Part shown: positions 1-64,000 of the stretch, piece after piece
Layout: each line of letters begins with the position of its first letter
How positions within the stretch are numbered: the stretch's first letter is position 1
Source: a virus
Strand: one strand, 5' to 3'
Virus record (IMG/VR): IMGVR_UViG_3300033984_000416
Coordinates: 1-64,000 of that record
Length of the DNA: 64,000 nt
Notes under the pieces: generated by a model
The model's database searches: none
What the model was told of the DNA's origin: nothing
The model's input: only the letters and a program-made list of their open reading frames with translations
Made by a program: the position numbers and the translations under genes

Positions 1-211
1 CTAGTAGTTCATCTAAACCAATCTTAGGGTTTTCACTGAATATCATATGGTAATTTAACGATTCATCGCCTTTTACCTTTTTAATATTAGCATCTTCTGG
101 AACTGTCCAACCTTCTTTGAATACAGCATCAACCAAAACTGTTCCATCTAAGTAACGGATACCGATAACATATGGTTGAAGTGAATCTAGGGTTTTTTGT
201 ATATTTGACAT
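1..211 (-). CDS. Conserved hypothetical protein, 3' part outside the window
   Basis: An open frame starts at the ATG on 211-209 and runs off the left edge without a stop, giving about 70 residues that begin MSNIQKTLDSLQPYVIGIRY. No motif was recognised. The stretch is soluble and mixed alpha/beta in character, with Trp and acidic residues in the middle. It is the last visible gene of the minus-strand run and starts 11 nt after the stop of the small membrane protein gene upstream. Function unknown; that it is coding is inferred from the uninterrupted frame and its tight spacing. Confidence 0.7.
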   Translation of the reverse strand, partial: MSNIQKTLDSLQPYVIGIRYLDGTVLVDAVFKEGWTVPEDANIKKVKGDESLNYHMIFSENPKIGLDELL

Positions 212-221
212 AAGTTTTAGT

Positions 222-434
222 TTATAGTTTTATACCTGTAAAGATTACAGATAACAAATATGCGATAGAAACACCCAATATTATTAATGATGTGTTACTA
301 ATCCTATATTTTGTTGGTTCTTCTGGTGTAGAAGTAAAAAACGCTTGTATAAAATAGTAGGCATGTCTTACCACGTTTAACAACGACATAAAAAACGACA
401 TCATTAATAATTTATTGAGTATATCTACTAGCAT
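222..434 (-). CDS. Small two-segment membrane protein, function unknown
   Basis: The product is 70 residues. It has a hydrophobic stretch at about residues 8-33 and a clear transmembrane helix at about residues 47-66 ending in Lys-Leu. It sits 5 nt downstream of the histone-like gene and 11 nt upstream of the next gene, so it is probably co-transcribed with both. A small membrane protein in a phage could be a holin or superinfection-exclusion protein, but nothing in the sequence settles this. It lies about 1.6 kb from the endolysin gene, in the same transcription direction. Confidence 0.6.
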   Translation of the reverse strand: MLVDILNKLLMMSFFMSLLNVVRHAYYFIQAFFTSTPEEPTKYRISNTSLIILGVSIAYLLSVIFTGIKL

Positions 435-439
435 ATTAA

Positions 440-622
440 TTAGTTTTTAGCGTCTTTGTTTTTAGCTGAAACGTCTTGTCTCAAAGCCTGTGATAATGTT
501 CTGATTTCTTGTAAACCTTTTCTAAGTCTTACACCAGCTGCTTTGTTACCTTTTTCGTAAAATTTGTTTGCGTCTTCTTCTAATCCAGCGATTAGAGCTT
601 TTAAATCATTAAATTTTTCCAT
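440..622 (-). CDS. Histone H1-like (Hc1-type) small DNA-associated protein
   Basis: This 60-residue protein is predicted to be helical and is basic in its second half. The central pattern FYEKGNKAAGVRLRKGLQEI matches the short histone H1/Hc1-like proteins widespread in Bacteroidetes, which also carry a KGN-AAG-R-RKG core. Such proteins bind or compact DNA. Here it could act on phage or host DNA, or be packaged. The start overlaps the stop of the upstream gene by 14 nt, so the two are translationally linked. Family assignment is from recognition of the motif; the role in this phage is inference. Confidence 0.7.
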   Translation of the reverse strand: MEKFNDLKALIAGLEEDANKFYEKGNKAAGVRLRKGLQEIRTLSQALRQDVSAKNKDAKN

Positions 623-854
623 CTTGTTTTTCTTTTTTTTCTTCGTTATTGTTATTTTGTGAAATCATATCGTTAAATTTAGCGATAGTCATTTCTAATG
701 TGGCTAATTTACCCACAAGGTCTTTAATAGTGGTTGATTTCCAACCAATGTCACCCATAGTCGAAACTAGGGCTTGTTCTAAAGCGTCTTCCAATTTTAA
801 TTGTTCGGCTGATAGCTCTAAAAGTACTACGTTAAAAAGTCTTTCTGTTTTCAT
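609..854 (-). CDS. Small coiled-coil hypothetical protein
   Basis: An 81-residue protein with two helical leucine/isoleucine-rich segments (about 8-35 and 42-66) and a charged Asn/Glu/Lys tail. No catalytic motif was recognised. Its 3' end overlaps the histone-like gene, so the two probably form one unit. Upstream of its ATG lies an AT-rich leader with a TATTTATT stretch that only loosely resembles the late element seen elsewhere. Confidence 0.6.
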   Translation of the reverse strand: MKTERLFNVVLLELSAEQLKLEDALEQALVSTMGDIGWKSTTIKDLVGKLATLEMTIAKFNDMISQNNNNEEKKEKQDGKI

Positions 855-904
855 AATGTAAAACTACTATATTATTAATTAAAATAAATAGTAAAACCTA
901 AAAT

Positions 905-1378
905 TTAGACAAATTTCAATGATTTTTCAAAAATACTGTAAATTTCAATAAGAGTATCGATGTCTGAATTGGTTTTTATCTTTGTATAATCAAAAACATC
1001 ATGCCAAATTCTAAGTAATCCTTTGTCGGTATAATCAAAAGGTTTTTTATCCGAATAACTGTAAAACACTTCAAGCATAAATTCTAAAAAATAATCATAT
1101 AGTCTAGGATTTATAAATATGATACCTTCTTCGGCAAAGTTAACTATATTTTTTTCCCAACACCATTTAAAATGATTTACTTGAGCCTCTGGGTTAGTTA
1201 CATCGTCACCTAAATATGTGTCGAATGCTAGTATCAATAATGATTGTACGAAATCACCATAAAGTTCACATTTCTCGAACTTTATATTGTTTGATGTGTA
1301 CAACATATTAATACTCTCTTTACTCATAGGGTTGTTAATATAGGCCAAGAAGCTTATTCTATCATATTTGTTATTCAT
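905..1378 (-). CDS. Conserved hypothetical protein
   Basis: A 157-residue soluble protein, rich in aromatic and acidic residues (for example WCWEKN and the segment around YDYFLEFMLEVFYSY). No signal peptide, membrane helix or known motif is visible. It stands between the small-gene group at the left edge and the cell-wall enzyme genes, with about 47 nt on each side. The start is the first ATG in frame, and the leader is AT-rich with no Shine-Dalgarno site. Function unknown. Confidence 0.6.
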   Translation of the reverse strand: MNNKYDRISFLAYINNPMSKESINMLYTSNNIKFEKCELYGDFVQSLLILAFDTYLGDDVTNPEAQVNHFKWCWEKNIVNFAEEGIIFINPRLYDYFLEFMLEVFYSYSDKKPFDYTDKGLLRIWHDVFDYTKIKTNSDIDTLIEIYSIFEKSLKFV

Positions 1379-1425
1379 AGATTTAATTTTATTAGAATAT
1401 AATGGTTAACTTATAAAAATAAATA

Positions 1426-2025
1426 TTAAACGATGTCATTAGTTGTTATTAATGTGTAACTGAATGAGTTACCATGAATTAATTTTGCTTTGTTTATAAT
1501 TACCATAAATTCTTTGAAATCTTTGAGTCTTTTAAAGACTTGGCAACCTTCTGACCAATTTTCAACAAATTGAGATTCAGTCTTAGGGTTTGACCTATGG
1601 ATATTGATTCCAAAGACACCTTCTTCAAGTACAACTTCATCAAACGTCATATTTTTGTTTTTATCTCTATATACTTTAACCTTATTTTGTTGACATAGGG
1701 CTTCGTACTTGCCTTGATGTAATCCAACACGGTGTGAACCTCGATATTGGTTTGGAACTAATCTTGCAACACCTTTAGGGTTGTGGAATTCTAATATTGC
1801 TTTTGTACCTGGGTCTGTAGTTATAGCCCATTCATGATACTGCCATATACCGTTTTCTTTATATGACAACGTAATCACATCGTCAAATACATTAGTCACT
1901 TTCTTACCAACGATAAGATTTCTAACACCAACGATATTAACGTCAAAACCTTTATTATCTGTATCATCGAACCAAACATAACCTTTGGTTTCAACTGCTT
2001 TTTGTATTTTTTCTTTTGTATTCAT
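1426..2025 (-). CDS. YkuD/L,D-transpeptidase-like protein (tentative)
   Basis: A 199-residue protein. Near its C-terminus it has a pattern like the L,D-transpeptidase (YkuD) active site: INIHRS, then about 13 residues on, WSEGCQVF, giving the conserved His and Gly-Cys pair. The family reshapes or cleaves peptidoglycan peptides using the Cys. The gene directly follows a GH19 endolysin, which supports a cell-wall role. I chose the ATG at 2025 because the only longer start is a TTG overlapping the upstream stop (2031). No signal peptide is visible, so it would act in lysis or as a virion enzyme. The assignment rests on a short motif. Confidence 0.5.
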   Translation of the reverse strand: MNTKEKIQKAVETKGYVWFDDTDNKGFDVNIVGVRNLIVGKKVTNVFDDVITLSYKENGIWQYHEWAITTDPGTKAILEFHNPKGVARLVPNQYRGSHRVGLHQGKYEALCQQNKVKVYRDKNKNMTFDEVVLEEGVFGINIHRSNPKTESQFVENWSEGCQVFKRLKDFKEFMVIINKAKLIHGNSFSYTLITTNDIV

Positions 2026-2030
2026 ATCTT

Positions 2031-2642
2031 TTATTTTATCCAACTGTAATATCTTTTGGTTAGTGAGATTCTTTCTTCCAATCCTTTCTCACCACCATTT
2101 ATTTTACGTGTTAATTTAGTTATAACATCATCAGTAATACCTTTGTCACATATAGCCCATAATTTATTCGTTTGAAAAAAGAACATAGCTGATTCAAACG
2201 GAAATTCAGTTGCAACCAAGTCTGGTGTTGTTAATATTTCTGGTTTCTTTAAATAAGCCGACAATAACTTATAATTATCTTTACCCGTAGTTTGAAGAGC
2301 CCCTCGGCCTCTAAAAAAATACCCTTCACGAGATGCTTCGTTACCATTACCCATTCTGTTGGAATAAACTCTAGACGCTATCTTGATTGGTTGTCTAGCG
2401 TATAGTTCGGCCATATTCCCAGTAAAATATTTAGGAAATGTTGCAACTAAGCCTTTGGCTGAATAGTTTAGATTTTCATTAAAAACTTCAAAACCACCTG
2501 TTTCATGTGATGTTTGACCAAAGAAGTGTGCAGCTCTTATTGGTGTAAGTTTGTAATACTCCATCGCTTTTTTAAGTGTTGTTGGTCCAAACGAACCATC
2601 GGCTGGAGCACCAATTTTCTCTTGAAATTTAATTAGACTCAT
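2031..2642 (-). CDS. GH19 chitinase-type endolysin
   Basis: A 203-residue glycoside hydrolase family 19 protein, the lysozyme-like fold common in phage endolysins. It cuts the glycan strands of peptidoglycan. The N-terminus has a short peptidoglycan-binding-like segment (PADGSFGPTTLKKAM). The GH19 core begins at AAHFFGQTSHETGGF, with Glu47 as likely catalytic acid and a second Glu at 52 or 56 before NLNYS; FFRGRGALQTTG is the usual downstream motif. There is no signal peptide, so export would need a holin. A late-type element lies 15 nt upstream, followed upstream by a terminator, so it starts its own unit. It is one of four lytic enzymes in the window. Confidence 0.88.
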   Translation of the reverse strand: MSLIKFQEKIGAPADGSFGPTTLKKAMEYYKLTPIRAAHFFGQTSHETGGFEVFNENLNYSAKGLVATFPKYFTGNMAELYARQPIKIASRVYSNRMGNGNEASREGYFFRGRGALQTTGKDNYKLLSAYLKKPEILTTPDLVATEFPFESAMFFFQTNKLWAICDKGITDDVITKLTRKINGGEKGLEERISLTKRYYSWIK

Positions 2643-2656
2643 AGTATGTGTTTTAT

Positions 2657-2666
2657 TATAAATATC
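2657..2666 (-). promoter_or_regulatory. Putative late promoter element GATATTTATA
   Basis: Reads GATATTTATAATAAAA on the coding strand, 14 nt before the ATG of the endolysin. It lies just downstream of a terminator, as expected for a fresh transcription start. Confidence 0.55.
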
Positions 2667-2673
2667 CTATAAA

Positions 2674-2701
2674 TAAAAAAACCACTCGATTTGAGTGGTT
2701 T
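2674..2701 (-). terminator. Intrinsic terminator after the acidic 706-aa protein gene
   Basis: A perfect 8-bp stem (AACCACTC / GAGTGGTT) with a 5-nt loop, followed on the minus strand by seven T residues. It starts about 20 nt after the stop of the gene at 2720. Confidence 0.9.
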
Positions 2702-2719
2702 TAGTATTTTATATTTTAA

Positions 2720-4840
2720 TTACATTCCTGTGTTACCACATTGTGCTAATTCAGCTTCTAAACGGTTAACTTTTCTTTTTAGTTTGTTTACTATATTAGC
2801 TTCATCACCCATTCCTTCTTCGTCATATGATTCGTCCATTTCGTCTTCATCATCTTCACCACCCATTTCTTCAGCATATTTAGCTGGGTTCATTTTAGCT
2901 CTTTCTTTATCCTCTACAGGAACTAAGATTGGACTAGGACCAGCACCGATGATGTAATAATCGCCTGTTGATTTGCTAACCATAAGTCTTGCACCACTAG
3001 CTTTTGGAGCTGCTGGAACTTTAACATCATCTTCATCGTCAGTATCGGTTGGAACATCACCAGAAATATCAGTATCAGCTGGTTCGGCATCAACATCACC
3101 ATCTTCGTCATCAGATTTATTCCAATCATCATTACCTTCTTCTTCTTCACCTTCTTCTTCATTTTCATTGATGTCAATGTTAAGTTCTTTTGCTGGATTT
3201 GGTAATTTACCTTTGTCGTCACCCATATTGTAGTCAACATCTTCTTCTTCTTCTTCTTCTTCACTTTCATTGATTGGTGCAAATACTTTACCGTTTAAAG
3301 TAAGACCTTCACCCATGTGTATGTGTTTTTTCGCTTCAGCAGCGTGAGGAACGTTGATATCTTCCCAATGACCTTTTTTAGTTGATACTGCATTTGTACC
3401 TTTTTCAGTTGGAACCGTTTCAGTAGCTTCAGTTGTTACTTCTTCTGCTTCTTCTGTTTCATCTTCTTCTGTTTCTTCTGTTTCGTCATCGTTAAATGAT
3501 TCATTCATTTTGATATGTTTTTTTGCTTCAGCAGCTTGAGTACCGTTTGCATCTTCCCAGTTACCTTTTTTAGGAGCTGGTGCTTTTGTACCTTTATCTG
3601 TAGATACAGAACCTTCTACATGTTTAGTAGCTTCTGGTGCAGATTTTTTAATGTCTTCTAAGTTACCTTTTTTAGGAGCTGGAGCTTTCGTTCCTTTTTC
3701 TGTAGATACAGAACCTTCAACGTGTTTCTTAGCTTCTGGTGCGTGTTTAACAGCTTTGTCTAAATCACCTTCAGTTGCATCTTGGTCTTCAATATCATCA
3801 CCTTCTAAAAGAGCTTTTGATTTGTTCCAGATATTACTGAAAACAGCGTTTTCATTAAGTCTATCATTACCTTTAACCAATCCAAGAGTTTCTTGTGATT
3901 TGTAACCCCAAAGGTGTTTCATTTTTTGCATATCTTCATTAACCATTTTCTTGTCAGATGCTGTTAATACTACTGCTCTACCTTCAGAAAGTGTTCCTTC
4001 CCAACGGATTGTGTAAGTTTCGTTACCATCAGTCATTTCGAATTGTTTGTTATCCGTTCTATATGATTCTGGTATCATGTTAAGTGCATTTCCAACACCG
4101 TTAAACTCTTTTTTAAATTTAAGTCTTTTCATTGATTCTTTTATTTTTGGTTTATTGTTATCTTCTTTATTATCTTCTTTAGCTTCATCGCTATTTTCAA
4201 AATCGTATCGGTCTGCATCACCATAAGGTTTACCACCTTCGATATCTCTACTAGCTGAAGCTTCAGCACCTTCATTAGTATATGCAGAGTGTTTTCTCAT
4301 AGCTTTTGTTGGGTTTGGATTTGGGATAATCACATCACCAAAACTCAATAAATTATCCGTTGCTTTTGCTCTTTCTTCAGCTGAATCTTCAGCGTTTTTA
4401 AGTTTAGTCTTACCAAAGTCATCAGATGATGAACCTTGTGATGCTTCAGCGTTACCCATATCTTTACCACCTTTGTTACCCATTCTAGAACTTCCTTCTA
4501 AAGCTTCTTTAGCTCTATCTTTAAAGTCTTTGTTTGGTTCTCTATCGTATTCGTTCATTTCTGTACCGTTTTCGATTTCCATCTTGTCATGGTATTGTTT
4601 TTCTTTGTCTCCGTTGTAGTTGAATTTGTTCGTACCCATTTTACCAGAATCTTTATCTGATTTAACGTTTTTCTCGTAACTAGTTACATCTTTCGCAATA
4701 GCTTTAACACCAGCTTTGTTAACTTCACCAGATTTTTTAGTCACAGCTTTAGTGACGTTAATACCAGGAGTACTAGCTTCGTCTTTAGCTTCAGACAAGA
4801 ATCTTTCAGTTAAGTGTTGTTTTATTATATTTTTATCCAT
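2720..4840 (-). CDS. Acidic, repeat-containing putative virion protein
   Basis: A 706-residue, highly acidic, low-complexity protein with no recognised enzyme motif. Residues of about 350-500 hold a repeated unit containing EAKKHVEGSVSTEKGTKAP or close variants and ending KKGNxED: two near-identical copies and two diverged ones. Long Asp/Glu tracts follow (about 515-600), and the last 25 residues look like a coiled coil. The N-terminus (MDKNIIKQHLTERFLSEAKD) is a short amphipathic helix ending LSE-A, which fits the T4 gp21 prohead-protease consensus. It has its own late-type element and terminator. An internal head or scaffold-like role is a guess. Confidence 0.75.
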   Translation of the reverse strand: MDKNIIKQHLTERFLSEAKDEASTPGINVTKAVTKKSGEVNKAGVKAIAKDVTSYEKNVKSDKDSGKMGTNKFNYNGDKEKQYHDKMEIENGTEMNEYDREPNKDFKDRAKEALEGSSRMGNKGGKDMGNAEASQGSSSDDFGKTKLKNAEDSAEERAKATDNLLSFGDVIIPNPNPTKAMRKHSAYTNEGAEASASRDIEGGKPYGDADRYDFENSDEAKEDNKEDNNKPKIKESMKRLKFKKEFNGVGNALNMIPESYRTDNKQFEMTDGNETYTIRWEGTLSEGRAVVLTASDKKMVNEDMQKMKHLWGYKSQETLGLVKGNDRLNENAVFSNIWNKSKALLEGDDIEDQDATEGDLDKAVKHAPEAKKHVEGSVSTEKGTKAPAPKKGNLEDIKKSAPEATKHVEGSVSTDKGTKAPAPKKGNWEDANGTQAAEAKKHIKMNESFNDDETEETEEDETEEAEEVTTEATETVPTEKGTNAVSTKKGHWEDINVPHAAEAKKHIHMGEGLTLNGKVFAPINESEEEEEEEDVDYNMGDDKGKLPNPAKELNIDINENEEEGEEEEGNDDWNKSDDEDGDVDAEPADTDISGDVPTDTDDEDDVKVPAAPKASGARLMVSKSTGDYYIIGAGPSPILVPVEDKERAKMNPAKYAEEMGGEDDEDEMDESYDEEGMGDEANIVNKLKRKVNRLEAELAQCGNTGM
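3330..3790 (-). repeat. Repeat block coding EAKKHV...KKGN-ED units
   Basis: Two nearly identical units of about 105 bases and two diverged ones lie inside the acidic 706-aa gene. They code for EGSVST-KGTKAPAPKKGN-type peptides. Coding-level repeats rather than a mobile element. Confidence 0.7.
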
Positions 4841-4855
4841 CTTATTTGATTTTAT

Positions 4856-4865
4856 TATAAATATC
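4856..4865 (-). promoter_or_regulatory. Putative late promoter element GATATTTATA
   Basis: Reads GATATTTATAATAAAA on the coding strand, 15 nt before the ATG of the acidic 706-aa protein. It sits in the short gap after the stop of the upstream gene. Confidence 0.55.
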
Positions 4866-4884
4866 TTAGTTTTTTGTAAAGTTG

Positions 4885-6402
4885 TTATGCTTTAGTGTTT
4901 TTTGCTACAATAATAGATTTTATCTCATCAATTGTTTTACCAGTCTTTTTAGCGATTGCCTCGTATATTTGGTTTTCACTCAATGATGGTGCATTTACGT
5001 TACCTTTTGTTTTCTTAACACTAACCACGTTATCAACAGCACCAGCACTACAACCAGTACCAGCTGGTTTATTATTCAAGTCAACACAATCGTTGAATTC
5101 AACGAAGCCACCACCAGACCATTGGGTTTTATTGTGAGCTTCACTTCCTTCTTTGACAACTGGTACCTTGGTTTGACCAACCCTAGCTATTTTTTTCTTT
5201 ATTAAAGGGTCATCACTAAATAAACCAGCAGAACCTGTGTATTGACCAGTAGTACTGCTACCAATACTACCATCACCACCAACAGTACCAGTTGTTTCTT
5301 CTAGATTTTGTGTTTTTTCTATTTCCCTTTTTGCTAATTCAGCATCTCTAATTGCTTTTAATTTTGCAACCATAGCGTTGTGTTCTTCTGGTGTTTTTTC
5401 TACACCTTTCTTAGGAGTCATAGCAGCACTAGTGTTTGCTTTAAATGTATGGTAAGCATCAATAGCATCATCTTCGTTTAAAGGGAAATCCAAAGCGTTG
5501 AATATCGCTTGGTCTTTATCGTATATATCCAATAAATCTTGTTTTAATGGTTCATCAATTTGTATAAGTCTGAATTTACCACTATCCCACGCATTTAAAC
5601 CGTATCCAACTTCGTTTTTATGTTTCGCAGCAAAGTTACTTACAAATTCACTACTTAAAGGTTTTTCTGATAAATCACCATATAAGAATACAAAGTAATT
5701 TTTTCCATCAGTTAAGATACTGATTTCGTAGTTGCTACCAATAGTTTTTAATGGCCCGTTTATTTCAGCGAAGTTTTCTTCTTCTTCTTCATCGTCTTCA
5801 TAATTATCTTCTTGGTTCCATGGAGCGTTAGGGTCGTGTTCAGCACCAGCTGGATAGTTTTCAGTTTCTAACTCCATGTTAGATGTGCCAGTCATTGCGT
5901 TAAGTTCGTCTTCAATAGCTTGTTTAGCTTGTTCTGGACTACCACTAGATTTAGATAATTTGAATCTACCGTCTTTTTTAACTATAAGTTTTTTAGATAA
6001 TAATTCGTCAGTGATTTCATCAAATGTCAAAACACTACCTTTTGGATTTTTAAATTGTGGAAAGTCTTTTGTCTCACCATATAAGTAATGAATAAGTTCA
6101 ATCACTTTACCTTGTACTTTATCTTCACCTTCCATCATTGGTTCTTTAAATTTACCTTGTGCACTTTTTGGAATTCCAAGTGCATCTTTTTTAATATTGA
6201 ATGGTTTTTCTTCTTCTAGGGTTTTAACACTACCAGCTGGTAGAGCTTTAGACATAGCTTTATCAACTCTAGCTAATCCACCTTTTACAACTGGCATCTT
6301 AGGCATTGCTGTTTCATTTATTACTTTAGATGCAAATATTCTATTGTATTGTTCTTTGGTGATTTTAACCAAACGTTTTCCGTTTTCTTTATTTTGTTCC
6401 AT
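4885..6402 (-). CDS. Acidic hypothetical protein, possibly internal head protein
   Basis: A 505-residue soluble protein. Its N-terminus (VKITKEQYNRIFASKVINET) resembles the short amphipathic N-termini, ending in a conserved Asn-Glu, of many phage structural proteins. The middle has a folded-looking region (about 90-170) and an Asp/Glu tract (about 195-210). The second half contains Gly/Thr-rich linkers (TTGTVGGDGSIGSSTTG) and a two-Cys segment (CVDLNNKPAGTGC). It lies between other probable virion genes and starts 8 nt after the stop of the next small gene. No enzyme motif. Virion location is inferred from context only. Confidence 0.7.
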   Translation of the reverse strand: MEQNKENGKRLVKITKEQYNRIFASKVINETAMPKMPVVKGGLARVDKAMSKALPAGSVKTLEEEKPFNIKKDALGIPKSAQGKFKEPMMEGEDKVQGKVIELIHYLYGETKDFPQFKNPKGSVLTFDEITDELLSKKLIVKKDGRFKLSKSSGSPEQAKQAIEDELNAMTGTSNMELETENYPAGAEHDPNAPWNQEDNYEDDEEEEENFAEINGPLKTIGSNYEISILTDGKNYFVFLYGDLSEKPLSSEFVSNFAAKHKNEVGYGLNAWDSGKFRLIQIDEPLKQDLLDIYDKDQAIFNALDFPLNEDDAIDAYHTFKANTSAAMTPKKGVEKTPEEHNAMVAKLKAIRDAELAKREIEKTQNLEETTGTVGGDGSIGSSTTGQYTGSAGLFSDDPLIKKKIARVGQTKVPVVKEGSEAHNKTQWSGGGFVEFNDCVDLNNKPAGTGCSAGAVDNVVSVKKTKGNVNAPSLSENQIYEAIAKKTGKTIDEIKSIIVAKNTKA

Positions 6403-6409
6403 AATATAG

Positions 6410-6661
6410 TTAGCTAGTTTTATTTGTTAAGTTATTTCTCCAAACGCCTCTTTGAGTCCATAGAGTCTTGTATAGTTGTGTGATAACATTTCTAGTAATC
6501 TCAACAACCTTATCGTCCAATTCTTTATTGTCTTTAAGTTTATCCTTAACAATTTTCTCTATCTTACTCTTAAATGCTTGGCTGTCCATAGAAACTTTAA
6601 TTTCTTTGGTGATATCAGCTTTCGTAAGATTTTCGTTAATTTTTTTTATATTTTTAGACAT
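6410..6661 (-). CDS. Small helical hypothetical protein
   Basis: An 83-residue, Lys-rich, helical protein starting MSKNIKKINENLTKADITKE. I chose the ATG at 6661 over the in-frame ATG at 6697 because a late-type element lies between them, 14 nt before 6661, and because the longer version would run into the upstream terminator. It leads the unit containing the 505-aa protein. Function unknown. Confidence 0.65.
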   Translation of the reverse strand: MSKNIKKINENLTKADITKEIKVSMDSQAFKSKIEKIVKDKLKDNKELDDKVVEITRNVITQLYKTLWTQRGVWRNNLTNKTS

Positions 6662-6675
6662 AGTATTGTTTTTAT

Positions 6676-6685
6676 TATAAATATT
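6676..6685 (-). promoter_or_regulatory. Putative late promoter element AATATTTATA
   Basis: Reads AATATTTATAATAAAAA on the coding strand, 14 nt before the ATG at 6661 and right after a terminator. The first base differs from the GATATTTATA consensus. Confidence 0.55.
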
Positions 6686-6694
6686 ATGTTTTAA

Positions 6695-6720
6695 CAAAAA
6701 AAGCCCTATTATGGGCTTTT
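6695..6720 (-). terminator. Intrinsic terminator after the tube-like protein gene
   Basis: Minus strand shows an AAGCCC / GGGCTT stem with a 6-nt loop, followed by a run of T. It lies 23 nt after the stop of the gene at 6743. Confidence 0.88.
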
Positions 6721-6742
6721 ATTTATTTAATGTGTAAATAGG

Positions 6743-7381
6743 TTACAATAAATCTAATCTATTCGTTTTTAATGTTAATTTATATTTCAACAAAGACTTG
6801 TCATCATAGTTTAATTCACCAAAATCTATCTTGCTTATTAAACAATCACCTAAAGCAATTTTTTCGTAAACAACTCCAGTTGCATCCAGAAGTTCAATAT
6901 CTAAATTAAATTCTTTTTCTTTAAAAAACCATTCATTAATTGTTTTTATATTTGTTTTAGTTTTTGAATTCCCTATATAATCTATCATCTCTAACTCAAA
7001 ATCACTAATATATGTGTTGGTTCTGAAGTGAAAACCTAAAAGAGCAACTCTTTCATTTTTAATTATTGGTAGATTTATACTAGCAACAAAGAATGGTTTT
7101 ATTTTCATTTCTTCTGGAAATTTAACCAGAAATCTATTTCTGGTTTTTGGTTCAAAATTTGGCGGTACTAGCATTGATTTACTAGCACCAACTTTTCTTA
7201 TTTCAGCCAATGGATTTTTCTTACCAGTTAATTTTTCATATTTTGGGTTAGGTTCTCCAGTCTGTGGGTCATACATAGGTATATCTGTTAATGTTGGTGG
7301 ATAAGGACCAACTATACCTTGGTTATTTTTCGCTGGTTTTTGTGTAATCGATTCTTTTTTTGTTTGAAACTCTTTCTTCAT
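6743..7381 (-). CDS. Tail tube-like fold protein (gp19/gp54-type, tentative)
   Basis: A 212-residue protein with a disordered, Pro-rich N-terminus (about 1-75) followed by a compact beta-rich domain. The domain pattern (NRFLVKFP, then INLPII, FELEMIDYI, NLDIELLDATG, ISKIDFGELNYDDKS, KLTLKTNRLDLL) resembles phage tail tube and tube-initiator proteins, where a strand of type 'v.sidfg.ldy.d.s....lt...d' is typical. It could be a baseplate tube component such as gp48/gp54 or a second tube protein. It is preceded 3 nt upstream by a spanin-like gene and ends in a terminator. Fold assignment from pattern only. Confidence 0.55.
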   Translation of the reverse strand: MKKEFQTKKESITQKPAKNNQGIVGPYPPTLTDIPMYDPQTGEPNPKYEKLTGKKNPLAEIRKVGASKSMLVPPNFEPKTRNRFLVKFPEEMKIKPFFVASINLPIIKNERVALLGFHFRTNTYISDFELEMIDYIGNSKTKTNIKTINEWFFKEKEFNLDIELLDATGVVYEKIALGDCLISKIDFGELNYDDKSLLKYKLTLKTNRLDLL

Positions 7382-7384
7382 TGT

Positions 7385-7849
7385 TTATGGTTTTAATAGT
7401 AGAACTAGTATTGGCAGCACCACGGCACCGATGAATCCAAATACTTTATATGTTTTTTGTTTTCTGATTTCTTTTTTTTGGTCAGCAACAACTTTATTTA
7501 TGATTGCTAGCTCTTCATCTTTGATTTTAAGCATAGCATTTAGATTTGTTATTTGTTGCACATAATTAATACTTTTTAATTGATAGTCTTTGATTATTTT
7601 AACTTGCAATTGAATTGTATTTTGGTTAATACCATCTCTTACCATGTAAACATTAAGAAGACTATCAACAATTTCTTTATCTAAGATTTCAGCTAGGATA
7701 AATTTAGCGTCAACCATTTTCATTTGGATTATTGTATCTCCTTTTGAATTAACGAGTGCTTGAACTCTCGGCTCTTTTATCGAGATATTTTGTGAATGCA
7801 TTGGCAACGCCATTAGCAGACAAACGATTAACGTTACTAGGTATTTCAT
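7385..7849 (-). CDS. Coiled-coil envelope protein, probable spanin component
   Basis: A 154-residue protein. It has a signal-peptide-like N-terminus (about 1-20, ending MHSQ, a common signal peptidase site context in Flavobacteria), a long helical middle (about 60-130) and a C-terminal membrane helix (about 134-152). It overlaps the 3' end of a gene for an N-terminally anchored coiled-coil protein by 101 nt in another frame. Overlapping genes of this kind are typical of i-spanin/o-spanin pairs that disrupt the outer membrane. Cys10 lies in LIVC, which is not a good lipobox, so a C-terminally anchored single-molecule spanin is an alternative. Near the amidase gene. Confidence 0.55.
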   Translation of the reverse strand: MKYLVTLIVCLLMALPMHSQNISIKEPRVQALVNSKGDTIIQMKMVDAKFILAEILDKEIVDSLLNVYMVRDGINQNTIQLQVKIIKDYQLKSINYVQQITNLNAMLKIKDEELAIINKVVADQKKEIRKQKTYKVFGFIGAVVLPILVLLLKP

Positions 7850-8132
7850 GTCTTTTTTTGTTTAATTTATCTAATTGTGATTGTGTAGAAGCTAATTTAG
7901 CTTCGTTTATTTTTACCTTACCTTGAAGCCCACAAATAAGAGCGTCTAGATTTTTATTTGCAGAGTTAAGGCTATCATTTTTACTTGCTAAGTCAGCACT
8001 GATTTTTTCTAATCTTTCGATATCTGCTTTATATTGTGTTGGTATTGATTTTTGACCAGCGATAAAACTAATGATTAAAGCAACAGCCAACACTACAATA
8101 AATATTGATTTAAAATCGTATTTTGCGTTCAT
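7749..8132 (-). CDS. Probable i-spanin (Rz-like)
   Basis: A 127-residue protein with an N-terminal membrane anchor (about residues 9-25) and a periplasmic coiled coil (about 32-97) with regular Leu/Ala heptads, the layout of Rz-type inner-membrane spanins. It starts in a TAATG overlap with the upstream gene, and its 3' end overlaps the next envelope-protein gene by 101 nt. The amidase two genes upstream is a further lysis gene. Assignment is by architecture; spanins share little sequence. Confidence 0.6.
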   Translation of the reverse strand: MNAKYDFKSIFIVVLAVALIISFIAGQKSIPTQYKADIERLEKISADLASKNDSLNSANKNLDALICGLQGKVKINEAKLASTQSQLDKLNKKRHEIPSNVNRLSANGVANAFTKYLDKRAESSSTR

Positions 8133-8656
8133 TATTTATTTGATTTATATTCATTTGTTAGTTTTAAATACCATTCATCAGCCCAAACCTTGTAGTATCC
8201 TTTAAGTTTTTTCAATAAGTCGATAACATCGTCATCTAAGTCGTTTGAACCTTGCATCTCTAGTTTAACTTCACGAGCATTCAATGCCATGGTAAAATGA
8301 ATACCAGAGTTTTCATTTTCATTTCTTAAGAATGCCCCTTCAATCATTATGTTGTCGTCCGATGGGTATATTTTAAAATTTGTAATCTTTGCACTAGCGT
8401 TAACAGTATCTTGTAATTTTTTTAATTCGTCATTGAATACAGCGTCACCACTTACAGGTGAAATAGTGTCTTCACTTTCTTTTTCTATACCTTCTTCTTC
8501 AGTAGGTTCTGGTAAATCATCACCAGCTACTGTTTCAGCATCTTCAACTTCGGTTTCTGATTGTTCAACTTCTTCAGTTACCAAAGTTTTAAAACCATTT
8601 CTGATGGAATCCATCATTTTTTTGGTCATATCGTGTTCATTAATGTTTTCTTTCAT
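8132..8656 (-). CDS. Hypothetical protein with acidic linker
   Basis: A 174-residue protein. The N-terminal helix (about 1-28, ending KTLVTEEVEQ) is followed by an acidic disordered linker (about 30-68). A small folded alpha/beta domain at about 75-170 ends with aromatic residues (YYKVWADEWYLKL). It is embedded in the lysis group between the amidase and the i-spanin-like gene, 5 nt after the amidase stop. The helix plus acidic linker recalls the other probable head-associated proteins of this genome, but no function can be assigned. Confidence 0.65.
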   Translation of the reverse strand: MKENINEHDMTKKMMDSIRNGFKTLVTEEVEQSETEVEDAETVAGDDLPEPTEEEGIEKESEDTISPVSGDAVFNDELKKLQDTVNASAKITNFKIYPSDDNIMIEGAFLRNENENSGIHFTMALNAREVKLEMQGSNDLDDDVIDLLKKLKGYYKVWADEWYLKLTNEYKSNK

Positions 8657-8661
8657 AGTTT

Positions 8662-9273
8662 TTATATTAATTCTAATTTATGTTTAAATTCAACACAATC
8701 CCAAGCTGGTGTTAAATCAGTATAGTGTTTTTCAATATTACTTTTATAAATAACACCTTGATAACCGAATAACGAATCAATCTTTGTATTGTGTCCGATA
8801 GCTGTAATTGGTATGTAGAATTCATCACATAATTGTTTTACTAACTCTATCGTTGAATCGAACTGTTCTGTAGTGTACGGGGCCCAATAATTATAACCAC
8901 GCCATCTTTTTTCTACAATTTCATTTGATTTATTATAAATATCCCCAATCCAAGTAATAAATCTATTTTTTTCTTTATCTTTTAATAACCACCCGTCATT
9001 TTCTAACACTATAACAATTGTTTTTGTATCTAACTCTAATTGCCCAAAAAACCTAGACATATATTTAGGGTCGAAGTGTCTATAAACTAAACCAGCCGCA
9101 TCAATAGTGAATGCAGCTGTTTTTTTGTATTTTCCGTTATTTCTATTTTTCCACCCAATTACGTGACGCATATCATGGTTAAACGAATTTGCTATAACGA
9201 TTTGAGTTTTGATACATTCTACTTGAATATAGTTGTTTTCAGATAACCCGTATTTTGTTTCATCAATAATCAT
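8662..9273 (-). CDS. N-acetylmuramoyl-L-alanine amidase (Amidase_2/PGRP type)
   Basis: A 203-residue zinc amidase that cleaves the bond between MurNAc and the stem peptide. Features of the family in order: NHDMRHVIGW with the first zinc His (about 33), the AAFTIDAAGLVYRHFDP segment, TIVIVLENDG, then a helix with QLCDEFYIP and IGHNT, and finally HYTDLTPAWD with the last zinc His and the substrate-site acid. No signal peptide. It overlaps the stop of the upstream membrane protein gene by one base, and a spanin-like pair follows downstream, which suggests a lysis role alongside the GH19 enzyme. Confidence 0.82.
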   Translation of the reverse strand: MIIDETKYGLSENNYIQVECIKTQIVIANSFNHDMRHVIGWKNRNNGKYKKTAAFTIDAAGLVYRHFDPKYMSRFFGQLELDTKTIVIVLENDGWLLKDKEKNRFITWIGDIYNKSNEIVEKRWRGYNYWAPYTTEQFDSTIELVKQLCDEFYIPITAIGHNTKIDSLFGYQGVIYKSNIEKHYTDLTPAWDCVEFKHKLELI

Positions 9274-10595
9274 TAATCACGTCTAAAATAAACTTTGTTG
9301 TTATCACCGTTTTTAACTAATTTGTTAGAACCGATTCTTTCTATAGTATTTGTTTTTGGCGATGGAACATCTACCGAAAAACCTCTACCTTCTTTTATTT
9401 CTTTTATGTCTTCTAAATTAACCGAACCTGTAGTCACAACTGGTTCTTTTCTAACTGTTGTCTTAACTGGTTTGATTTCTTCAACTGGTTCTTCAATATT
9501 TTCAAAAATAGGGTCATCACCTTCACGTGTTGAAATTCCTGGTGATTTAAACTGTGATAACATTTTTTTAGTAAAAACCTTAGCACCGTCAACTAGGTTA
9601 AATGTTGTTGTCTCTTCTTCTTTTACACCCTCATTTTCTTCTTTTACTCCCTCATTTACAGCATCACTTACAGCATCACTTACAGCATCACTCCCTAGTA
9701 CTTCTTCATATTCATATTCATCTTCGTGCTCATGTTTCAATTCTTCTAGAATATCTTCTAAAACTTCTTTGGTTGAGTCTTTCTTAGGTTCTAGTGGTGT
9801 ACTTTCACCAGCTAAATCAAAAGCTTTGTTAGTTGCTAATACTAGTGATATAGCTAACGGGTCAAATACAAATATAAGAAGAAGTATCAAATAATTAACA
9901 ACACTCGCCATTGGAATACCTGTAAGTTCTGCAATATATTTCAAAGGTCCAACTTCACCAGCAACATCACTACCAGATTTCATTTCTAATGCTTTTACAT
10001 TGTAACTACCAATAGAGTCAGCCAACACAGCGTTTTTAGCGTTTAAACCATCAATTTCTGTTGATAGTTTTTGAATTTCACCGTTAGCTGAAGATATATC
10101 TTTTCTCACGTTATTTCTATCTCTATTTGATTTAGAACCATCTATTCTACTTTCTTGTGAACTTCTAAGTCCACTTAATTGGTCGATACGTTTTGTTTTG
10201 GCTTCGATTAATTTTTCATTAGAAGCAACACCCTTTTCAAAAATACCCTTTTTACCATCTAACACACCCAACTCACCATCATGAATTTCAAGTTTGTTCG
10301 CTGTTTTTTGATAGGCATTTGATAGAAATCCATAAATACCAGCAGATGTAATTAACATAAGAATAACAACACTGGTCGTTAAATAAAACCTTAAAGATTT
10401 ACTTAATTTATCCCAATAAGTGTGTAAAGCAGTTGTAACTACTAATTTACCGACTTCCAACACTGAAGCCATCACAATAACAGCGGCACTAGCACCAGCA
10501 AATAGTTGGCTAAGTCCCCAGACTGAGAAATATGCGGCACATCCAGCTACTGAAAGTGCCATAATCAACATTATGTGTCTAAATTTTATTTTCAT
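9273..10595 (-). CDS. Large membrane protein with periplasmic coiled coil
   Basis: About 440 residues. Three N-terminal membrane helices (about 8-25, 30-52 and 70-90) are followed by a long coiled coil (about 97-205), a further helix (about 225-255), and an acidic disordered cytoplasmic tail holding SDAV and EGVKEE repeats. The layout suggests an inner-membrane scaffold or sensor; no family was recognised. I chose the ATG at 10595; a longer start at 10619 would begin within the terminator region. A late-type element ends only 3 nt before this ATG, so the in-frame Met 9 codons later is an alternative start. Confidence 0.7.
   Translation of the reverse strand: MKIKFRHIMLIMALSVAGCAAYFSVWGLSQLFAGASAAVIVMASVLEVGKLVVTTALHTYWDKLSKSLRFYLTTSVVILMLITSAGIYGFLSNAYQKTANKLEIHDGELGVLDGKKGIFEKGVASNEKLIEAKTKRIDQLSGLRSSQESRIDGSKSNRDRNNVRKDISSANGEIQKLSTEIDGLNAKNAVLADSIGSYNVKALEMKSGSDVAGEVGPLKYIAELTGIPMASVVNYLILLLIFVFDPLAISLVLATNKAFDLAGESTPLEPKKDSTKEVLEDILEELKHEHEDEYEYEEVLGSDAVSDAVSDAVNEGVKEENEGVKEEETTTFNLVDGAKVFTKKMLSQFKSPGISTREGDDPIFENIEEPVEEIKPVKTTVRKEPVVTTGSVNLEDIKEIKEGRGFSVDVPSPKTNTIERIGSNKLVKNGDNNKVYFRRD
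9658..9693 (-). repeat. Three 12-bp tandem repeats coding SDAV
   Basis: Three copies of acagcatcactt (the last with one change) lie in tandem within the tail of the membrane protein gene. They code for SDAV-type tetrapeptides and are next to a second repeat coding NEGVKEE. Confidence 0.9.
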
Positions 10596-10598
10596 CTT

Positions 10599-10608
10599 TA
10601 TAAATATC
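10599..10608 (-). promoter_or_regulatory. Putative late element GATATTTATA close to the start codon
   Basis: An exact copy on the coding strand, but only 3 nt before the ATG at 10595. If it is a promoter, translation may start at the Met codon 24 nt further in. Confidence 0.4.
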
Positions 10609-10616
10609 TTAATATA

Positions 10617-10639
10617 CAAAAAAGGGGAAAACCCCTTTC
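10617..10639 (-). terminator. Intrinsic terminator after the sigma factor gene
   Basis: A 7-bp AAAGGGG / CCCCTTT stem with a short loop and a T run on the minus strand, directly behind the stop codon of the sigma gene. Confidence 0.88.
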
Positions 10640-11470
10640 TTATTCGTTTAGTAAACTTTGTAATCCGTGTGCGTTATGTCTTAACTTTCGTATCGCTTTT
10701 TCTTTTATTTGTCTTATTCTTTCTTTTGTTAAAGAATACTTTTCTCCGATAGCTTCAAGTGTCATTGGCTCACAATCTGTGTTAACACCAAAATAACTTT
10801 CAATTATCATCTTTTCTCTTTCATCTAAAACGTCTAGTGTTTTATTTAACTCTACCTTAACTTTTTCATCAACCTCTATTTGGTCCATATCATAAGTTTC
10901 ACAAGGAATTAATTGAATCAACTCGTCACCTTCTTCGTTTATCATTTGATTTAATGAACTACATTTTGGATACGACAACATCGCCATTGTATTATTATCT
11001 TTATCGAATATCTCACCGTAAACTGGTTCTCTTTCGTTATCATTTTCAAACCTAGAAATTTCTTTGTTTAATTTTGAAATTTTATTGATAACATTTGCTG
11101 GTAGTCTTACAATTCTAGCATTGTCATTAAGACTTTGAATTATCGATTGTTTAATCCACCATACAGCATAAGAAATAAATCTAAAACCTCTTTTGTGGTC
11201 AAAACGACTCGCAGCTTTTATTAAACCGTAATTACCTTCACTAATTAAATCAGATAATGGTAATCCTTGTCCTTGGTATTCTTTGGCAATTGATACAACA
11301 AATTTAAGGTTAGCTTTAACCAATATTTCTGTCGCTTTTTCATCACCGTTTTTTATTCTTTTAGCTAAATCAACTTCTTCAATAGGAGTTAAGATAACTG
11401 ATTTTCTTACGTCTTTAAAGTATTTTGCGATGCTATCATCTGTATCAAAATTTACATATTTTTTGTTCAT
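10640..11470 (-). CDS. Sigma-70 family factor of Bacteroidetes RpoD type
   Basis: A 276-residue RNA polymerase sigma factor. Region 1.2 (about 11-48) is followed by region 2 (NLKFVVSIAKEYQGQGLPLS, then EGNYGLIKAA, RFISYAVWWIKQSI, and the -10 recognition stretch before RIVRLPANV), then region 3, then region 4 with a helix-turn-helix at about 240-268 (LEAIGEKYSLTKERIRQIKE). It is far closer to the host primary sigma than to T4 gp55, which is shorter and diverged. It presumably redirects host polymerase to phage promoters. A promoter of nearly host consensus lies about 45 nt upstream, and a terminator follows. That it reads the GATATTTATA elements is inference. Confidence 0.9.
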   Translation of the reverse strand: MNKKYVNFDTDDSIAKYFKDVRKSVILTPIEEVDLAKRIKNGDEKATEILVKANLKFVVSIAKEYQGQGLPLSDLISEGNYGLIKAASRFDHKRGFRFISYAVWWIKQSIIQSLNDNARIVRLPANVINKISKLNKEISRFENDNEREPVYGEIFDKDNNTMAMLSYPKCSSLNQMINEEGDELIQLIPCETYDMDQIEVDEKVKVELNKTLDVLDEREKMIIESYFGVNTDCEPMTLEAIGEKYSLTKERIRQIKEKAIRKLRHNAHGLQSLLNE

Positions 11471-11513
11471 TAAATTGTTTCATTCTTTTCTTTTTTGTTA
11501 TGTTTAACATAGT

Positions 11514-11543
11514 TAAATATACGATAAAATCTTTAAAAGTCAA
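11514..11543 (-). promoter_or_regulatory. Host-type promoter variant upstream of the sigma gene
   Basis: TTG, 19 nt, then TATATTTA on the minus strand. Compared with the Bacteroidetes consensus TAnnTTTG only the last base differs. It would give a leader of about 40 nt. Confidence 0.5.
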
Positions 11544-11556
11544 GTGTTTTTAACAC

Positions 11557-12075
11557 TTATTTTGCTAATAAAGGTAATATTTTTTTATCATATTCAGTAA
11601 GATTTTCAATACCATTTTCGATTAATTGGTTCATCATTTCTTCTCTTTCTGATTTTGTCATCTGTTCTATCTCAGCTTCACTTATTTCGTTTTCAACTAT
11701 CTCAGCATCGCTAACGGTAAAACCACTTTTTCCGTTTATAATCCCAGATGGCATTGTACTTAAAAATTCTAATGATTTTGATTCTAATTCTTCTTGGTTA
11801 ACATCCCTAAGAAACCCGAACAATCCTTCGTGTATATCTTTTTTTGTTATGTTGAAACCAGAATTATTTTCATTCAAATCAAACACTAAAAAACTTCGAT
11901 TGTTTACAGTGAACCATTCTGATATTTCACTAGGTTCAACAAAAGATGTAAATGTTGCAATTATGATACCTTTAGCATCTAGTACGTTTGGCTTACTATC
12001 ACTAATTTTTTCAATTTCTTGTACTACACCAAGAGTATCACCCATTATTACAACACAATAATTTCTAAATTTCAT
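11557..12075 (-). CDS. Hypothetical protein, early promoter
   Basis: A 172-residue soluble protein with an alpha/beta N-terminal part (about 1-75, ending SFLVFDLNEN) and a highly acidic, helical C-terminal part (about 125-165). No known motif. It stands directly between gp46 and the sigma factor and has its own host-type promoter, so it is probably expressed early or in the middle phase and might be regulatory. This role is inferred from position alone. Confidence 0.65.
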   Translation of the reverse strand: MKFRNYCVVIMGDTLGVVQEIEKISDSKPNVLDAKGIIIATFTSFVEPSEISEWFTVNNRSFLVFDLNENNSGFNITKKDIHEGLFGFLRDVNQEELESKSLEFLSTMPSGIINGKSGFTVSDAEIVENEISEAEIEQMTKSEREEMMNQLIENGIENLTEYDKKILPLLAK

Positions 12076-12096
12076 ATGTTATTTTTTTTATATACA

Positions 12097-12127
12097 CAAA
12101 GGTACTATTTTTAGTTGGTTTTTACAA
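12097..12127 (-). promoter_or_regulatory. Bacteroidetes-type promoter, TTG-N20-TACCTTTG
   Basis: On the minus strand the -33 TTG (12127-12125) is separated by 20 nt from TACCTTTG (12104-12097), which matches TAnnTTTG exactly. The start codon at 12075 follows after about 21 nt. Confidence 0.85.
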
Positions 12128-14488
12128 CTATTTGATAGTAATCTTCGATAAATTGTTATTTTTAACGACAGTTATCACGTTATCACCCCAATCTTTAACC
12201 AAATCGTTGTGAGTAATGAAAAACACAATCTCATACATGTCCTTAATCTTATCAAAAAGCGTTTTAAGCTTCTCTACGTTATCTGGAGCTACTTTACCTA
12301 ATACTTCATCAAATGTGATAAAATTAGGCATAGGAAGCGTAGAAATCTTTCCTAACACACCTCTTAATGCAAGACTTGCTGCTGTCTTCTCAAAACCACT
12401 ACCAGACTTCAATGATTTGGATACATCATCTTTATTTAAAAGAAATTGTACGTCATTTTTATCGTCCATAGATATCTCAACTTCAAAATCAACCACATCT
12501 TCTAAAAGACGTTGTACTTCTGAATTAATAATTGGCAATACAGAACGCAATACCAGCTTGCTAATACCTTTTTTACCAACCAGTTCAATGTATGTTTTGA
12601 AAATTTTATCTACTTCTTCTTCTTTTTTGATTGTTTCAATCAATTTGTTTTTCGTAATTATCGCTACTCTATTTGTTTGAGTATCAGTTTGAACTCTTTC
12701 GATTCTAGTGATTGTTGTGTCTTTGGTATAATCGCAAACATCTAATTGTGTTTTTACTTGAATTACTTGGCTATCAATTTTTTTATTTAACTCAATAGCT
12801 TCTAAGTTCAAGTTATATTTCTTTAAGTCGTTTCTTTTACCAGTTACTAGATTTCTTAATGAACCGATTTCCACTTCAGCTCTATCTTTATCCAACTCTA
12901 ATTTGTTTTTAGTATCAATAACTTTTTTAGTTTTATCTAATTCGTCAATCTCAGTTTGAATTGTTTTAAGCTGCTCTTCTATTATAAATATCTCTTTTTT
13001 AAGTTTTTCTATCTCTAATTCGTGTTTTGCTATGTGTATTGTGTTATCAACATCATCTAATTTTCTATTACATGATTGACATATCCCACCAGCAACCAAG
13101 CCAGATACAACCAATTTAAGTCTAGATACTTCGGCACCTTTCAATGCTTTGTCTGTTGTTGCTTTGTTGAAAGCTCTTGTTTGCTCTAGGTGTCTATCTT
13201 CATCAAAATTAACAGTACCGATTAACTCAATTTGAGTCGTTAAACCATCAATTTTTTCTTTGATTTCTATTCCTTTATCCATCAATGTTTTAATGTCACT
13301 ATCTAACCTTGATGGGTTCAACTCAGAAATTGTTACATCAATCTTTTCTTTACTATTGATAAGAGAATCTCTTTCATCACCTAATTTTGTAATCTCAGCC
13401 TTTGTGGCTTCTAATTTAGTTTTAAGTTCTATTTCTAGTTCTTCACCCTGTGATACTTTTTCAACGTGTTCCTCGATTTCGTTAGCTAGTGTAATCACAT
13501 CAAAGTCGTTAGATTTTTTCTTTCTAGCAAATTCATTGTACATAGTTCTAACAGCTGCTTCTTTTAATTCCAATATTTCTAAACCGATAAGTCTAGTTAA
13601 AACCTTACCAGATTCTGTTGTTGTTAAACCAATAAGGTCATCTAAGTTCTTTTCAGTTGCTAATACAAGCATCTCAAAGTCTTTCTCACTACCAATTGTT
13701 TCTTTTAACTTTTTGGTTGTTTGTTTAGCATCTTCTTCATTTAATTCCTCTTCTTCACCATCTGGTAACAATCGGTAATAGTTAACCTTGTTTACTACGG
13801 TCCAACCACCACCTTTTTTAGCAGAACGTCTCATTTTTCTTTCAATGATAGTTTCTTCGTTTTCGATTTCAATCATACCACGTACAACCAATTCATTCAT
13901 ACCACTAAACGTGTTAAATATTTCTTCGTTCTTATCAGTCTTGGTAGTTGTACCGTGTAACAAGAATTTAATTGCATCAATAGTAAGTGTTGTTTTTCCA
14001 CCTTGGTTAGCTGGAATAGAGTTAACCACCGTTAAACCTTTTAGTTTACTAAATGGAACATAGTTATCTTCACCGAAAGATAGGAAGTTATTAATCATAA
14101 CCCATTTTATTCCCCAGCTTCTATGTTGTGCGTGAGTTAAGTCAACGTTCAATTCACCGTTAACCTTGTCATCTAACGCAACAATACGATTGAAATCAAC
14201 CGTTTTACCATCTCTAGTAATTAGTTCTTTCATAAGGGCTCTTTGGTAATTAACATCCATAATGTTTTCTATACCAGCACCTGTAATTTCAATAGCATCA
14301 CCTTTATCGTTAAACTTTACTGGTCTGTAAATAACGTTGATGTTGTTCTTGTTCACACCATACTTGCTGGCAAAATAATTTCTTATTTTTGTTTTTCCAT
14401 CTTTGCTGTAATTATGCGGTTGGTCATCCCAATATACTTTAATCTTTGCGTAAGGTGATATCAACCTACTGTCTGTACTATTCGCCAT
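12128..14488 (-). CDS. 46: gp46/SbcC/Rad50-like recombination nuclease ATPase subunit
   Basis: A 786-residue SMC-like ATPase that works with gp47 to resect DNA ends in recombination-dependent replication. An extra N-terminal region (about 1-125) precedes the ATPase head. The P-loop is PANQGGKTT (about 159-167), with Pro where Gly/Ala is usual. Long coiled-coil arms flank a zinc-hook CQSC (GGICQSCNRKLDD). The C-terminal head has the signature LKSGSGFEKTAASLALRGVL and Walker B FITFDEVLGK. It overlaps the upstream gene by 11 nt. The N-terminal extension is unlike T4 gp46 (560 residues) and unexplained. Confidence 0.9.
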   Translation of the reverse strand: MANSTDSRLISPYAKIKVYWDDQPHNYSKDGKTKIRNYFASKYGVNKNNINVIYRPVKFNDKGDAIEITGAGIENIMDVNYQRALMKELITRDGKTVDFNRIVALDDKVNGELNVDLTHAQHRSWGIKWVMINNFLSFGEDNYVPFSKLKGLTVVNSIPANQGGKTTLTIDAIKFLLHGTTTKTDKNEEIFNTFSGMNELVVRGMIEIENEETIIERKMRRSAKKGGGWTVVNKVNYYRLLPDGEEEELNEEDAKQTTKKLKETIGSEKDFEMLVLATEKNLDDLIGLTTTESGKVLTRLIGLEILELKEAAVRTMYNEFARKKKSNDFDVITLANEIEEHVEKVSQGEELEIELKTKLEATKAEITKLGDERDSLINSKEKIDVTISELNPSRLDSDIKTLMDKGIEIKEKIDGLTTQIELIGTVNFDEDRHLEQTRAFNKATTDKALKGAEVSRLKLVVSGLVAGGICQSCNRKLDDVDNTIHIAKHELEIEKLKKEIFIIEEQLKTIQTEIDELDKTKKVIDTKNKLELDKDRAEVEIGSLRNLVTGKRNDLKKYNLNLEAIELNKKIDSQVIQVKTQLDVCDYTKDTTITRIERVQTDTQTNRVAIITKNKLIETIKKEEEVDKIFKTYIELVGKKGISKLVLRSVLPIINSEVQRLLEDVVDFEVEISMDDKNDVQFLLNKDDVSKSLKSGSGFEKTAASLALRGVLGKISTLPMPNFITFDEVLGKVAPDNVEKLKTLFDKIKDMYEIVFFITHNDLVKDWGDNVITVVKNNNLSKITIK

Positions 14489-14909
14489 AAAAATCTGTTT
14501 TATTTTTCTTTTTTTCTAATTCTAATTCTTTTTCAAGTTTCTTTACCTTATCCATCAATTCTAACATTTCTTTTGTCATGTTAGATTGGTCTATATCGTG
14601 GATTTCTTTAAGTTTTTGAAGTCTTTCGATTTCATCAGTTAATTTTTTAGTTTGTGAATCATCAGTGATATACACTTCTTTTTCGACTGGAACTTCAACA
14701 ATCTTTTCAACTGGAACTTCTACTATTTTTTCAACTATCTTTTCAACAATCTTTTCAACAATCTTTTCATTGGTTGTTGGTGTGGCACCAAATTTTTCCA
14801 TGGTGAAACCTTGTTTCAATAATTTAATAGTGAAACCATCAATATTGGTTACATTGTTCAAACGACAATAATCCCAAATTTCATCTTTAAGAGTTTTCGG
14901 AATCTCCAT
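14478..14909 (-). CDS. Coiled-coil protein with EKIVE repeats
   Basis: A 143-residue protein. The N-terminal part (about 1-42: IWDYCRLNNVTNIDGFTIKL) is a small folded domain that phages often encode near recombination genes. It is followed by tandem EKIVE / EKIVEVPV repeats (about 48-77) and a coiled coil (about 85-136). It overlaps gp46 by 11 nt and the gene upstream by 23 nt, so it is translated with the gp46/gp47 group. A structural partner of the nuclease is possible but unproven. Confidence 0.7.
   Translation of the reverse strand: MEIPKTLKDEIWDYCRLNNVTNIDGFTIKLLKQGFTMEKFGATPTTNEKIVEKIVEKIVEKIVEVPVEKIVEVPVEKEVYITDDSQTKKLTDEIERLQKLKEIHDIDQSNMTKEMLELMDKVKKLEKELELEKKKNKTDFYGE
14680..14770 (-). 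repeat. Short tandem repeats coding EKIVE
   Basis: About five imperfect units of the type caatcttttcaa code for (V)EKIVE, with two copies extended by VPV. In-frame and coding. Confidence 0.75.
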
Positions 14910-15120
14910 CTAGCAATATGTCTTTTACGTCTTTATCTGTTTGATGAAGAAATTGGATTTCACCGTTATTCTCATCTACATAGATTGTCATTATTGAATT
15001 GTTTGTCATTACAAACGTGTTACCATCAGAAGCTAAACCAAATTCTCCGTTAACCATCTCAAATTCATCCATTCCTTCTGGAATACTATTGATGAATACT
15101 TTTAATTCTTTTAGTGTCAT
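14887..15120 (-). CDS. Small hypothetical protein
   Basis: A 77-residue acidic protein starting MTLKELKVFINSIPEGMDEF, a pattern common in small phage proteins (an 'LKxFIxxIPxxxD' N-terminal helix followed by a small beta sheet). No function is known. It lies between the macro-domain gene (4 nt gap) and the coiled-coil gene (23 nt overlap), in the gp47-gp46 operon. Confidence 0.7.
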   Translation of the reverse strand: MTLKELKVFINSIPEGMDEFEMVNGEFGLASDGNTFVMTNNSIMTIYVDENNGEIQFLHQTDKDVKDILLDGDSENS

Positions 15121-15124
15121 AGTT

Positions 15125-15736
15125 TTATATGTTATTTCCTTTTATGTATTGATATCTTATTCCAGCAAAAGCCCATGATAATTGTCTTGGTCTTACTTTG
15201 TATGTTCGGTAAGCTTTAGCCATATCAGTTGCTGCTTGTCTATATGGAACTCTACCAGCACCAGTCCCTAAACCAGAACAAACTACTGTTCTAATTTTAT
15301 CGTCTGAAGTTTTGTTATGGTTTTCAACTGCCAATAACATAGCTCTCATGGCCATATAAACATTGTTCGTGTGAGCAATTAGTTCTGGAACAATCATTGT
15401 TGGGGTATGTGCAACATATCTAACTCTTTCAGCACCGTCTGGTGTCCCTCTTACGATTTCTGATGTTCCAACTGGTTGTTCACCAGCATATTTATCAATA
15501 ATCATAGTCTGTACTCTATCCATCATTTGCTGACCAAAGTACATTGTTATCGCTTCATCAATACCACCATCCATCAATCCGAAGGAATTTGCTGGGCTAT
15601 TGATACAATCAAAATCGATATGTTCGAATATACCATATCTTATCTCAACTTCTGGGAACTCAGCAAAAGCTAGTCTCCATTCTTCACATAATTCTTCTGT
15701 GAAATCACAAAGAATTAAATTAAATCTTTCTTCCAT
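15125..15736 (-). CDS. Macro-domain protein (ADP-ribose binding)
   Basis: A 203-residue single macro domain. The ADP-ribose binding loops are visible as INSPANSFGLMDGGIDEAI (about 45-63), corresponding to the NAAN...GGG(V)xxAI loop, and GLGTGAGRVPYRQAA (about 155-169). Macro domains bind or hydrolyse ADP-ribose, ADP-ribosylated macromolecules or Appr-1''-p. Here the gene is placed inside the gp47-gp46 operon, overlapping the gp47 stop by one base. A role in countering host NAD or ADP-ribosylation based defence, or in nucleotide salvage, is inference. Confidence 0.82.
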   Translation of the reverse strand: MEERFNLILCDFTEELCEEWRLAFAEFPEVEIRYGIFEHIDFDCINSPANSFGLMDGGIDEAITMYFGQQMMDRVQTMIIDKYAGEQPVGTSEIVRGTPDGAERVRYVAHTPTMIVPELIAHTNNVYMAMRAMLLAVENHNKTSDDKIRTVVCSGLGTGAGRVPYRQAATDMAKAYRTYKVRPRQLSWAFAGIRYQYIKGNNI

Positions 15737-16548
15737 TATAAATTTGTTATCTTTTCACTCCCAGTTTCAATATCAGCAATAGATTTAAGTCTAAACTGAT
15801 AATACGGAGATTTATTTTCAACGTCATGTTCGGTAAATGTTCTAGTTGGAACATCCCATAGTAAAAAACCATGACTAGTTACATTTTCACCAAAGTTTTG
15901 TTGTATCAATGATGATGGATAAGCTATTTGTATTCCTTTATGGTTGAATACCTGTCTTTTATGGATATCACCTAGCATTACTAGGTCACACCCTTCAAAT
16001 ATCTCTAATCCAGCACCGTGGTCAATTTCGTAACCAATATCTGTCTTAGCGTTAACCAAAGCAGCGTGATATAAACCGATATAAGTTTTATCATCACCGA
16101 ATTGTGCTCTAGCCGATTCAATGTCTGGTCTAGAATTTTCTTCAAAGATTGAATAAACACACCAAACAACATCACCATCTAAATAACACTTAGATTCTTT
16201 GAAATAGTTTATTTCTTTGTCTGGTAAGAACTGAACCATCGGTGTAATCGAATCCATACGGTCTTTGTTATTCTCTAAAAGGTCATGATTACCAGCAATA
16301 AGGATAACTGGGGCTATTTCTTCTAGCTTACGTAGAAACCAGGTTCCAAGCATCAGTTGCTCATTAGAAATCACAATCTTCTGGTGTACAAGGTCACCAG
16401 CAACTACGATTCTAATTTCTTCTCTCTTGTAATCAATCAATAATTCGGTTAAATCACTCATAAGTGTTTTAAAGACATCTTGATACTCATCATGAAGTCT
16501 AAATGTTCTGATATGAATATCAGCTAAGTGTACTATTTTTTTAATCAT
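15736..16548 (-). CDS. 47: gp47/SbcD/Mre11-like nuclease subunit
   Basis: A 270-residue calcineurin-like phosphoesterase, the catalytic partner of gp46. The metal-binding motifs are all present: DIH (10-12), GDLVHQK (51-57), GNHD (86-89), LYHAAL and GDIHKRQ in the second half. At 270 residues it is shorter than T4 gp47 (339), so the C-terminal partner-binding part may be reduced. The start overlaps the upstream small gene by 8 nt. It is co-transcribed with the macro-domain gene and gp46 from the host-type promoter before the RecB-like nuclease. Confidence 0.9.
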   Translation of the reverse strand: MIKKIVHLADIHIRTFRLHDEYQDVFKTLMSDLTELLIDYKREEIRIVVAGDLVHQKIVISNEQLMLGTWFLRKLEEIAPVILIAGNHDLLENNKDRMDSITPMVQFLPDKEINYFKESKCYLDGDVVWCVYSIFEENSRPDIESARAQFGDDKTYIGLYHAALVNAKTDIGYEIDHGAGLEIFEGCDLVMLGDIHKRQVFNHKGIQIAYPSSLIQQNFGENVTSHGFLLWDVPTRTFTEHDVENKSPYYQFRLKSIADIETGSEKITNL

Positions 16549-16822
16549 TATTATTTAATTTGAATGGTGAGCCTATTGAATCACCGTTGTCTTTATTTAA
16601 AACAGTTAATGAATATGCTTCAATAATTTTATTATTTTCTACCCTAAAAATAGATTGGTTTATATGCCACCCATCTTCCCATTCTCCAGATAATTCCCAA
16701 CTAAATGGGTTTAACATTGGCATGTTTTCTGGTAAATCAAATGGTGACCATGCCACACCTCTAGTATCAATTATTGTCGACACTTTTACTTCACCTACTT
16801 TTACGTTTACGTTTGGTATCAT
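16541..16822 (-). CDS. Small hypothetical protein
   Basis: 93 residues starting MIPNVNVKVGEVKV, with a Trp-rich central part (SWELSGEWEDGWHINQSIF) that looks like a small beta-sandwich or barrel. I chose the ATG at 16822 because the longer in-frame start (16867) would overlap the preceding gene. The 14 bases AACTAATAAATATG at its start are shared with the start of the next gene upstream. Function unknown. Confidence 0.65.
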   Translation of the reverse strand: MIPNVNVKVGEVKVSTIIDTRGVAWSPFDLPENMPMLNPFSWELSGEWEDGWHINQSIFRVENNKIIEAYSLTVLNKDNGDSIGSPFKLNNND

Positions 16823-16836
16823 ATTTATTAGTTTTT

Positions 16837-17070
16837 TTATTTTCTTTTTATTCTCCCTAAACACCACCTAAAAATTACTAAATTAGGGTTTTTAATTGTA
16901 GAAATATGTTCATTAAATTCTTCTAATGTTATTTCTGGGTTAAAAACTGAGTAATATTGATTATAAAAATAATCAAAATCAGTCTCACATTTATTCATTT
17001 CTTCAGTGTCAAAATTAAACGGAAATATATCGTTTTGATTCACATATTTGGTTATTTTTGTTTGTTCCAT
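16837..17070 (-). CDS. Small hypothetical protein
   Basis: 77 residues, acidic and aromatic-rich in the middle (DFDYFYNQYYSVF) and basic at the end (CLGRIKRK). It sits between the RecB-like nuclease gene (5 nt gap) and another small gene. No motif was recognised; it is probably real because the gaps to both neighbours are so short. Confidence 0.6.
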   Translation of the reverse strand: MEQTKITKYVNQNDIFPFNFDTEEMNKCETDFDYFYNQYYSVFNPEITLEEFNEHISTIKNPNLVIFRWCLGRIKRK

Positions 17071-17075
17071 ATTTA

Positions 17076-17855
17076 TTAGTTTTTCATTAAGTTATAGTAA
17101 TGTAATTCGATTAGTTTTTTTGCTTCGTGTTTCAAATACATGATGTGTATCTTTTCAAAGGTTTCTTTCACCTTATCCCAATACAATACAACGATTTGAC
17201 GACATTTACGCTTAGGAAACTCTAATTCGTACATGTAAGCATATACACTCAATTGCAGCGTGTATATTGACCATTGACACGCTTGAAGATGGTCAAATGG
17301 TTTATGTAGAGTTTCATATCCGTAAGGATTAAAGAAGTTGAATACTCTGTTTGTTTTGTGGTCAAGAACATCGAAGAAAACATCATCAATATCAATTATT
17401 AAATCCGACATACCAGCCAACTCATATTGTTCAGCAAAAAGTATTCTCTCTGGCCAAACAGCTTGACCTTCATCTATCTGTAACGCATTATAACCATCAA
17501 TTACTTTTTGTTCAAATTCACCCTCTGGTGTATCTTCTGGGTAGTACCATTTATTGGCCAGTAAATAACGTTCAACAATATCGTGAACCATAGTACCATA
17601 AACATTAGCTTCATCGTTAAGCATTTGCCAGTAATCGATGATTTGTTGTTGTGATAAACCTACGTATCTTTCTTGTTTTACCGAATCTAATTGATTGACA
17701 ATAGCTGCTGACACACCTTCAACATCGAAGTGTGGTTCTATAGAGGAAAGGGTTGTTGTAACTGACTTATATTTTTTACCAGTTTCCCTGTGAATGTATT
17801 TGTGTTCGATTGGTTCTAGGTAAACTGGACCAACCCATAATTTCGCTTTACTCAT
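17076..17855 (-). CDS. PD-(D/E)XK nuclease, RecB/Cas4-like
   Basis: A 259-residue nuclease domain of the RecB/Cas4 type. Conserved elements in order: His91 in GTMVHDIVE, Glu142, Asp151 in GMSDLIIDI, the catalytic D-x-K in VLDHKTNR (Asp165, Lys167), and the QLSVYAYMYE motif (Q201, Y205). No four-Cys iron-sulfur cluster of Cas4 is present. It leads the operon that continues to gp47, the macro domain and gp46, and has an exact host-type promoter 14 nt upstream. A role in end processing during recombination or in host DNA breakdown is likely. Confidence 0.83.
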   Translation of the reverse strand: MSKAKLWVGPVYLEPIEHKYIHRETGKKYKSVTTTLSSIEPHFDVEGVSAAIVNQLDSVKQERYVGLSQQQIIDYWQMLNDEANVYGTMVHDIVERYLLANKWYYPEDTPEGEFEQKVIDGYNALQIDEGQAVWPERILFAEQYELAGMSDLIIDIDDVFFDVLDHKTNRVFNFFNPYGYETLHKPFDHLQACQWSIYTLQLSVYAYMYELEFPKRKCRQIVVLYWDKVKETFEKIHIMYLKHEAKKLIELHYYNLMKN

Positions 17856-17868
17856 AATTCGTTTTATA

Positions 17869-17899
17869 CAAAGATACTAAATTTTTAACTAAAATGCAA
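17869..17899 (-). promoter_or_regulatory. Bacteroidetes-type promoter, TTG-N20-TATCTTTG
   Basis: On the minus strand TTG (17899-17897), 20 nt, then TATCTTTG (17876-17869). It drives the recombination operon starting at 17855, with a leader of roughly 10 nt. Confidence 0.87.
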
Positions 17900-17908
17900 G
17901 TATTTATA
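17899..17908 (+). promoter_or_regulatory. Late-type element AGTATTTATA on the plus strand
   Basis: Reads AGTATTTATATTAAAA on the plus strand, 13 nt before the ATG of the only plus-strand gene. Same spacing as the minus-strand elements, with two changes at the 5' end of the motif. Confidence 0.5.
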
Positions 17909-17921
17909 TTAAAAGATATTG

Positions 17922-18308
17922 ATGAAAGAATTTATAAAAGAACAAGTTAGAACCTTATTATTTGAAGAGGAAGTTGAAAAGCTAGACCCTTCTAAAGTTA
18001 GGATTAAAAGACAAGTGGTGAATAACCTTTTGGTTTTTACACCTTTCTATGATGGTGTTGTTATGGGTGCTTTTAGGATGAAACCATTCAATAACGACTA
18101 CAAGATTACCGCTGTTGTGTTATACGATAGATTTAAAGGTAAAGGTATGGGTAAAAACATGTATAGATACATAATTAGAACCCTAGGTAAAGAGGGTAAA
18201 AAACTATACTCAGATGACTACCAATCCCCAGACGCTAAGAATGTTTGGGATAGTCTGGTAAGAAATGGGTATGCTATATCTACTGAAAATGGCTATATGT
18301 CTAAATAA
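17922..18308 (+). CDS. GNAT-like N-acetyltransferase, only plus-strand gene
   Basis: 128 residues from the ATG at 17922 (a TTG just before it is less likely). The acetyl-CoA binding motif is visible as VVLYDRFKGKGMGKNMYRYI (about 66-85), followed by a C-terminal part ending VRNGYAISTENGY, typical of a GNAT fold; the domain is small. The N-terminus (MKEFIKEQVRTLLFEEEVEK) is an amphipathic helix ending LFEE, like possible capsid-targeting leaders of other proteins here. It lies tail-to-tail against the primase gene with no gap and has a late-type element. It may be a protein-modifying enzyme packaged in the head. Confidence 0.7.
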   Translation: MKEFIKEQVRTLLFEEEVEKLDPSKVRIKRQVVNNLLVFTPFYDGVVMGAFRMKPFNNDYKITAVVLYDRFKGKGMGKNMYRYIIRTLGKEGKKLYSDDYQSPDAKNVWDSLVRNGYAISTENGYMSK

Positions 18309-19265
18309 TTAGTATATATCCCCATCTTCTAACTTAAAGGCACCCATAAGAAGCTTAACAATACCCTTATTTCCTAGTTTTTCGAATATTTTAGATGGGT
18401 CATACCCCTCTGGTGGTCTTACAATACGTATTCTACCTCTTAAATCACCAAAATTAAGTTGTCTATACAAGAATTTCGCATCTTCATAGGCATCATCATC
18501 CAAAACTATCACAATAAACCCTTGTGCTTTGTCATGTAACAGCTCTAAAAGGATATTTGGTAAGTATTTACCCAATAACGGTACCGAATTTGGTACAACT
18601 ATGTGGTCGGTTACACCTTCAACGATATAAATAGTGGAATCCCAGTTGATTTTCTTCTCATTAAAGATTATTTCTTGTTTTTCAGCAGTAGGATTTATGT
18701 ATTTTAACTTATTATACTCTTTTGCGAACCATCTAGCGATAAAATAATTAAGTTTTCCCGTTGAATCATACGATGGGATGATAATTCTATTAAAAAATGG
18801 ACCTCGATACGTATATCCTATCTCATATTCTTTGATAATTTCATCAGTAATACCCCTTTCTCTAAGATATGCTAGAGCTATGTTGGCTTTATAGTCTTTA
18901 TCGGTACATTCTGATAGTTTTTTATACCCCTCTGGTAGTGTTACAATGATTTCAGAGTGTTCTTTCTCGCCTATAGTGTCAGCATCTGGCTTAACTAGTA
19001 AGTAATCACGTATATTTTTAGGGGTAGCATATTTTCTAAGCAGCTTCATTACTGGGCCATGCATATGGTTTGTATCTTGACAAGCCCAACATTTAAACAA
19101 GCCTCTATTGTAGTTAACTTCTAAGTTTCCTTTGCCATCACCATCTGGGTGATTACCATCAGCAGAACATGCTGGACAATCAAATGCGATTTGCCCAGTG
19201 TCTTCATTGTGTTTTCTAGTATCACCTAAAAAACTTTCGAGTATGTCTACCAATAACATTGCCAT
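18309..19265 (-). CDS. DNA primase (DnaG-type, zinc finger plus TOPRIM)
   Basis: A 318-residue primase. A zinc ribbon with four Cys (C30, C33, C59, C62) is followed by a linker and a TOPRIM domain with the catalytic Glu in YIVEGVTDH and the metal-binding acids in VIVLDDDAYEDA. It makes RNA primers for lagging-strand synthesis with the helicase encoded at 51973. The promoter TACCTTTG ends only 4 nt before this ATG, so the mRNA may be leaderless, or translation may begin at the third codon (ATG at 19259). Length is close to T4 gp61 (342). Confidence 0.9.
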   Translation of the reverse strand: MAMLLVDILESFLGDTRKHNEDTGQIAFDCPACSADGNHPDGDGKGNLEVNYNRGLFKCWACQDTNHMHGPVMKLLRKYATPKNIRDYLLVKPDADTIGEKEHSEIIVTLPEGYKKLSECTDKDYKANIALAYLRERGITDEIIKEYEIGYTYRGPFFNRIIIPSYDSTGKLNYFIARWFAKEYNKLKYINPTAEKQEIIFNEKKINWDSTIYIVEGVTDHIVVPNSVPLLGKYLPNILLELLHDKAQGFIVIVLDDDAYEDAKFLYRQLNFGDLRGRIRIVRPPEGYDPSKIFEKLGNKGIVKLLMGAFKLEDGDIY

Positions 19266-19269
19266 ACGA

Positions 19270-19301
19270 CAAAGGTACGAAATTAGTTTTGATTTTCCAA
19301 A
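19270..19301 (-). promoter_or_regulatory. Bacteroidetes-type promoter, TTTG-N20-TACCTTTG
   Basis: An exact match on the minus strand: TTTG (19301-19298), 20 nt, TACCTTTG (19277-19270). It overlaps the 3' end of the upstream gene, and the primase ATG follows 4 nt later. Confidence 0.88.
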
Positions 19302-19567
19302 TCTTTTTTATCTTTAGATATTTTTCGTGTAAGATAAGATTTAACAACAGTTGCAATTGCTACTCTTTTGTTGTTTTCAAATTTAGCATTAGGACTAGCT
19401 AAATATTTTTTTTGAATTAGTTTAAAAACCTCTACAACCATTTCATTTCTAAGTTCTAGAGTACAATCCATATTAAACGACATAATATATTGGTCGATAA
19501 ACCATCGAACTAGTATAAAGTGTTCATCCTCATTGGATTCTATTGTTTTTGTTAATTCACTATCCAT
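19283..19567 (-). CDS. Small hypothetical protein
   Basis: A 94-residue, mostly helical protein with an acidic N-terminus and a basic Lys-rich C-terminus (ISKDKKDLENQN). It overlaps the resolvase stop by 16 nt and carries the primase promoter in its 3' end. Its place between a Holliday junction resolvase and the primase suggests a replication role, but no motif was recognised. Confidence 0.65.
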   Translation of the reverse strand: MDSELTKTIESNEDEHFILVRWFIDQYIMSFNMDCTLELRNEMVVEVFKLIQKKYLASPNAKFENNKRVAIATVVKSYLTRKISKDKKDLENQN

Positions 19568-20202
19568 ATTCCCATTTTATTCATATACCCACGTGCAGCA
19601 GTATAAGCATCGGAAGTGTCGAATGTTTCTTTTTTAAGTTTGTTGTTTTTATCGTAGAACCAAGTTACTTGTGGTTCCAATTCGGCTACTTTCTCCCAAA
19701 GTACATATTTTTTATCTATGTCGAAAGAATAATCACCAAATAATACTGGAAGGTTTTTTGCTATGGCTTTTTCAGCTAAAGGTGTTCCGTCCTTTTTAAA
19801 GCGTCTTACAGCCATCAATTCTGGAAAAGCATACTTACGAGCATCATATGAAGAAATGAAGTCTGGAACGACTCCTAGAGTGTCATAGACCGATTTTGAT
19901 ATCATTCCATTGAAACGCAAAAGAGTTGCGATAGTATAAACGTTGTTTGATTGTAAAAGTGGTTCTTCGATTACTACTTTAGTAATCCCAACGTCAGCAT
20001 AATTAGAAAGAAATTCTTGTTCGAAGATTTCAACCTTACGAAATAATTCTTCCATCTTGCTAACTGGTTTTGGTTTAACAGTAGGTGATACGTGGTGAAG
20101 TAATTTTAAATCCCCATGTGTCCCCATGTCTTCAAATAATGCGATACCAATTGTAGAAGTGGATACGTCTAATGCTAATAAAAATTCTGGTTCTTTTTCC
20201 AT
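19552..20202 (-). CDS. RuvC-like Holliday junction resolvase
   Basis: A 216-residue RNase H-fold nuclease of the RuvC type. The acidic catalytic residues are visible: Asp12 in LALDVSTSTIGIAL, Glu79/80 in KVVIEEPLL, and Asp198 in DTSDAYTAARGYM near the end. It would resolve branched replication intermediates before packaging, the job of endonuclease VII (gp49) in T4; the fold here is different. No host-type promoter was found before it; the upstream gap of 48 nt is AT-rich. Confidence 0.85.
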   Translation of the reverse strand: MEKEPEFLLALDVSTSTIGIALFEDMGTHGDLKLLHHVSPTVKPKPVSKMEELFRKVEIFEQEFLSNYADVGITKVVIEEPLLQSNNVYTIATLLRFNGMISKSVYDTLGVVPDFISSYDARKYAFPELMAVRRFKKDGTPLAEKAIAKNLPVLFGDYSFDIDKKYVLWEKVAELEPQVTWFYDKNNKLKKETFDTSDAYTAARGYMNKMGIWIVN

Positions 20203-20250
20203 AATATAATTTTTACATCAATTTAACGTATCCAAATCAAAAATAAAGAC

Positions 20251-21453
20251 TTAAAGGCTAATTTTTATACCTAAAGCTAAAAATTCATTAACATTTTTTG
20301 TAATGTGTCTATCTGTCTTGGCAACTGCGATAAGATTATTCAAATCATCATATAACCCAACTTCGCTAATTCTAGCTACATCACCATACTCAAACGTAGG
20401 GTTAGTTGTGCTACCAAATTCACCTCTATCCGCAATACATGTGATACTTTGAAAAACATTGGTTGAAATGCTATCAAATGTAATGCTAGTACCTGTTGCA
20501 GCAGAAGCTACATAATTACTAACAATTGTAGGGTCTGTTATAACCATAAATCCTTTATCTAGATAAGCAATACCAATCACGGTATCGGCTGTAACCGCTA
20601 AGTTAGAATTTGTTTGTAAGTTATATGTTTCTTTTCCATTCAAAGAGAATGATTTTTCTAAAGCATAACCAGTAGCCCAACTCTTAGTTGCATCACCACC
20701 GTTAGGTTTCATGATATCGTCTGAAACCAATGCAACTACATTTAAACCAAATTGGGCTGTTTGTGGTGCAGTATCAGTAATAGCGTAATCTAACGTACCT
20801 AGACTTGATATTGTGCTTTGGAAAGTACTATAAATTGTATATGTTCCAGCACTAGTTGGTAATTCTATTTTTATTGATTTACCATCAATACATTCACCGT
20901 ATTTTGAATCTATGATACCTAATACCAATATGTCGCTAGTTGCAATACCGCTAAGTGCTGTATCTGAAAACCCACCGTTTGTGTATGAAGTTCCAGTATA
21001 AGTGATATCACCAATAGTATTTAAAGGTAATCCAAAAGAATAATATAAGTTAACTAAATTATCAGTCAAATAATTATTTCTATTTATTTGATTTTGAGTT
21101 ATACTAGTACCTGTAATAGTTGTATAACCATTTGGCGTTATTTCAGTTAAAATGTTTACTGACTGTGAAGCTACTGGTTTTTGTAATGTACCACTAGAGT
21201 TGACTATCAAAACGCTTTTTAACCCCACAGATTGTGTTGTACCGTTACCGATAGTATTGTTGGCACCAATATCTCCAGATAAACTAGGAACTTCACCACT
21301 GGCTAGGCTAAGTGCTGAATAGTAGTTAGCATCTGAATCACCAAGACTAAAAGTTTTGATTAATGCGTTATTTGTAGAAACTAGCTTTTGTCTTCCAATC
21401 GGAGTAAGTTTAGCTGTTAATGAAAAGGTCGTTGCAGTGTTATTATATCCCAT
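20251..21453 (-). CDS. Tail fibre/collar-type protein, paralogue of its neighbour
   Basis: About 400 residues. The N-terminal module (SLTAKLTPIGRQKL...FSLGDSDANYYSA) matches the module of the next gene upstream and resembles the N-terminal domain of phage tail-collar fibre proteins, which attach fibres to the baseplate. The C-terminal part contains ISEVGLYDDLNNLIAVAKTD, another element of that family. The ATG at 21453 starts 1 nt after the stop of the upstream gene; a longer in-frame ATG at 21477 would overlap it. It is probably a structural adaptor; receptor specificity is unknown. Confidence 0.7.
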   Translation of the reverse strand: MGYNNTATTFSLTAKLTPIGRQKLVSTNNALIKTFSLGDSDANYYSALSLASGEVPSLSGDIGANNTIGNGTTQSVGLKSVLIVNSSGTLQKPVASQSVNILTEITPNGYTTITGTSITQNQINRNNYLTDNLVNLYYSFGLPLNTIGDITYTGTSYTNGGFSDTALSGIATSDILVLGIIDSKYGECIDGKSIKIELPTSAGTYTIYSTFQSTISSLGTLDYAITDTAPQTAQFGLNVVALVSDDIMKPNGGDATKSWATGYALEKSFSLNGKETYNLQTNSNLAVTADTVIGIAYLDKGFMVITDPTIVSNYVASAATGTSITFDSISTNVFQSITCIADRGEFGSTTNPTFEYGDVARISEVGLYDDLNNLIAVAKTDRHITKNVNEFLALGIKISL

Positions 21454-21454
21454 A

Positions 21455-23572
21455 TTAGAAATCCATTGATAGTTCAAGCATTATTGTGTTATTTTTTATT
21501 GCAATCGGACTAGATACCTTACCAATACATACAAGATTTTTATCTGTATCGTAAATCCCAACTTCTGTAATTTTGATGTTTGGTGGGTTTGTTGTCGAAT
21601 TTTTACTTCTAGTAACATTACTGGTTGAATTGAATTTATTTGAATCAATTCTAATATCAAAGATAGTTTTATATATTGTGGCACCAATATAGGTTGTTAG
21701 GTTCCCGTAAAAAAATTTCTCGTCACCGAATTGAAGAATGTCTGGCGTTGAATTTAACGACATATTCAATAATTGAGTTAAATCAAAAATTGGAGCCACG
21801 TTGTCTTTTAATTTATCCAACACGAAACCACTAGTCATAGGAACTTGCCCTTCTAATAGTTTTGGGTCAATTGATTCGCCTACACCACCAGTAATAGCTG
21901 TAGATGTAAAATCATAAGCTTTCCATGCTGAAGGGTCTGGTCTATCTGTTGGGTCTTGTACAATTTGGTAAACCAATTTAAACTCATGAGCATAGAACCC
22001 ATAACCATCATAACCAGATTCTAATTTACGCATGTATGGTAATAAATCGGTTTCAATCATTCTAAACGTAACATCTTTTGGTGAAGATGTATTATTCGTA
22101 ATTTTAACATATTTTTGACATGAAAGACTAGATGTTAAACCTGTTGTTCCATTATTCTCAAGGCTATAAGTCAAATACATTGTATCATTTATATCTAGTA
22201 CACCTGTTGACGTTCCACCACTTGGTGACTGTAACGATGCAGATAATTCTGGGAGTGTCCAGTTTCTGTTTCCTTTGTAAGATGTTGCCGAAACAATTTC
22301 ATCATCGTGAATAACAACCATTTTTAATTGTGGGAATATTCTACCCACAGCCATAGCTGTACTCGCTGAAGAAATAAGTGTTGAGTCTTCAAATAATTCA
22401 ATGTATTCTAAATCAGAGTTTCCTATAAATTTAGTTGCACCAGTAGCTACAAAGTTCATACCCATAGATGTTCCACTACCAGTTGTTGCAAATCTTCTAT
22501 GGTACATTAAATCTGGTAAATAAAGATTAAGATATTTCCCACTAGCTGTATCTGTATAGAAAAATTCTCCATATAGATTAGAAATAGTATTGTTTGTGTA
22601 GTGAATAATAGATATTGATTTTGTAACATCATCTGGGTAGCTTATTCCTGGGCCATTACAGTTAAATGATAGAGTTGTTGCTGTTGATTGGCAAACATAT
22701 TCCATGAATGGATTTTTATCACCTAAATATTGATATGAACCAAACTTTGTGTAGTCTTCATAAGTTCCACCAGACATCCCAGCAAGACTTTCACACCATA
22801 CACTATTTGAATTCCAAACTGGCATGTCGTGACATGTTACATTGTTTGCTGAATCAAAAGAAAGTGTTCCAGAATCCCAATACGCAATTGTACTACCAGT
22901 AGCTATACTATTGTAAACTTCACCACCTCTATAGATAAACACTTGAGATGTTGCAGATTGAGTTAGTGTATTTGGTAAATTTCTATCTAATGTAATGTAA
23001 CCAGAACCTACAGTTTGAACCTTAAACCAAAGATTTGGTAATGCTCTAGCGTTTTCATTATCAATAATGTTACCTATCTTATCGTTAGCTAATTTAAGTA
23101 ATAAAACGTCACCTATATTTATTGATGATGTTGGTATTGCAAAACTAGTCCCACCAGTAAATGATGAATTAGGAATGTTTGTAACATATGTCGTATAAGT
23201 ATTTGAAGTTAACGTTGTAAATGTTGAACCAACTCGATTAAAGAAACCTCTTTCATCAGCAGCATTGTTTACAACCGCTTTAACTACATTTAAAACAGAA
23301 CCATCTATTGGTTGAAACGGTTCGTTATCACTTTGTGTAATAAAAGATTTTATTTTAGGTTCTCTATCAACTGGTCTTAACACAAAGCTACTAGCTGAAA
23401 GTGTTGGGTTGCTTAGATTAGCATCCACAATAGATTCTCTATTGTAGTTAATTTCGGAATCACCAATAGCGTAATAAGAAAAATTAAGTTTTCCTTGTGC
23501 TAGTTGTTCTCTACCTGTTTGTGTTAGTTTTATGCTAACAAAGGGGCTCGTGCTTTTGATTATGTAACTCAT
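21455..23572 (-). CDS. Tail fibre/collar-type protein (larger paralogue)
   Basis: A 705-residue virion protein. The N-terminus (VSIKLTQTGREQLAQGKLNF...AIGDSEINYNRE) is a copy of the module in the next gene. The C-terminus (IKITEVGIYDTDKNLVCIGKV) has the fibre-type EVGxYD element. Between them lies a large beta-rich insertion (about 120-560), rich in Ser, Thr, Gly and Asn, with no recognised motif, which could be the exposed or receptor-binding part. A late-type element lies 31 nt upstream. Assignment to fibre or collar is by module similarity. Confidence 0.7.
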   Translation of the reverse strand: MSYIIKSTSPFVSIKLTQTGREQLAQGKLNFSYYAIGDSEINYNRESIVDANLSNPTLSASSFVLRPVDREPKIKSFITQSDNEPFQPIDGSVLNVVKAVVNNAADERGFFNRVGSTFTTLTSNTYTTYVTNIPNSSFTGGTSFAIPTSSINIGDVLLLKLANDKIGNIIDNENARALPNLWFKVQTVGSGYITLDRNLPNTLTQSATSQVFIYRGGEVYNSIATGSTIAYWDSGTLSFDSANNVTCHDMPVWNSNSVWCESLAGMSGGTYEDYTKFGSYQYLGDKNPFMEYVCQSTATTLSFNCNGPGISYPDDVTKSISIIHYTNNTISNLYGEFFYTDTASGKYLNLYLPDLMYHRRFATTGSGTSMGMNFVATGATKFIGNSDLEYIELFEDSTLISSASTAMAVGRIFPQLKMVVIHDDEIVSATSYKGNRNWTLPELSASLQSPSGGTSTGVLDINDTMYLTYSLENNGTTGLTSSLSCQKYVKITNNTSSPKDVTFRMIETDLLPYMRKLESGYDGYGFYAHEFKLVYQIVQDPTDRPDPSAWKAYDFTSTAITGGVGESIDPKLLEGQVPMTSGFVLDKLKDNVAPIFDLTQLLNMSLNSTPDILQFGDEKFFYGNLTTYIGATIYKTIFDIRIDSNKFNSTSNVTRSKNSTTNPPNIKITEVGIYDTDKNLVCIGKVSSPIAIKNNTIMLELSMDF

Positions 23573-23603
23573 ACGTTGTTAATATGTTTTTCTTTATTTT
23601 AAT

Positions 23604-23613
23604 TATAAATATC
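23604..23613 (-). promoter_or_regulatory. Putative late promoter element GATATTTATA
   Basis: An exact copy on the coding strand in the 56-nt gap between two fibre genes, 31 nt before the ATG at 23572. Confidence 0.5.
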
Positions 23614-23628
23614 TAATAGTAAATAATA

Positions 23629-25059
23629 TTAATACGAATTAATAGAATTAGTTTGTATTATTACTGGTATTATATCACTATACGCTGTGGTGTTTAGATT
23701 GTCACCACAAATAGTTGTGTAATTTTTTTCATTTTTAACTCTATAAAATAGTTGAGTGCCTACCGTACCAGAAGCTGTAAACCCTAAATTATAATAATTG
23801 ACACCAATAACGTAATCAGTTGTTCCACTATAATAAAAACTACTAAATGTGTTAGCAGTGCTAACTTCCAGTGAAAAATAACCATTCACCAACAAAGGTG
23901 GGGTCGGTATTGTCCATGTAACTATAGGGTTGTTAGTGTCCAATCCGTTTGCAACGCTAATAATTGGAAAATAAACAATTGTAATTATATCGTCAACCAT
24001 AATGTCACCCTCAAGTATTATCCTTTTTGTATTGCTTATCGATTGATAGAAGTCAATCCCAAAAGCCAACGAAGCACCATTAACCATAACCAGTAAAGTA
24101 TTATCACTCAAAGGTGTTATTGATGTATATATTTCGTATCGATTTGTTGTTGTGTTGTAATAAATTAAATTAGCACCTTCACCATCTGTTGCACCACTAG
24201 TAATTGCTGTATTAACGTCAATAACATCTGATATTAAATTATTACCACCAGTACTAGTGTAAATAACGGTAACAATATCATCGTCAAATGTTTCACCACT
24301 TAACGTTGCGGAACCACCACTAAATATATAATCTAAATCTGGAGCCAGAACTAATCCATTCAATGTTAAAACAAAATCACCAATAATGTTGGTTGGGAGT
24401 GGAATTACTGTTTGTTTATCAACTACTGGTAAAACTCTTTGTATTAATTTATTAATACCTGTGTTGTTACTATCGTTATTAACAAATATTGGTTTTTCAG
24501 CTTGTTTTATCGCTATAAAATAATAATCTAACTCATTATTGTAAATACCGTATTGTGTCCCACTAAGAAAATTAGAAGTATCAAAGTTTTTACCTATTCT
24601 GTTTAAAAAATCAGTACATGCACTAAATTGATAAAATCCTTTAACAATATAGTCACCGTCCAAAGATAAATTATTACCAACGACATTTTGAGTTGTAATA
24701 TTTGTCGCACTAAAAGCTGAATAATCTATTAATGGCGACATATAAACTGGTGTTGTTGAAAACCCACTAAATATTGGTGTGTACTTGTATATTCCAAACT
24801 TAAACTTAGCGTTGGTGTTAACAAAGCTATTGGTATTTCCAGTAAAATTGAATGTTAACGGAATTGTTTCGGTATCACCAGTAATAACATACGATGTGCC
24901 ACTAGTTGAACCTGTGCAGTCTAATTTAGAAGCACCACTAAGGTAAAATAACGGTGTATCGAATACGCAAATATCTGAACTCATATTGACATTCAGAATA
25001 TCTTTGTTTCTTACAGCACCATTTTCATTTTGTATGTATATTCTTTCTTGATATCTCAT
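23629..25059 (-). CDS. Tail/fibre-associated structural protein
   Basis: A 476-residue, beta-rich, Thr/Asn/Ser-rich protein. Two related stretches (VLTLNGLVLAPDLDYIFSGG... and LVMVNGASLAFGIDFYQ...) each end in DDIxTxxY. This 'NG..L..g.DY' pattern is common in small repeated domains of phage fibres and tail appendages. It starts by one-base overlap with the stop of the gene upstream. It lies between the beta-roll fibre and the collar-type proteins, so a fibre or fibre-connector role is likely. Confidence 0.65.
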   Translation of the reverse strand: MRYQERIYIQNENGAVRNKDILNVNMSSDICVFDTPLFYLSGASKLDCTGSTSGTSYVITGDTETIPLTFNFTGNTNSFVNTNAKFKFGIYKYTPIFSGFSTTPVYMSPLIDYSAFSATNITTQNVVGNNLSLDGDYIVKGFYQFSACTDFLNRIGKNFDTSNFLSGTQYGIYNNELDYYFIAIKQAEKPIFVNNDSNNTGINKLIQRVLPVVDKQTVIPLPTNIIGDFVLTLNGLVLAPDLDYIFSGGSATLSGETFDDDIVTVIYTSTGGNNLISDVIDVNTAITSGATDGEGANLIYYNTTTNRYEIYTSITPLSDNTLLVMVNGASLAFGIDFYQSISNTKRIILEGDIMVDDIITIVYFPIISVANGLDTNNPIVTWTIPTPPLLVNGYFSLEVSTANTFSSFYYSGTTDYVIGVNYYNLGFTASGTVGTQLFYRVKNEKNYTTICGDNLNTTAYSDIIPVIIQTNSINSY

Positions 25060-25298
25060 TAATAACTAATTTCTAGTGTTATAGGTTTTATATTATAAGC
25101 ATTTTTTAACCCAAATGCCAATGGTATTTCTAGAGCAGCTGTAAATTCCGCTCTAGAAAGGTTTTGCGTGAAAGCTACAAATCCATTTAGGTTTATGTAG
25201 TCTTCTCGTTGTATCTCACCAGTTACCCTAGAAACGTAGTTGATGCTATCAATTACATTTGGGTAAACTTCTCCTTGTATATTTCTAAATAATATCAT
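25059..25298 (-). CDS. Small tail-region protein
   Basis: 79 residues, soluble, no motif. It follows the beta-roll fibre gene after 1 nt and overlaps the next gene by one base, so all three are translationally coupled. A small fibre chaperone or connector would fit the place, but this is only inferred. Confidence 0.6.
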   Translation of the reverse strand: MILFRNIQGEVYPNVIDSINYVSRVTGEIQREDYINLNGFVAFTQNLSRAEFTAALEIPLAFGLKNAYNIKPITLEISY

Positions 25299-25299
25299 A

Positions 25300-28200
25300 T
25301 TATACGTATCTAACCATTAATTGACCAATTGATGTTCTATAAACACCACCCAAAGGTACTCCAGCGGTTATTGCAGCCGCATTGTCGGCTGCAATAGCTA
25401 GTGTTTTTATATTTAATTTATCAACGTATGTTGTGTCAGCAACCAAACCAATAATATTAGCACCCAATACAACGGTGTTGTTACCACCAGCAGTCGAACC
25501 AGCACCATGAACAAACGCTGTTGCACCACTTGCTATTGAACTAGAACCACCAGCATGCGAATTTTGCCCACTAGCTGTATTTTGACTATTTTGAGCATGT
25601 GCATATGTACCACTAGCTAGTGTTAAAATCCCTTCAGAGTGTGAACCATAACCACTAGCTGTTGTTTTCCACCCTTCAGCGTGACTAATAGGTCCGCTAG
25701 CTAATGTTTCAACACCTTCAGCATGACATGCAAAGTTAGTTGCTGTACCACCAGTTAAATTAAAACCGAGTGACCCACCCTCAGCGTGGCTACTATCACC
25801 ACTAGCAAGTGTTTTATAACCTTCAGCATGGCTTGCTGTACCAGTAGCACGTGTATAGTTACCTTCAGCATGACTTCCATTAGAACCACTAGCTGTTGTT
25901 CTATCACCTTCTGCGTGACTTGCAGAACCGCTAGCAAGTGTAATAGTTCCCTCAGAGTGTGAACCAGAAGTTGTTGCTGTTGTAGAATAACCTTCAGCGT
26001 GTGATGCGTTACCACTGGATAATGTTTGGAAACCTTCAGCATGAGAACTAGTACCACTAGCAATTGTTTGCCAACCTTGTGCATGCGAATTACCACCTGT
26101 TGCTTTTGTGTAATAACCTTCAGCATGGCTACCAAACGTACCACTAGCAATTGTATTTTGACCTTCAGAGTGTGCGTAATTAGTTGTTGCTGATGTCAAA
26201 TAACCTTCAGCATGACTTGCAGTACCACTAGCTAGGGTTTGATATCCTTCAGCGTGTGCGTATGCTGTTGTTGCTGAAGTCTGCATACCTTCAGCATGAC
26301 TCGCAAAATTACTTGCTAGTGTATATTGACCTTCAGCGTGTGAATATTCGCCATATGCTTTTGTGTAACCACCTTCAGCATGTGATGTTAAACCACTTGC
26401 AACTGAACCTTGACCTTCAGCGTGAGAGTTTTGACCAGTAGCACGTGTATCTGCACCTTCAGCGTGGGATTGAGAACCAATAGCTTTTGATAACCAACCT
26501 TCAACGTGACTTGCACCACCACTAGCTTCAGTATAATAACCTTCAGCGTGGGCTGAATTACCGCTAGCTATGGTATAACTACCTTCCGCATGTGAGTTAA
26601 TACCAATTGCTTTTGTTTGTTCACCTTCAGTATGTGAATATGCACCACTAGCTATTGTTCTATACCCTTCGGCATGTGCATATGTACCACTAGCTAGTGT
26701 TTGATAACCTTCAGCGTGTGTACCCATTGTTGTTGCTGATGTATAACTACCTTGAGCGTGTGAATTATCACCACTAGCAAGTGTTTGATATCCTTCAGCG
26801 TGTGCTGCAACACCACCAGCTATAGTTAATTGACCTTCAGCGTGACTCGAAATACCACTAGCTGTACCACCCTTGATATTACTAAGATAAGTACCACCTT
26901 CAGCATGTGCACCAATACCACTTGCTATTGATTTATAGCCTTCGGCATGTGAATGATAACCACTTGCTATTGATTGATAACCTTCAGCATGTGTGTAAAA
27001 TGTTGTTGCTGAAGTTTCTTGACCCTCAGCGTGTGAGTAAGTACCAGTGGCTTGTGTTAATCTACCTTCAGCATGTGATGCATCACCTAAAGCATATGTG
27101 GTTAAACCTTCGGCATGTGAATAAAGACCTTTAGAAAATGTACTATCACCCTCAGCATGTGAATAATTACCACCAGCTATTGTTCTATACCCTTCGGCAT
27201 GTGCTGTGCTACCACTAGCTATTGTCCAATAACCTTCAGCGTGTGCTGATGTTGTTGTTCCTGTTGTTTGAAAACCTTCAGTGTGTGAATAATCACCACT
27301 AGCCTTTGTTTGTTTACCTTCAGCATGACTAGCAATACCACTTGCCGTGCTTCCACTTCCTTCAGCCACAGCACTTATATTTGTTGCGGTACTATCACTA
27401 TTACCCAAAACAGCTGATGCTGTTGCAGTTCCAGCCGTCCATATTGTATTTGTTGGTGTTGTTCCACCAGATAATGTGCTAGCATCTCTATATTTAACAG
27501 TACCGTCTGATACCCTAACCAAAACTTGTGTTTGAGTATTGTCATTTGGAACTGTTTTTACGTTTAATCTATCAACGAATGTTGTGTCAGCAACCCCACC
27601 AGTTATGTTAGCACCCAACACTACAGAGTTAAGTGCATTGGCTTGTGAGTTATAACCATGGACAAAAGAATAATCATTTTTGGCTGTTGAGCCAGAACCA
27701 CCAGCATGTGAGTAATTACCTAACGCTTTCGTATAAGTACCTTCGGCATGTGATGTTATACCACTAGCTAACGTGTATTGACCTTCAGCATGTGAATATT
27801 GTGTCATGGCTGATGTTAGATACCCTTCAGCGTGTGAAACATCACCTAGAGCTAGAGAACCATACCCTTCAGCATGTGAATAATCACCATTGGCTTTTGT
27901 ATAACCACCTTCAGCATGTGTAGAATAAGAACCGTTAGCTTCTGTGAATGAACCTTCAGCGTGACATGCACTACCATAAGCTGTTGTTCCCCAACCTTCG
28001 GTATGTGAACTTTCACCTATAGCCCATGTCATAGCACCCTCAGCGTGAGCACCATCACCACCAGCAATAGTCATATATCCTTCGGCATGTGCTGATAATC
28101 CAGAAGCAATGGCTCCAGTACCTTCAGAGTGTGAATAATTAGCGTTTGCTTGTGTGTTATAACCTTCAGCATGACTTGATTGACCACTAGCAGTTGTTCC

Positions 28201-29451
28201 ACTACCTTCAGAGTGTGAATAAAACCCCAACGCTTTTGTGTAAGCACCTTCGGCATGTGATGTATAACCACTAGCAAGTGTACCTCGACCCTCAGCATGA
28301 GCAAAAGATGTTGTTGCTGATGTTTGGAAACCTTCAGCATGTGCCCCATCATTTATTGCAAGTGTAAGGAAACCTTCAGCATGTGAATAACTACCCGTAG
28401 CACGTGTTTCACGACCCTCAGAGTGTGCGTAAGCACCACTAGCGTGGGTATAATAACCTTCAGAATGTGAATAAGTTGTAGCGGACGTTCCTCTACCCTC
28501 AGCATGGCTAGCAAAACCATAAGCTAACGTAACCATACCTTCAGCATGACTTGCATTACCTTCAGCAGTACCACCATTAAGATATAAACCTTTTCCAGCA
28601 TATCCACCACCTTCAGCATGTGCACCTTCACCACTAGCTGTTGATATATACCCTTCAGCGTGTGAAACATATCCCAAAGCTTGTGTGTTATAACCTTCAG
28701 CGTGACTTGCAAAACCATCAGCTGTTGTTTCTTGACCTTCAGCGTGTGAATAATCAGAATTAGCTGATGTGTTATCACCTTCAGCGTGACTACCAATACC
28801 CTCAGCACGTGTATAGTTACCCTCGGCATGACTTGCTATATTATTTGCAGTAGTTGATTGGCCTTCAGCGTGAGAGTTATCACCGTTAGCATTTGTTTGA
28901 TAACCCTCTGAGTGTGAACCTTGACCGTTGGCGTAAGTTTCATTACCCTCAGAGTGTGAATACTGACCGTTAGCTTCAGTGATTGAACCTTCGGCATGAC
29001 TTGAGTCACCACCAGCTAGCGTATTAGCACCTTCAGCGTGTGAACCATTATTACCAGAAGCAACAGTACCAGCACCCTCAGCATGGCTTGTATCACCAAT
29101 AGCATGTGTTGATGCACCTTCAGCGTGTGATTGACCACCATCAGCTATTGAATTCTGACCTTCGGCATGACTAGCAGCACCGTTAGCTTGTGTATTTCTA
29201 CCTTCAGCAACAGCGTAGTCCGCTATAGCATCCAACCCAGAATCATTTTTAGCTTTAATAGAGAAATTACCAGTTGAACCCGAAGTCCAGTATAAGTCAT
29301 CGTTTGAATTGTTCAATAAATCAATGATTTGTTGAATTGTAGCTTTGTATGAGCTTCCACCTGGGTCTTGGCTTGTATCGTTAACCAATACAATGTGTAG
29401 TAAATCGGTTGTACCTATTGTAGGTGCTATTATTCTGTTTGTTAATTTCAT
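25300..29451 (-). CDS. Giant YadA-head-like beta-roll tail fibre (SHAEG repeats)
   Basis: A 1383-residue protein built almost wholly from 14-residue repeats of the type SHAEG-xx-TxAxGxx, the left-handed beta-roll signature of YadA/Hep_Hag head domains. The N-terminal 70 residues are non-repetitive and probably attach to the tail. There are two repeat modules (about 75-600 and 700-1320), each ending in a similar non-repeat block with VVLGANI...VADTT(F/Y)VD(R/K)LN(V/I)KT. The C-terminus (GGVYRTSIGQLMVRYV) is of a kind often seen in phage structural proteins. It probably forms trimeric adhesive fibres. A late-type element is 15 nt upstream. Confidence 0.88.
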   Translation of the reverse strand: MKLTNRIIAPTIGTTDLLHIVLVNDTSQDPGGSSYKATIQQIIDLLNNSNDDLYWTSGSTGNFSIKAKNDSGLDAIADYAVAEGRNTQANGAASHAEGQNSIADGGQSHAEGASTHAIGDTSHAEGAGTVASGNNGSHAEGANTLAGGDSSHAEGSITEANGQYSHSEGNETYANGQGSHSEGYQTNANGDNSHAEGQSTTANNIASHAEGNYTRAEGIGSHAEGDNTSANSDYSHAEGQETTADGFASHAEGYNTQALGYVSHAEGYISTASGEGAHAEGGGYAGKGLYLNGGTAEGNASHAEGMVTLAYGFASHAEGRGTSATTYSHSEGYYTHASGAYAHSEGRETRATGSYSHAEGFLTLAINDGAHAEGFQTSATTSFAHAEGRGTLASGYTSHAEGAYTKALGFYSHSEGSGTTASGQSSHAEGYNTQANANYSHSEGTGAIASGLSAHAEGYMTIAGGDGAHAEGAMTWAIGESSHTEGWGTTAYGSACHAEGSFTEANGSYSTHAEGGYTKANGDYSHAEGYGSLALGDVSHAEGYLTSAMTQYSHAEGQYTLASGITSHAEGTYTKALGNYSHAGGSGSTAKNDYSFVHGYNSQANALNSVVLGANITGGVADTTFVDRLNVKTVPNDNTQTQVLVRVSDGTVKYRDASTLSGGTTPTNTIWTAGTATASAVLGNSDSTATNISAVAEGSGSTASGIASHAEGKQTKASGDYSHTEGFQTTGTTTSAHAEGYWTIASGSTAHAEGYRTIAGGNYSHAEGDSTFSKGLYSHAEGLTTYALGDASHAEGRLTQATGTYSHAEGQETSATTFYTHAEGYQSIASGYHSHAEGYKSIASGIGAHAEGGTYLSNIKGGTASGISSHAEGQLTIAGGVAAHAEGYQTLASGDNSHAQGSYTSATTMGTHAEGYQTLASGTYAHAEGYRTIASGAYSHTEGEQTKAIGINSHAEGSYTIASGNSAHAEGYYTEASGGASHVEGWLSKAIGSQSHAEGADTRATGQNSHAEGQGSVASGLTSHAEGGYTKAYGEYSHAEGQYTLASNFASHAEGMQTSATTAYAHAEGYQTLASGTASHAEGYLTSATTNYAHSEGQNTIASGTFGSHAEGYYTKATGGNSHAQGWQTIASGTSSHAEGFQTLSSGNASHAEGYSTTATTSGSHSEGTITLASGSASHAEGDRTTASGSNGSHAEGNYTRATGTASHAEGYKTLASGDSSHAEGGSLGFNLTGGTATNFACHAEGVETLASGPISHAEGWKTTASGYGSHSEGILTLASGTYAHAQNSQNTASGQNSHAGGSSSIASGATAFVHGAGSTAGGNNTVVLGANIIGLVADTTYVDKLNIKTLAIAADNAAAITAGVPLGGVYRTSIGQLMVRYV
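25490..29230 (-). repeat. Long array of imperfect 42-bp coding repeats
   Basis: The 14-residue SHAEG units give a degenerate 42-bp tandem pattern along nearly 3.7 kb, visible on the plus strand as recurring ccttcagc(a/g)tg(t/a) every 42 bases. It is broken at 27350-27700 by the non-repeat block between the two modules. Confidence 0.92.
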
Positions 29452-29466
29452 CTTTTTTTCTTTATT

Positions 29467-29478
29467 TATAAATATATC
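29467..29478 (-). promoter_or_regulatory. Putative late promoter element GATATATTTATA
   Basis: On the coding strand the motif is extended by AT (GATATATTTATAAATAAA), 15 nt before the ATG of the beta-roll fibre. Confidence 0.5.
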
Positions 29479-29505
29479 ATCCTACCGAAATAAAACTTAA
29501 AAATT

Positions 29506-29832
29506 TTAAGGTATTAATTGCAATTTAAAGATATCTATTGCTCTATGAAAGTATAAGATATCTATTTTGTATTCTAAGCTTTCTCTTAGAATTTTTGTTA
29601 AGTCTACACCAGGAAATTCAGCGATTAAAATATCGTAATCTGATTGAGCATCCCAGTAGCCATGATGATGACTACCGAAAACATAAACATCAGTTGGTTT
29701 TCCTAGAGTTTCCTCAACCTTAGCTTTTATACTATTGAATATATTTTGTTTTTCCAATGGCAAATCAGTAAAGACTTGCAATGAACCTCGACACTCTCTT
29801 TGTCGTCCTTTAATTATTACTATCTTTTCCAT
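29506..29832 (-). CDS. Minimal nucleotidyltransferase (pol beta superfamily)
   Basis: A 108-residue protein with the complete catalytic pattern of the nucleotidyltransferase fold: GSHHHGYWDAQSDYDILI (G53, S54, D65, D67) and a third acid in YKIDILYF (D91). The family transfers nucleotides (AMP, CMP and others) to proteins, RNA or small molecules; MNT antitoxins belong here too. No HEPN partner gene lies beside it. It is inserted between two giant tail genes, 1 nt after the upstream stop. Its substrate is unknown. Confidence 0.8.
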   Translation of the reverse strand: MEKIVIIKGRQRECRGSLQVFTDLPLEKQNIFNSIKAKVEETLGKPTDVYVFGSHHHGYWDAQSDYDILIAEFPGVDLTKILRESLEYKIDILYFHRAIDIFKLQLIP

Positions 29833-29833
29833 A

Positions 29834-32800
29834 TTAACAAGGTACTATGAATGGTGTTAAGTTACATGGGTCACCACCGTTTTCGGCTGGTATCAATACA
29901 GTTGGTGTAATTGTTTCTACACCACCAATACATGGACCAATTATATTTTCACCACGAACGCAATCACTAACTTCTGTTATCACATCATTTATATTGTCAT
30001 AAATAACATCACATGTCATACCGTATTTATAATTATCTGGTATAAATACACCATCTTCATCAGCATCAAACTCCAATGAATTATTGGTGTATTTAAGTGG
30101 GTGTTCTAGGTCTTGCTCAATAATCATTTCAAATGGAATACCGATTGGTGATACAATGTAGAAACCACTATATTTACTACTGCTCTGACCACTACCACTA
30201 TTAGCTATACGTTGTGTATGTGAAATTTCTGCTCTATAGTTGATTAAACATAAACTAGCAAACGTATCATTTAAAAAATCAACAAAATTTGTATATGTTA
30301 TACCAGTTGTATTACCTGGTATTCCACCTTCAACTACTACGTTATTACTATATGTCCAATTAATATTTGATGAATCAATATTTAATGATGGTGGTGTTGT
30401 TATTTGTTCAATTCCACTTATTTTAAGACTAGTTATTGTCATATTACCAGTATTACCACCTATTACAATATGATTATTTATGTATTCTGGTGATTCTGGT
30501 AAGTTATACCAACAAGCTGTTTTATTATCGGTATAACCACATGGATAGGTTTGTGTTGGTTGTAACTGACATATATCACCACCATTTTCAGCTGGTATCA
30601 TTATCGTATCAACTATTTGGTATTCACCACACACACAAGGTGTTTGTATTTGCCAATGGATACAATCACTAACTTCATAAATAGTATCAGTAACTGCATT
30701 GTATTTAACATCACATGTCATACCATACCAGTACATTTCAAGAAATTCTGTTTCATATGGTAGTAGTGTTGATATTGAGTTATTTGTGTATTTAATAGGG
30801 AACTCCATTGGTTGTTCAACAATTATTTCAAATGGAACACCAACAGGTGAAACTATGTAGAAACCATTATATCTATCACAATTAACCCCATCTGGAATAC
30901 GTTGCGTATGTGAAATTTCTGCTCTATAGTCAGTCAAACTTAAAAGTGCAAATGTATCATTTAACATATCAACAAAATTTGTATATGTTATACCTGTTGT
31001 ACTTCCAGCAGTACATGCTGAAATTACAAGGTTGTTACTATACGTCCAATTAATGTTAGATGAATCTACAGTAATTGTTGGTGCTGTTAGCGGTAATTGT
31101 ATTTTCTCTAACCCATTTATCTTAAGACTAGTAATAGTGAAATTATTAGAACCAGGATTGCATTCAATAAAAGTATTCATAAAATCTGGCGTTGCTGGTA
31201 AATTATACCAACATGCTTTTTTATTTGTATTTGGTAAATCAATTGGTATTATTACTTGGTTATCAATACTTACGGTACCTATAAATTCAGAACCCCAGTT
31301 CATTTGTGCTAAACATATTTGATTGCAAGTATTTGGTATTTTTGTTGGTTCGAAACCAGTATCTGTTTTATTTGTAATTGTCGTTAAATGAACTTCAATA
31401 CCAGTACATATACCAGTAGTACTATTTATTGGGCTAGGAACTGTTGCACCGAAAAATTTATTTCCACATGTGAGAGTTGAATACGATTTGTACTTAAATT
31501 TTTGTTCGTCAAAAATAGTATTTGTATATACTCTAACACTACCCCAAATACTAGTAGCTGGGATAACCTGTTCAATAATATCAACCCAATAACTACCAAT
31601 AAGGTTAGCGAATTGGTCCATAGTCGCATAATCAAACGCTGAACTAATTGTACCACAGAATCTGTTACTATTTAGGTATCTTTCATAGATTGCTCTAAGA
31701 GTTGGATACGAGGAAAGCACTTTTCTATTTTTAGCATCAATAAATTCTGAAACCATAAGACTTTCAAAGTTTTCAACTGTTTTTACCGTTACAGGGTCTG
31801 TTGTTAATAACTCTATAAAATTAATAGTATCATCACCACAACATACAGCGTTGCTATTTGATTCCGTATCAATAAAATTACCATCCATAAATTCATAGAT
31901 TGGTTTATCTTGAAATTGGAAACAATCTTCATCTTGGAATTGTTTATTACCACAATCAGTACAAGGGTCACAATACGTTACACCTGTTAAAATACAAGGA
32001 TTGTCAAGCATATAACACCAAACATCGTGTTCAACACCTTTTGCTATGTTTATGTCCAAATCAATCTCTTTTGTATTGATAATTAATCTTTCATCGTTAA
32101 CATCGTAATCTGTTTGACGGATTGATTGGTTTCCTAAATTGTTACTAACATCAAATTCTCTGTTTACGAAATAATCATTGTTTAACCAAGATTTCTTATT
32201 ATCTACTACTCTATCTAAGTTAAAACCTGGAGATTGTGTTAAATAAATGTCATGTCTATCTACATCGGTACAAATTTTTTCCAATGAAATCATATCAACC
32301 AATACGCAGAAATCACCACATGAACTATTGATGTTTAAACTTATTTTAATTTTTTTATTTGCAAATTTAGCTATTGCAACTGGGTCGGTAATATACGTAG
32401 TATAATGTAACCAGTTAGACGCTAATATAGTCGATGCTAAGCTAGCGTTAAAATCACTTTGTGAAACACCAGCTTCATTAAATAATTCACTAATAAAAGC
32501 GTCCTTAGCGTTAAGACAGGAATTTACATTTATGTTATGTTCTGGAATTATAGTTTGTACACCATTTTGAGTTAATTCTGGATAGATTAGTGGTGTACAG
32601 TCATTAGCCCATGTTTCAGTTGCATTGGCGGCACCACAAACAAAGAAACCGCTGCTAGTTCCAGCTGTTGTTAAATAATCATATAAACCACCAGTTCCAA
32701 TAGCTTGGTGTAATGTATAACCAGAAACACTTTCTAACGTACCATCATCTTTAACTACATCCAAGGACATAGAAACATCAAAGCTTTCAAATAAATCTAC

Positions 32801-33865
32801 GGCTGTTTTACACTTGCTATAACCTACGTTAGCTATGGCGTTTAACGCTGTTAAAGCATCTTGTAGTTTTTGCAATTCAACAGTACATTCTGTTTGTATT
32901 GTTACCAATTCACCTATTTCATTAAATAATTGTGTTTTAGTACCAAAAGGTGTTGTACATTCATTGATGTAAACATTTGTATCATTATTATTTAATATAT
33001 CTAAATTTTCATTATAAATTTTGATAACTTGCTCACATGTATATGAATTTGGGTCACCATTGATAAATGCATTATAATTGTTATCACCTAAAATGGTTTG
33101 CCATGCTGTTAAACCCTCAGTTGTAAGACAAAACGTAACTTTAGTTTTTGGGTTTGGGTAAGAAAATGGTGCCAATCCACCACCAAACCCAGTGTTTTTA
33201 AACGGACTTTTTTGTTTAGGTGTAATTACTATTGGTATTTCGGCTTGAATCGCAGAAATATCTAGGAATGAATTCAATGGAAATTTATCACATGTCATTG
33301 AATAACTTGTGTTGTTATATTCGTTTAAAATAATATTTAACTTACCAGTTATAGCTTCGCATTTAACTGTTTGTATTTGGATTTGATTTTCTAATTCTTT
33401 TATTTGTTTTACCAAATTAGGGTCAATAGCTGTTGGTACCAATAAATCAGAAAGTGTTTTACAATCAATCTTAAATAAATAATCAAAATCAATTTTTAAT
33501 GTACATATTTCATTGTTTTCAAAATAAAATATAGTACCATCATTACCTTTAGGGTTTAAAACTATTTTAATTGGTTTATCTTCTTTACAATCAGTAGCGA
33601 CTTTATTAGACCATCTACATTTTTGAGAATCTAAATCATAAAACCATGGTTCACTACTTATTTGGGCAAATAATTTACAGCATGTACTAGTAATTGGTGT
33701 TGGGCTAACAATACCATTTGCATTTTTAATATAAACCGATAATGTACCATCAGCATTTTTAATCAACCCATTTTCATTTTGAATTATCGACCAAAATTTT
33801 TTACATTGACTATTTGCCGCATTAATATCGAACCCTTTTGTTTCACCCTTTATTCCGTTTGCCAT
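29834..33865 (-). CDS. Cys-rich large tail protein with internal duplication
   Basis: A 1343-residue protein rich in Cys, Asn and Thr, with no recognised domain. Cys residues occur throughout, often as CxxC or CC (CDPCTDC, TCCKLF, CVCGE). The last 465 residues are two tandem copies of a unit of about 232 residues that starts KxACWYNLP and contains DSSNINWTYSNN and AEISHTQRI. The N-terminus (KKFWSIIQNENGLIKNADGT) may be the attachment part. It is flanked by other tail genes and headed by a late-type element. Fibre or spike is the likely class. Confidence 0.72.
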   Translation of the reverse strand: MANGIKGETKGFDINAANSQCKKFWSIIQNENGLIKNADGTLSVYIKNANGIVSPTPITSTCCKLFAQISSEPWFYDLDSQKCRWSNKVATDCKEDKPIKIVLNPKGNDGTIFYFENNEICTLKIDFDYLFKIDCKTLSDLLVPTAIDPNLVKQIKELENQIQIQTVKCEAITGKLNIILNEYNNTSYSMTCDKFPLNSFLDISAIQAEIPIVITPKQKSPFKNTGFGGGLAPFSYPNPKTKVTFCLTTEGLTAWQTILGDNNYNAFINGDPNSYTCEQVIKIYNENLDILNNNDTNVYINECTTPFGTKTQLFNEIGELVTIQTECTVELQKLQDALTALNAIANVGYSKCKTAVDLFESFDVSMSLDVVKDDGTLESVSGYTLHQAIGTGGLYDYLTTAGTSSGFFVCGAANATETWANDCTPLIYPELTQNGVQTIIPEHNINVNSCLNAKDAFISELFNEAGVSQSDFNASLASTILASNWLHYTTYITDPVAIAKFANKKIKISLNINSSCGDFCVLVDMISLEKICTDVDRHDIYLTQSPGFNLDRVVDNKKSWLNNDYFVNREFDVSNNLGNQSIRQTDYDVNDERLIINTKEIDLDINIAKGVEHDVWCYMLDNPCILTGVTYCDPCTDCGNKQFQDEDCFQFQDKPIYEFMDGNFIDTESNSNAVCCGDDTINFIELLTTDPVTVKTVENFESLMVSEFIDAKNRKVLSSYPTLRAIYERYLNSNRFCGTISSAFDYATMDQFANLIGSYWVDIIEQVIPATSIWGSVRVYTNTIFDEQKFKYKSYSTLTCGNKFFGATVPSPINSTTGICTGIEVHLTTITNKTDTGFEPTKIPNTCNQICLAQMNWGSEFIGTVSIDNQVIIPIDLPNTNKKACWYNLPATPDFMNTFIECNPGSNNFTITSLKINGLEKIQLPLTAPTITVDSSNINWTYSNNLVISACTAGSTTGITYTNFVDMLNDTFALLSLTDYRAEISHTQRIPDGVNCDRYNGFYIVSPVGVPFEIIVEQPMEFPIKYTNNSISTLLPYETEFLEMYWYGMTCDVKYNAVTDTIYEVSDCIHWQIQTPCVCGEYQIVDTIMIPAENGGDICQLQPTQTYPCGYTDNKTACWYNLPESPEYINNHIVIGGNTGNMTITSLKISGIEQITTPPSLNIDSSNINWTYSNNVVVEGGIPGNTTGITYTNFVDFLNDTFASLCLINYRAEISHTQRIANSGSGQSSSKYSGFYIVSPIGIPFEMIIEQDLEHPLKYTNNSLEFDADEDGVFIPDNYKYGMTCDVIYDNINDVITEVSDCVRGENIIGPCIGGVETITPTVLIPAENGGDPCNLTPFIVPC
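29837..31230 (-). repeat. Tandem duplication of about 700 bp inside the Cys-rich gene
   Basis: Two diverged copies (about 30531-31230 and 29837-30530) code for parallel segments: ACWYNLP, SSNINWTYSNN, TGITYTNFVD, AEISHTQRI, GMTCDV, and PAENGGD. Confidence 0.88.
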
Positions 33866-33877
33866 TTTATTTTTTTA

Positions 33878-33887
33878 TATAAATATC
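33878..33887 (-). promoter_or_regulatory. Putative late promoter element GATATTTATA
   Basis: An exact copy on the coding strand, 12 nt before the ATG of the Cys-rich tail protein. Confidence 0.55.
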
Positions 33888-33933
33888 TTTTTTAATTTTT
33901 TATTAAGTTATACCTTGATTGGTACATTTGTAG

Positions 33934-36609
33934 TTAACCTATAGCTTCTGCGTATTTTACATAAACTTCTCTAGTAAATGAACAACAGGTATAACCTATA
34001 ATACCACCATTGGCTTTTAGTTGGAAATAATTAATCATAGTTTGAAATTCGTTTGGTACTAGACCAAAAGTTGTAATTTTACAACCAAAACCAACTTCAC
34101 CAGTATATGGGTCAGTAATCCCACCTATAGCTTCAGTCCATACTGGTGGACAATTTGAACCATCAGTTGTTACCACTTTATTAATACCAGAACCATATAA
34201 TGTTGTAAAATCACAATAAGGGCTAGGATTAGGTGTATTTAAAGGTAACATTACTGGTTTATCTTTTAAAATCCAATTACACGATATCTCACACCCACAT
34301 TTATTTGTAAAACAACACACATAACCACTATTAACAACGTTTGTCCTAGGGTCATATACATCATAATAACTTGATTGTCCACGTAATGAAGCACAACACT
34401 CTTTATCTATAAATGGTCCAGTTAATAGAACTGGAACACCATTTACACTAAATAATGAACCATCTGGGTTGTATTGATATTGTGAAAATATATAATATCC
34501 ATGTTCTTTATCTTCTTTTACTGTATCACCTAATGTAGCACAAACTTTAGTTGGTGTTCCTTCAACTCTTTTAACACAAACGCTTAACACATCATCTTCA
34601 ACACCACATGGGCAGCCACAAGCCGATAGAACGTCTTTTGGCATATCATCTTTAGCGATGCTAGATGTTACAACAACACAGTTACTTAATTCACTTCCAT
34701 CAGTATTTGTTACTTCAACATAAGTAGCACCAGTATAGTCAGTTATCATACCTAAGTTGTAATTTGTAAATAGATTTGTAGCTCCAGTTACAATTGTTTC
34801 ACCAGTAATTGTTACGGCTGAAAAGTTAGGTATAAGTGTTTTGAATTGATTCATATATTTTGACCCACCATCATATGGTCCTACGTGAGGATTGTTACCA
34901 GTAAGGATGTCAACAACAGAGTTAGCACCACCAGTTTCTCTATACCATAAACCATCGTTTTGGAAATACATATCTGGATTGTCTGGGAAAACTCTAGGGT
35001 AACCATCGTCATCAATAGGGTATATCGTTAAATCGACATCTAAATTATTTAATTCTAAAGCCTTAATAAACAAATCTATATCGATTGGTGCGTCAACTCT
35101 ATAAATATACTCGTTGAAGGTGACCAATCCTTGTGGTGTTCCGATAAATCTAAGTAAAAACTCAATTGATTTTCTAGCACCTTTTGATTTCCAAATCCAA
35201 GGGGAATTTAGAATAAGTCTTCTCCATAATTCAATATCGGCTTCAACTGGTGTTAACCCAACACTTTGACCAGCATATGGTGATTTACCAGTTTTAATAT
35301 AGTTAGACAAAAGGTCGTTTTCCATTACGGAAGAAATAATATCCCAACCCAATACCTTGGCCAAATCTTTTAAATAGATATCTGGCATGTTGTCTAGCTT
35401 ATCATATGTAACTGTATGTGCAAACGCAATACCAACAATAAAATTATTGAAATCATCAAATGACCTACCGTATATTGTAAGTGTTTTGTTTACTTTTTGA
35501 CCAGAACTATCCATGTGCTCATCAGCTAAATGTACTGGCATGGTATCAAAAGAAGTTATTGATTCTGAAACCAAAAACCTATTCATCAAGTCACTAGAGT
35601 ATAAATCGTTGTTTGCTGCAATATCAAATAAATCTGTTGCATATGAAATGTATTGTCCGCTATCAAAATCAATGTTATAACCATCAGAAGTTGGCCATGT
35701 GATTGTTTTGGATATGTATAATATTATTCCGCTATCAGATTTTATTGGGAAGTTAAATTTAGCTGTGTAAAGCGGATAAGAACTTCTATTTAATAAATAA
35801 TATTCAAATTCTGGTAATTCATTAAAGAATTCTTCTTCGTATGTTTTATTCGGTTTAATATGATAAAGTATTGTAGATGGTTGTCCAGAAAATACATCAC
35901 CTTGTACATCAAAATATATGTAATCACTAGTCAAATAAGTTGAACCTGTGAAATTTAACACTGGATACTCTACGTTATTCAATAAAATTGAATATGCTGC
36001 GTAATTAATTGTCATATTTCTTAAATCATTTGTTTCATTGAATGTATCAGCGATTGTACCGTTTGTTAAATAATTTATACCAAATTTATTTTCAATAAAT
36101 GATGTGTTTATTTTAAAACTTGAAACATTGTTTATTGAATCGTATGAATATCCTTCATATGTTAAACCATTAATCATTTGACCAGTGCTAGACATAGAAA
36201 TTGGTCTAATATACAGTGATGCTGGCCATTTTGTTATTATATCTTCTAAAGATACTCTAACAAATTCAGTCAAAGAACCGAATAATGCATAGTATTTTAA
36301 CTTGGTTTTATCCAAGTTAAGAAGTACCCCAGCATTGTCGGTTAATAACTTTTTAGTTTGTTCAAATGTTAAATTTAAACTATCTAAAGATATAAAGTCT
36401 GAAAACCTACTAGTAACATACGTTTTATCAGTTTTAGGTTCCATATTGGTAGTAATAGAAAAATTACCCATTGTAAACAAAGGGGTACCGCCATCACTAG
36501 CTAATTGTACACCAACTAAGTCTGGACTAAACGGTCTATATTCTATCTTGCCATTGTAAACTTCTTTTTTAGTATACCCAGCAACTACTCTAACTTTATT
36601 ATTACTCAT
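33934..36609 (-). CDS. Large baseplate/tail structural protein
   Basis: An 891-residue protein with no signal peptide. A central segment (SVGLTPVEADIELWRRLILN ... KSKGARKSIEFLLRFIG) is a helix pair also seen in phage baseplate proteins related to P2 gpI/T4 wedge proteins, where 'W.kGT...i..ll...g' is typical. The C-terminal third is Cys-rich (CGCPCG, CCFTNKCGCEISC), like the next gene. Position between gp6/gp25 and the fibre genes fits a large wedge protein in the role of T4 gp7. This equivalence is inference. Confidence 0.6.
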   Translation of the reverse strand: MSNNKVRVVAGYTKKEVYNGKIEYRPFSPDLVGVQLASDGGTPLFTMGNFSITTNMEPKTDKTYVTSRFSDFISLDSLNLTFEQTKKLLTDNAGVLLNLDKTKLKYYALFGSLTEFVRVSLEDIITKWPASLYIRPISMSSTGQMINGLTYEGYSYDSINNVSSFKINTSFIENKFGINYLTNGTIADTFNETNDLRNMTINYAAYSILLNNVEYPVLNFTGSTYLTSDYIYFDVQGDVFSGQPSTILYHIKPNKTYEEEFFNELPEFEYYLLNRSSYPLYTAKFNFPIKSDSGIILYISKTITWPTSDGYNIDFDSGQYISYATDLFDIAANNDLYSSDLMNRFLVSESITSFDTMPVHLADEHMDSSGQKVNKTLTIYGRSFDDFNNFIVGIAFAHTVTYDKLDNMPDIYLKDLAKVLGWDIISSVMENDLLSNYIKTGKSPYAGQSVGLTPVEADIELWRRLILNSPWIWKSKGARKSIEFLLRFIGTPQGLVTFNEYIYRVDAPIDIDLFIKALELNNLDVDLTIYPIDDDGYPRVFPDNPDMYFQNDGLWYRETGGANSVVDILTGNNPHVGPYDGGSKYMNQFKTLIPNFSAVTITGETIVTGATNLFTNYNLGMITDYTGATYVEVTNTDGSELSNCVVVTSSIAKDDMPKDVLSACGCPCGVEDDVLSVCVKRVEGTPTKVCATLGDTVKEDKEHGYYIFSQYQYNPDGSLFSVNGVPVLLTGPFIDKECCASLRGQSSYYDVYDPRTNVVNSGYVCCFTNKCGCEISCNWILKDKPVMLPLNTPNPSPYCDFTTLYGSGINKVVTTDGSNCPPVWTEAIGGITDPYTGEVGFGCKITTFGLVPNEFQTMINYFQLKANGGIIGYTCCSFTREVYVKYAEAIG

Positions 36610-36618
36610 TTTTTATAG

Positions 36619-37533
36619 TTATATCGTTGTTATATTGGTAAACGTTTTAGTAAAATCAATACTAGCTTTTTCTTCTCTAACTTCAAATAATGGTTTGTCA
36701 GTATACTTGTCTTTGATTTCGTATAAGTTGTATTGTTTGTAAATATCGTTATTGAAGTTGTAGATAGTGTAAATACCATCTTCAAGTGATTTAGTTTGAT
36801 TACCAAACAACGCAAAAGCAAGCGTTTCAACATCATGTTGAACCATTTCTACTTCGAGCATGATTGGGTTAAAGTAAGTATTCGTAATAATTACTTCTTG
36901 ATTTGGTTGACCGATAAATGGTAGTGCATTAGGTTTTACATTAGAAGCACTCGCTGGTGAAACTGTACAATAAGTTAGTGTTGAATTGTCATTAAATCTA
37001 TAACGAATCGCTTTTTGATTAGAATTTGTAAGATTTTGATTAACTGGTTCAGCTCTATTATTTGATGTTATGACTCTAAAAAAATTATGTAATTTAGGGT
37101 CAGATGTTCCGCTAGGATTTGGGTTTAAATACTCAATTCTGTAACCTACCAAACCATCATTCTCAAATTTACTTAAATATTTTGCGTCTATAGTTGATAA
37201 GTCAAATATTACACCTTTAATATCTGGAAAAGCCGACAAAACACCAACGTCAACAATCCTTGTTCTAATTTCGGCTGGTTTAATCATGATAGTATAAAAA
37301 CCTTTGGTACCAAAGGTTGCTACTGGTAATTTTAGAGTGTATAACCCACCAAAAATCTCAAGACCACCCCCGTTTGGGTTTACCGTTTGTATCAAATATT
37401 GTGATGGTGGGTCTAACTTAATTAACCCTGTGCTACCTATACTATCTCTAGATGGTGTAAAATGATAGAAAATCTCTACGTCTTCTGGTGTTATATCTGC
37501 TGGTCTTACAATACCGTATGTTCCTGTTGCCAT
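36619..37533 (-). CDS. Tail/baseplate region protein, unknown
   Basis: A 304-residue, beta-rich soluble protein with no recognised motif. It lies 9 nt before the 891-residue baseplate protein and about 48 nt after the preceding gene, in a run of co-oriented tail genes. The near-absence of Cys contrasts with its neighbour. Probable virion component by context. Confidence 0.62.
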   Translation of the reverse strand: MATGTYGIVRPADITPEDVEIFYHFTPSRDSIGSTGLIKLDPPSQYLIQTVNPNGGGLEIFGGLYTLKLPVATFGTKGFYTIMIKPAEIRTRIVDVGVLSAFPDIKGVIFDLSTIDAKYLSKFENDGLVGYRIEYLNPNPSGTSDPKLHNFFRVITSNNRAEPVNQNLTNSNQKAIRYRFNDNSTLTYCTVSPASASNVKPNALPFIGQPNQEVIITNTYFNPIMLEVEMVQHDVETLAFALFGNQTKSLEDGIYTIYNFNNDIYKQYNLYEIKDKYTDKPLFEVREEKASIDFTKTFTNITTI

Positions 37534-37581
37534 AATTTGTTTTTTTATTTAATATAATCTTTTTTTTTGAAAAGTATAACT

Positions 37582-38478
37582 TTATTGTTTATTTATATTG
37601 TAACAACCGTTACCATATCTACTTAGTTCACCTAAATTCTTTATTTCCGACATTCTTAAGTGTAAATCCAATACTGTTGTCACACCTCTATCAATAAATA
37701 CATCGCTTTCAACTTCTGGTGGAGAAATAATTCCAAATAAATATTCTTCTTTGGTTAATGCTGATAATGATACGTTTGTAGCGTTCAAACCTTCACCTAT
37801 AAACCTAAAGGTTGTCAAAGGAATTGTTTGTTTTATCTCGTCAATAACTACTTCTCTAGTTTTACCTGTGTAGTCTAAATATTGTAATCCGTATATTTGA
37901 TTATTCGTACCTAAATTAACATCATCTTTAGTGTCAAACACATAAATTCTAGGTTCAACAGATGTAATTATCTTATCAACCCCAACAAATCCATATGAAA
38001 CATAATTTTCATAGTATTGTTCAGACGTATTAAAATTAAACCTAAATGGATTACCTAAAGCATAAGACCTTACATCTTCAATTTTACTATCAGTTGCACC
38101 AGTAATAGGAAAATTACCAAAAGCATGGTAACTAGTACCAGTTAATCCTGGTAATCTTAACGTATATTTCGTGACAGGTGTAATGCTGGCAAATGGAAGA
38201 TATGGAACCGTAGGTGAACCATTCATAAATGTAAAACCAGAAAATGTATTACCTAAAGCATTTAATTTAGTTATTAATGGACTATAATTAACGGTTGCGT
38301 TTGTTGCTTTTGGAACATAATTTAAATCGGTAAATAACCCCATATCGTCTATATTTTGTGTTAACAAAACATTTACATAGAAACTAGTTCCACTAGGAAC
38401 TTCACCCCATAGTTTAATATCGGTAGTTTTTCTATCGGCACTGTCTTCTAATAATATTTTTCTTTTAATTACTTCCAT
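37582..38478 (-). CDS. Tail/baseplate region protein, unknown
   Basis: A 298-residue beta-rich protein without known motifs. It starts in a one-base overlap with the stop of the gene upstream (38478), so the two are translationally coupled. Context suggests a structural tail or baseplate component. Confidence 0.62.
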   Translation of the reverse strand: MEVIKRKILLEDSADRKTTDIKLWGEVPSGTSFYVNVLLTQNIDDMGLFTDLNYVPKATNATVNYSPLITKLNALGNTFSGFTFMNGSPTVPYLPFASITPVTKYTLRLPGLTGTSYHAFGNFPITGATDSKIEDVRSYALGNPFRFNFNTSEQYYENYVSYGFVGVDKIITSVEPRIYVFDTKDDVNLGTNNQIYGLQYLDYTGKTREVVIDEIKQTIPLTTFRFIGEGLNATNVSLSALTKEEYLFGIISPPEVESDVFIDRGVTTVLDLHLRMSEIKNLGELSRYGNGCYNINKQ

Positions 38479-39347
38479 TATGTTGATTTTATTTGATATA
38501 GTTTTACGACAGCTGTATTTGAAGCACTTGAAACATTATTAGGTCCAGTGATTACATTTCCAAGTGGTCCCACATTTCCTTGATATTGCTCATCAATTTG
38601 ATAGAAATACCCTGTTGTTGTTCTTAGTAATTTATACCTAGTGTATAATTCATGGACCAATTTATCAATTGATTGTGCTGTATTCTTTACCATTAAATTT
38701 ACATTTCTACCCGTTTTAGCATTTTTAAAACTAGCTCTCATATATAAATACTTAGATTCATCAATTTTTAACTCATCTTTGTAGTCATACAAATGAAATC
38801 CTTCAGCAAACCCTCTAGGGTTTAGGATAGGATTTTCAACTATAAAATTTACTGGAATTTCAACTGCTGGTTTTGGTTGACCTGGTATTCCATTGGTAAC
38901 GTTTATAGATAAAAAATCGTTGCTATTCAAATTAGAGTATAACGTTAAATAAGATACCAATTTTTGCGTCAAAGGATTATCACTATCATAAAAATTTAAC
39001 GTAAGACTAGTCTCTAAAAAACTATTTTTTCTAAATTTAATATCATCATCTAAAAAACCAACGTCACCATAAAAATCAACATATGTTCCACTAGTGTTGA
39101 ATAGTTTTATATCGTAAATTATTTTATCAATATTAACACCTAACATATCTAACGGTAAAAATCTTACCCTATCATTATCAACAATTGGATTTATAGAAGC
39201 CTCAACTTCTGTATCAACGAAAACACGCTCAATCAATTCAGCTTGGTCTACATTTTGGAAGTCCATACTAACTGGAAATGTGATAGTAGTAGCTGTTGCA
39301 CCGCTACTAAATGTTGATAGGTTTATTTTAAAATTATTAACAAACAT
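38478..39347 (-). CDS. Tail/baseplate region protein, unknown
   Basis: A 289-residue protein, beta-rich in its first half (NFKINLSTFSSGATATTITF), with a helical segment near the end (DKLVHELYTRYKLLR). It overlaps the upstream gene by 11 nt and the downstream gene by one base. No motif was recognised. Probable structural protein by context. Confidence 0.62.
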   Translation of the reverse strand: MFVNNFKINLSTFSSGATATTITFPVSMDFQNVDQAELIERVFVDTEVEASINPIVDNDRVRFLPLDMLGVNIDKIIYDIKLFNTSGTYVDFYGDVGFLDDDIKFRKNSFLETSLTLNFYDSDNPLTQKLVSYLTLYSNLNSNDFLSINVTNGIPGQPKPAVEIPVNFIVENPILNPRGFAEGFHLYDYKDELKIDESKYLYMRASFKNAKTGRNVNLMVKNTAQSIDKLVHELYTRYKLLRTTTGYFYQIDEQYQGNVGPLGNVITGPNNVSSASNTAVVKLYQIKST

Positions 39348-41154
39348 CTGAGTCTACTGAATTAACTATGAATTTATCCGTTATACGGTCACCTACTGGG
39401 TCAGATGGGAAGTCTCCATAATATAACCCCCATACGGCAAATTGGTCTTGTCTTCTAACATGAAAACAATAATTTTGATACATGTAATGTGCTCCATTTA
39501 AAAATGGATAATTTAATGGTTTTTCATCTGTTTCATTAAAACCTATATCTATTAAATCACGCCATAAATATCTATCATCACCCAAATTTATAGCATAGCT
39601 AGGTGTATCGACTGTATTGATATCACCTTCTTCAATGTAATTTGAAAATCTTCTAATTTCTATTCTATGGTGTGGTTGATAAAAATACCCTTCATGTCTT
39701 GGGCCTAAATCTGTTACCTTGGTCTCTGGTTGTGTTGCGTTTAATACTACGTTGCTTATATATGTAAACCCAGGTGCTTGTATTTCTCTGTTTTTAGTGT
39801 TAAACCTGTGGGAAACGCTAGCTAGTGTTGTTTCTTTTAGTTCGCTAATACTATATTCAACCAAATCACCATAAAAATCATTATTACCAACCAAAACGTT
39901 TGTTTCTAATGCGTTATGTGATGGAAAAGGTTGTGGGAAAGGTGATGTTCCACCATTATGAATTTTATTTATACAAGGTATGTCTTTCAAGTACGTATTT
40001 ATATCGCTAGAGTTTAGTCTAGCAATATATGGTGTTTCTATTCCAGAAGAAATATTTGTAAATAACCCGTTACTATCAGTTTTTATCATACTAACATAAA
40101 TCTCACTCAATGGTCGACCTAAATTATCGATTAAATCTGTAACATCAATATCCTCGTTAAAAACAAATTGCACAATCTGGTCATTAAAAAAATTCTCACT
40201 AAAACCAGCTTGATATGTTTCATAATCATCAGTTTCTATCACTGCTGTCATTCTTGTTTTTATTTTTTTAAATTTTCTGAAATAATATTCTGTTTCAAAA
40301 CCACTTACTATTTTTTTCATTCTAGAATTGTTACCAACTGGCCCTAAATTTGTGGAATCAATAACAAAATAATAATCTTTTAAATCACCATTATCTAACC
40401 CTGTTCTAATAACAGTGTGGTCACCGTCATAAACTGTTGTACCAACAATTCTAACAGTATCACCAACAACCAAATTATGTAAACATGGCATGCCAAATGC
40501 CACCATATTTCTAGTTGCAACTACTACATTAACCACTTCAACTATTAACAAACCACTACCGTTTGTTGTGTCATAAACCATACCATGTGTTTTATCCGAG
40601 AAATATGGGTATGTTATTGTTATCTCCCAATTTTTTACTGGTTGTTGACCCGTAGAACCATGAAACGGTTTTGTATCTGGTAAAAAAGAAAATCTTTGTC
40701 TTTTAGGTTCCATATCAAAATAATTACACAGCGATGATGCTGTTATGTTTGGGTCATAATATCCAAACCAACCATCTTTTTCTTTAAGGTATTTGTTGAT
40801 ACCTTGTCTATAAGTCAAATCACCATCATCTAATACATCACCATCTTGGGGATACGAAGAATCTAAAAAGTCATACGAATTAAACCCAGCCCATGTATAT
40901 TTGTCAAATAATAAAGAATCGTTTAGATTAAACAATGTATTACTAACCAATGGATTTATAGTTCCAATTATTCTATAGAATTTACAACGTTGTCTTTCTG
41001 TGTTAAATCTTTCCGCAACGTTAACTATTTTATTAATTTCATTTGTAGGTAATAATCGCTCACTACTCTCAACATTAATTTTAACTAACGTATCGGTATT
41101 AACTGATTTCTTTGATTTTTCACTATTTAATCTTTGTTGTATTCTATCTGACAT
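39337..41154 (-). CDS. Tail/baseplate region protein, unknown
   Basis: A 605-residue soluble protein. The charged N-terminus (MSDRIQQRLNSEKSKKS) is followed by a mixed fold with many Tyr, Phe and Asp residues. No recognisable catalytic or fibre motif. It starts 17 nt after the stop of the giant SprB-like gene and overlaps the next gene by 11 nt, so it belongs to the same morphogenetic operon. Function unknown. Confidence 0.65.
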   Translation of the reverse strand: MSDRIQQRLNSEKSKKSVNTDTLVKINVESSERLLPTNEINKIVNVAERFNTERQRCKFYRIIGTINPLVSNTLFNLNDSLLFDKYTWAGFNSYDFLDSSYPQDGDVLDDGDLTYRQGINKYLKEKDGWFGYYDPNITASSLCNYFDMEPKRQRFSFLPDTKPFHGSTGQQPVKNWEITITYPYFSDKTHGMVYDTTNGSGLLIVEVVNVVVATRNMVAFGMPCLHNLVVGDTVRIVGTTVYDGDHTVIRTGLDNGDLKDYYFVIDSTNLGPVGNNSRMKKIVSGFETEYYFRKFKKIKTRMTAVIETDDYETYQAGFSENFFNDQIVQFVFNEDIDVTDLIDNLGRPLSEIYVSMIKTDSNGLFTNISSGIETPYIARLNSSDINTYLKDIPCINKIHNGGTSPFPQPFPSHNALETNVLVGNNDFYGDLVEYSISELKETTLASVSHRFNTKNREIQAPGFTYISNVVLNATQPETKVTDLGPRHEGYFYQPHHRIEIRRFSNYIEEGDINTVDTPSYAINLGDDRYLWRDLIDIGFNETDEKPLNYPFLNGAHYMYQNYCFHVRRQDQFAVWGLYYGDFPSDPVGDRITDKFIVNSVDSDVC

Positions 41155-41171
41155 ATTTTTATTTTTTTATT

Positions 41172-44100
41172 TTATACTATAATTTTACAACCAGTACTAT
41201 CAGTTACTACAGTAGTAATCACTTGAGTACTTGGTACTTCATATTGTGTTAACACAGTACCATCGTATACGTTATAAGGTGTTGACGAATAAGGTTGAAC
41301 CCCACCAAATACACTTAACCTCTTAATCACATTGGTAGATGGTGCTGGGGCTGGTATATTACCCCATTGACCTGTTAGTGTTGTAACTGGTAACACTATG
41401 TTTGGAATTGTTAAATTTGGATAAACAACTGGTAATGTTGGGTTTGGTGGTGGTAGTTGTGCTGGATTTGGATAACTAAAATAGACATACCCATCAATTA
41501 TATTGTATGGTTTTCTATAAGTAATTTCGATATATACTGAACATGAATAAGCTGGTGCACCACCAACTTGCGGCACTGTAAGTGTTACTGGTTTTAAGTT
41601 TTCTAGTAAAGTAAATTTAACCACAGTAGGGGTTGTTGTTGTTACACTTACAGTTCCAGCTTGATTCCAACCAGTTACCCATATGGTTGAGCGATAACCG
41701 TCAGCACCATTGTAACCACCTCTATAGTGAGTAGTATCATCTGTTGAATAGTTTTGCAAGTCATTAATATTAAAGCTAAAAGTAACTTGATTTGCTACAC
41801 ATTGTTTTGAATTATCAACACCATTAACGTTAATCCTTAAATCACCTTGTGGTAATATTATATCTGTTTTTTCATAAGTAATTTCGTTACTAAAACATGT
41901 ACCCATTGGGTTAGAAATACGAATAGTTATATTTTCACTTACACTCTCTGCTGGTACCAATAATATTAATGGTAATGTTGAGTTAACAAACGTAAGAGTT
42001 TGTGAAAGCCAAATCAGTTCACCAGTAGCATCTTCTGCATCATCAATATTATATTCTACACGTGTTGTTGGTGAATAACCACCATATGTTATATAAAATG
42101 GAAGGCGGTAATTGTTTGGGTCACCACCAGCTGCAATACTAGGATTAGCGTCTTGAACTTCAGTATCTGTAGGTTTAAGAATAACCATATAAGGGTTCAA
42201 TGATAATACCGTACTAACAACAGATATTGGTACACCGTTATTTGCATCTACAACACTACTAATATATGTAGCAGCAGAAAGACCAGTTATATTAGTCCCT
42301 TCTTCGTAAAAATTATTAGCACCAATAGTTGAAGCCGAGTATGGTGGTAGACCACCATTTATTGTAAGTAATATACCACCATTATCAGCACCAAAACATG
42401 TTAAATTAGTAGTTGTACTAACCACAGTCAATGCAGTTGGCCCAGTTACTAATAAATTAGTAACCGAAACTTGTGCACCAAGTGTATCGGTAACCGTTAA
42501 TGTATAACCATTAGTGTTAGGGTCGAACACGCTAATACCAATATCAATAGGTAAACCTGTAATGATTTGTGGTGTTGTTAAGTTAGTTATTGGTGGTGTA
42601 CCTGTTGGTGATACTACAATACCTTGACTATTAAATAATTGATATTCATATGTACCAGCACCATTACCACCACCAGCTGAACTAATAGTTATTTCACCAT
42701 TAGACGAAAGAAGGCTGGTACAATTCTCACTAACATAAGCATTTGCAAATAAAGGTCCTGGTGGTAAAATTTGAATTGTTTGCATTACAAAAGTACCATC
42801 TGAACTAGTGATTTCAATTGTGAAAGTTCCAACTGGTAAGCCAGTTATAATACCTTGACTAATACCGTTACTAGTGATAATCTGACCAGAATCTGTAAAA
42901 CCATCTGGTCCACTAATAATATAATTAAACGGACCAACACCAGCTGTAATTGTTACAGTTACGGTAGCCGTTAAATTTGAAGATGTAATTGGAATTATTG
43001 ATATCGATACATTAAATTCTACTACCGATTTTGGTATACATGTCGTAAAGAATTTTTGATTCAATTTATCTAAACCTGTTTTACCAGGAAGTATCCCAAA
43101 ATAAAAGAAATAAGAATGTTTTGGTTGTGAAAAGGCTGTAGCACCATTTGCTGCGTAACCTCTAAAATCAACATAGTCTTGACCGTTAGTGAACACAGTT
43201 GGTTTACATGGTGATGGTGTTGTACCACCACCAGCAAAATCGTAAACACCACAATCACCTAAGTTAAAGTTAGTTGTATATGGGTAATTTAATGTCCATG
43301 TATTGGCAGATATATTTAAGCCATAGAAAACATCTCTAAACCATTTTGGTCTATCACCATCATCTATATCTAAATCTGCTAACCCGATAATACCGTTAGC
43401 TGATGGTCCAAGTGGTGCTCTATTTTCATCTAACTCCACACCAAATTCACACTGATGTCTAATGTTAAGACATTGTCTATTATCAACGTGTAACCCCAAA
43501 CAATCTATATCAAAAAATATACCTATTGTTGAACCACCTATTCCGCATAAACCAGTTGTAAGCACAGTAGCTTGGTCATCAGCAACTTCTTGAATATCTG
43601 GGGCCATTTTGTATGTTGTTGGTATAAGGAATGGTTGTGTCTTTGGAACACCTTGCCAGTCACAACTAAAAACAGCACCTAAATTTATAATTTCAGTTGC
43701 AAATATTTTCTTTGAACCATCATGATTTGATGCCGCATAATAAAATTCAGAACCTATTTTTTTGATTAGACCTTCTCTTAATGATGATTTACGTGAATTA
43801 AATTGTGAATCTTTACCACCGCCATTATAACAAACGTCAACTAGGCTATTTGCTCTACACGCATTATCTGAATTACCGTCATTGTTTCCGTCTACACCAC
43901 CTTGGATTATCCCAAAGTCTGGTCCACAGTCATATTCACAAAATTTCTCAATTTTTTTTCTTTTTTTCTTATATTTTAACAAAAACCCATACAAAGAACC
44001 ATTAACCCAATCATTGTAGAAATCGAATTGAAATAAGTTCATAGATTTTGCCATTTCAAAAGCAATACAGTCATCTAAACCAACTAAACTAAAAATACCG

Positions 44101-45869
44101 CTATGACCAAAATTATCACCATTGTAATATGTTGGATAATCTGGGTTGGTAGCATCATAAGCTTTACCGCTATCTAAACCACCTTTAGAACAACCTGGTG
44201 CATATATGTTGTTTTCACCATCATTTGGACATTTAACCGTAATACATGGGATATATTTTAGTAAATCAATAATTAACCTACACGCAAACCCTAAGAAACC
44301 AAATATTCTAACACGTAGTATTCTTCTACGACTGGCACGACATAAAGCCCTCATTACTTTGTTCCACGCTTTAAGTAAAATGTTAATAATACTTAAGACT
44401 ATGTTTATAAGAGGTATAATAATTGCATTCATTACGGCTATCAAAAATGCCACAATTTTAATAATCAAACATATAATAAAAAACAAAGCTGTAAATGATG
44501 TGTTAACTTTGTTGTATGGGAAAGGTGTTTTATCACCACCACAATCATCAACATTTTTAACACCAGTTATGCTTCTGGTATGTATACCACCACCTAGTGC
44601 TGATGTTGTTTGATATCTTGATATAAAATTACTTACAGAATATATTTTGTTCCAATATAAACTTCTAAAGCTACTTTTTTTAGTTTTATTACCAAATTCA
44701 TAGTCAATTTCACCCTTTATATTTGGGTTGTGTGGAACTAAATATTTTGCTCTAGTTCTAAGTCTACCTTCACCACCTGTTTGGTCCATACCAATCCTAA
44801 ACCTTACGTTGGCTCTAGTTGCTAACCCTTTATTTGGGTCATCAGAAGGTTGTAACGTTCCGTTTTCAGAAGTAACCATATAATCTAAGTTCATAGGTAT
44901 TTGATAGGCCCATGCACCACTTTCATCCATTACTCGACCACCTTCTATGTCAAATCTTTCAATTGACCCGTCTAGTTTTTCTCTAATCATTTCAATCGTA
45001 CCTTCGTTGGCTACTTGCGTACATAGAGCACCAACACTTCGTCTAGGTCTACAGTTCTTACTAACACTATCTTTATCTTGGTCACCAAACATGCTACCCA
45101 TAAAGATAGCTGATGGTTTGATATCATAGTTTAAATCTAAATCAATACGAGTAATACCAATCTCACATGTATCTGTATCACCCCAAAATGGTTGTACGTT
45201 AACACCAGCGTTGGCTGACTTAACTTGAATCAACTTATCTAAGTTTGTACCGCCTTTGTATTTTGTAGGGCTTTCAAAGAATTTTTCTGGTGTTCCTTGA
45301 GTAATGCTGTCGTAAGGTCTTTGTGATGCAATACCGATATCTGAAATATCAGCATCAACATGTATTGTGTATGTCCCTAGTGGTACACCAAAAATCATGA
45401 AGTCACCAGCGTAGTTAGTGGTAGTTGTAAATTTGTAATATTTACAGTAGACTTCTAACATGTCTACGTTGTCTAATATTTCTCTTTTATTTGGGAAGGT
45501 ACCTATTTCAGTAAAACATTCATTGTCTGTTTCTGAACTTCTAGGTAAAGTATTATATCTAATACCGTTGTCATCTTTATCTGTAACTATTTCATACGGA
45601 TATAACCCTTTTATTTGTGGGTTATTTTTATCAACATCATCCAATGGTATAAAAATACTAACTCTGGCATTTGGAACACCAAAACCACTATTAATTATTA
45701 CTCTACCAGCAACTACACCATAGTCGGAACAATAGTTTGTATATGCTTCTTCTTGAGTAATCTTTAACGAAAGAATTTCGATAAAATCGAAATCTTGCTC
45801 TACTTTTACTTTAAGGTATTTATCACTACCATTTGGTGTAGTTCTTATTCTTACGGTATTATTTGACAT
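41172..45869 (-). CDS. Giant tail protein with SprB-like repeats and membrane segment
   Basis: A 1565-residue protein with an unusual domain mix. The N-terminus holds a carboxypeptidase-regulatory-like beta domain (about 50-190: VVAGRVIINSGFGVPNARVS ... GVPLGTYTIHVDADISD). A strongly hydrophobic, helical segment with basic flanks lies at about 450-543 (ALFFIICLIIKIVAFLIAVM). Residues of about 955-1215 form at least three SprB-like repeats (LTCFGADNGGILLTINGGLP followed by PYSAS; GLPVGTFTIEITSSDG), the adhesin repeats of gliding Bacteroidetes. It lies between gp6 and the baseplate-type genes. It could be a host-contacting spike or membrane-inserting component. Confidence 0.78.
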   Translation of the reverse strand: MSNNTVRIRTTPNGSDKYLKVKVEQDFDFIEILSLKITQEEAYTNYCSDYGVVAGRVIINSGFGVPNARVSIFIPLDDVDKNNPQIKGLYPYEIVTDKDDNGIRYNTLPRSSETDNECFTEIGTFPNKREILDNVDMLEVYCKYYKFTTTTNYAGDFMIFGVPLGTYTIHVDADISDIGIASQRPYDSITQGTPEKFFESPTKYKGGTNLDKLIQVKSANAGVNVQPFWGDTDTCEIGITRIDLDLNYDIKPSAIFMGSMFGDQDKDSVSKNCRPRRSVGALCTQVANEGTIEMIREKLDGSIERFDIEGGRVMDESGAWAYQIPMNLDYMVTSENGTLQPSDDPNKGLATRANVRFRIGMDQTGGEGRLRTRAKYLVPHNPNIKGEIDYEFGNKTKKSSFRSLYWNKIYSVSNFISRYQTTSALGGGIHTRSITGVKNVDDCGGDKTPFPYNKVNTSFTALFFIICLIIKIVAFLIAVMNAIIIPLINIVLSIINILLKAWNKVMRALCRASRRRILRVRIFGFLGFACRLIIDLLKYIPCITVKCPNDGENNIYAPGCSKGGLDSGKAYDATNPDYPTYYNGDNFGHSGIFSLVGLDDCIAFEMAKSMNLFQFDFYNDWVNGSLYGFLLKYKKKRKKIEKFCEYDCGPDFGIIQGGVDGNNDGNSDNACRANSLVDVCYNGGGKDSQFNSRKSSLREGLIKKIGSEFYYAASNHDGSKKIFATEIINLGAVFSCDWQGVPKTQPFLIPTTYKMAPDIQEVADDQATVLTTGLCGIGGSTIGIFFDIDCLGLHVDNRQCLNIRHQCEFGVELDENRAPLGPSANGIIGLADLDIDDGDRPKWFRDVFYGLNISANTWTLNYPYTTNFNLGDCGVYDFAGGGTTPSPCKPTVFTNGQDYVDFRGYAANGATAFSQPKHSYFFYFGILPGKTGLDKLNQKFFTTCIPKSVVEFNVSISIIPITSSNLTATVTVTITAGVGPFNYIISGPDGFTDSGQIITSNGISQGIITGLPVGTFTIEITSSDGTFVMQTIQILPPGPLFANAYVSENCTSLLSSNGEITISSAGGGNGAGTYEYQLFNSQGIVVSPTGTPPITNLTTPQIITGLPIDIGISVFDPNTNGYTLTVTDTLGAQVSVTNLLVTGPTALTVVSTTTNLTCFGADNGGILLTINGGLPPYSASTIGANNFYEEGTNITGLSAATYISSVVDANNGVPISVVSTVLSLNPYMVILKPTDTEVQDANPSIAAGGDPNNYRLPFYITYGGYSPTTRVEYNIDDAEDATGELIWLSQTLTFVNSTLPLILLVPAESVSENITIRISNPMGTCFSNEITYEKTDIILPQGDLRINVNGVDNSKQCVANQVTFSFNINDLQNYSTDDTTHYRGGYNGADGYRSTIWVTGWNQAGTVSVTTTTPTVVKFTLLENLKPVTLTVPQVGGAPAYSCSVYIEITYRKPYNIIDGYVYFSYPNPAQLPPPNPTLPVVYPNLTIPNIVLPVTTLTGQWGNIPAPAPSTNVIKRLSVFGGVQPYSSTPYNVYDGTVLTQYEVPSTQVITTVVTDSTGCKIIV

Positions 45870-45874
45870 AAAAC

Positions 45875-46240
45875 TTATTTACTCTTATTTGTTATATCTT
45901 CAACATTTAACATAACAACATCATCTTCAGTCAAATATTCTTCTTCATCGTCATCATCATCATCGTCATCATCATCCTCTTCTTCATAGTTACTATTAAA
46001 ATATTTTTCATGTTTGATAAATTTATCAAGTATGATTCTTAAATCAACGTTTTTATTTAAAATAATAACGTCAAACATAAACCAAATTATCACCACCATA
46101 ATAATTGGTAATAATGCTAAGGCTATTAAAAACCCTATAGTTTTAGCCACATATTTTAATGTTAATTGAAGTGGTTTTTCTTTTATTATATTTTCTCCAT
46201 TTATTGGAGATAAGTTTGATGATTTACAATTACAACCCAT
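45875..46240 (-). CDS. Small membrane protein with acidic tract
   Basis: A 121-residue protein with a Cys pair at the N-terminus (MGCNCKSS), a long hydrophobic stretch (about 33-62) that could span the membrane once or twice, and a run of Asp/Glu (about 87-102). It is encoded 5 nt before the giant SprB-like gene. Of all tail-operon genes it is the only small membrane protein, so it may act with the membrane segment of its neighbour. A TATATTTG box upstream lacks a -33 TTG, so no promoter is claimed. Confidence 0.65.
   Translation of the reverse strand: MGCNCKSSNLSPINGENIIKEKPLQLTLKYVAKTIGFLIALALLPIIMVVIIWFMFDVIILNKNVDLRIILDKFIKHEKYFNSNYEEEDDDDDDDDDDEEEYLTEDDVVMLNVEDITNKSK
45940..45986 (-). 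repeat. Trinucleotide repeats coding Asp/Glu tract
   Basis: A run of tca/tcg/ttc triplets on the plus strand codes for a continuous acidic stretch in the small membrane protein. It could change in length by slippage. Confidence 0.85.
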
Positions 46241-46306
46241 TTTTTTCTTTTTTTAGTTATTTGTTATCCACAAATATAGTTATTTAAAAACAATAAGGAA
46301 ACCCTA

Positions 46307-48127
46307 TTACTTAACCCTTACAATAATATCCATTGTTGGGTATTTAATCTCAAACATAGTTGTTGGTTCACCGAAAAGAGTATAATCGTCAGTTAAATCA
46401 ATTTGTCTAGTTTCTGCATCAATATATGGTTGTGAAATCTCATTAAGACTGTATTTACCACCACCTACTTTATTAAATATTCTCAACCCAGTAACATTCA
46501 AAACACCACCAACGTTATTAATCGTTTCTAACAATGGTGATATATAAACATTATCACCCATACCAAATTTGTTAATATCTAAATAGTCTTTTACGTCAGT
46601 AATAACTTGTGATATGATTTGAGATGATGGCATTTTCTTATCGATAAATAAATCAATTTCAAATGCTAAATTAACAATTCTACCATTTGTTATTTGAACA
46701 TAATCATTAAGCATTCTATAGTCAGCTAAATATGTTGCAATATTATCCCTTAAAGCACTAGTAGATTCATTTGTAAGTCTACCATTAGCATCTAAACCTA
46801 ATATATATGTTTTTATTTTATTTTGTTCCTCAAATACACCACATCTAAATGGTACGCCAAATTTTCCAGGCATTTGAGCTATTCTTGTTTGATAATCTTT
46901 GATGGTTACAGCTCTATTTTGTGATGAAAAATTATATTTAACCATATTTCTAATTTCTTCAACACTTGGTACATCTTTACCACCCAAAGCTGGGAAAGCG
47001 TTGTTAACTTTAAGTGAATTTCTAACACTAGTATTTATCGAGTCGTCCGAACCATTAACACTCATGCTTAAAATACCCAAAGATTTCAAAACATTTGGAC
47101 CTAAATTAGTATCGGCACCACCACCAACTCTATATTTTACAAACATTGTTGTATTTGCCGTTGGTACAATACCTAACGATAAATTATTAACAAAATCACC
47201 TATTTGATTAACCAAAGCAGTGTTGGAATCAAAATCACAAAGACTACTAGTATCTTGTGCACCAGCACCTAATATAATCTTGGTAAAACCTAAATCTGTA
47301 TATTCAGTTATAAATTTTTTAACTGTTGATATCCATTTTCCTGGTCTTACACCAGCATTATCAGTAAATTTGCTATTGTCTTCAATAAAAACTTTATCTT
47401 CAGCCAAAGCGTCTACTTCAAACCATCTATTACTTAAGTCTAGAAATTGGTCCAACGAAGGTTCTTTAATGAAATTAGTACCTGTAAGTGTTATTATAGA
47501 ATCTATAGATAAAACATTATCTTCTGGTAAAACTATTTCTAAAAATGGTCTTACATCATTGGTTGTTATAACTCGTTTAAATACTTTGGTAAAACCATTT
47601 TTTACTATTTCTCTTTTGGTTATTGTATAATTAATCAACGTACCATTTGCGTTAAAATTAGGTATAATAATCCTATTTGGAATTCCACCTATTGTAAATG
47701 GACTAGCAAAATCAATATCATCACTGGCTTCGAATACTTTACCACCACCACTAACTTGAGAACCAGCTCTAATTATTGGTGCATACGATACGTCAAAGGT
47801 ATCACCCAAAACAGGTAAGGTTACGCTAAAATCTACAATTGTAACACTAGGTCTTTTTCCTGGAATTTTTAAACCAAACGTTCTAGCTAGCGATAAAACT
47901 GATTTACGCTCTTTAGCGTAATCAATTTGTGTTTCTTGGAACATTCTATCAGTATTGGTTGAAAGCATGTCACCGACAGCCGCATTTAGCTCTAAAAGCA
48001 TCATACCGACACTTGCGTCATTAAAATCATTAAAGATATCTGGATAGTATTGTTTAACCATGTTAACTAAGTCTGAACGAATGTCAGCGAAGTTTCTAGA
48101 AGTGTATTGTATTCCTTGATTTGCCAT
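46307..48127 (-). CDS. 6: Baseplate wedge protein gp6 (Baseplate J-like)
   Basis: A 606-residue homologue of T4 gp6/P2 gpJ, which forms the wedge ring of the contractile-tail baseplate. Diagnostic parts: the N-terminal RNFADIRSDLVNMVKQYYPD, the DASVGMMLLELNAAVGDMLS segment, and the central VPSVEEIRNMVKYNFSSQNR followed by AVTIKDYQ. It lies 6 nt after the gp25 stop, as in many phages where these two are adjacent. Length is close to T4 gp6 (660). Confidence 0.92.
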   Translation of the reverse strand: MANQGIQYTSRNFADIRSDLVNMVKQYYPDIFNDFNDASVGMMLLELNAAVGDMLSTNTDRMFQETQIDYAKERKSVLSLARTFGLKIPGKRPSVTIVDFSVTLPVLGDTFDVSYAPIIRAGSQVSGGGKVFEASDDIDFASPFTIGGIPNRIIIPNFNANGTLINYTITKREIVKNGFTKVFKRVITTNDVRPFLEIVLPEDNVLSIDSIITLTGTNFIKEPSLDQFLDLSNRWFEVDALAEDKVFIEDNSKFTDNAGVRPGKWISTVKKFITEYTDLGFTKIILGAGAQDTSSLCDFDSNTALVNQIGDFVNNLSLGIVPTANTTMFVKYRVGGGADTNLGPNVLKSLGILSMSVNGSDDSINTSVRNSLKVNNAFPALGGKDVPSVEEIRNMVKYNFSSQNRAVTIKDYQTRIAQMPGKFGVPFRCGVFEEQNKIKTYILGLDANGRLTNESTSALRDNIATYLADYRMLNDYVQITNGRIVNLAFEIDLFIDKKMPSSQIISQVITDVKDYLDINKFGMGDNVYISPLLETINNVGGVLNVTGLRIFNKVGGGKYSLNEISQPYIDAETRQIDLTDDYTLFGEPTTMFEIKYPTMDIIVRVK

Positions 48128-48133
48128 AATTTA

Positions 48134-48520
48134 TTATAGTTTTATTACTATGATGTCTGATGTTGTGAAAACATCGTCCGTTATTGTGTATGTTATAGTT
48201 ACAACCGCAGCATATTCGCTTTCAATTGATTCAACTACTGTTATTTCATCTATTTGAAGACTTGGTAAAAATCTTTTTACCGTACTTTTTATTTCGCTTT
48301 TAATGTCGTTAAGTGTCATCCCATCTTCTGGTTCAAATATAAATTTAATTAAATCAGTACCAAAATCTGGATTGTAAAGTCTTTGTCCTTTTCTAGTAAG
48401 TATCAGATGAAGAAGGTCAGCTTTTATTGCTTGGTTATCTTCATCGTTTAAATCCAAGAAAAACCCCTTATGACTATCCTTAAAAGGGTAGTTTATGTTG
48501 ATATATTTTCCGTTAGCCAT
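48134..48520 (-). CDS. 25: Baseplate wedge protein gp25 (GPW/gp25 family)
   Basis: A 128-residue member of the gp25/GPW family. Family elements: a positively charged start, DDLLHLILTRKGQR-like (here DLLHLILTRKGQRLYNPDFG), and LIKFIFEPED where others have EPR or EPN. It sits at the junction of tail tube, sheath and wedge. I chose the ATG at 48520. The longer open frame to 48673 runs through the nrdA terminator and lacks family similarity. It is followed directly by gp6. Confidence 0.9.
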   Translation of the reverse strand: MANGKYININYPFKDSHKGFFLDLNDEDNQAIKADLLHLILTRKGQRLYNPDFGTDLIKFIFEPEDGMTLNDIKSEIKSTVKRFLPSLQIDEITVVESIESEYAAVVTITYTITDDVFTTSDIIVIKL

Positions 48521-48533
48521 AACTTGTTTATTA

Positions 48534-48543
48534 GATAAATATA
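48534..48543 (-). promoter_or_regulatory. Putative late element, variant TATATTTATC
   Basis: On the coding strand TATATTTATCTAATAAAC lies 13 nt before the gp25 ATG. It differs from GATATTTATA at both ends but keeps the ATATTTAT core, the spacing and the position after a terminator. Confidence 0.4.
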
Positions 48544-48576
48544 ATACTAAAGTATTTTTATAAGTAAATATGGCAA

Positions 48577-48604
48577 ATAAAAAAAGGGACCATATGGTCC
48601 CTTT
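48577..48604 (-). terminator. Intrinsic terminator after nrdA
   Basis: A 9-bp AAAGGGACC / GGTCCCTTT stem followed by T residues on the minus strand, 20 nt after the nrdA stop. It separates the replication and tail blocks. Confidence 0.92.
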
Positions 48605-48623
48605 ATTTTTTGTGTTTATTTTT

Positions 48624-50978
48624 TTATGATGAACATCCAATACATTCAAATTGACTTTCTGTTGGTTTTTCAACAGCTTTTTGTTTAGTCATATCAATTG
48701 CCAAGTGTTTTGCTTTGTTATCCACTGATTCACTTCTTAAATAGTATTGGCCAGTTTTAAGACCTAACTTCCACGCTAGTGTATGTGATGTTGTTAATTT
48801 ACCCACCGTTGGTGTGCTAAAGAAAATATTAAGACTCTGTGATTGGTCGATAAATGGTGCTCTATCAGCCGACATTTCAATAAGGGCTTTTTGTGATATT
48901 TCCCAAACTGTTTTATATCTATCTTTCATTTCTTGACTGATAACTGGAATGTTTTGAACGCTTCCATCATTTTTAATTAATTCACTAAGAATTTCTCTAT
49001 TCCATAACCCTTCAGATTCTAAATCTCTTACCAAGTGTTTATTTACCATTGCAAATTCACCACCAGTTACTCTACGAACATATAAGTTAGATGTGAATGG
49101 TTCGAAAGCTTCATTAGACCCGATTACACGAGCTGAACTAGCAGTTGGTGGACATGTGGTTACTAGTGAGTTTCTAACACCGTATTTTTTTATGTCTTTT
49201 CTTAATTGTTTCCAATCATGCATGCCAGATAAATCTTCTTCTTTTCTTTTTCTATTTGTTACGTTTCCTAACTCGTCTGTTTCAGTTATATCCCACATTT
49301 GCCATTGAAAGATACCTTCTGAAATTGGCGAACCTTCATAACCATCATAAGTTAAACCAGTTTCTTTGGCCAAATCACACGATTCTCTCAACGCATTGAA
49401 GTAGATTGTTTCAAATATGTCTTTGTTTAATTGTCTAGCTTCATCTGATGTAAAGACTAATTTTAACATAGCGAAAACGTCTGCTAAACCTTGAATACCT
49501 ATACCTAACGCTCTTTGTTCTAAACCACCCTTTCTACCTTCTTCCGTTGAATAATCGTTCACCTCTAGGGCTATGTTTAATGATTTAGTTATTGAACGTG
49601 CAACTCTACCTAATTCTTCAAAATCGTATTTACCATCAATAACATATTTTTGAACTGGAATACTTGTAAGTGTACAAATAGCAGTTGTTTTGGCATCGGT
49701 TACTTCCATAATCTCCGAACATAAGTTACTAGAGTGAATTACACCCATATTCTTTTGGTTCGATTTTTTGTTAGCGTGGTCTTTGAAACACATGTAAGGC
49801 ATTCCACTTTCAATTTGAGCTTCAAGTATTTTAAGCCATAAGTCATGTGCTTTGATTTTAGTACCAATACCCATCTCTACGGCCTTATTATACTCTTCTT
49901 CGTATTCTGACCCATAAATCTCATAAAATGGCTTTAAACCAGCTGTTTTTATCTCGTGAGGACAAAATAGATGCCAATCACCATTTGTTTCAACAGCTCT
50001 CATGAAATTATCTGGAATCCAAAGAGCAGAAAATAAATCACGAGCTCTTAATTCCTCAGCACCGATTTTCTTTCTGATATCCAATACATCAAAGATATCT
50101 TTGTGCCATGGTTCAATATAAATAGCACACGAACCTGGTCTTTTACCACGTTGGTTCCAGAATCTAAGTGTTTCATTTACAACTTTAAGGTATTTAAGTA
50201 TTCCACCAGCTTTACCATTAGAGTTTCCAACGTTACTTTCTTTGGAACGAATATTCGAAACTGCTAACCCAATACCTTCAGCTTTTGAAGATGAAATGGC
50301 GATTCTACCTAATATGTTTAACAAACCTTCAGTTGAATCATCTGGAACAATAGATAAGTTACATGAAGCAATCTGACCTATGGTTGTTCCGATATTCATT
50401 TTTAATGGCGTTGCTGGACTTTCACCTTGATTACTTAAATCGTTGTACTTTTCTTTGAAGTCTTCTGGGGTATTGGTTGTCATAAGGGCAACTCTAACAT
50501 ACATTTGTTGTGGTCTTTCTAATATTATACCTTCAGAAGATTTCAATAGGTAGATATCTTTAAGTGAACACCAACCGAAATAATCAAATTGGAAGTCTCT
50601 TTTGTAATCTATTGTTGATTCAATAAGTTCAATGTTCTCTTTTATTTTATTGAAATAAGCATCATTTAATAAACCAGCGTTGTACATTTTCTTAGCGGCT
50701 TTCATAAACGAATCTTCAGTTTCTTTGTGTAGTTTCGTTATTGAAATATTTGCAGCTAATTTTGAATAGTCTGGGTGGTTCATCGCCAAAGATTCGGCAA
50801 CAACTGAAATTAGGTCATCCAGTTGATTTGTTGTCATATCATCAGCTATACCTTGCGTTACTTTAATGAAAACTTCATCAGCATTAACCTTCAACCCTTC
50901 CGATTGTTTCTTTATTCTAGTTAATATTTTGTTTGGGTTAAAATCTATTTTACTCCCGTTTCTTTTTATTACTTGCAT
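48624..50978 (-). CDS. nrdA: Class I ribonucleotide reductase, large subunit
   Basis: A 784-residue enzyme that reduces ribonucleotides to deoxyribonucleotides with NrdB. It has an N-terminal ATP-cone (MQVIKRNGSKIDFNPNKI), the active-site Cys in IASCNLSIVPDDS, the catalytic NLCSEIMEV loop, and a C-terminal thioredoxin-reactive pair in ECIGCSS. A complete ATP-cone suggests it keeps allosteric activity control. It is the last gene of the replication unit starting at gp32 and ends in a terminator. It follows nrdB after 13 nt, so the order is nrdB-nrdA in the direction of transcription. Confidence 0.96.
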   Translation of the reverse strand: MQVIKRNGSKIDFNPNKILTRIKKQSEGLKVNADEVFIKVTQGIADDMTTNQLDDLISVVAESLAMNHPDYSKLAANISITKLHKETEDSFMKAAKKMYNAGLLNDAYFNKIKENIELIESTIDYKRDFQFDYFGWCSLKDIYLLKSSEGIILERPQQMYVRVALMTTNTPEDFKEKYNDLSNQGESPATPLKMNIGTTIGQIASCNLSIVPDDSTEGLLNILGRIAISSSKAEGIGLAVSNIRSKESNVGNSNGKAGGILKYLKVVNETLRFWNQRGKRPGSCAIYIEPWHKDIFDVLDIRKKIGAEELRARDLFSALWIPDNFMRAVETNGDWHLFCPHEIKTAGLKPFYEIYGSEYEEEYNKAVEMGIGTKIKAHDLWLKILEAQIESGMPYMCFKDHANKKSNQKNMGVIHSSNLCSEIMEVTDAKTTAICTLTSIPVQKYVIDGKYDFEELGRVARSITKSLNIALEVNDYSTEEGRKGGLEQRALGIGIQGLADVFAMLKLVFTSDEARQLNKDIFETIYFNALRESCDLAKETGLTYDGYEGSPISEGIFQWQMWDITETDELGNVTNRKRKEEDLSGMHDWKQLRKDIKKYGVRNSLVTTCPPTASSARVIGSNEAFEPFTSNLYVRRVTGGEFAMVNKHLVRDLESEGLWNREILSELIKNDGSVQNIPVISQEMKDRYKTVWEISQKALIEMSADRAPFIDQSQSLNIFFSTPTVGKLTTSHTLAWKLGLKTGQYYLRSESVDNKAKHLAIDMTKQKAVEKPTESQFECIGCSS

Positions 50979-50991
50979 ATTTTATGTTAGT

Positions 50992-51945
50992 TTAAATTTC
51001 CTCATCGAATGAGATTGGCCCACTTAAGTCAGCTGATTTATATTCTGTTGAACGACCTTCAAAAAAGTTTTGTTTTGTTTTTAAAGCGATTTGATTCATA
51101 AACTCAAAAGGGTTTTTTGAATTGAATTCTTTTTTACAATTTAATTGACTTAATAAACCGTCAACAACAAACTCTAAATATTGTTTCATCAAATCAGCAT
51201 TCATACCGATAAGTGATACTGGTAAAGATTCAGTAATAAATTCTTTTTCAATTTCCAAAGCTGATAAAAATATTTCTCTAATTCTAGCTTCGCTTGGTTT
51301 ATCAACAATATGATTGTTTAACAAGTGGATAGCGAAATCAGCATGCATTGATTCATCTCTAGAGATAAAAACGTTTGAATCACAAAGACCAGGCATAAGA
51401 CCCCTAGACTTAAGATAAAAAATACTACAAAATGACCCAGAAAAGAAAATACCTTCTACCGCAACAAATGCGATAAGTCTATCAACAAATGAATCAGATT
51501 CAATCCAATCCAAAGCCCATTCCGCTTTCTTTTTAACTGGTGGCATATATTCTATAGCGTTAAAACACTCTTGTCTTTCTTTCGTATCTTTAATGTACGT
51601 GTCGATAAGCAAAGAATACATTTGACTATGAATGTTTTCCATCATGATTTGAAAACCATAAAAGAATTTGGCTTCAGTGTATTGTACTTCGTTTAAAAAA
51701 TTGATAGCTAAGTTTTCATTTACTATACCATCTGAAGCTGCGAAAAAAGCTAAGATATTAGTTATAAAATATCTTTCATTATCTGTTAATTTAGTTTCCC
51801 AGTGAGAGATATCTTTTGATAAATCGATTTCCTCTACAGTCCACATGGCTGCCTTCTGGTCCAAATAATGTTGCCAAAGGTCTTGATGTTCTATTGGAAA
51901 TAGAACAAAACGATTTGGGTTGTTAATTAATATTGGTTCTGTCAT
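50992..51945 (-). CDS. nrdB: Class I ribonucleotide reductase, small subunit
   Basis: A 317-residue R2 protein that carries the di-iron site and radical. Iron-ligand segments are visible: [13 protein letters not shown] near the N-terminus, then [16 protein letters not shown]-type (here [20 protein letters not shown]), [11 protein letters not shown], and [15 protein letters not shown]. The C-terminus (ISFDEEI) is the acidic tail that docks onto NrdA. It lies between the helicase and nrdA with a 27-nt gap upstream. Confidence 0.96.
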
Positions 51946-51972
51946 TTTGTTTGTTATTTTTATTGTTAATTT

Positions 51973-53400
51973 TTATTCTTCAGCCTTTGGAACCGTAATC
52001 CCACTTAAAACTGATTGTCTATTTTTTGCCGCAGTCAAAACTGAGTTAACTCTATCTTGATTGTTGACATTCACGTCTTGTTTGTGTTGTGTTTGTGTTC
52101 TACCACCTTTACTCTCACCCATGTCGATTTGAATTCTTGCGTTATCAAATTTAATATCCGTGAAAATAATACCATCTTTACCGAAACGAGATTTAAGAAT
52201 TGCCATTGTAGCAGTTCCAGCTTCTTTTTGGTCTAGAGTTTTCGCAATTGACACGATGAAGTGACCAATTTGACCTTTTTTGATTGAACCACCCATTTGG
52301 TCGGCTTCAACTACTTCAGCTTTAATCGAACTTCTATTACCTTGAACCGCTGTCCATCCAGCCATATCTAATTCAGATAACATAGTTTCAAACTGTCTCA
52401 TTACACTACCTTCACCAGCATTTACGTCATCAAATCTTCTAGAAGGTTCAACACAATCAATGTAATCTAATAGTACGATATCTGGTCTGAAACCTTGTGC
52501 TATTAATTTTCTAATGTAGTGTCTAATAACTGGAATTGTTGTTCCGTCACTAGAAAACTTTTTAAGTCTTAAGATACCTTTATCTGGACCAACTGTCATA
52601 TCAGTAACCATAGCTAAAAGTTCATCTTTATGTAATGATAAACTATTCAAATCATAACCAGACCAACACGATAAATGTTTTCTTTGGATTACCTTTGGAT
52701 TGTCCTCGAAAAACACTTGTAATACCTTTTTACCATCAGTCATAGCTGTATTGGCTATCTTGGTCATCATAGTTGTTTTACCAACACCAAATGGTGCTAA
52801 TATAACAGCTAATTCACCCTTAGATAATCCACCATCCATTACATCATCTAAACCTGTAATACCAGTACGAATTGGTTTTCTAAAGTCATCTACCAACACA
52901 TCATTGATATTGTCGAAAATGTCCATACCATCGTCTTTATTATCACCATGTTCTAAAGCCTTTCTAAGAATAGCTTCACATTTGTCATAATCTTCGATAT
53001 CACCTTTGTTGATGATTTTGGTTATTTCATTTACTGATTTTTTAAGTTCCTGTTGCTTACAGAACTTCATTGCGATATCTTGCACTTTAAGAGTATCGTG
53101 TAGGTTAGCATCTTGAATCTTGCGAAGTTGTGAGATAGCATATTTTCTTTGCGTATCATCTTTTACATCTTCTAATAATCTGAATTCCAGACTGCCAATG
53201 TCTGGAACGATATCATCGGTCATTTTAGCATCCTTAATTGTTGCAGCCACAACCCTTAAGTATGGGTCTTCAAAATAATTTGGGTCAACAATGTCTATTA
53301 TTGAATTTGCGAATTTTCTATCAGTAAGAATCTGTGCTATTAATCTTAATTGGTAGTCATACCCCAAATACCCTAAATTATTTTTGTCTATTTTTGCCAT
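51973..53400 (-). CDS. Replicative DNA helicase (DnaB/gp41 family)
   Basis: A 475-residue hexameric helicase that unwinds the fork and recruits the primase encoded at 18309. An N-terminal helical domain (about 1-120) leads into the RecA-like motor with Walker A APFGVGKTT (202-210), the DnaB-type TGLDDVMDGGLSKGEL before it, Walker B in IVLLDYIDC, and the Q/R loop segment (AVQGNRSSIKAE). Similar in size to T4 gp41 (475). Part of the gp32-uvsX-exonuclease operon. Confidence 0.92.
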   Translation of the reverse strand: MAKIDKNNLGYLGYDYQLRLIAQILTDRKFANSIIDIVDPNYFEDPYLRVVAATIKDAKMTDDIVPDIGSLEFRLLEDVKDDTQRKYAISQLRKIQDANLHDTLKVQDIAMKFCKQQELKKSVNEITKIINKGDIEDYDKCEAILRKALEHGDNKDDGMDIFDNINDVLVDDFRKPIRTGITGLDDVMDGGLSKGELAVILAPFGVGKTTMMTKIANTAMTDGKKVLQVFFEDNPKVIQRKHLSCWSGYDLNSLSLHKDELLAMVTDMTVGPDKGILRLKKFSSDGTTIPVIRHYIRKLIAQGFRPDIVLLDYIDCVEPSRRFDDVNAGEGSVMRQFETMLSELDMAGWTAVQGNRSSIKAEVVEADQMGGSIKKGQIGHFIVSIAKTLDQKEAGTATMAILKSRFGKDGIIFTDIKFDNARIQIDMGESKGGRTQTQHKQDVNVNNQDRVNSVLTAAKNRQSVLSGITVPKAEE

Positions 53401-53454
53401 TTTTTTTCTTCTTTTTTAAAAACCTTGTTATAATAAATATGCGAATATTTTCGA

Positions 53455-53958
53455 TTAACGCTCAATAATTGTATATTTTTTTTGACTCATTGAATGTCTG
53501 ATTTCAGACATGATTGACGGGATTATTTCCCTAACATCAACTGCGTATCTAACTTTAGGTGGAAAAAAGTTTCCACTAAATTGTGTTTTAGCAACAGACG
53601 CTTTGTCTACTTTTACTTCGAATTGGAAGTTGTCTTCTTTTTCGAAAATATTCTTAGAACCTTCTTCTGGTTGTAAGAAATATGGGTTATAATTATCCCA
53701 TAAATAAGTTAAAGATTTCTCTTTTAAATGGTTAGGAATAATACCTTGACTACCATAGTCACCATTATTCATACCAGCAATGTTGTCCATCATTTCTTTA
53801 AGCTCTAAAGACTTAATAGAATCCTCATTAAAGTCATAGATGTTGAAATATCTCTGGCAGATAATGTGGTCGTTAATGTACAATACAAATTCGAATCTTT
53901 GGTCTTCGATTTTTTTTCCGTCTGTACGTACACTTGGTTTTGTCGTTGTTGTTGTCAT
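53455..53958 (-). CDS. Conserved hypothetical protein in replication operon
   Basis: A 167-residue soluble protein, with a basic N-terminus and a beta-rich core (RFEFVLYINDHIICQRYFNI). No known motif. It lies between the exonuclease (15 nt gap) and the helicase (54 nt gap), where T4 has helicase-loader and accessory genes. It might be a replication accessory factor, but sequence gives no proof. Confidence 0.68.
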   Translation of the reverse strand: MTTTTTKPSVRTDGKKIEDQRFEFVLYINDHIICQRYFNIYDFNEDSIKSLELKEMMDNIAGMNNGDYGSQGIIPNHLKEKSLTYLWDNYNPYFLQPEEGSKNIFEKEDNFQFEVKVDKASVAKTQFSGNFFPPKVRYAVDVREIIPSIMSEIRHSMSQKKYTIIER

Positions 53959-53973
53959 GTTTGTTTTTTAATG

Positions 53974-55026
53974 TTAAAAATTTAGTTTTTCTCTTTCGAT
54001 AAGCTTTTTGAATGGTATCAGATAATCTGGATACCTGTGTTCGCCAATTGTTTTATCTAACCCATCTCTTTTCATGTATATAAGAACATTTTTTAAATCT
54101 CTACCCGATGAGTCAAGGGTACCATCTATCAATTGTTCTAACTCTCTTATTCCATCTTCAGTCATCATTGGTTTCTTTAGGTTTACTAATCTTTCGTTTA
54201 TTTCGTAAACGTTAGTACCTTGCACACCTTCTGTGACTTTGTTGACGATGTTGTCTAACACCTTAAGAGGTGGTTTTTTTTCTTTAATTCTATTTTCTTG
54301 TAGTATTTTCGCTTCCTCTAGTACTTCAGTTAGACTTACATGTCTTTCACCGATTTGTGGGAAGTGAGTTAATAATGTTTTTTCACCTAAACCTTTTATT
54401 CCTTTAATAGAATCACTTTTATCTCCTAACATAGTCTTAACTAAAACGGAGTTTTCTTGATTATAACAAAAGTACGAAGAAAAATTGTCTTTTCCAACGT
54501 ATTTCTTCAAATGTAAGAAATAAATTTTAATATCTTCGCTAATTAGTTGAGCCATATCCACATCGTTGGTGCAAATGGTTATTTTTTCATTAGGGTTTTT
54601 GGTTAGACAATAATACGCTATGAAATCGTCACCTTCGATAATTTCATGTTTTAATTGTCTGATGTACATTTCATCTATGTATTCAATAGCTAATTCACGT
54701 TGTAATAATTCTGATTCATCTGTAGGTTGAGTGCCATTAATGAAATCTTTTCCTCTATCACTTTTGTAAGGTTCGTAAATTTCGTATCTAAGTTTACCAC
54801 TAAAATTCCCATCCCAGAATACGAAGACTCTATGGTATAGGTCCTCAGTTAATAACATTCTAAGTGTCGTGATAAATTGGTATAGGCCACCAACATGGTG
54901 TCCATTGACATTATAAGTGTCCTTGGCTCCGAAAAACCCTGTCTTGAACAGGGCATTTCCGTCTACCAATAAAGTATTTTGTATTTTTGAAACAGTTTCA
55001 CCGTTACGTGGTGGTCTTTTGTTCAT
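53974..55026 (-). CDS. rnh: 5'-3' exonuclease / RNase H (FEN-like)
   Basis: A 350-residue flap-nuclease family protein that removes RNA primers, similar to T4 RNase H. Conserved acidic motifs: LLVDGNALF, VFVFWDGNFSGKLRYEIYEP (with KSDR following), EGDDFIAYYC, ICTNDVDMAQL, and the helix-hairpin-helix region GDKSDSIKGIKGLGEKTL. It lies between uvsX (33 nt gap) and the 167-residue gene in the replication operon. Confidence 0.92.
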   Translation of the reverse strand: MNKRPPRNGETVSKIQNTLLVDGNALFKTGFFGAKDTYNVNGHHVGGLYQFITTLRMLLTEDLYHRVFVFWDGNFSGKLRYEIYEPYKSDRGKDFINGTQPTDESELLQRELAIEYIDEMYIRQLKHEIIEGDDFIAYYCLTKNPNEKITICTNDVDMAQLISEDIKIYFLHLKKYVGKDNFSSYFCYNQENSVLVKTMLGDKSDSIKGIKGLGEKTLLTHFPQIGERHVSLTEVLEEAKILQENRIKEKKPPLKVLDNIVNKVTEGVQGTNVYEINERLVNLKKPMMTEDGIRELEQLIDGTLDSSGRDLKNVLIYMKRDGLDKTIGEHRYPDYLIPFKKLIEREKLNF

Positions 55027-55059
55027 GTTAGAACATTTAAAAGGTTAATAGACTAACTC

Positions 55060-56175
55060 TTAGTCTTTTTCGTAAGCATCAGCTTTAAAGTCTTCTTCAA
55101 CAACCTCAAAATCAGAAAAACTAGTCCCTAATTTAGCATTGATGAAAACGTTGTTTGCTTTAACATACGCATTTTTTTCATCTGGATTAACAAACCCGTG
55201 TGGTGTTGAACAAATGGAACCCATTCTCTCAATACCATTTACGTGATTTTTAACACATTCAATATCAGTTCTTACACCGAAATTAAAACTTCTACCACCA
55301 TTTACAGCATCTAATTTTTTAGCTGATGATGTTGACTTACCACCCATGTGAAAAATCATTCTAACACCGTATTTAAAACCTTCACCACCATTATGCATGA
55401 TTGTTGGTTGTCCCACAGCATTTGGTCTTAACCAAATTTTTTGTACAGCAACGAATGTGTTGATGTATGGGGCACCTTCTCTCCTAGAAGCTGGAATTCT
55501 GAAGTTCAATATTGATTCGAATTCTCTTTTTAAAGCACCAGCAGTCCATTGGTTATTGTTTGTGTTTGATACAGCACCTTGGTAGCAACCGATGGAACCG
55601 ATAGAATCCCAAAGGAATGTAATGTTGTGTGGAAATTCACCTTTTTCTTGTTTGTCTAAGATTTCGTTCATCAAACGTGCGATGTCTTCAACAACTGGAA
55701 TGTATCTTAAAGGTGTTGTTTTCATTTTGGCATCTTTATAATCAAAATTTTGATACATAGCTAGTAAATCACTACCACCAAAATACATAAAGTCTTCACC
55801 ATCATAATCTAGGATTTCTCCAGTGTCTTCATCAACAACTTCCTCGAATTTAAAACCGACTAACTTTGCGTGTTCCCAGTTAAAACTTCCTTCAGTATCT
55901 ATGATGATACAGTAATCTCCTAATTTTTGAGCTCCAGCTAACGATTCGTAAATCCCTGTTGATTTACCAACATCTGAAAACCCTCTAAATTGTGTTGTGT
56001 AACCTCTTGGAACCCCAGGCAATCCAACGGCATCATGGAAAGCTTTTTTAAACGGAATCCATGTTAAATCTTTTTCTTTAACGATTTGTTCACCTAAACC
56101 TAGGTTTTTCTTAAATGCTTTGTTGTCAAAAGCTTTTTTTTCAATAGGTTTCTTTTCTGGTTTTTTTTGTGCCAT
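55060..56175 (-). CDS. uvsX: UvsX/RecA-like recombinase
   Basis: A 371-residue strand-exchange ATPase used for recombination-dependent replication. Walker A is GFSDVGKST (65-73), Walker B lies in ITFLWDSIGS, and the RecA-type CIIDTEGSFNWEHAK segment is present. The Lys-rich N-terminus (QKKPEKKPIEKK) may help filament formation or partner binding. It starts after the gp32 terminator, so it is expressed by read-through or from an unrecognised promoter. Confidence 0.93.
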   Translation of the reverse strand: MAQKKPEKKPIEKKAFDNKAFKKNLGLGEQIVKEKDLTWIPFKKAFHDAVGLPGVPRGYTTQFRGFSDVGKSTGIYESLAGAQKLGDYCIIIDTEGSFNWEHAKLVGFKFEEVVDEDTGEILDYDGEDFMYFGGSDLLAMYQNFDYKDAKMKTTPLRYIPVVEDIARLMNEILDKQEKGEFPHNITFLWDSIGSIGCYQGAVSNTNNNQWTAGALKREFESILNFRIPASRREGAPYINTFVAVQKIWLRPNAVGQPTIMHNGGEGFKYGVRMIFHMGGKSTSSAKKLDAVNGGRSFNFGVRTDIECVKNHVNGIERMGSICSTPHGFVNPDEKNAYVKANNVFINAKLGTSFSDFEVVEEDFKADAYEKD

Positions 56176-56211
56176 TCTTCTTATTAATTTTTCTTCTTGT
56201 TATTTTAGAAC

Positions 56212-56238
56212 AAAAAAGAGGCAATTTCTCACCTCTTT
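56212..56238 (-). terminator. Intrinsic terminator after gp32
   Basis: A 7-bp AAAGAGG / CCTCTTT stem with a 10-nt loop, followed by T residues on the minus strand. It may attenuate transcription into uvsX so that gp32 is made in excess. Confidence 0.8.
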
Positions 56239-56259
56239 ATGTTTTAGTTAAACCTCTAA

Positions 56260-57153
56260 TTAAAAAGGTAAATCATCTTCGTCTTCTTCAACGCTTACAG
56301 TTTCTGTAGTTGCTTCAGCAGCTTGTACATTAGCTTTAACGTTTTCAACACCCATTGTTAATTCAGACTCTAAAGTTGAATTTTCATCAGTACCGATTGA
56401 AGCTTTGTCAACGAATTTTTTCTCGTCCTTATCCCATACTGGAACACCACCTTTAACAATGATTTCTAAGTAATCGTAAGTTCTTACAGAATAAACATCT
56501 TCCCATGTTCTAGCATCTTCTAACCATTCCGTTTTTTGGTCTTGGTCTTCAGATAAACCACTTGGGTCTAAAGAAGCAACAGCTGATACAACTGGAATAC
56601 CGTTTTGATTTCTGTTAATAGTTAACAATAAATCTCTACCTGTCTCTGCGTTTGTAACATCTTTTTTGATTGCGTTAAGAACACCAATGATTTTGTCATA
56701 GATACCCTCTTTACGGTAATCGTGGTTGAATCTCCAGAATTTTACTCCTTCATCTTCGTTATCTCTATCGATAACTTTTACAACGTACATCTTACGTGCA
56801 TTGTATTTTTTAGCCAATTCTTTATCAGAATCTTTTCCAGTAGCCAATAAAGCTTCACGAGCTTCGCAGAAAGGACAAGCCTCACCTTTTTCATGTTTCA
56901 AACATGGGAATGTTTTCCATTCACCATCAACTTGAACTTTGTGTGCGTGTAATTCAACGAAAGGTGTAGAACCATCAGTTGTTGGAAGGACTCTAATTTG
57001 TTTAGTAGCCGATTTTACACCTTCTTTGATGAAAGTGTTAAAATAATTTTTTAAGTCATAAACCTTAGCGGTTTCTGATTTCACGTACTTCGGAGCGTTG
57101 TTCTTCTCGTACTGTGCTAACATTGCATCTAATGCATTTTTTTCATTACTCAT
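56260..57153 (-). CDS. 32: gp32-like single-stranded DNA-binding protein
   Basis: A 297-residue T4 gp32-type protein that coats ssDNA and organises the replisome. The zinc site is visible as His71 (or His69), C84, C93 and C96 (PCLKHEKGEACPFCEA), then an OB-type core. The acidic C-terminal tail ends VEEDEDDLPF, which copies the DDxPF tip of bacterial SSB proteins rather than the T4 gp32 end. Two tandem host-type promoters lie upstream and a terminator follows, so high early expression is expected. Confidence 0.92.
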   Translation of the reverse strand: MSNEKNALDAMLAQYEKNNAPKYVKSETAKVYDLKNYFNTFIKEGVKSATKQIRVLPTTDGSTPFVELHAHKVQVDGEWKTFPCLKHEKGEACPFCEAREALLATGKDSDKELAKKYNARKMYVVKVIDRDNEDEGVKFWRFNHDYRKEGIYDKIIGVLNAIKKDVTNAETGRDLLLTINRNQNGIPVVSAVASLDPSGLSEDQDQKTEWLEDARTWEDVYSVRTYDYLEIIVKGGVPVWDKDEKKFVDKASIGTDENSTLESELTMGVENVKANVQAAEATTETVSVEEDEDDLPF

Positions 57154-57204
57154 TTTTGTTTTTGTTTATATATTTACGTTATTTATTCTCTTCTTTTTAT
57201 ACTA

Positions 57205-57234
57205 CAAATATACGAAATTTTACAAAAAAGTCAA
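57205..57234 (-). promoter_or_regulatory. Bacteroidetes-type promoter P1, TTG-N19-TATATTTG
   Basis: The proximal of two promoters for gp32. TTG (57234-57232), 19 nt, TATATTTG (57212-57205) on the minus strand; about 50 nt before the ATG. Confidence 0.82.
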
Positions 57235-57283
57235 GCTTTTTTAACACTTATTTTAAAGTATTTTTATGTAATTTTCCTTTAAA

Positions 57284-57314
57284 CAAAGATACGAATGTTT
57301 TTCAAAGATTGCAA
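57284..57314 (-). promoter_or_regulatory. Bacteroidetes-type promoter P2, TTG-N20-TATCTTTG
   Basis: The distal promoter for gp32. TTG (57314-57312), 20 nt, TATCTTTG (57291-57284) on the minus strand, about 130 nt before the ATG. Confidence 0.82.
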
Positions 57315-57342
57315 CATTTTTACCGAAAAAAAAGTATATTAA

Positions 57343-57369
57343 ATAAAAAAGCCCCTAAAATAGGGGCTT
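57343..57369 (-). terminator. Intrinsic terminator upstream of the gp32 promoters
   Basis: An 8-bp AAGCCCCT / AGGGGCTT stem and T run on the minus strand, 20 nt after the stop of the gene at 57389. It isolates the gp32 promoters. Confidence 0.92.
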
Positions 57370-57388
57370 AATTGTTATTTATAATTGA

Positions 57389-58123
57389 TTACATGTCTTC
57401 TTCATCAAACTCTTCTGGTGATGCACCAAAGCTTTTTTTTATTTGTGGTTCGCTAAAATCAGCATCAACATCATCTTGTGTCAACACATATTCTTTTTTC
57501 TTTTCTTCACCATTCATAACATCATATTGACCTTCTTTGTCGGCCCAATAATCTGTAAGTTTTTGTGAGTAAGGGAATGAACTTAATGAACGCATTTCTA
57601 ATTTTTCAACATCTGTTGGGTTTCTTTTTATGATTTCATTTTCCAATTCTTCAATCTTAGCACTTACCATATCCATCTTAGCGATACGAGATTCTAAGTC
57701 AGTTAATTTTTGTAAAAGCATTTCAGAATTTTGACTAGCTTTATCAGCTGCCATCTTCGCTTCTTCGGAACCTTTTACCAATGAAGTAACGTCTATTTCA
57801 ACATCGTCTGTAGCTGGTTCAGCTGGCATCGCTGGTGCTGGTTCAACTGGTGGTACCGAATCTGCTGGTTCGGCTGGTGCTTCTGCATCTGCTGGTGCAG
57901 TATCGTCAACACCTAATTCAGCTCCAATACTAGCCGCTGCATCATCTGCTGGTTCTAAATCTGTAGGAACTTCGTCTTCTTCTTCTAATTTTTTATCGAT
58001 TAATAGAGGTTTTTCATAAGCTACAGGTTCTTGATTTTCAGCGTACCATTGGTAACCTTCCATTTGGTTGAAACGTTTTAGCTCTTCTTTAAGTAACTCT
58101 GGGTTAAATTTTGTTTTCTTCAT
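57389..58123 (-). CDS. Acidic coiled-coil protein, unknown
   Basis: A 244-residue protein. An N-terminal helix (PELLKEELKRFNQMEGYQWY) is followed by a Pro/Ala/Glu-rich disordered stretch (about 50-110), a coiled coil (about 120-165), and an acidic C-terminus. The layout resembles scaffold or head-associated proteins. It starts in a one-base overlap with the stop of the small gene upstream and is closed by a terminator. Confidence 0.7.
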   Translation of the reverse strand: MKKTKFNPELLKEELKRFNQMEGYQWYAENQEPVAYEKPLLIDKKLEEEDEVPTDLEPADDAAASIGAELGVDDTAPADAEAPAEPADSVPPVEPAPAMPAEPATDDVEIDVTSLVKGSEEAKMAADKASQNSEMLLQKLTDLESRIAKMDMVSAKIEELENEIIKRNPTDVEKLEMRSLSSFPYSQKLTDYWADKEGQYDVMNGEEKKKEYVLTQDDVDADFSEPQIKKSFGASPEEFDEEDM

Positions 58124-58317
58124 TAGAATAATAATTGTCTTCCGTCTTCTGTTATTATTTTTTTGTTTATTCTTTCTAAGATGCTTTTATCACCTTTGAT
58201 AATACAAACACCAGAACTACAATCTAAGTTAGGGTCTTGACCTTCAGTATTCAAAAAACTATCTAAGGTTTTATCCAAATTTTTAGTTGGTTGTTTTTCT
58301 ATTTTTTTATTTTCCAT
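58123..58317 (-). CDS. Small hypothetical protein
   Basis: 64 residues, Lys-rich N-terminus, with a Cys pair in LDCSSGVCIIKGD and a C-terminal RQLLF. It overlaps the next gene by one base. A late-type element lies 33 nt upstream, which suggests that this two-gene unit is late and perhaps structural. Confidence 0.65.
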   Translation of the reverse strand: MENKKIEKQPTKNLDKTLDSFLNTEGQDPNLDCSSGVCIIKGDKSILERINKKIITEDGRQLLF

Positions 58318-58350
58318 GATATTAATTTTTAAGTATATTTTTATCTTTTA

Positions 58351-58360
58351 TATAAATATC
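58351..58360 (-). promoter_or_regulatory. Putative late promoter element GATATTTATA
   Basis: An exact copy on the coding strand, 33 nt before the ATG at 58317, in the gap after the preceding early-type gene. Confidence 0.5.
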
Positions 58361-58369
58361 ACAAAAACA

Positions 58370-58771
58370 TTAAAAAATCCTAGATATGTTGAAAATGGTA
58401 AGGTCTTTACCGTTTAATAGTATAAGTTTGTTTTGATATTCATCCCAATTTACCTTGATTGATTTATTATCAACGTTACCGATAGATTCTGGAAATTTTT
58501 GTTCAATAAGTTTATTTAACGCATTTATTGTATATAAAGCATTGCCTCGTTTGTGTATGGATACAGCACTTGGGAATAGATTTTTAAGGTTTAAAGGTTT
58601 ATCTTCTGGAATAACTATCTTGAAGGTAATAACGACCTTAGATTCATCATCTAGGTTCTCATACCCAAAGACTTTATCTTTATTGATATTAAATTTTACT
58701 TCTAAATAGTTTAGAAACCATTCAACTCTCTCTGGGAATATGAATGATGCTAGTAGTATCGTTTTGTTCAT
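58370..58771 (-). CDS. Hypothetical protein, overlaps the gene upstream
   Basis: A 133-residue mixed alpha/beta protein without recognised motifs. Its first 50 nt overlap the end of the upstream gene in another frame, so it is translationally coupled to that gene and shares its promoter. Function unknown. Confidence 0.65.
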   Translation of the reverse strand: MNKTILLASFIFPERVEWFLNYLEVKFNINKDKVFGYENLDDESKVVITFKIVIPEDKPLNLKNLFPSAVSIHKRGNALYTINALNKLIEQKFPESIGNVDNKSIKVNWDEYQNKLILLNGKDLTIFNISRIF

Positions 58772-59360
58772 TTTTTATAGAAAATAAGTAAGGTACGTAT
58801 CGAACTTTATTACCTAGTTCTTCCACAGTATTTTTATATTCTATAAGTATCTCATCAGCACCCAAAAAGACCGCACTCATTGACTTAATTTTATTTCTTA
58901 TCTTATCTGAATTTAACCCAATGTAAGATAATAGCTTCAAATCCACACCAAATAGATATTTTTCACCATATAGATAAATCATATCACCTTGAACATATGT
59001 GATAATTTTTTTCAATGAGTAAATTTTTCTTATTATTTTCCAAAGTGTTCTGCTTCGATACTGTAATGGGTCAACAAAAATATAAGTTATTTCTTTTGTT
59101 AAATCACCATATACCTTACGAATAAACCAAGACATGTCTTCTTGGAATTTATCCCTCTTTTCGGTTCGCTTGAATGTCCAATAGAGATTAGGTTCAACAC
59201 GAATATCCATAATATCAAAATCTGGGTAGTGTTTGTTTACATAGTCATACCCGACAATTAGTGTAGGTAACCCATGGATTATTTCATCCATGGATTGTAC
59301 TACATTAAATTCTTCTGAAACGTCTATTTTATTGTTTGAAACTATATTTGCAATTTTCAT
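58722..59360 (-). CDS. Hypothetical protein with an exact early promoter
   Basis: A 212-residue soluble protein, aromatic and basic in the middle (FVDPLQYRSRTLWKIIRKIY). No motif was recognised. The promoter box TACCTTTG ends 4 nt before the ATG, exactly as for the primase, so this mRNA may be leaderless. The next in-frame Met is at residue 24, which makes a downstream start less likely here. Early expression is inferred from the promoter. Confidence 0.7.
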   Translation of the reverse strand: MKIANIVSNNKIDVSEEFNVVQSMDEIIHGLPTLIVGYDYVNKHYPDFDIMDIRVEPNLYWTFKRTEKRDKFQEDMSWFIRKVYGDLTKEITYIFVDPLQYRSRTLWKIIRKIYSLKKIITYVQGDMIYLYGEKYLFGVDLKLLSYIGLNSDKIRNKIKSMSAVFLGADEILIEYKNTVEELGNKVRYVPYLFSIKNEQNDTTSIIHIPRES

Positions 59361-59364
59361 ACTG

Positions 59365-59396
59365 CAAAGGTACTAAATTATTTTGAATAAACCAAA
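59365..59396 (-). promoter_or_regulatory. Bacteroidetes-type promoter, TTTG-N20-TACCTTTG
   Basis: A full match on the minus strand: TTTG (59396-59393), 20 nt, TACCTTTG (59372-59365). It fills the gap between the hub gene and the gene at 58722. Confidence 0.9.
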
Positions 59397-59397
59397 T

Positions 59398-62300
59398 TTA
59401 TGCGTAACTTGCAAGATTTGGTGGGTTAGGTGGTGTACCATCTTTTATTTGTTTACCAGCATATTCCCAATAAAAATTATTATTAGTTTTATCTGGTGTT
59501 CTACTAATAACACCAACAGCTTTTGACGATTTTGGGTTATAAGCTAAAAATTCAGTCCTAGTACCTATAAATGACCTAGAATTCTCCTGTAATGTTGTAT
59601 CTTTTAGTGCCGCAATTGTTTCAGTTAAGAAAGATTTAGCTTTACTACTAGTTATTGATTTAGAATTCATAACTGCTTTAATTGCAGTTTGTTCGTCAGA
59701 TATAGCTTTCCATTCTGGTCTATTCTTAAATGTTGGTTCGTATTGACCTTCCTGTACCACAACCTCTTTGATTGTTTTACCGTATGGTTGTTTAGGTACT
59801 GAAACTCTGTTATAAATTGATTGTGCAACATCGGCTCTACTTTGTGGGCCACCAGCTTCTAAAGAACATATCGCCATCAACGCCCAATAATCTGCTTTAT
59901 CACCTAAAACAATTTCAACACCATCTTTATATTTTATTTGTTTATAAATACAATCTTTATAAATACTATCCTTACCATCATTTGATTTAGGGTTTTTAAC
60001 AAAATCAAATTGAGCTTGGAATTTTTTAATTTTATACCCACCAGTTGATGTTGGGTTATCTTTAGCACAATATTGAGCAGCAGTACCTTGGTATTCAAAA
60101 TGCCAGTATTCGTTATAACTACCAACGCCATCTCTCATTAAATATGGTAATTCAAAACCATATCTATATGAATTTTCTAATAACCATTCTAATGCTGGGT
60201 TGTTGGCAATATCAAAATATTTGACTAGACCATTTGTATTATCTATTTTAGTTCCATCTTTTTCAAAATAACCTAAATCAATAGCAATACCCCATTGGTG
60301 ATTCGACACACCTTTACTAGCATTTGAACCAGCCGCAGCTTGGTCGGCTTCAGTTCTATAAGCTGATGTTATTCTAGCAAAAGTTTTACCATTATCAGTT
60401 CCTTTGAAACCATTTTCTTTCATCCATGTAACCCAATCTTTTAACATATTTTCTAATGGTACAATTGCTTCAGCAATTAAACGATTTTTGTGTTTATCAT
60501 TTTTAGATGTAAGTTGATTTGAGATACCAGCTATAGTTGGTATTTCTAATAATTTAATATTTTTAGCCTCAATATTAGACGGTGAACCACCGTTATCAAT
60601 TATTGTTAATACTATTGCTGGGTATGCTTTAGTACTAGAAACATTAGTAACCGCACCATCACCAGCTTGGCTTGTATCCATTCCTTCGGCTAACGACATG
60701 TATAAATCCATTGCTGTCATTAATGGTGTTTCTGTGTATTTAATCCTAACACCACTAAAATTTGTCATCATTGAGTTTGGTTTAATAGAATGTTTAACCC
60801 TAGTAATCATATAGGCACCATGAAACATTGGTATATTATCCAATTGGAAATACATCATTGGTTGAATCATAGCATTACCCATCATTTCTATTTCTGCCGT
60901 ATAACTTCTTACTGAATATACATTATAAATGTTTTGACCAGCTATTGTTCTATTTGTTTCAGAACCTTTTTGTGATATGTCTTCCTGTATTTGAAGTGAC
61001 TCATCAGTTTCTGAAAATTCGCTTTGGTCTAGGTTGATATCTTTAAATATATTTTGATTTTGTTGACTGTATTTTACAGTAAACACACCCATACCATCTT
61101 CAAAATCATTTAAGTCGGTTGTAAAATCATCTGGAACGGTACTTGGACTAACGTTACCATTTTCATCACATCGTAAATTTATACCATCATCTGGATAATC
61201 AGCATTTTTGTAGTCTAAGTGTTTAGATTTTTGTCCAGAGTATACACATACAAAAGTTGGCCCACACGAACCTTTTGTTACCGCCTCACCATAGTTTGGA
61301 AATGGTTTAAAAATTGATTCAACTTCTTTTGGGTCACGGAAATTAATAAATGTTGGTAACGCCACAAAATCAAATTTATTAGACGCTAACATTGAACTAA
61401 TAGCATCGTAAGCACTAGTGTTTGAATTTTCAACCAAGTAATCATTGATTGGTAGTGGGTTAATATATAACTTATCACCAATATCTTTAAACGACCTACT
61501 AACAAATCTAAAAGAGTCTATAAATTTAGGTGTTTTATTACCATAATGGTCACCTAATTTAGCATCTACGTTGCTTCGACCACCGTCAACACCACCACAT
61601 TGATAAAGTATTTTATCAGCACTAGTTGTTCCAGCTAACCATTTATCACGTATGTTTTTACATGTTCTATATAATTGTAACTTAATCACATCTTCATTGG
61701 CAGTACCAAATAAAGATTGTTCTAAATTTTTTTTAACATTTACATCAGAATAAGCACTAGCAGTTGTTTGTAATTTTTTTAATATAGTGTTAATGTATAA
61801 ATCAAAATTTTTCTTAGTTACAGAAATTTCTTCAAATTCATTTCTATTCGTTGTGGCTACAGATGCTGACCCACCACCACCAATAGCCCCAGAGCCACCA
61901 TATGTACCTACTTGTGTTGTAGTTGTACCTACTTTTGTCCATATTTTATAACCAGTATTTGCGATGATAACAGGTTGCATCAATGCCGACATTAATGTGG
62001 TTACAGCACTATTGTTTGTATAATCACCATCTAGTTCTAAAGCTAAGTAATCAGTATGCACCGATGCTGACGAACCATCTGTTGTTGGTAAAGGTGTAAT
62101 TATTTTATATGCTTTACCGTTTGAACCGTTTCTAAAATTTGGATTTGTGAAACTTGATGCTGGAACGTTGTAGACATCTTTATCTTTATCTAGTGTTATT
62201 GTTACACGCAATGCTTTTAACCATACATTAAAATCACCACCAGAACCAGTCCATATTTCTAAGTTTTCACTTATAGATTTCCATGATATCATACCGTCAG

Positions 62301-64000
62301 TTCCATTAACAAATTCAAAGAACATTCTTTTGAATTCATTTTTTACCTGTTGTGGTAATCTATTAATAAGGTGTTCATCATCAATTTCTTGATAATCTAT
62401 TAACGCTGTAAGCTCTAAGGCTGTTACATACATATCTCGTGTAGGTGGTGTAAATGTTTGTGTTAAGTTTTTATGCCAAAGTATTGGGTCGTTCTTTCCA
62501 GAACCACCACCCGTTATTTTACCACCTTCAACCACTGGGTTGTTTGTTTGTTTTCGCCATATTATACTACCTATATAAGCACACCAAAGTCTAGGTGCGT
62601 GAACAAAACCACCTTTTTTATCAAACAAGTGTTTAATTTCATTTGTTTCTAAAGCACTACCTTTGGTTGTATTCCATGGAAGTGAATTTAAAAATAAAAA
62701 CGCTTTTGAATAATCACCACATGGAACCGTTGAGTTACTTGAAGTTGTTATACGTGCATATCCTTGGTTATAATAAAAATAACTACCAAATAAACTAAAA
62801 GAATCCTCATCATAAGCATCTCTATAATTAACGTTTTCAGATGCTTTAAACATAAAGGCTCTTTGTTCAACATAAGGGTAAGTAATATCTTTAACATTAT
62901 TGTTTATCCATTCGTTAAAAAAGTCTCTGTTTTTACCTAAATCTAAGTGAAGTGTATCTATTTTTTTTCCTTTATACCAACCTTTGTAAAACTCTTCTTT
63001 ATTTGCTGGTAGCCTAATGTTTCCAGTTTTTTTGAAATCCGACCATGATGTTGCTGAACTTCCGTCTGGTGAATTATCGTGTTTTTTTCTATTATACGCT
63101 AAACCACCATCTGTATTTTTATAAAACACAAACTCTAAGGGTAATTTAGTCATTCCATTACCATAATCTAAATTAGCATACTCTTGAATACCTAAAGGTC
63201 CACCAAATGTATTGTAACCAGCACTATTATCAACAATTTCATCGGCTGATAGTTTTTCCAATATTAACATATTGTTTTCTGGTTTAACTTTTTCTGGTGC
63301 TGGATATAAAAGTGCTTTTGTTTTAAACTCATCTGCTTTTAGTATTTTAATATAAACACCACCATCATCTGGTTTACTAAAATCACCATTTATTGTCGTT
63401 GCTGTACCATAATTAGAGCTGTAATTAGTTAAAAAAATGTAACCTTCTTCTTTTGATTTTAATGAAGTTTTAGCTGGTTCAATAATCCACTTACCAGTAT
63501 AACCACCATTAATTGGTATTACCATGTGTAAATCTGGATTACTGTACGTATATGTTTTTGTTTTTGTAGATACTGGGTTTCCACCAATATAGTTATAAAA
63601 ATAATTATCACCTAGAGGTTTTATTACATTTGTTGGTAATGCACCTCTAGCGTTTAAATCTATTTCACCAATTACACTAGTCACAGCACTTAGAGTTAAC
63701 ATAGACATCGATGATTTTATTTTAGGGTCTTTAACACCTCTTAATATGGCTTCAGATTCAATCTCGGCCATACTAATAATATCATCAGAAGTCATAATTG
63801 TTTCATCGTTTGTATAACCTAAAAAAGTCATACCTCTAATAACCATAAGTCTTGCAACTTCATCGTAATTTTTAAATTCCATTCTACTGTATGGCTCTGT
63901 AGTGTTAAAAATAGATGTATCAATTGGGTTGCTTGGGAACCAAGTTGTTTCTTGTTTTTCGGTATCCGCTTTAACATCTTCACTAGCTTTTGCGGCTTTT
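59398..64000 (-). CDS. Giant tail-hub protein with M15 peptidase and SleB-like domains
   Basis: At least 1533 residues. The frame stays open from the Met codon at 63882 to the right edge, so the 5' end is outside the window. A segment coded at 60720-60935 (YTAEIEMMGNAMIQPMMYF, then HGAYMITRVKHSIKPNSMMT) resembles gp27/gpD-type hub proteins. Next comes a VanY/M15 peptidase (60090-60400) with SNHQWGIAIDLG and YWHFEYQG holding the zinc ligands. The C-terminus is SleB-like (59430-59910: AICSLEAGGPQS, ADVAQSIYNRV). It is probably the cell-puncturing hub that opens peptidoglycan at infection. Confidence 0.83.
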   Translation of the reverse strand, partial: KAAKASEDVKADTEKQETTWFPSNPIDTSIFNTTEPYSRMEFKNYDEVARLMVIRGMTFLGYTNDETIMTSDDIISMAEIESEAILRGVKDPKIKSSMSMLTLSAVTSVIGEIDLNARGALPTNVIKPLGDNYFYNYIGGNPVSTKTKTYTYSNPDLHMVIPINGGYTGKWIIEPAKTSLKSKEEGYIFLTNYSSNYGTATTINGDFSKPDDGGVYIKILKADEFKTKALLYPAPEKVKPENNMLILEKLSADEIVDNSAGYNTFGGPLGIQEYANLDYGNGMTKLPLEFVFYKNTDGGLAYNRKKHDNSPDGSSATSWSDFKKTGNIRLPANKEEFYKGWYKGKKIDTLHLDLGKNRDFFNEWINNNVKDITYPYVEQRAFMFKASENVNYRDAYDEDSFSLFGSYFYYNQGYARITTSSNSTVPCGDYSKAFLFLNSLPWNTTKGSALETNEIKHLFDKKGGFVHAPRLWCAYIGSIIWRKQTNNPVVEGGKITGGGSGKNDPILWHKNLTQTFTPPTRDMYVTALELTALIDYQEIDDEHLINRLPQQVKNEFKRMFFEFVNGTDGMISWKSISENLEIWTGSGGDFNVWLKALRVTITLDKDKDVYNVPASSFTNPNFRNGSNGKAYKIITPLPTTDGSSASVHTDYLALELDGDYTNNSAVTTLMSALMQPVIIANTGYKIWTKVGTTTTQVGTYGGSGAIGGGGSASVATTNRNEFEEISVTKKNFDLYINTILKKLQTTASAYSDVNVKKNLEQSLFGTANEDVIKLQLYRTCKNIRDKWLAGTTSADKILYQCGGVDGGRSNVDAKLGDHYGNKTPKFIDSFRFVSRSFKDIGDKLYINPLPINDYLVENSNTSAYDAISSMLASNKFDFVALPTFINFRDPKEVESIFKPFPNYGEAVTKGSCGPTFVCVYSGQKSKHLDYKNADYPDDGINLRCDENGNVSPSTVPDDFTTDLNDFEDGMGVFTVKYSQQNQNIFKDINLDQSEFSETDESLQIQEDISQKGSETNRTIAGQNIYNVYSVRSYTAEIEMMGNAMIQPMMYFQLDNIPMFHGAYMITRVKHSIKPNSMMTNFSGVRIKYTETPLMTAMDLYMSLAEGMDTSQAGDGAVTNVSSTKAYPAIVLTIIDNGGSPSNIEAKNIKLLEIPTIAGISNQLTSKNDKHKNRLIAEAIVPLENMLKDWVTWMKENGFKGTDNGKTFARITSAYRTEADQAAAGSNASKGVSNHQWGIAIDLGYFEKDGTKIDNTNGLVKYFDIANNPALEWLLENSYRYGFELPYLMRDGVGSYNEYWHFEYQGTAAQYCAKDNPTSTGGYKIKKFQAQFDFVKNPKSNDGKDSIYKDCIYKQIKYKDGVEIVLGDKADYWALMAICSLEAGGPQSRADVAQSIYNRVSVPKQPYGKTIKEVVVQEGQYEPTFKNRPEWKAISDEQTAIKAVMNSKSITSSKAKSFLTETIAALKDTTLQENSRSFIGTRTEFLAYNPKSSKAVGVISRTPDKTNNNFYWEYAGKQIKDGTPPNPPNLASYA

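Follow-up and report, generated by a model that had tools for sequence, protein, structure and literature searches.

The stretch of DNA analysed here (the window, 64,000 nucleotides) is part of a virus record of 121,432 bp. It encodes a UvsX-like recombinase (phrog_97, 4.9e-9), a DnaB helicase, a primase, an SbcCD-like nuclease, a ribonucleotide reductase and a baseplate wedge protein. The wedge gene (46307-48127, minus strand; phrog_219, 9.9e-18) marks the tail module, and its product is 26.7% identical over its full length to the baseplate wedge of Flavobacterium phage immuto. A tape-measure protein and a DNA polymerase are encoded outside the window in the same record. This set of UvsX, replication and tail genes indicates a T4-like phage, and the host is likely to belong to the Bacteroidota. 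Between the baseplate-wedge and primase genes, in the same order as in immuto, lies an ATG-initiated open reading frame of 1383 aa (25300-29451, minus strand) that falls in a PHROG family of unknown function (phrog_25468, 1.9e-200). Directly downstream on the same strand is a 79-aa ORF (25059-25298), conserved beside the fibre gene in relatives (L046, L060) and a candidate fibre partner, e.g. an assembly or tip protein. Directly upstream, also on the minus strand, a 108-aa protein with a nucleotidyltransferase fold (29506-29832; Pfam NTP_transf_2, 4.3e-5) has syntenic counterparts in L015, L018 and L057; that it is part of the fibre system is not proven. Rfam and promoter/terminator scans near the fibre gene returned nothing useful.

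In the fibre protein we count 77 SHAEG-type units of 14 residues in which the second motif residue is His (59 HAEG, 9 HSEG, 3 HTEG, 1 HVEG, 2 HAGG, 2 HAQG and 1 HAQN), a repetition far beyond chance. The earlier note had counted more than seventy such repeats, and its coordinates and strand are exact. The layers fall into two arrays on the minus strand. Array 1 (residues 80-622, 27586-29214) has 35 H-layers at residues about 94-594, and array 2 (residues 694-1339, 25435-27372) has 42 at residues 708-1311. In both, an AVAEG layer comes first and the same hydrophobic cap (FVHG...SxA...NxVVLGANI) last, and the total comes to about 83 layers once these opening layers and the closing FVHG and VVLG layers are counted. 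A linker of 71 residues (VADTTFVDRLNVKT...TQVLVRVSDGTVKYRDASTLSG...IWTAG; residues 623-693, 27373-27585, minus strand), of the same kind as in L046, connects the arrays. They are preceded by an N-terminal module of about 52 aa (LTxR...TDLxHIVxxxDTSQ..GSSYK; 29296-29451, minus strand), the probable virion attachment, which occurs once in the genome and is predicted to form strands and a helix (AlphaFold monomer). A C-terminal tip follows (..VADTTYVDKLNIKT..AAAITAGVPLGGVYRT..; residues 1340-1383, 25303-25434, minus strand), its counterpart in relatives being GGLYLL...VYxKP. Neither terminal module matched named phages, and Pfam found no chaperone domain (S74 or G2) on the window fibre. Trimerisation chaperone domains of these kinds are common in phage tail fibres, though not universal.

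Layers are spaced by 14 residues nearly everywhere, except for +1 insertions, a single 13-mer and the GG...GGTA inserts of three layers (residues 277, 848 and 1221). The first of these loop-insert layers (residues 277-300; 28552-28623, minus strand) resembles inserts in L046, L060 and a paralogue described below. Conservation is strong at motif positions 1, 2, 3, 4, 5, 8, 10 and 12, and positions 6, 7, 9 and 13 are nearly free. The search pattern by which layers were located biases the residue counts at the His and Glu positions in part; by a less biased check, neither array has an extra-long gap devoid of a His layer. Since the units are on average only 57% identical in nucleotides (49% in amino acids) and TRF detects only fragments of the array, its description as an array of 42-bp repeats is only loosely true. 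Likewise, the claim that the protein is one of the longest of its kind holds among the approximately 40 loci examined, where the next longest have 62, 61 and 59 units, but not as a global statement. The two-array structure, the caps, the linker and a second SHAEG gene outside the window go beyond the earlier note.

This second gene, the paralogue (genome positions 112500-116330; 1276 aa, 50 H-layers), ends in a Peptidase_S74 domain (7.8e-16), matches several PHROG tail-fibre families and heads a cluster of further repeat proteins. A layer-order match between it and the window gene was rejected, nothing exceeding shuffles. A 619-aa protein in the fibre cluster has BspA-type leucine-rich-like repeats (L014:4028-5887; weak LRR_5). 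At genome positions about 107589-110591 (L014:5889-8891), a 1000-aa probable tail fibre combines collagen-like repeats, NVAIG-type layers and an Ice_binding domain (PF11999, 1.6e-23), and at about 101843-104338 (L014:143-2638) an 831-aa repeat fibre consists of 17-residue SNFxG..AG..A repeats with no Pfam match, a type found in L016 too, behind the N-terminus of the window fibre. In the tail module of the window, a protein of 1565 aa (41172-45869) carries an SprB repeat (PF13573, 1e-9), known from a gliding adhesin of Flavobacteria. Long SHAEG arrays also occur in Bacillota (L061, L062, L063 and Priestia plasmids); those on the Priestia plasmids bear a peptidase G2 annotation, and the C-terminal end of L061 is G2-like by eye.

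Loci of related phages, obtained by IMG/VR scans with the flanking genes, demonstrate that layer number varies at this position. In the alignment, the N-terminal module is kept at the locus in nine phages, even in L016 and L053, whose distal repeats differ (SNFxG repeats in L016); the SHAEG forms L046, L057, L056 and L060 share the C-terminal end as well. The number of layers falls from 77 in the window (35+42) through 62 in L046 (22+40, two arrays joined by a window-type linker), 28 in L057 and 15 in both L056 and L058 to 11 in L060 and 6 in L052. There was no SHAEG fibre gene at the locus in L018, L047 and L059.

Gain and loss of layers, already proposed for the adhesin BpaC by its authors (PMC9543794), is real in the fibre gene family. 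In L056 and L060 the flanking genes are 92-93% identical in nucleotides and both fibre ends are common, and the layers differ in number (15 vs 11) and kind. Exact repeats of 99 and 89 nt, respectively, at a spacing of 84 bp mark a fresh tandem duplication of two layers in each. Between the window and L015, whose N-terminal modules are 91% identical in DNA, there are two compensating one-layer (42-bp) indels, and the layers form a mosaic of 55% to 93% identity. Strict unit-by-unit orthology of these two arrays was rejected in part: over residues 94-190 in-register identity is at background (0.55-0.60), and it reaches 0.67-0.70 after a shift of one layer. The window's own copy looks settled. It retains an older block duplication (198 bp at 80%), and a recent expansion was rejected on the low identity of the units, the lack of an adjacency effect and a longest exact repeat of 30 bp. 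The earlier suggestion that recombination driven by UvsX varies the length of the array is upheld in part: layer number does differ among same-locus relatives and a UvsX-like recombinase is encoded, but the window array shows no recent expansion and nothing ties the recombinase to it. The layer differences might instead stem from exchange of whole fibre genes between phages, as the foreign repeat type behind the same N-terminus in L016 and the likeness of the GG-insert layers of L060 and L046 could suggest. We consider this rather unlikely, as the common ends and flanks of L056 and L060, their differing layers and fresh 84-bp duplications, and the single 42-bp indels between the window and L015 argue for changes within the gene.

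As the earlier note proposed, the repeats appear to be of the YadA-like left-handed beta-roll head class, an assignment well supported by the solved YadA-type heads that their profile retrieves. A single-sequence search of the PDB returned BpaC (5e-7), and a profile of twelve SHAEG segments returned BpaC (3.3e-33), CbpF (2.2e-13), a cell surface protein (9gh4; 3.6e-9), a Hep_Hag head (9.9e-8), YadA (1P9H; 3.7e-6), UspA1 (0.0013) and EibD (0.0061). The profile scores carry a high low-complexity bias, and the ranking is nonetheless consistent; only YadA-type heads stand above noise, which comprises rubrerythrins and sulerythrins (E 0.58 and above). The layers have the 14-residue period of YadA heads with a conserved Gly at @8 and a small residue at @6. 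Pfam YadA_head scores 18.7 bits on the whole protein against a cut-off of 25, reaches 28.8 bits with neighbouring copies in frame and is clear in other SHAEG proteins (e.g. L061, L027 and L056). YadA_head was the only domain that Pfam found, and there was no YadA-type membrane anchor of the kind that trimeric autotransporter adhesins have. Structure prediction, which the earlier note had proposed for a trimer as a check, did not yield a match to a solved beta-roll: two AlphaFold monomer models (pLDDT 74.7 and 80.7) form 14-residue coils with, where they are regular, one longer strand and one of three residues, and Foldseek of both against the PDB found no YadA-type head (best E 0.05 and 0.11). 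The roll therefore rests on sequence and is unproven in three dimensions. In a viral structure library, residues 1100-1383 matched YadA-like models from giant viruses and phages, which lend weak support because they are predictions of similar sequences. The best of these were YadA-like proteins of Pithovirus LCPAC406 and Mimivirus LCMiAC01 (40-42% identity); SHAEG-like rolls are thus also present in giant virus records.

The SHAEG motif departs from the usual core chemistry of this class. In BpaC numbering, Gly is invariant at @8 and Ala conserved at @6, and the trimer core is made up of @5 and @7; these two are hydrophobic in YadA, and BpaC was in 2022 the only known case of a hydrophilic @7 (PMC9543794). 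A HMMER alignment places S-H-A-E-G on the S-T-A-N/S-G of BpaC, which puts His at @5 and Glu at @7. Interior layers of the window protein accordingly lack hydrophobic residues at both positions. A hydrophobic core is typical of YadA heads and not strictly defining, because solved BpaC already departs from it. Hydrophobic residues are found in the end layers only: the first array layer has V@5 (AVAEG or SVAEG) in the window and its syntenic relatives, and in the last layers @5 is F/V/I/L and @7 is often L/I/F (SFVHG, TIVLG), with SAFIIG and SNLVFA as end layers in other phages. Such a pattern is what one would expect of a three-fold core of charged residues with a hydrophobic seal at either end. 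Speculatively, some 77 rungs of His (@5) and Glu (@7) might line the axis of a beta-roll trimer, engaged in salt bridges or holding metal ions or protons between the hydrophobic seals; such a rod might be pH- or metal-sensitive, and its layers would be interchangeable, so that length varies between sister phages. No His/Glu core was found in the solved structures met in this analysis, and such a core, if true, would be a chemistry absent from those beta-rolls.

The protein could also be a monomeric or other beta-solenoid rather than a YadA-type trimer, with the His/Glu ladder outside as a binding face. The AlphaFold coils, each of 14 residues and two strands, resemble no solved YadA-type head and can be read in this way, as can the presence of His and Glu where YadA has hydrophobic core residues. 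Against this, the only proteins ranked by the profile are trimeric heads of the YadA type, with G@8 and A@6 aligned in register. The last layers regain hydrophobic residues at @5 and @7, and the first layer has one at @5, as one would expect if these positions faced a core. Moreover, the same His and Glu recur across phages of different hosts and in Bacillota, which fits a structural role better than receptor specificity. We hold such a solenoid to be improbable.

The best reading, and in our view a very probable one, is a homotrimeric YadA-type tail fibre of a T4-like phage that probably infects Bacteroidota, with layers changing by recombination. The earlier interpretation as a phage tail fibre agrees with the position of the gene in the tail/baseplate run, with the conserved N-terminal module and with the annotation of the syntenic immuto relative as a tail spike. 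The anatomy of the gene, its class by sequence, its synteny and the layer-number differences between relatives are observed; the trimer, the virion location, the receptor binding and the role of any recombinase we infer. The N-terminal module of some 50 residues would fix the fibre to the tail. Two successive left-handed beta-rolls of about 38 and 45 layers (~18 and ~22 nm) would then make up a stiff rod, interrupted by a short joint where one roll gives way to the other and ending in a tip of about 45 residues. At a rise of 4.8 A per layer (PMC9543794), the ~83 layers correspond to a rod of ~40 nm. The conserved Ser-His-Ala-Glu-Gly and Ala/Gly positions would build the roll, and the variable positions and GG...GGTA loops its outer surface. 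Rod length would set the reach of the fibre, and the variable surface or the tip would be shown to the host. Whole 14-residue layers or pairs of layers may be duplicated, lost and exchanged by recombination, with the gene ends kept. That the product is instead a surface or secreted protein made during infection, outside the virion, seems very unlikely: SHAEG arrays do occur in cellular proteins of Paenibacillus and Priestia, but the tail-module position is conserved between distant phages, the N-terminal module is common to different repeat types and the paralogue bears the fibre chaperone S74.

The closest solved counterpart is the C-terminal head of BpaC from Burkholderia pseudomallei (7O23; PMC9543794), which shares with the window protein beta-roll layers of 14 residues, G@8, A@6, a hydrophilic core and the return of hydrophobic residues at @5 and @7 towards the C-terminal end. 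The core is Thr/Ser/Asn in BpaC and, as we infer, His/Glu in the window; BpaC has 42 layers, a full head being estimated at ~20 nm (PMC9543794), against ~83, and it is an outer-membrane adhesin, whereas the window protein is the product of a phage gene with a fibre N-terminus. The YadA head (1P9H) has the 14-residue repeat and is matched by the SHAEG profile, but its core is hydrophobic, its layers are far fewer and it is an autotransporter. The immuto tail spike (QQO92087.1; L009) shares the SHAEG layers and the wedge-primase position; it has 10 counted layers near the C-terminal end of its 1053 aa, and its N-terminal part and cap (SAFIIG...NLVFASG) differ. Bacillota and phages also have SHAEG proteins (L061, Priestia plasmids, L022) in which the same layers form long arrays; these end in an autoproteolytic Peptidase_G2, which the window fibre does not have. 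YadA-like domains in phage fibres are already known, e.g. the C-terminal YadA domain of a pelagiphage tail fibre, which lies in a fast-changing region; that fibre differs in its T7-like N-terminus, and two long arrays are not described for it (PMC3909814).

No account of such long arrays, of a fibre with two rolls or of a phage locus at which layer number varies was found in the literature, and a search on the motif SHAEG returned unrelated papers only. The window gene is probably an unusually long member of a known structural class with a probable role as a phage fibre. SHAEG proteins are common in both phages and Bacillota, so that a single structure would account for many proteins that lack annotation. 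The locus itself offers a natural series, from 6 to 77 layers behind one attachment module, in which fibre length can be related to adsorption.
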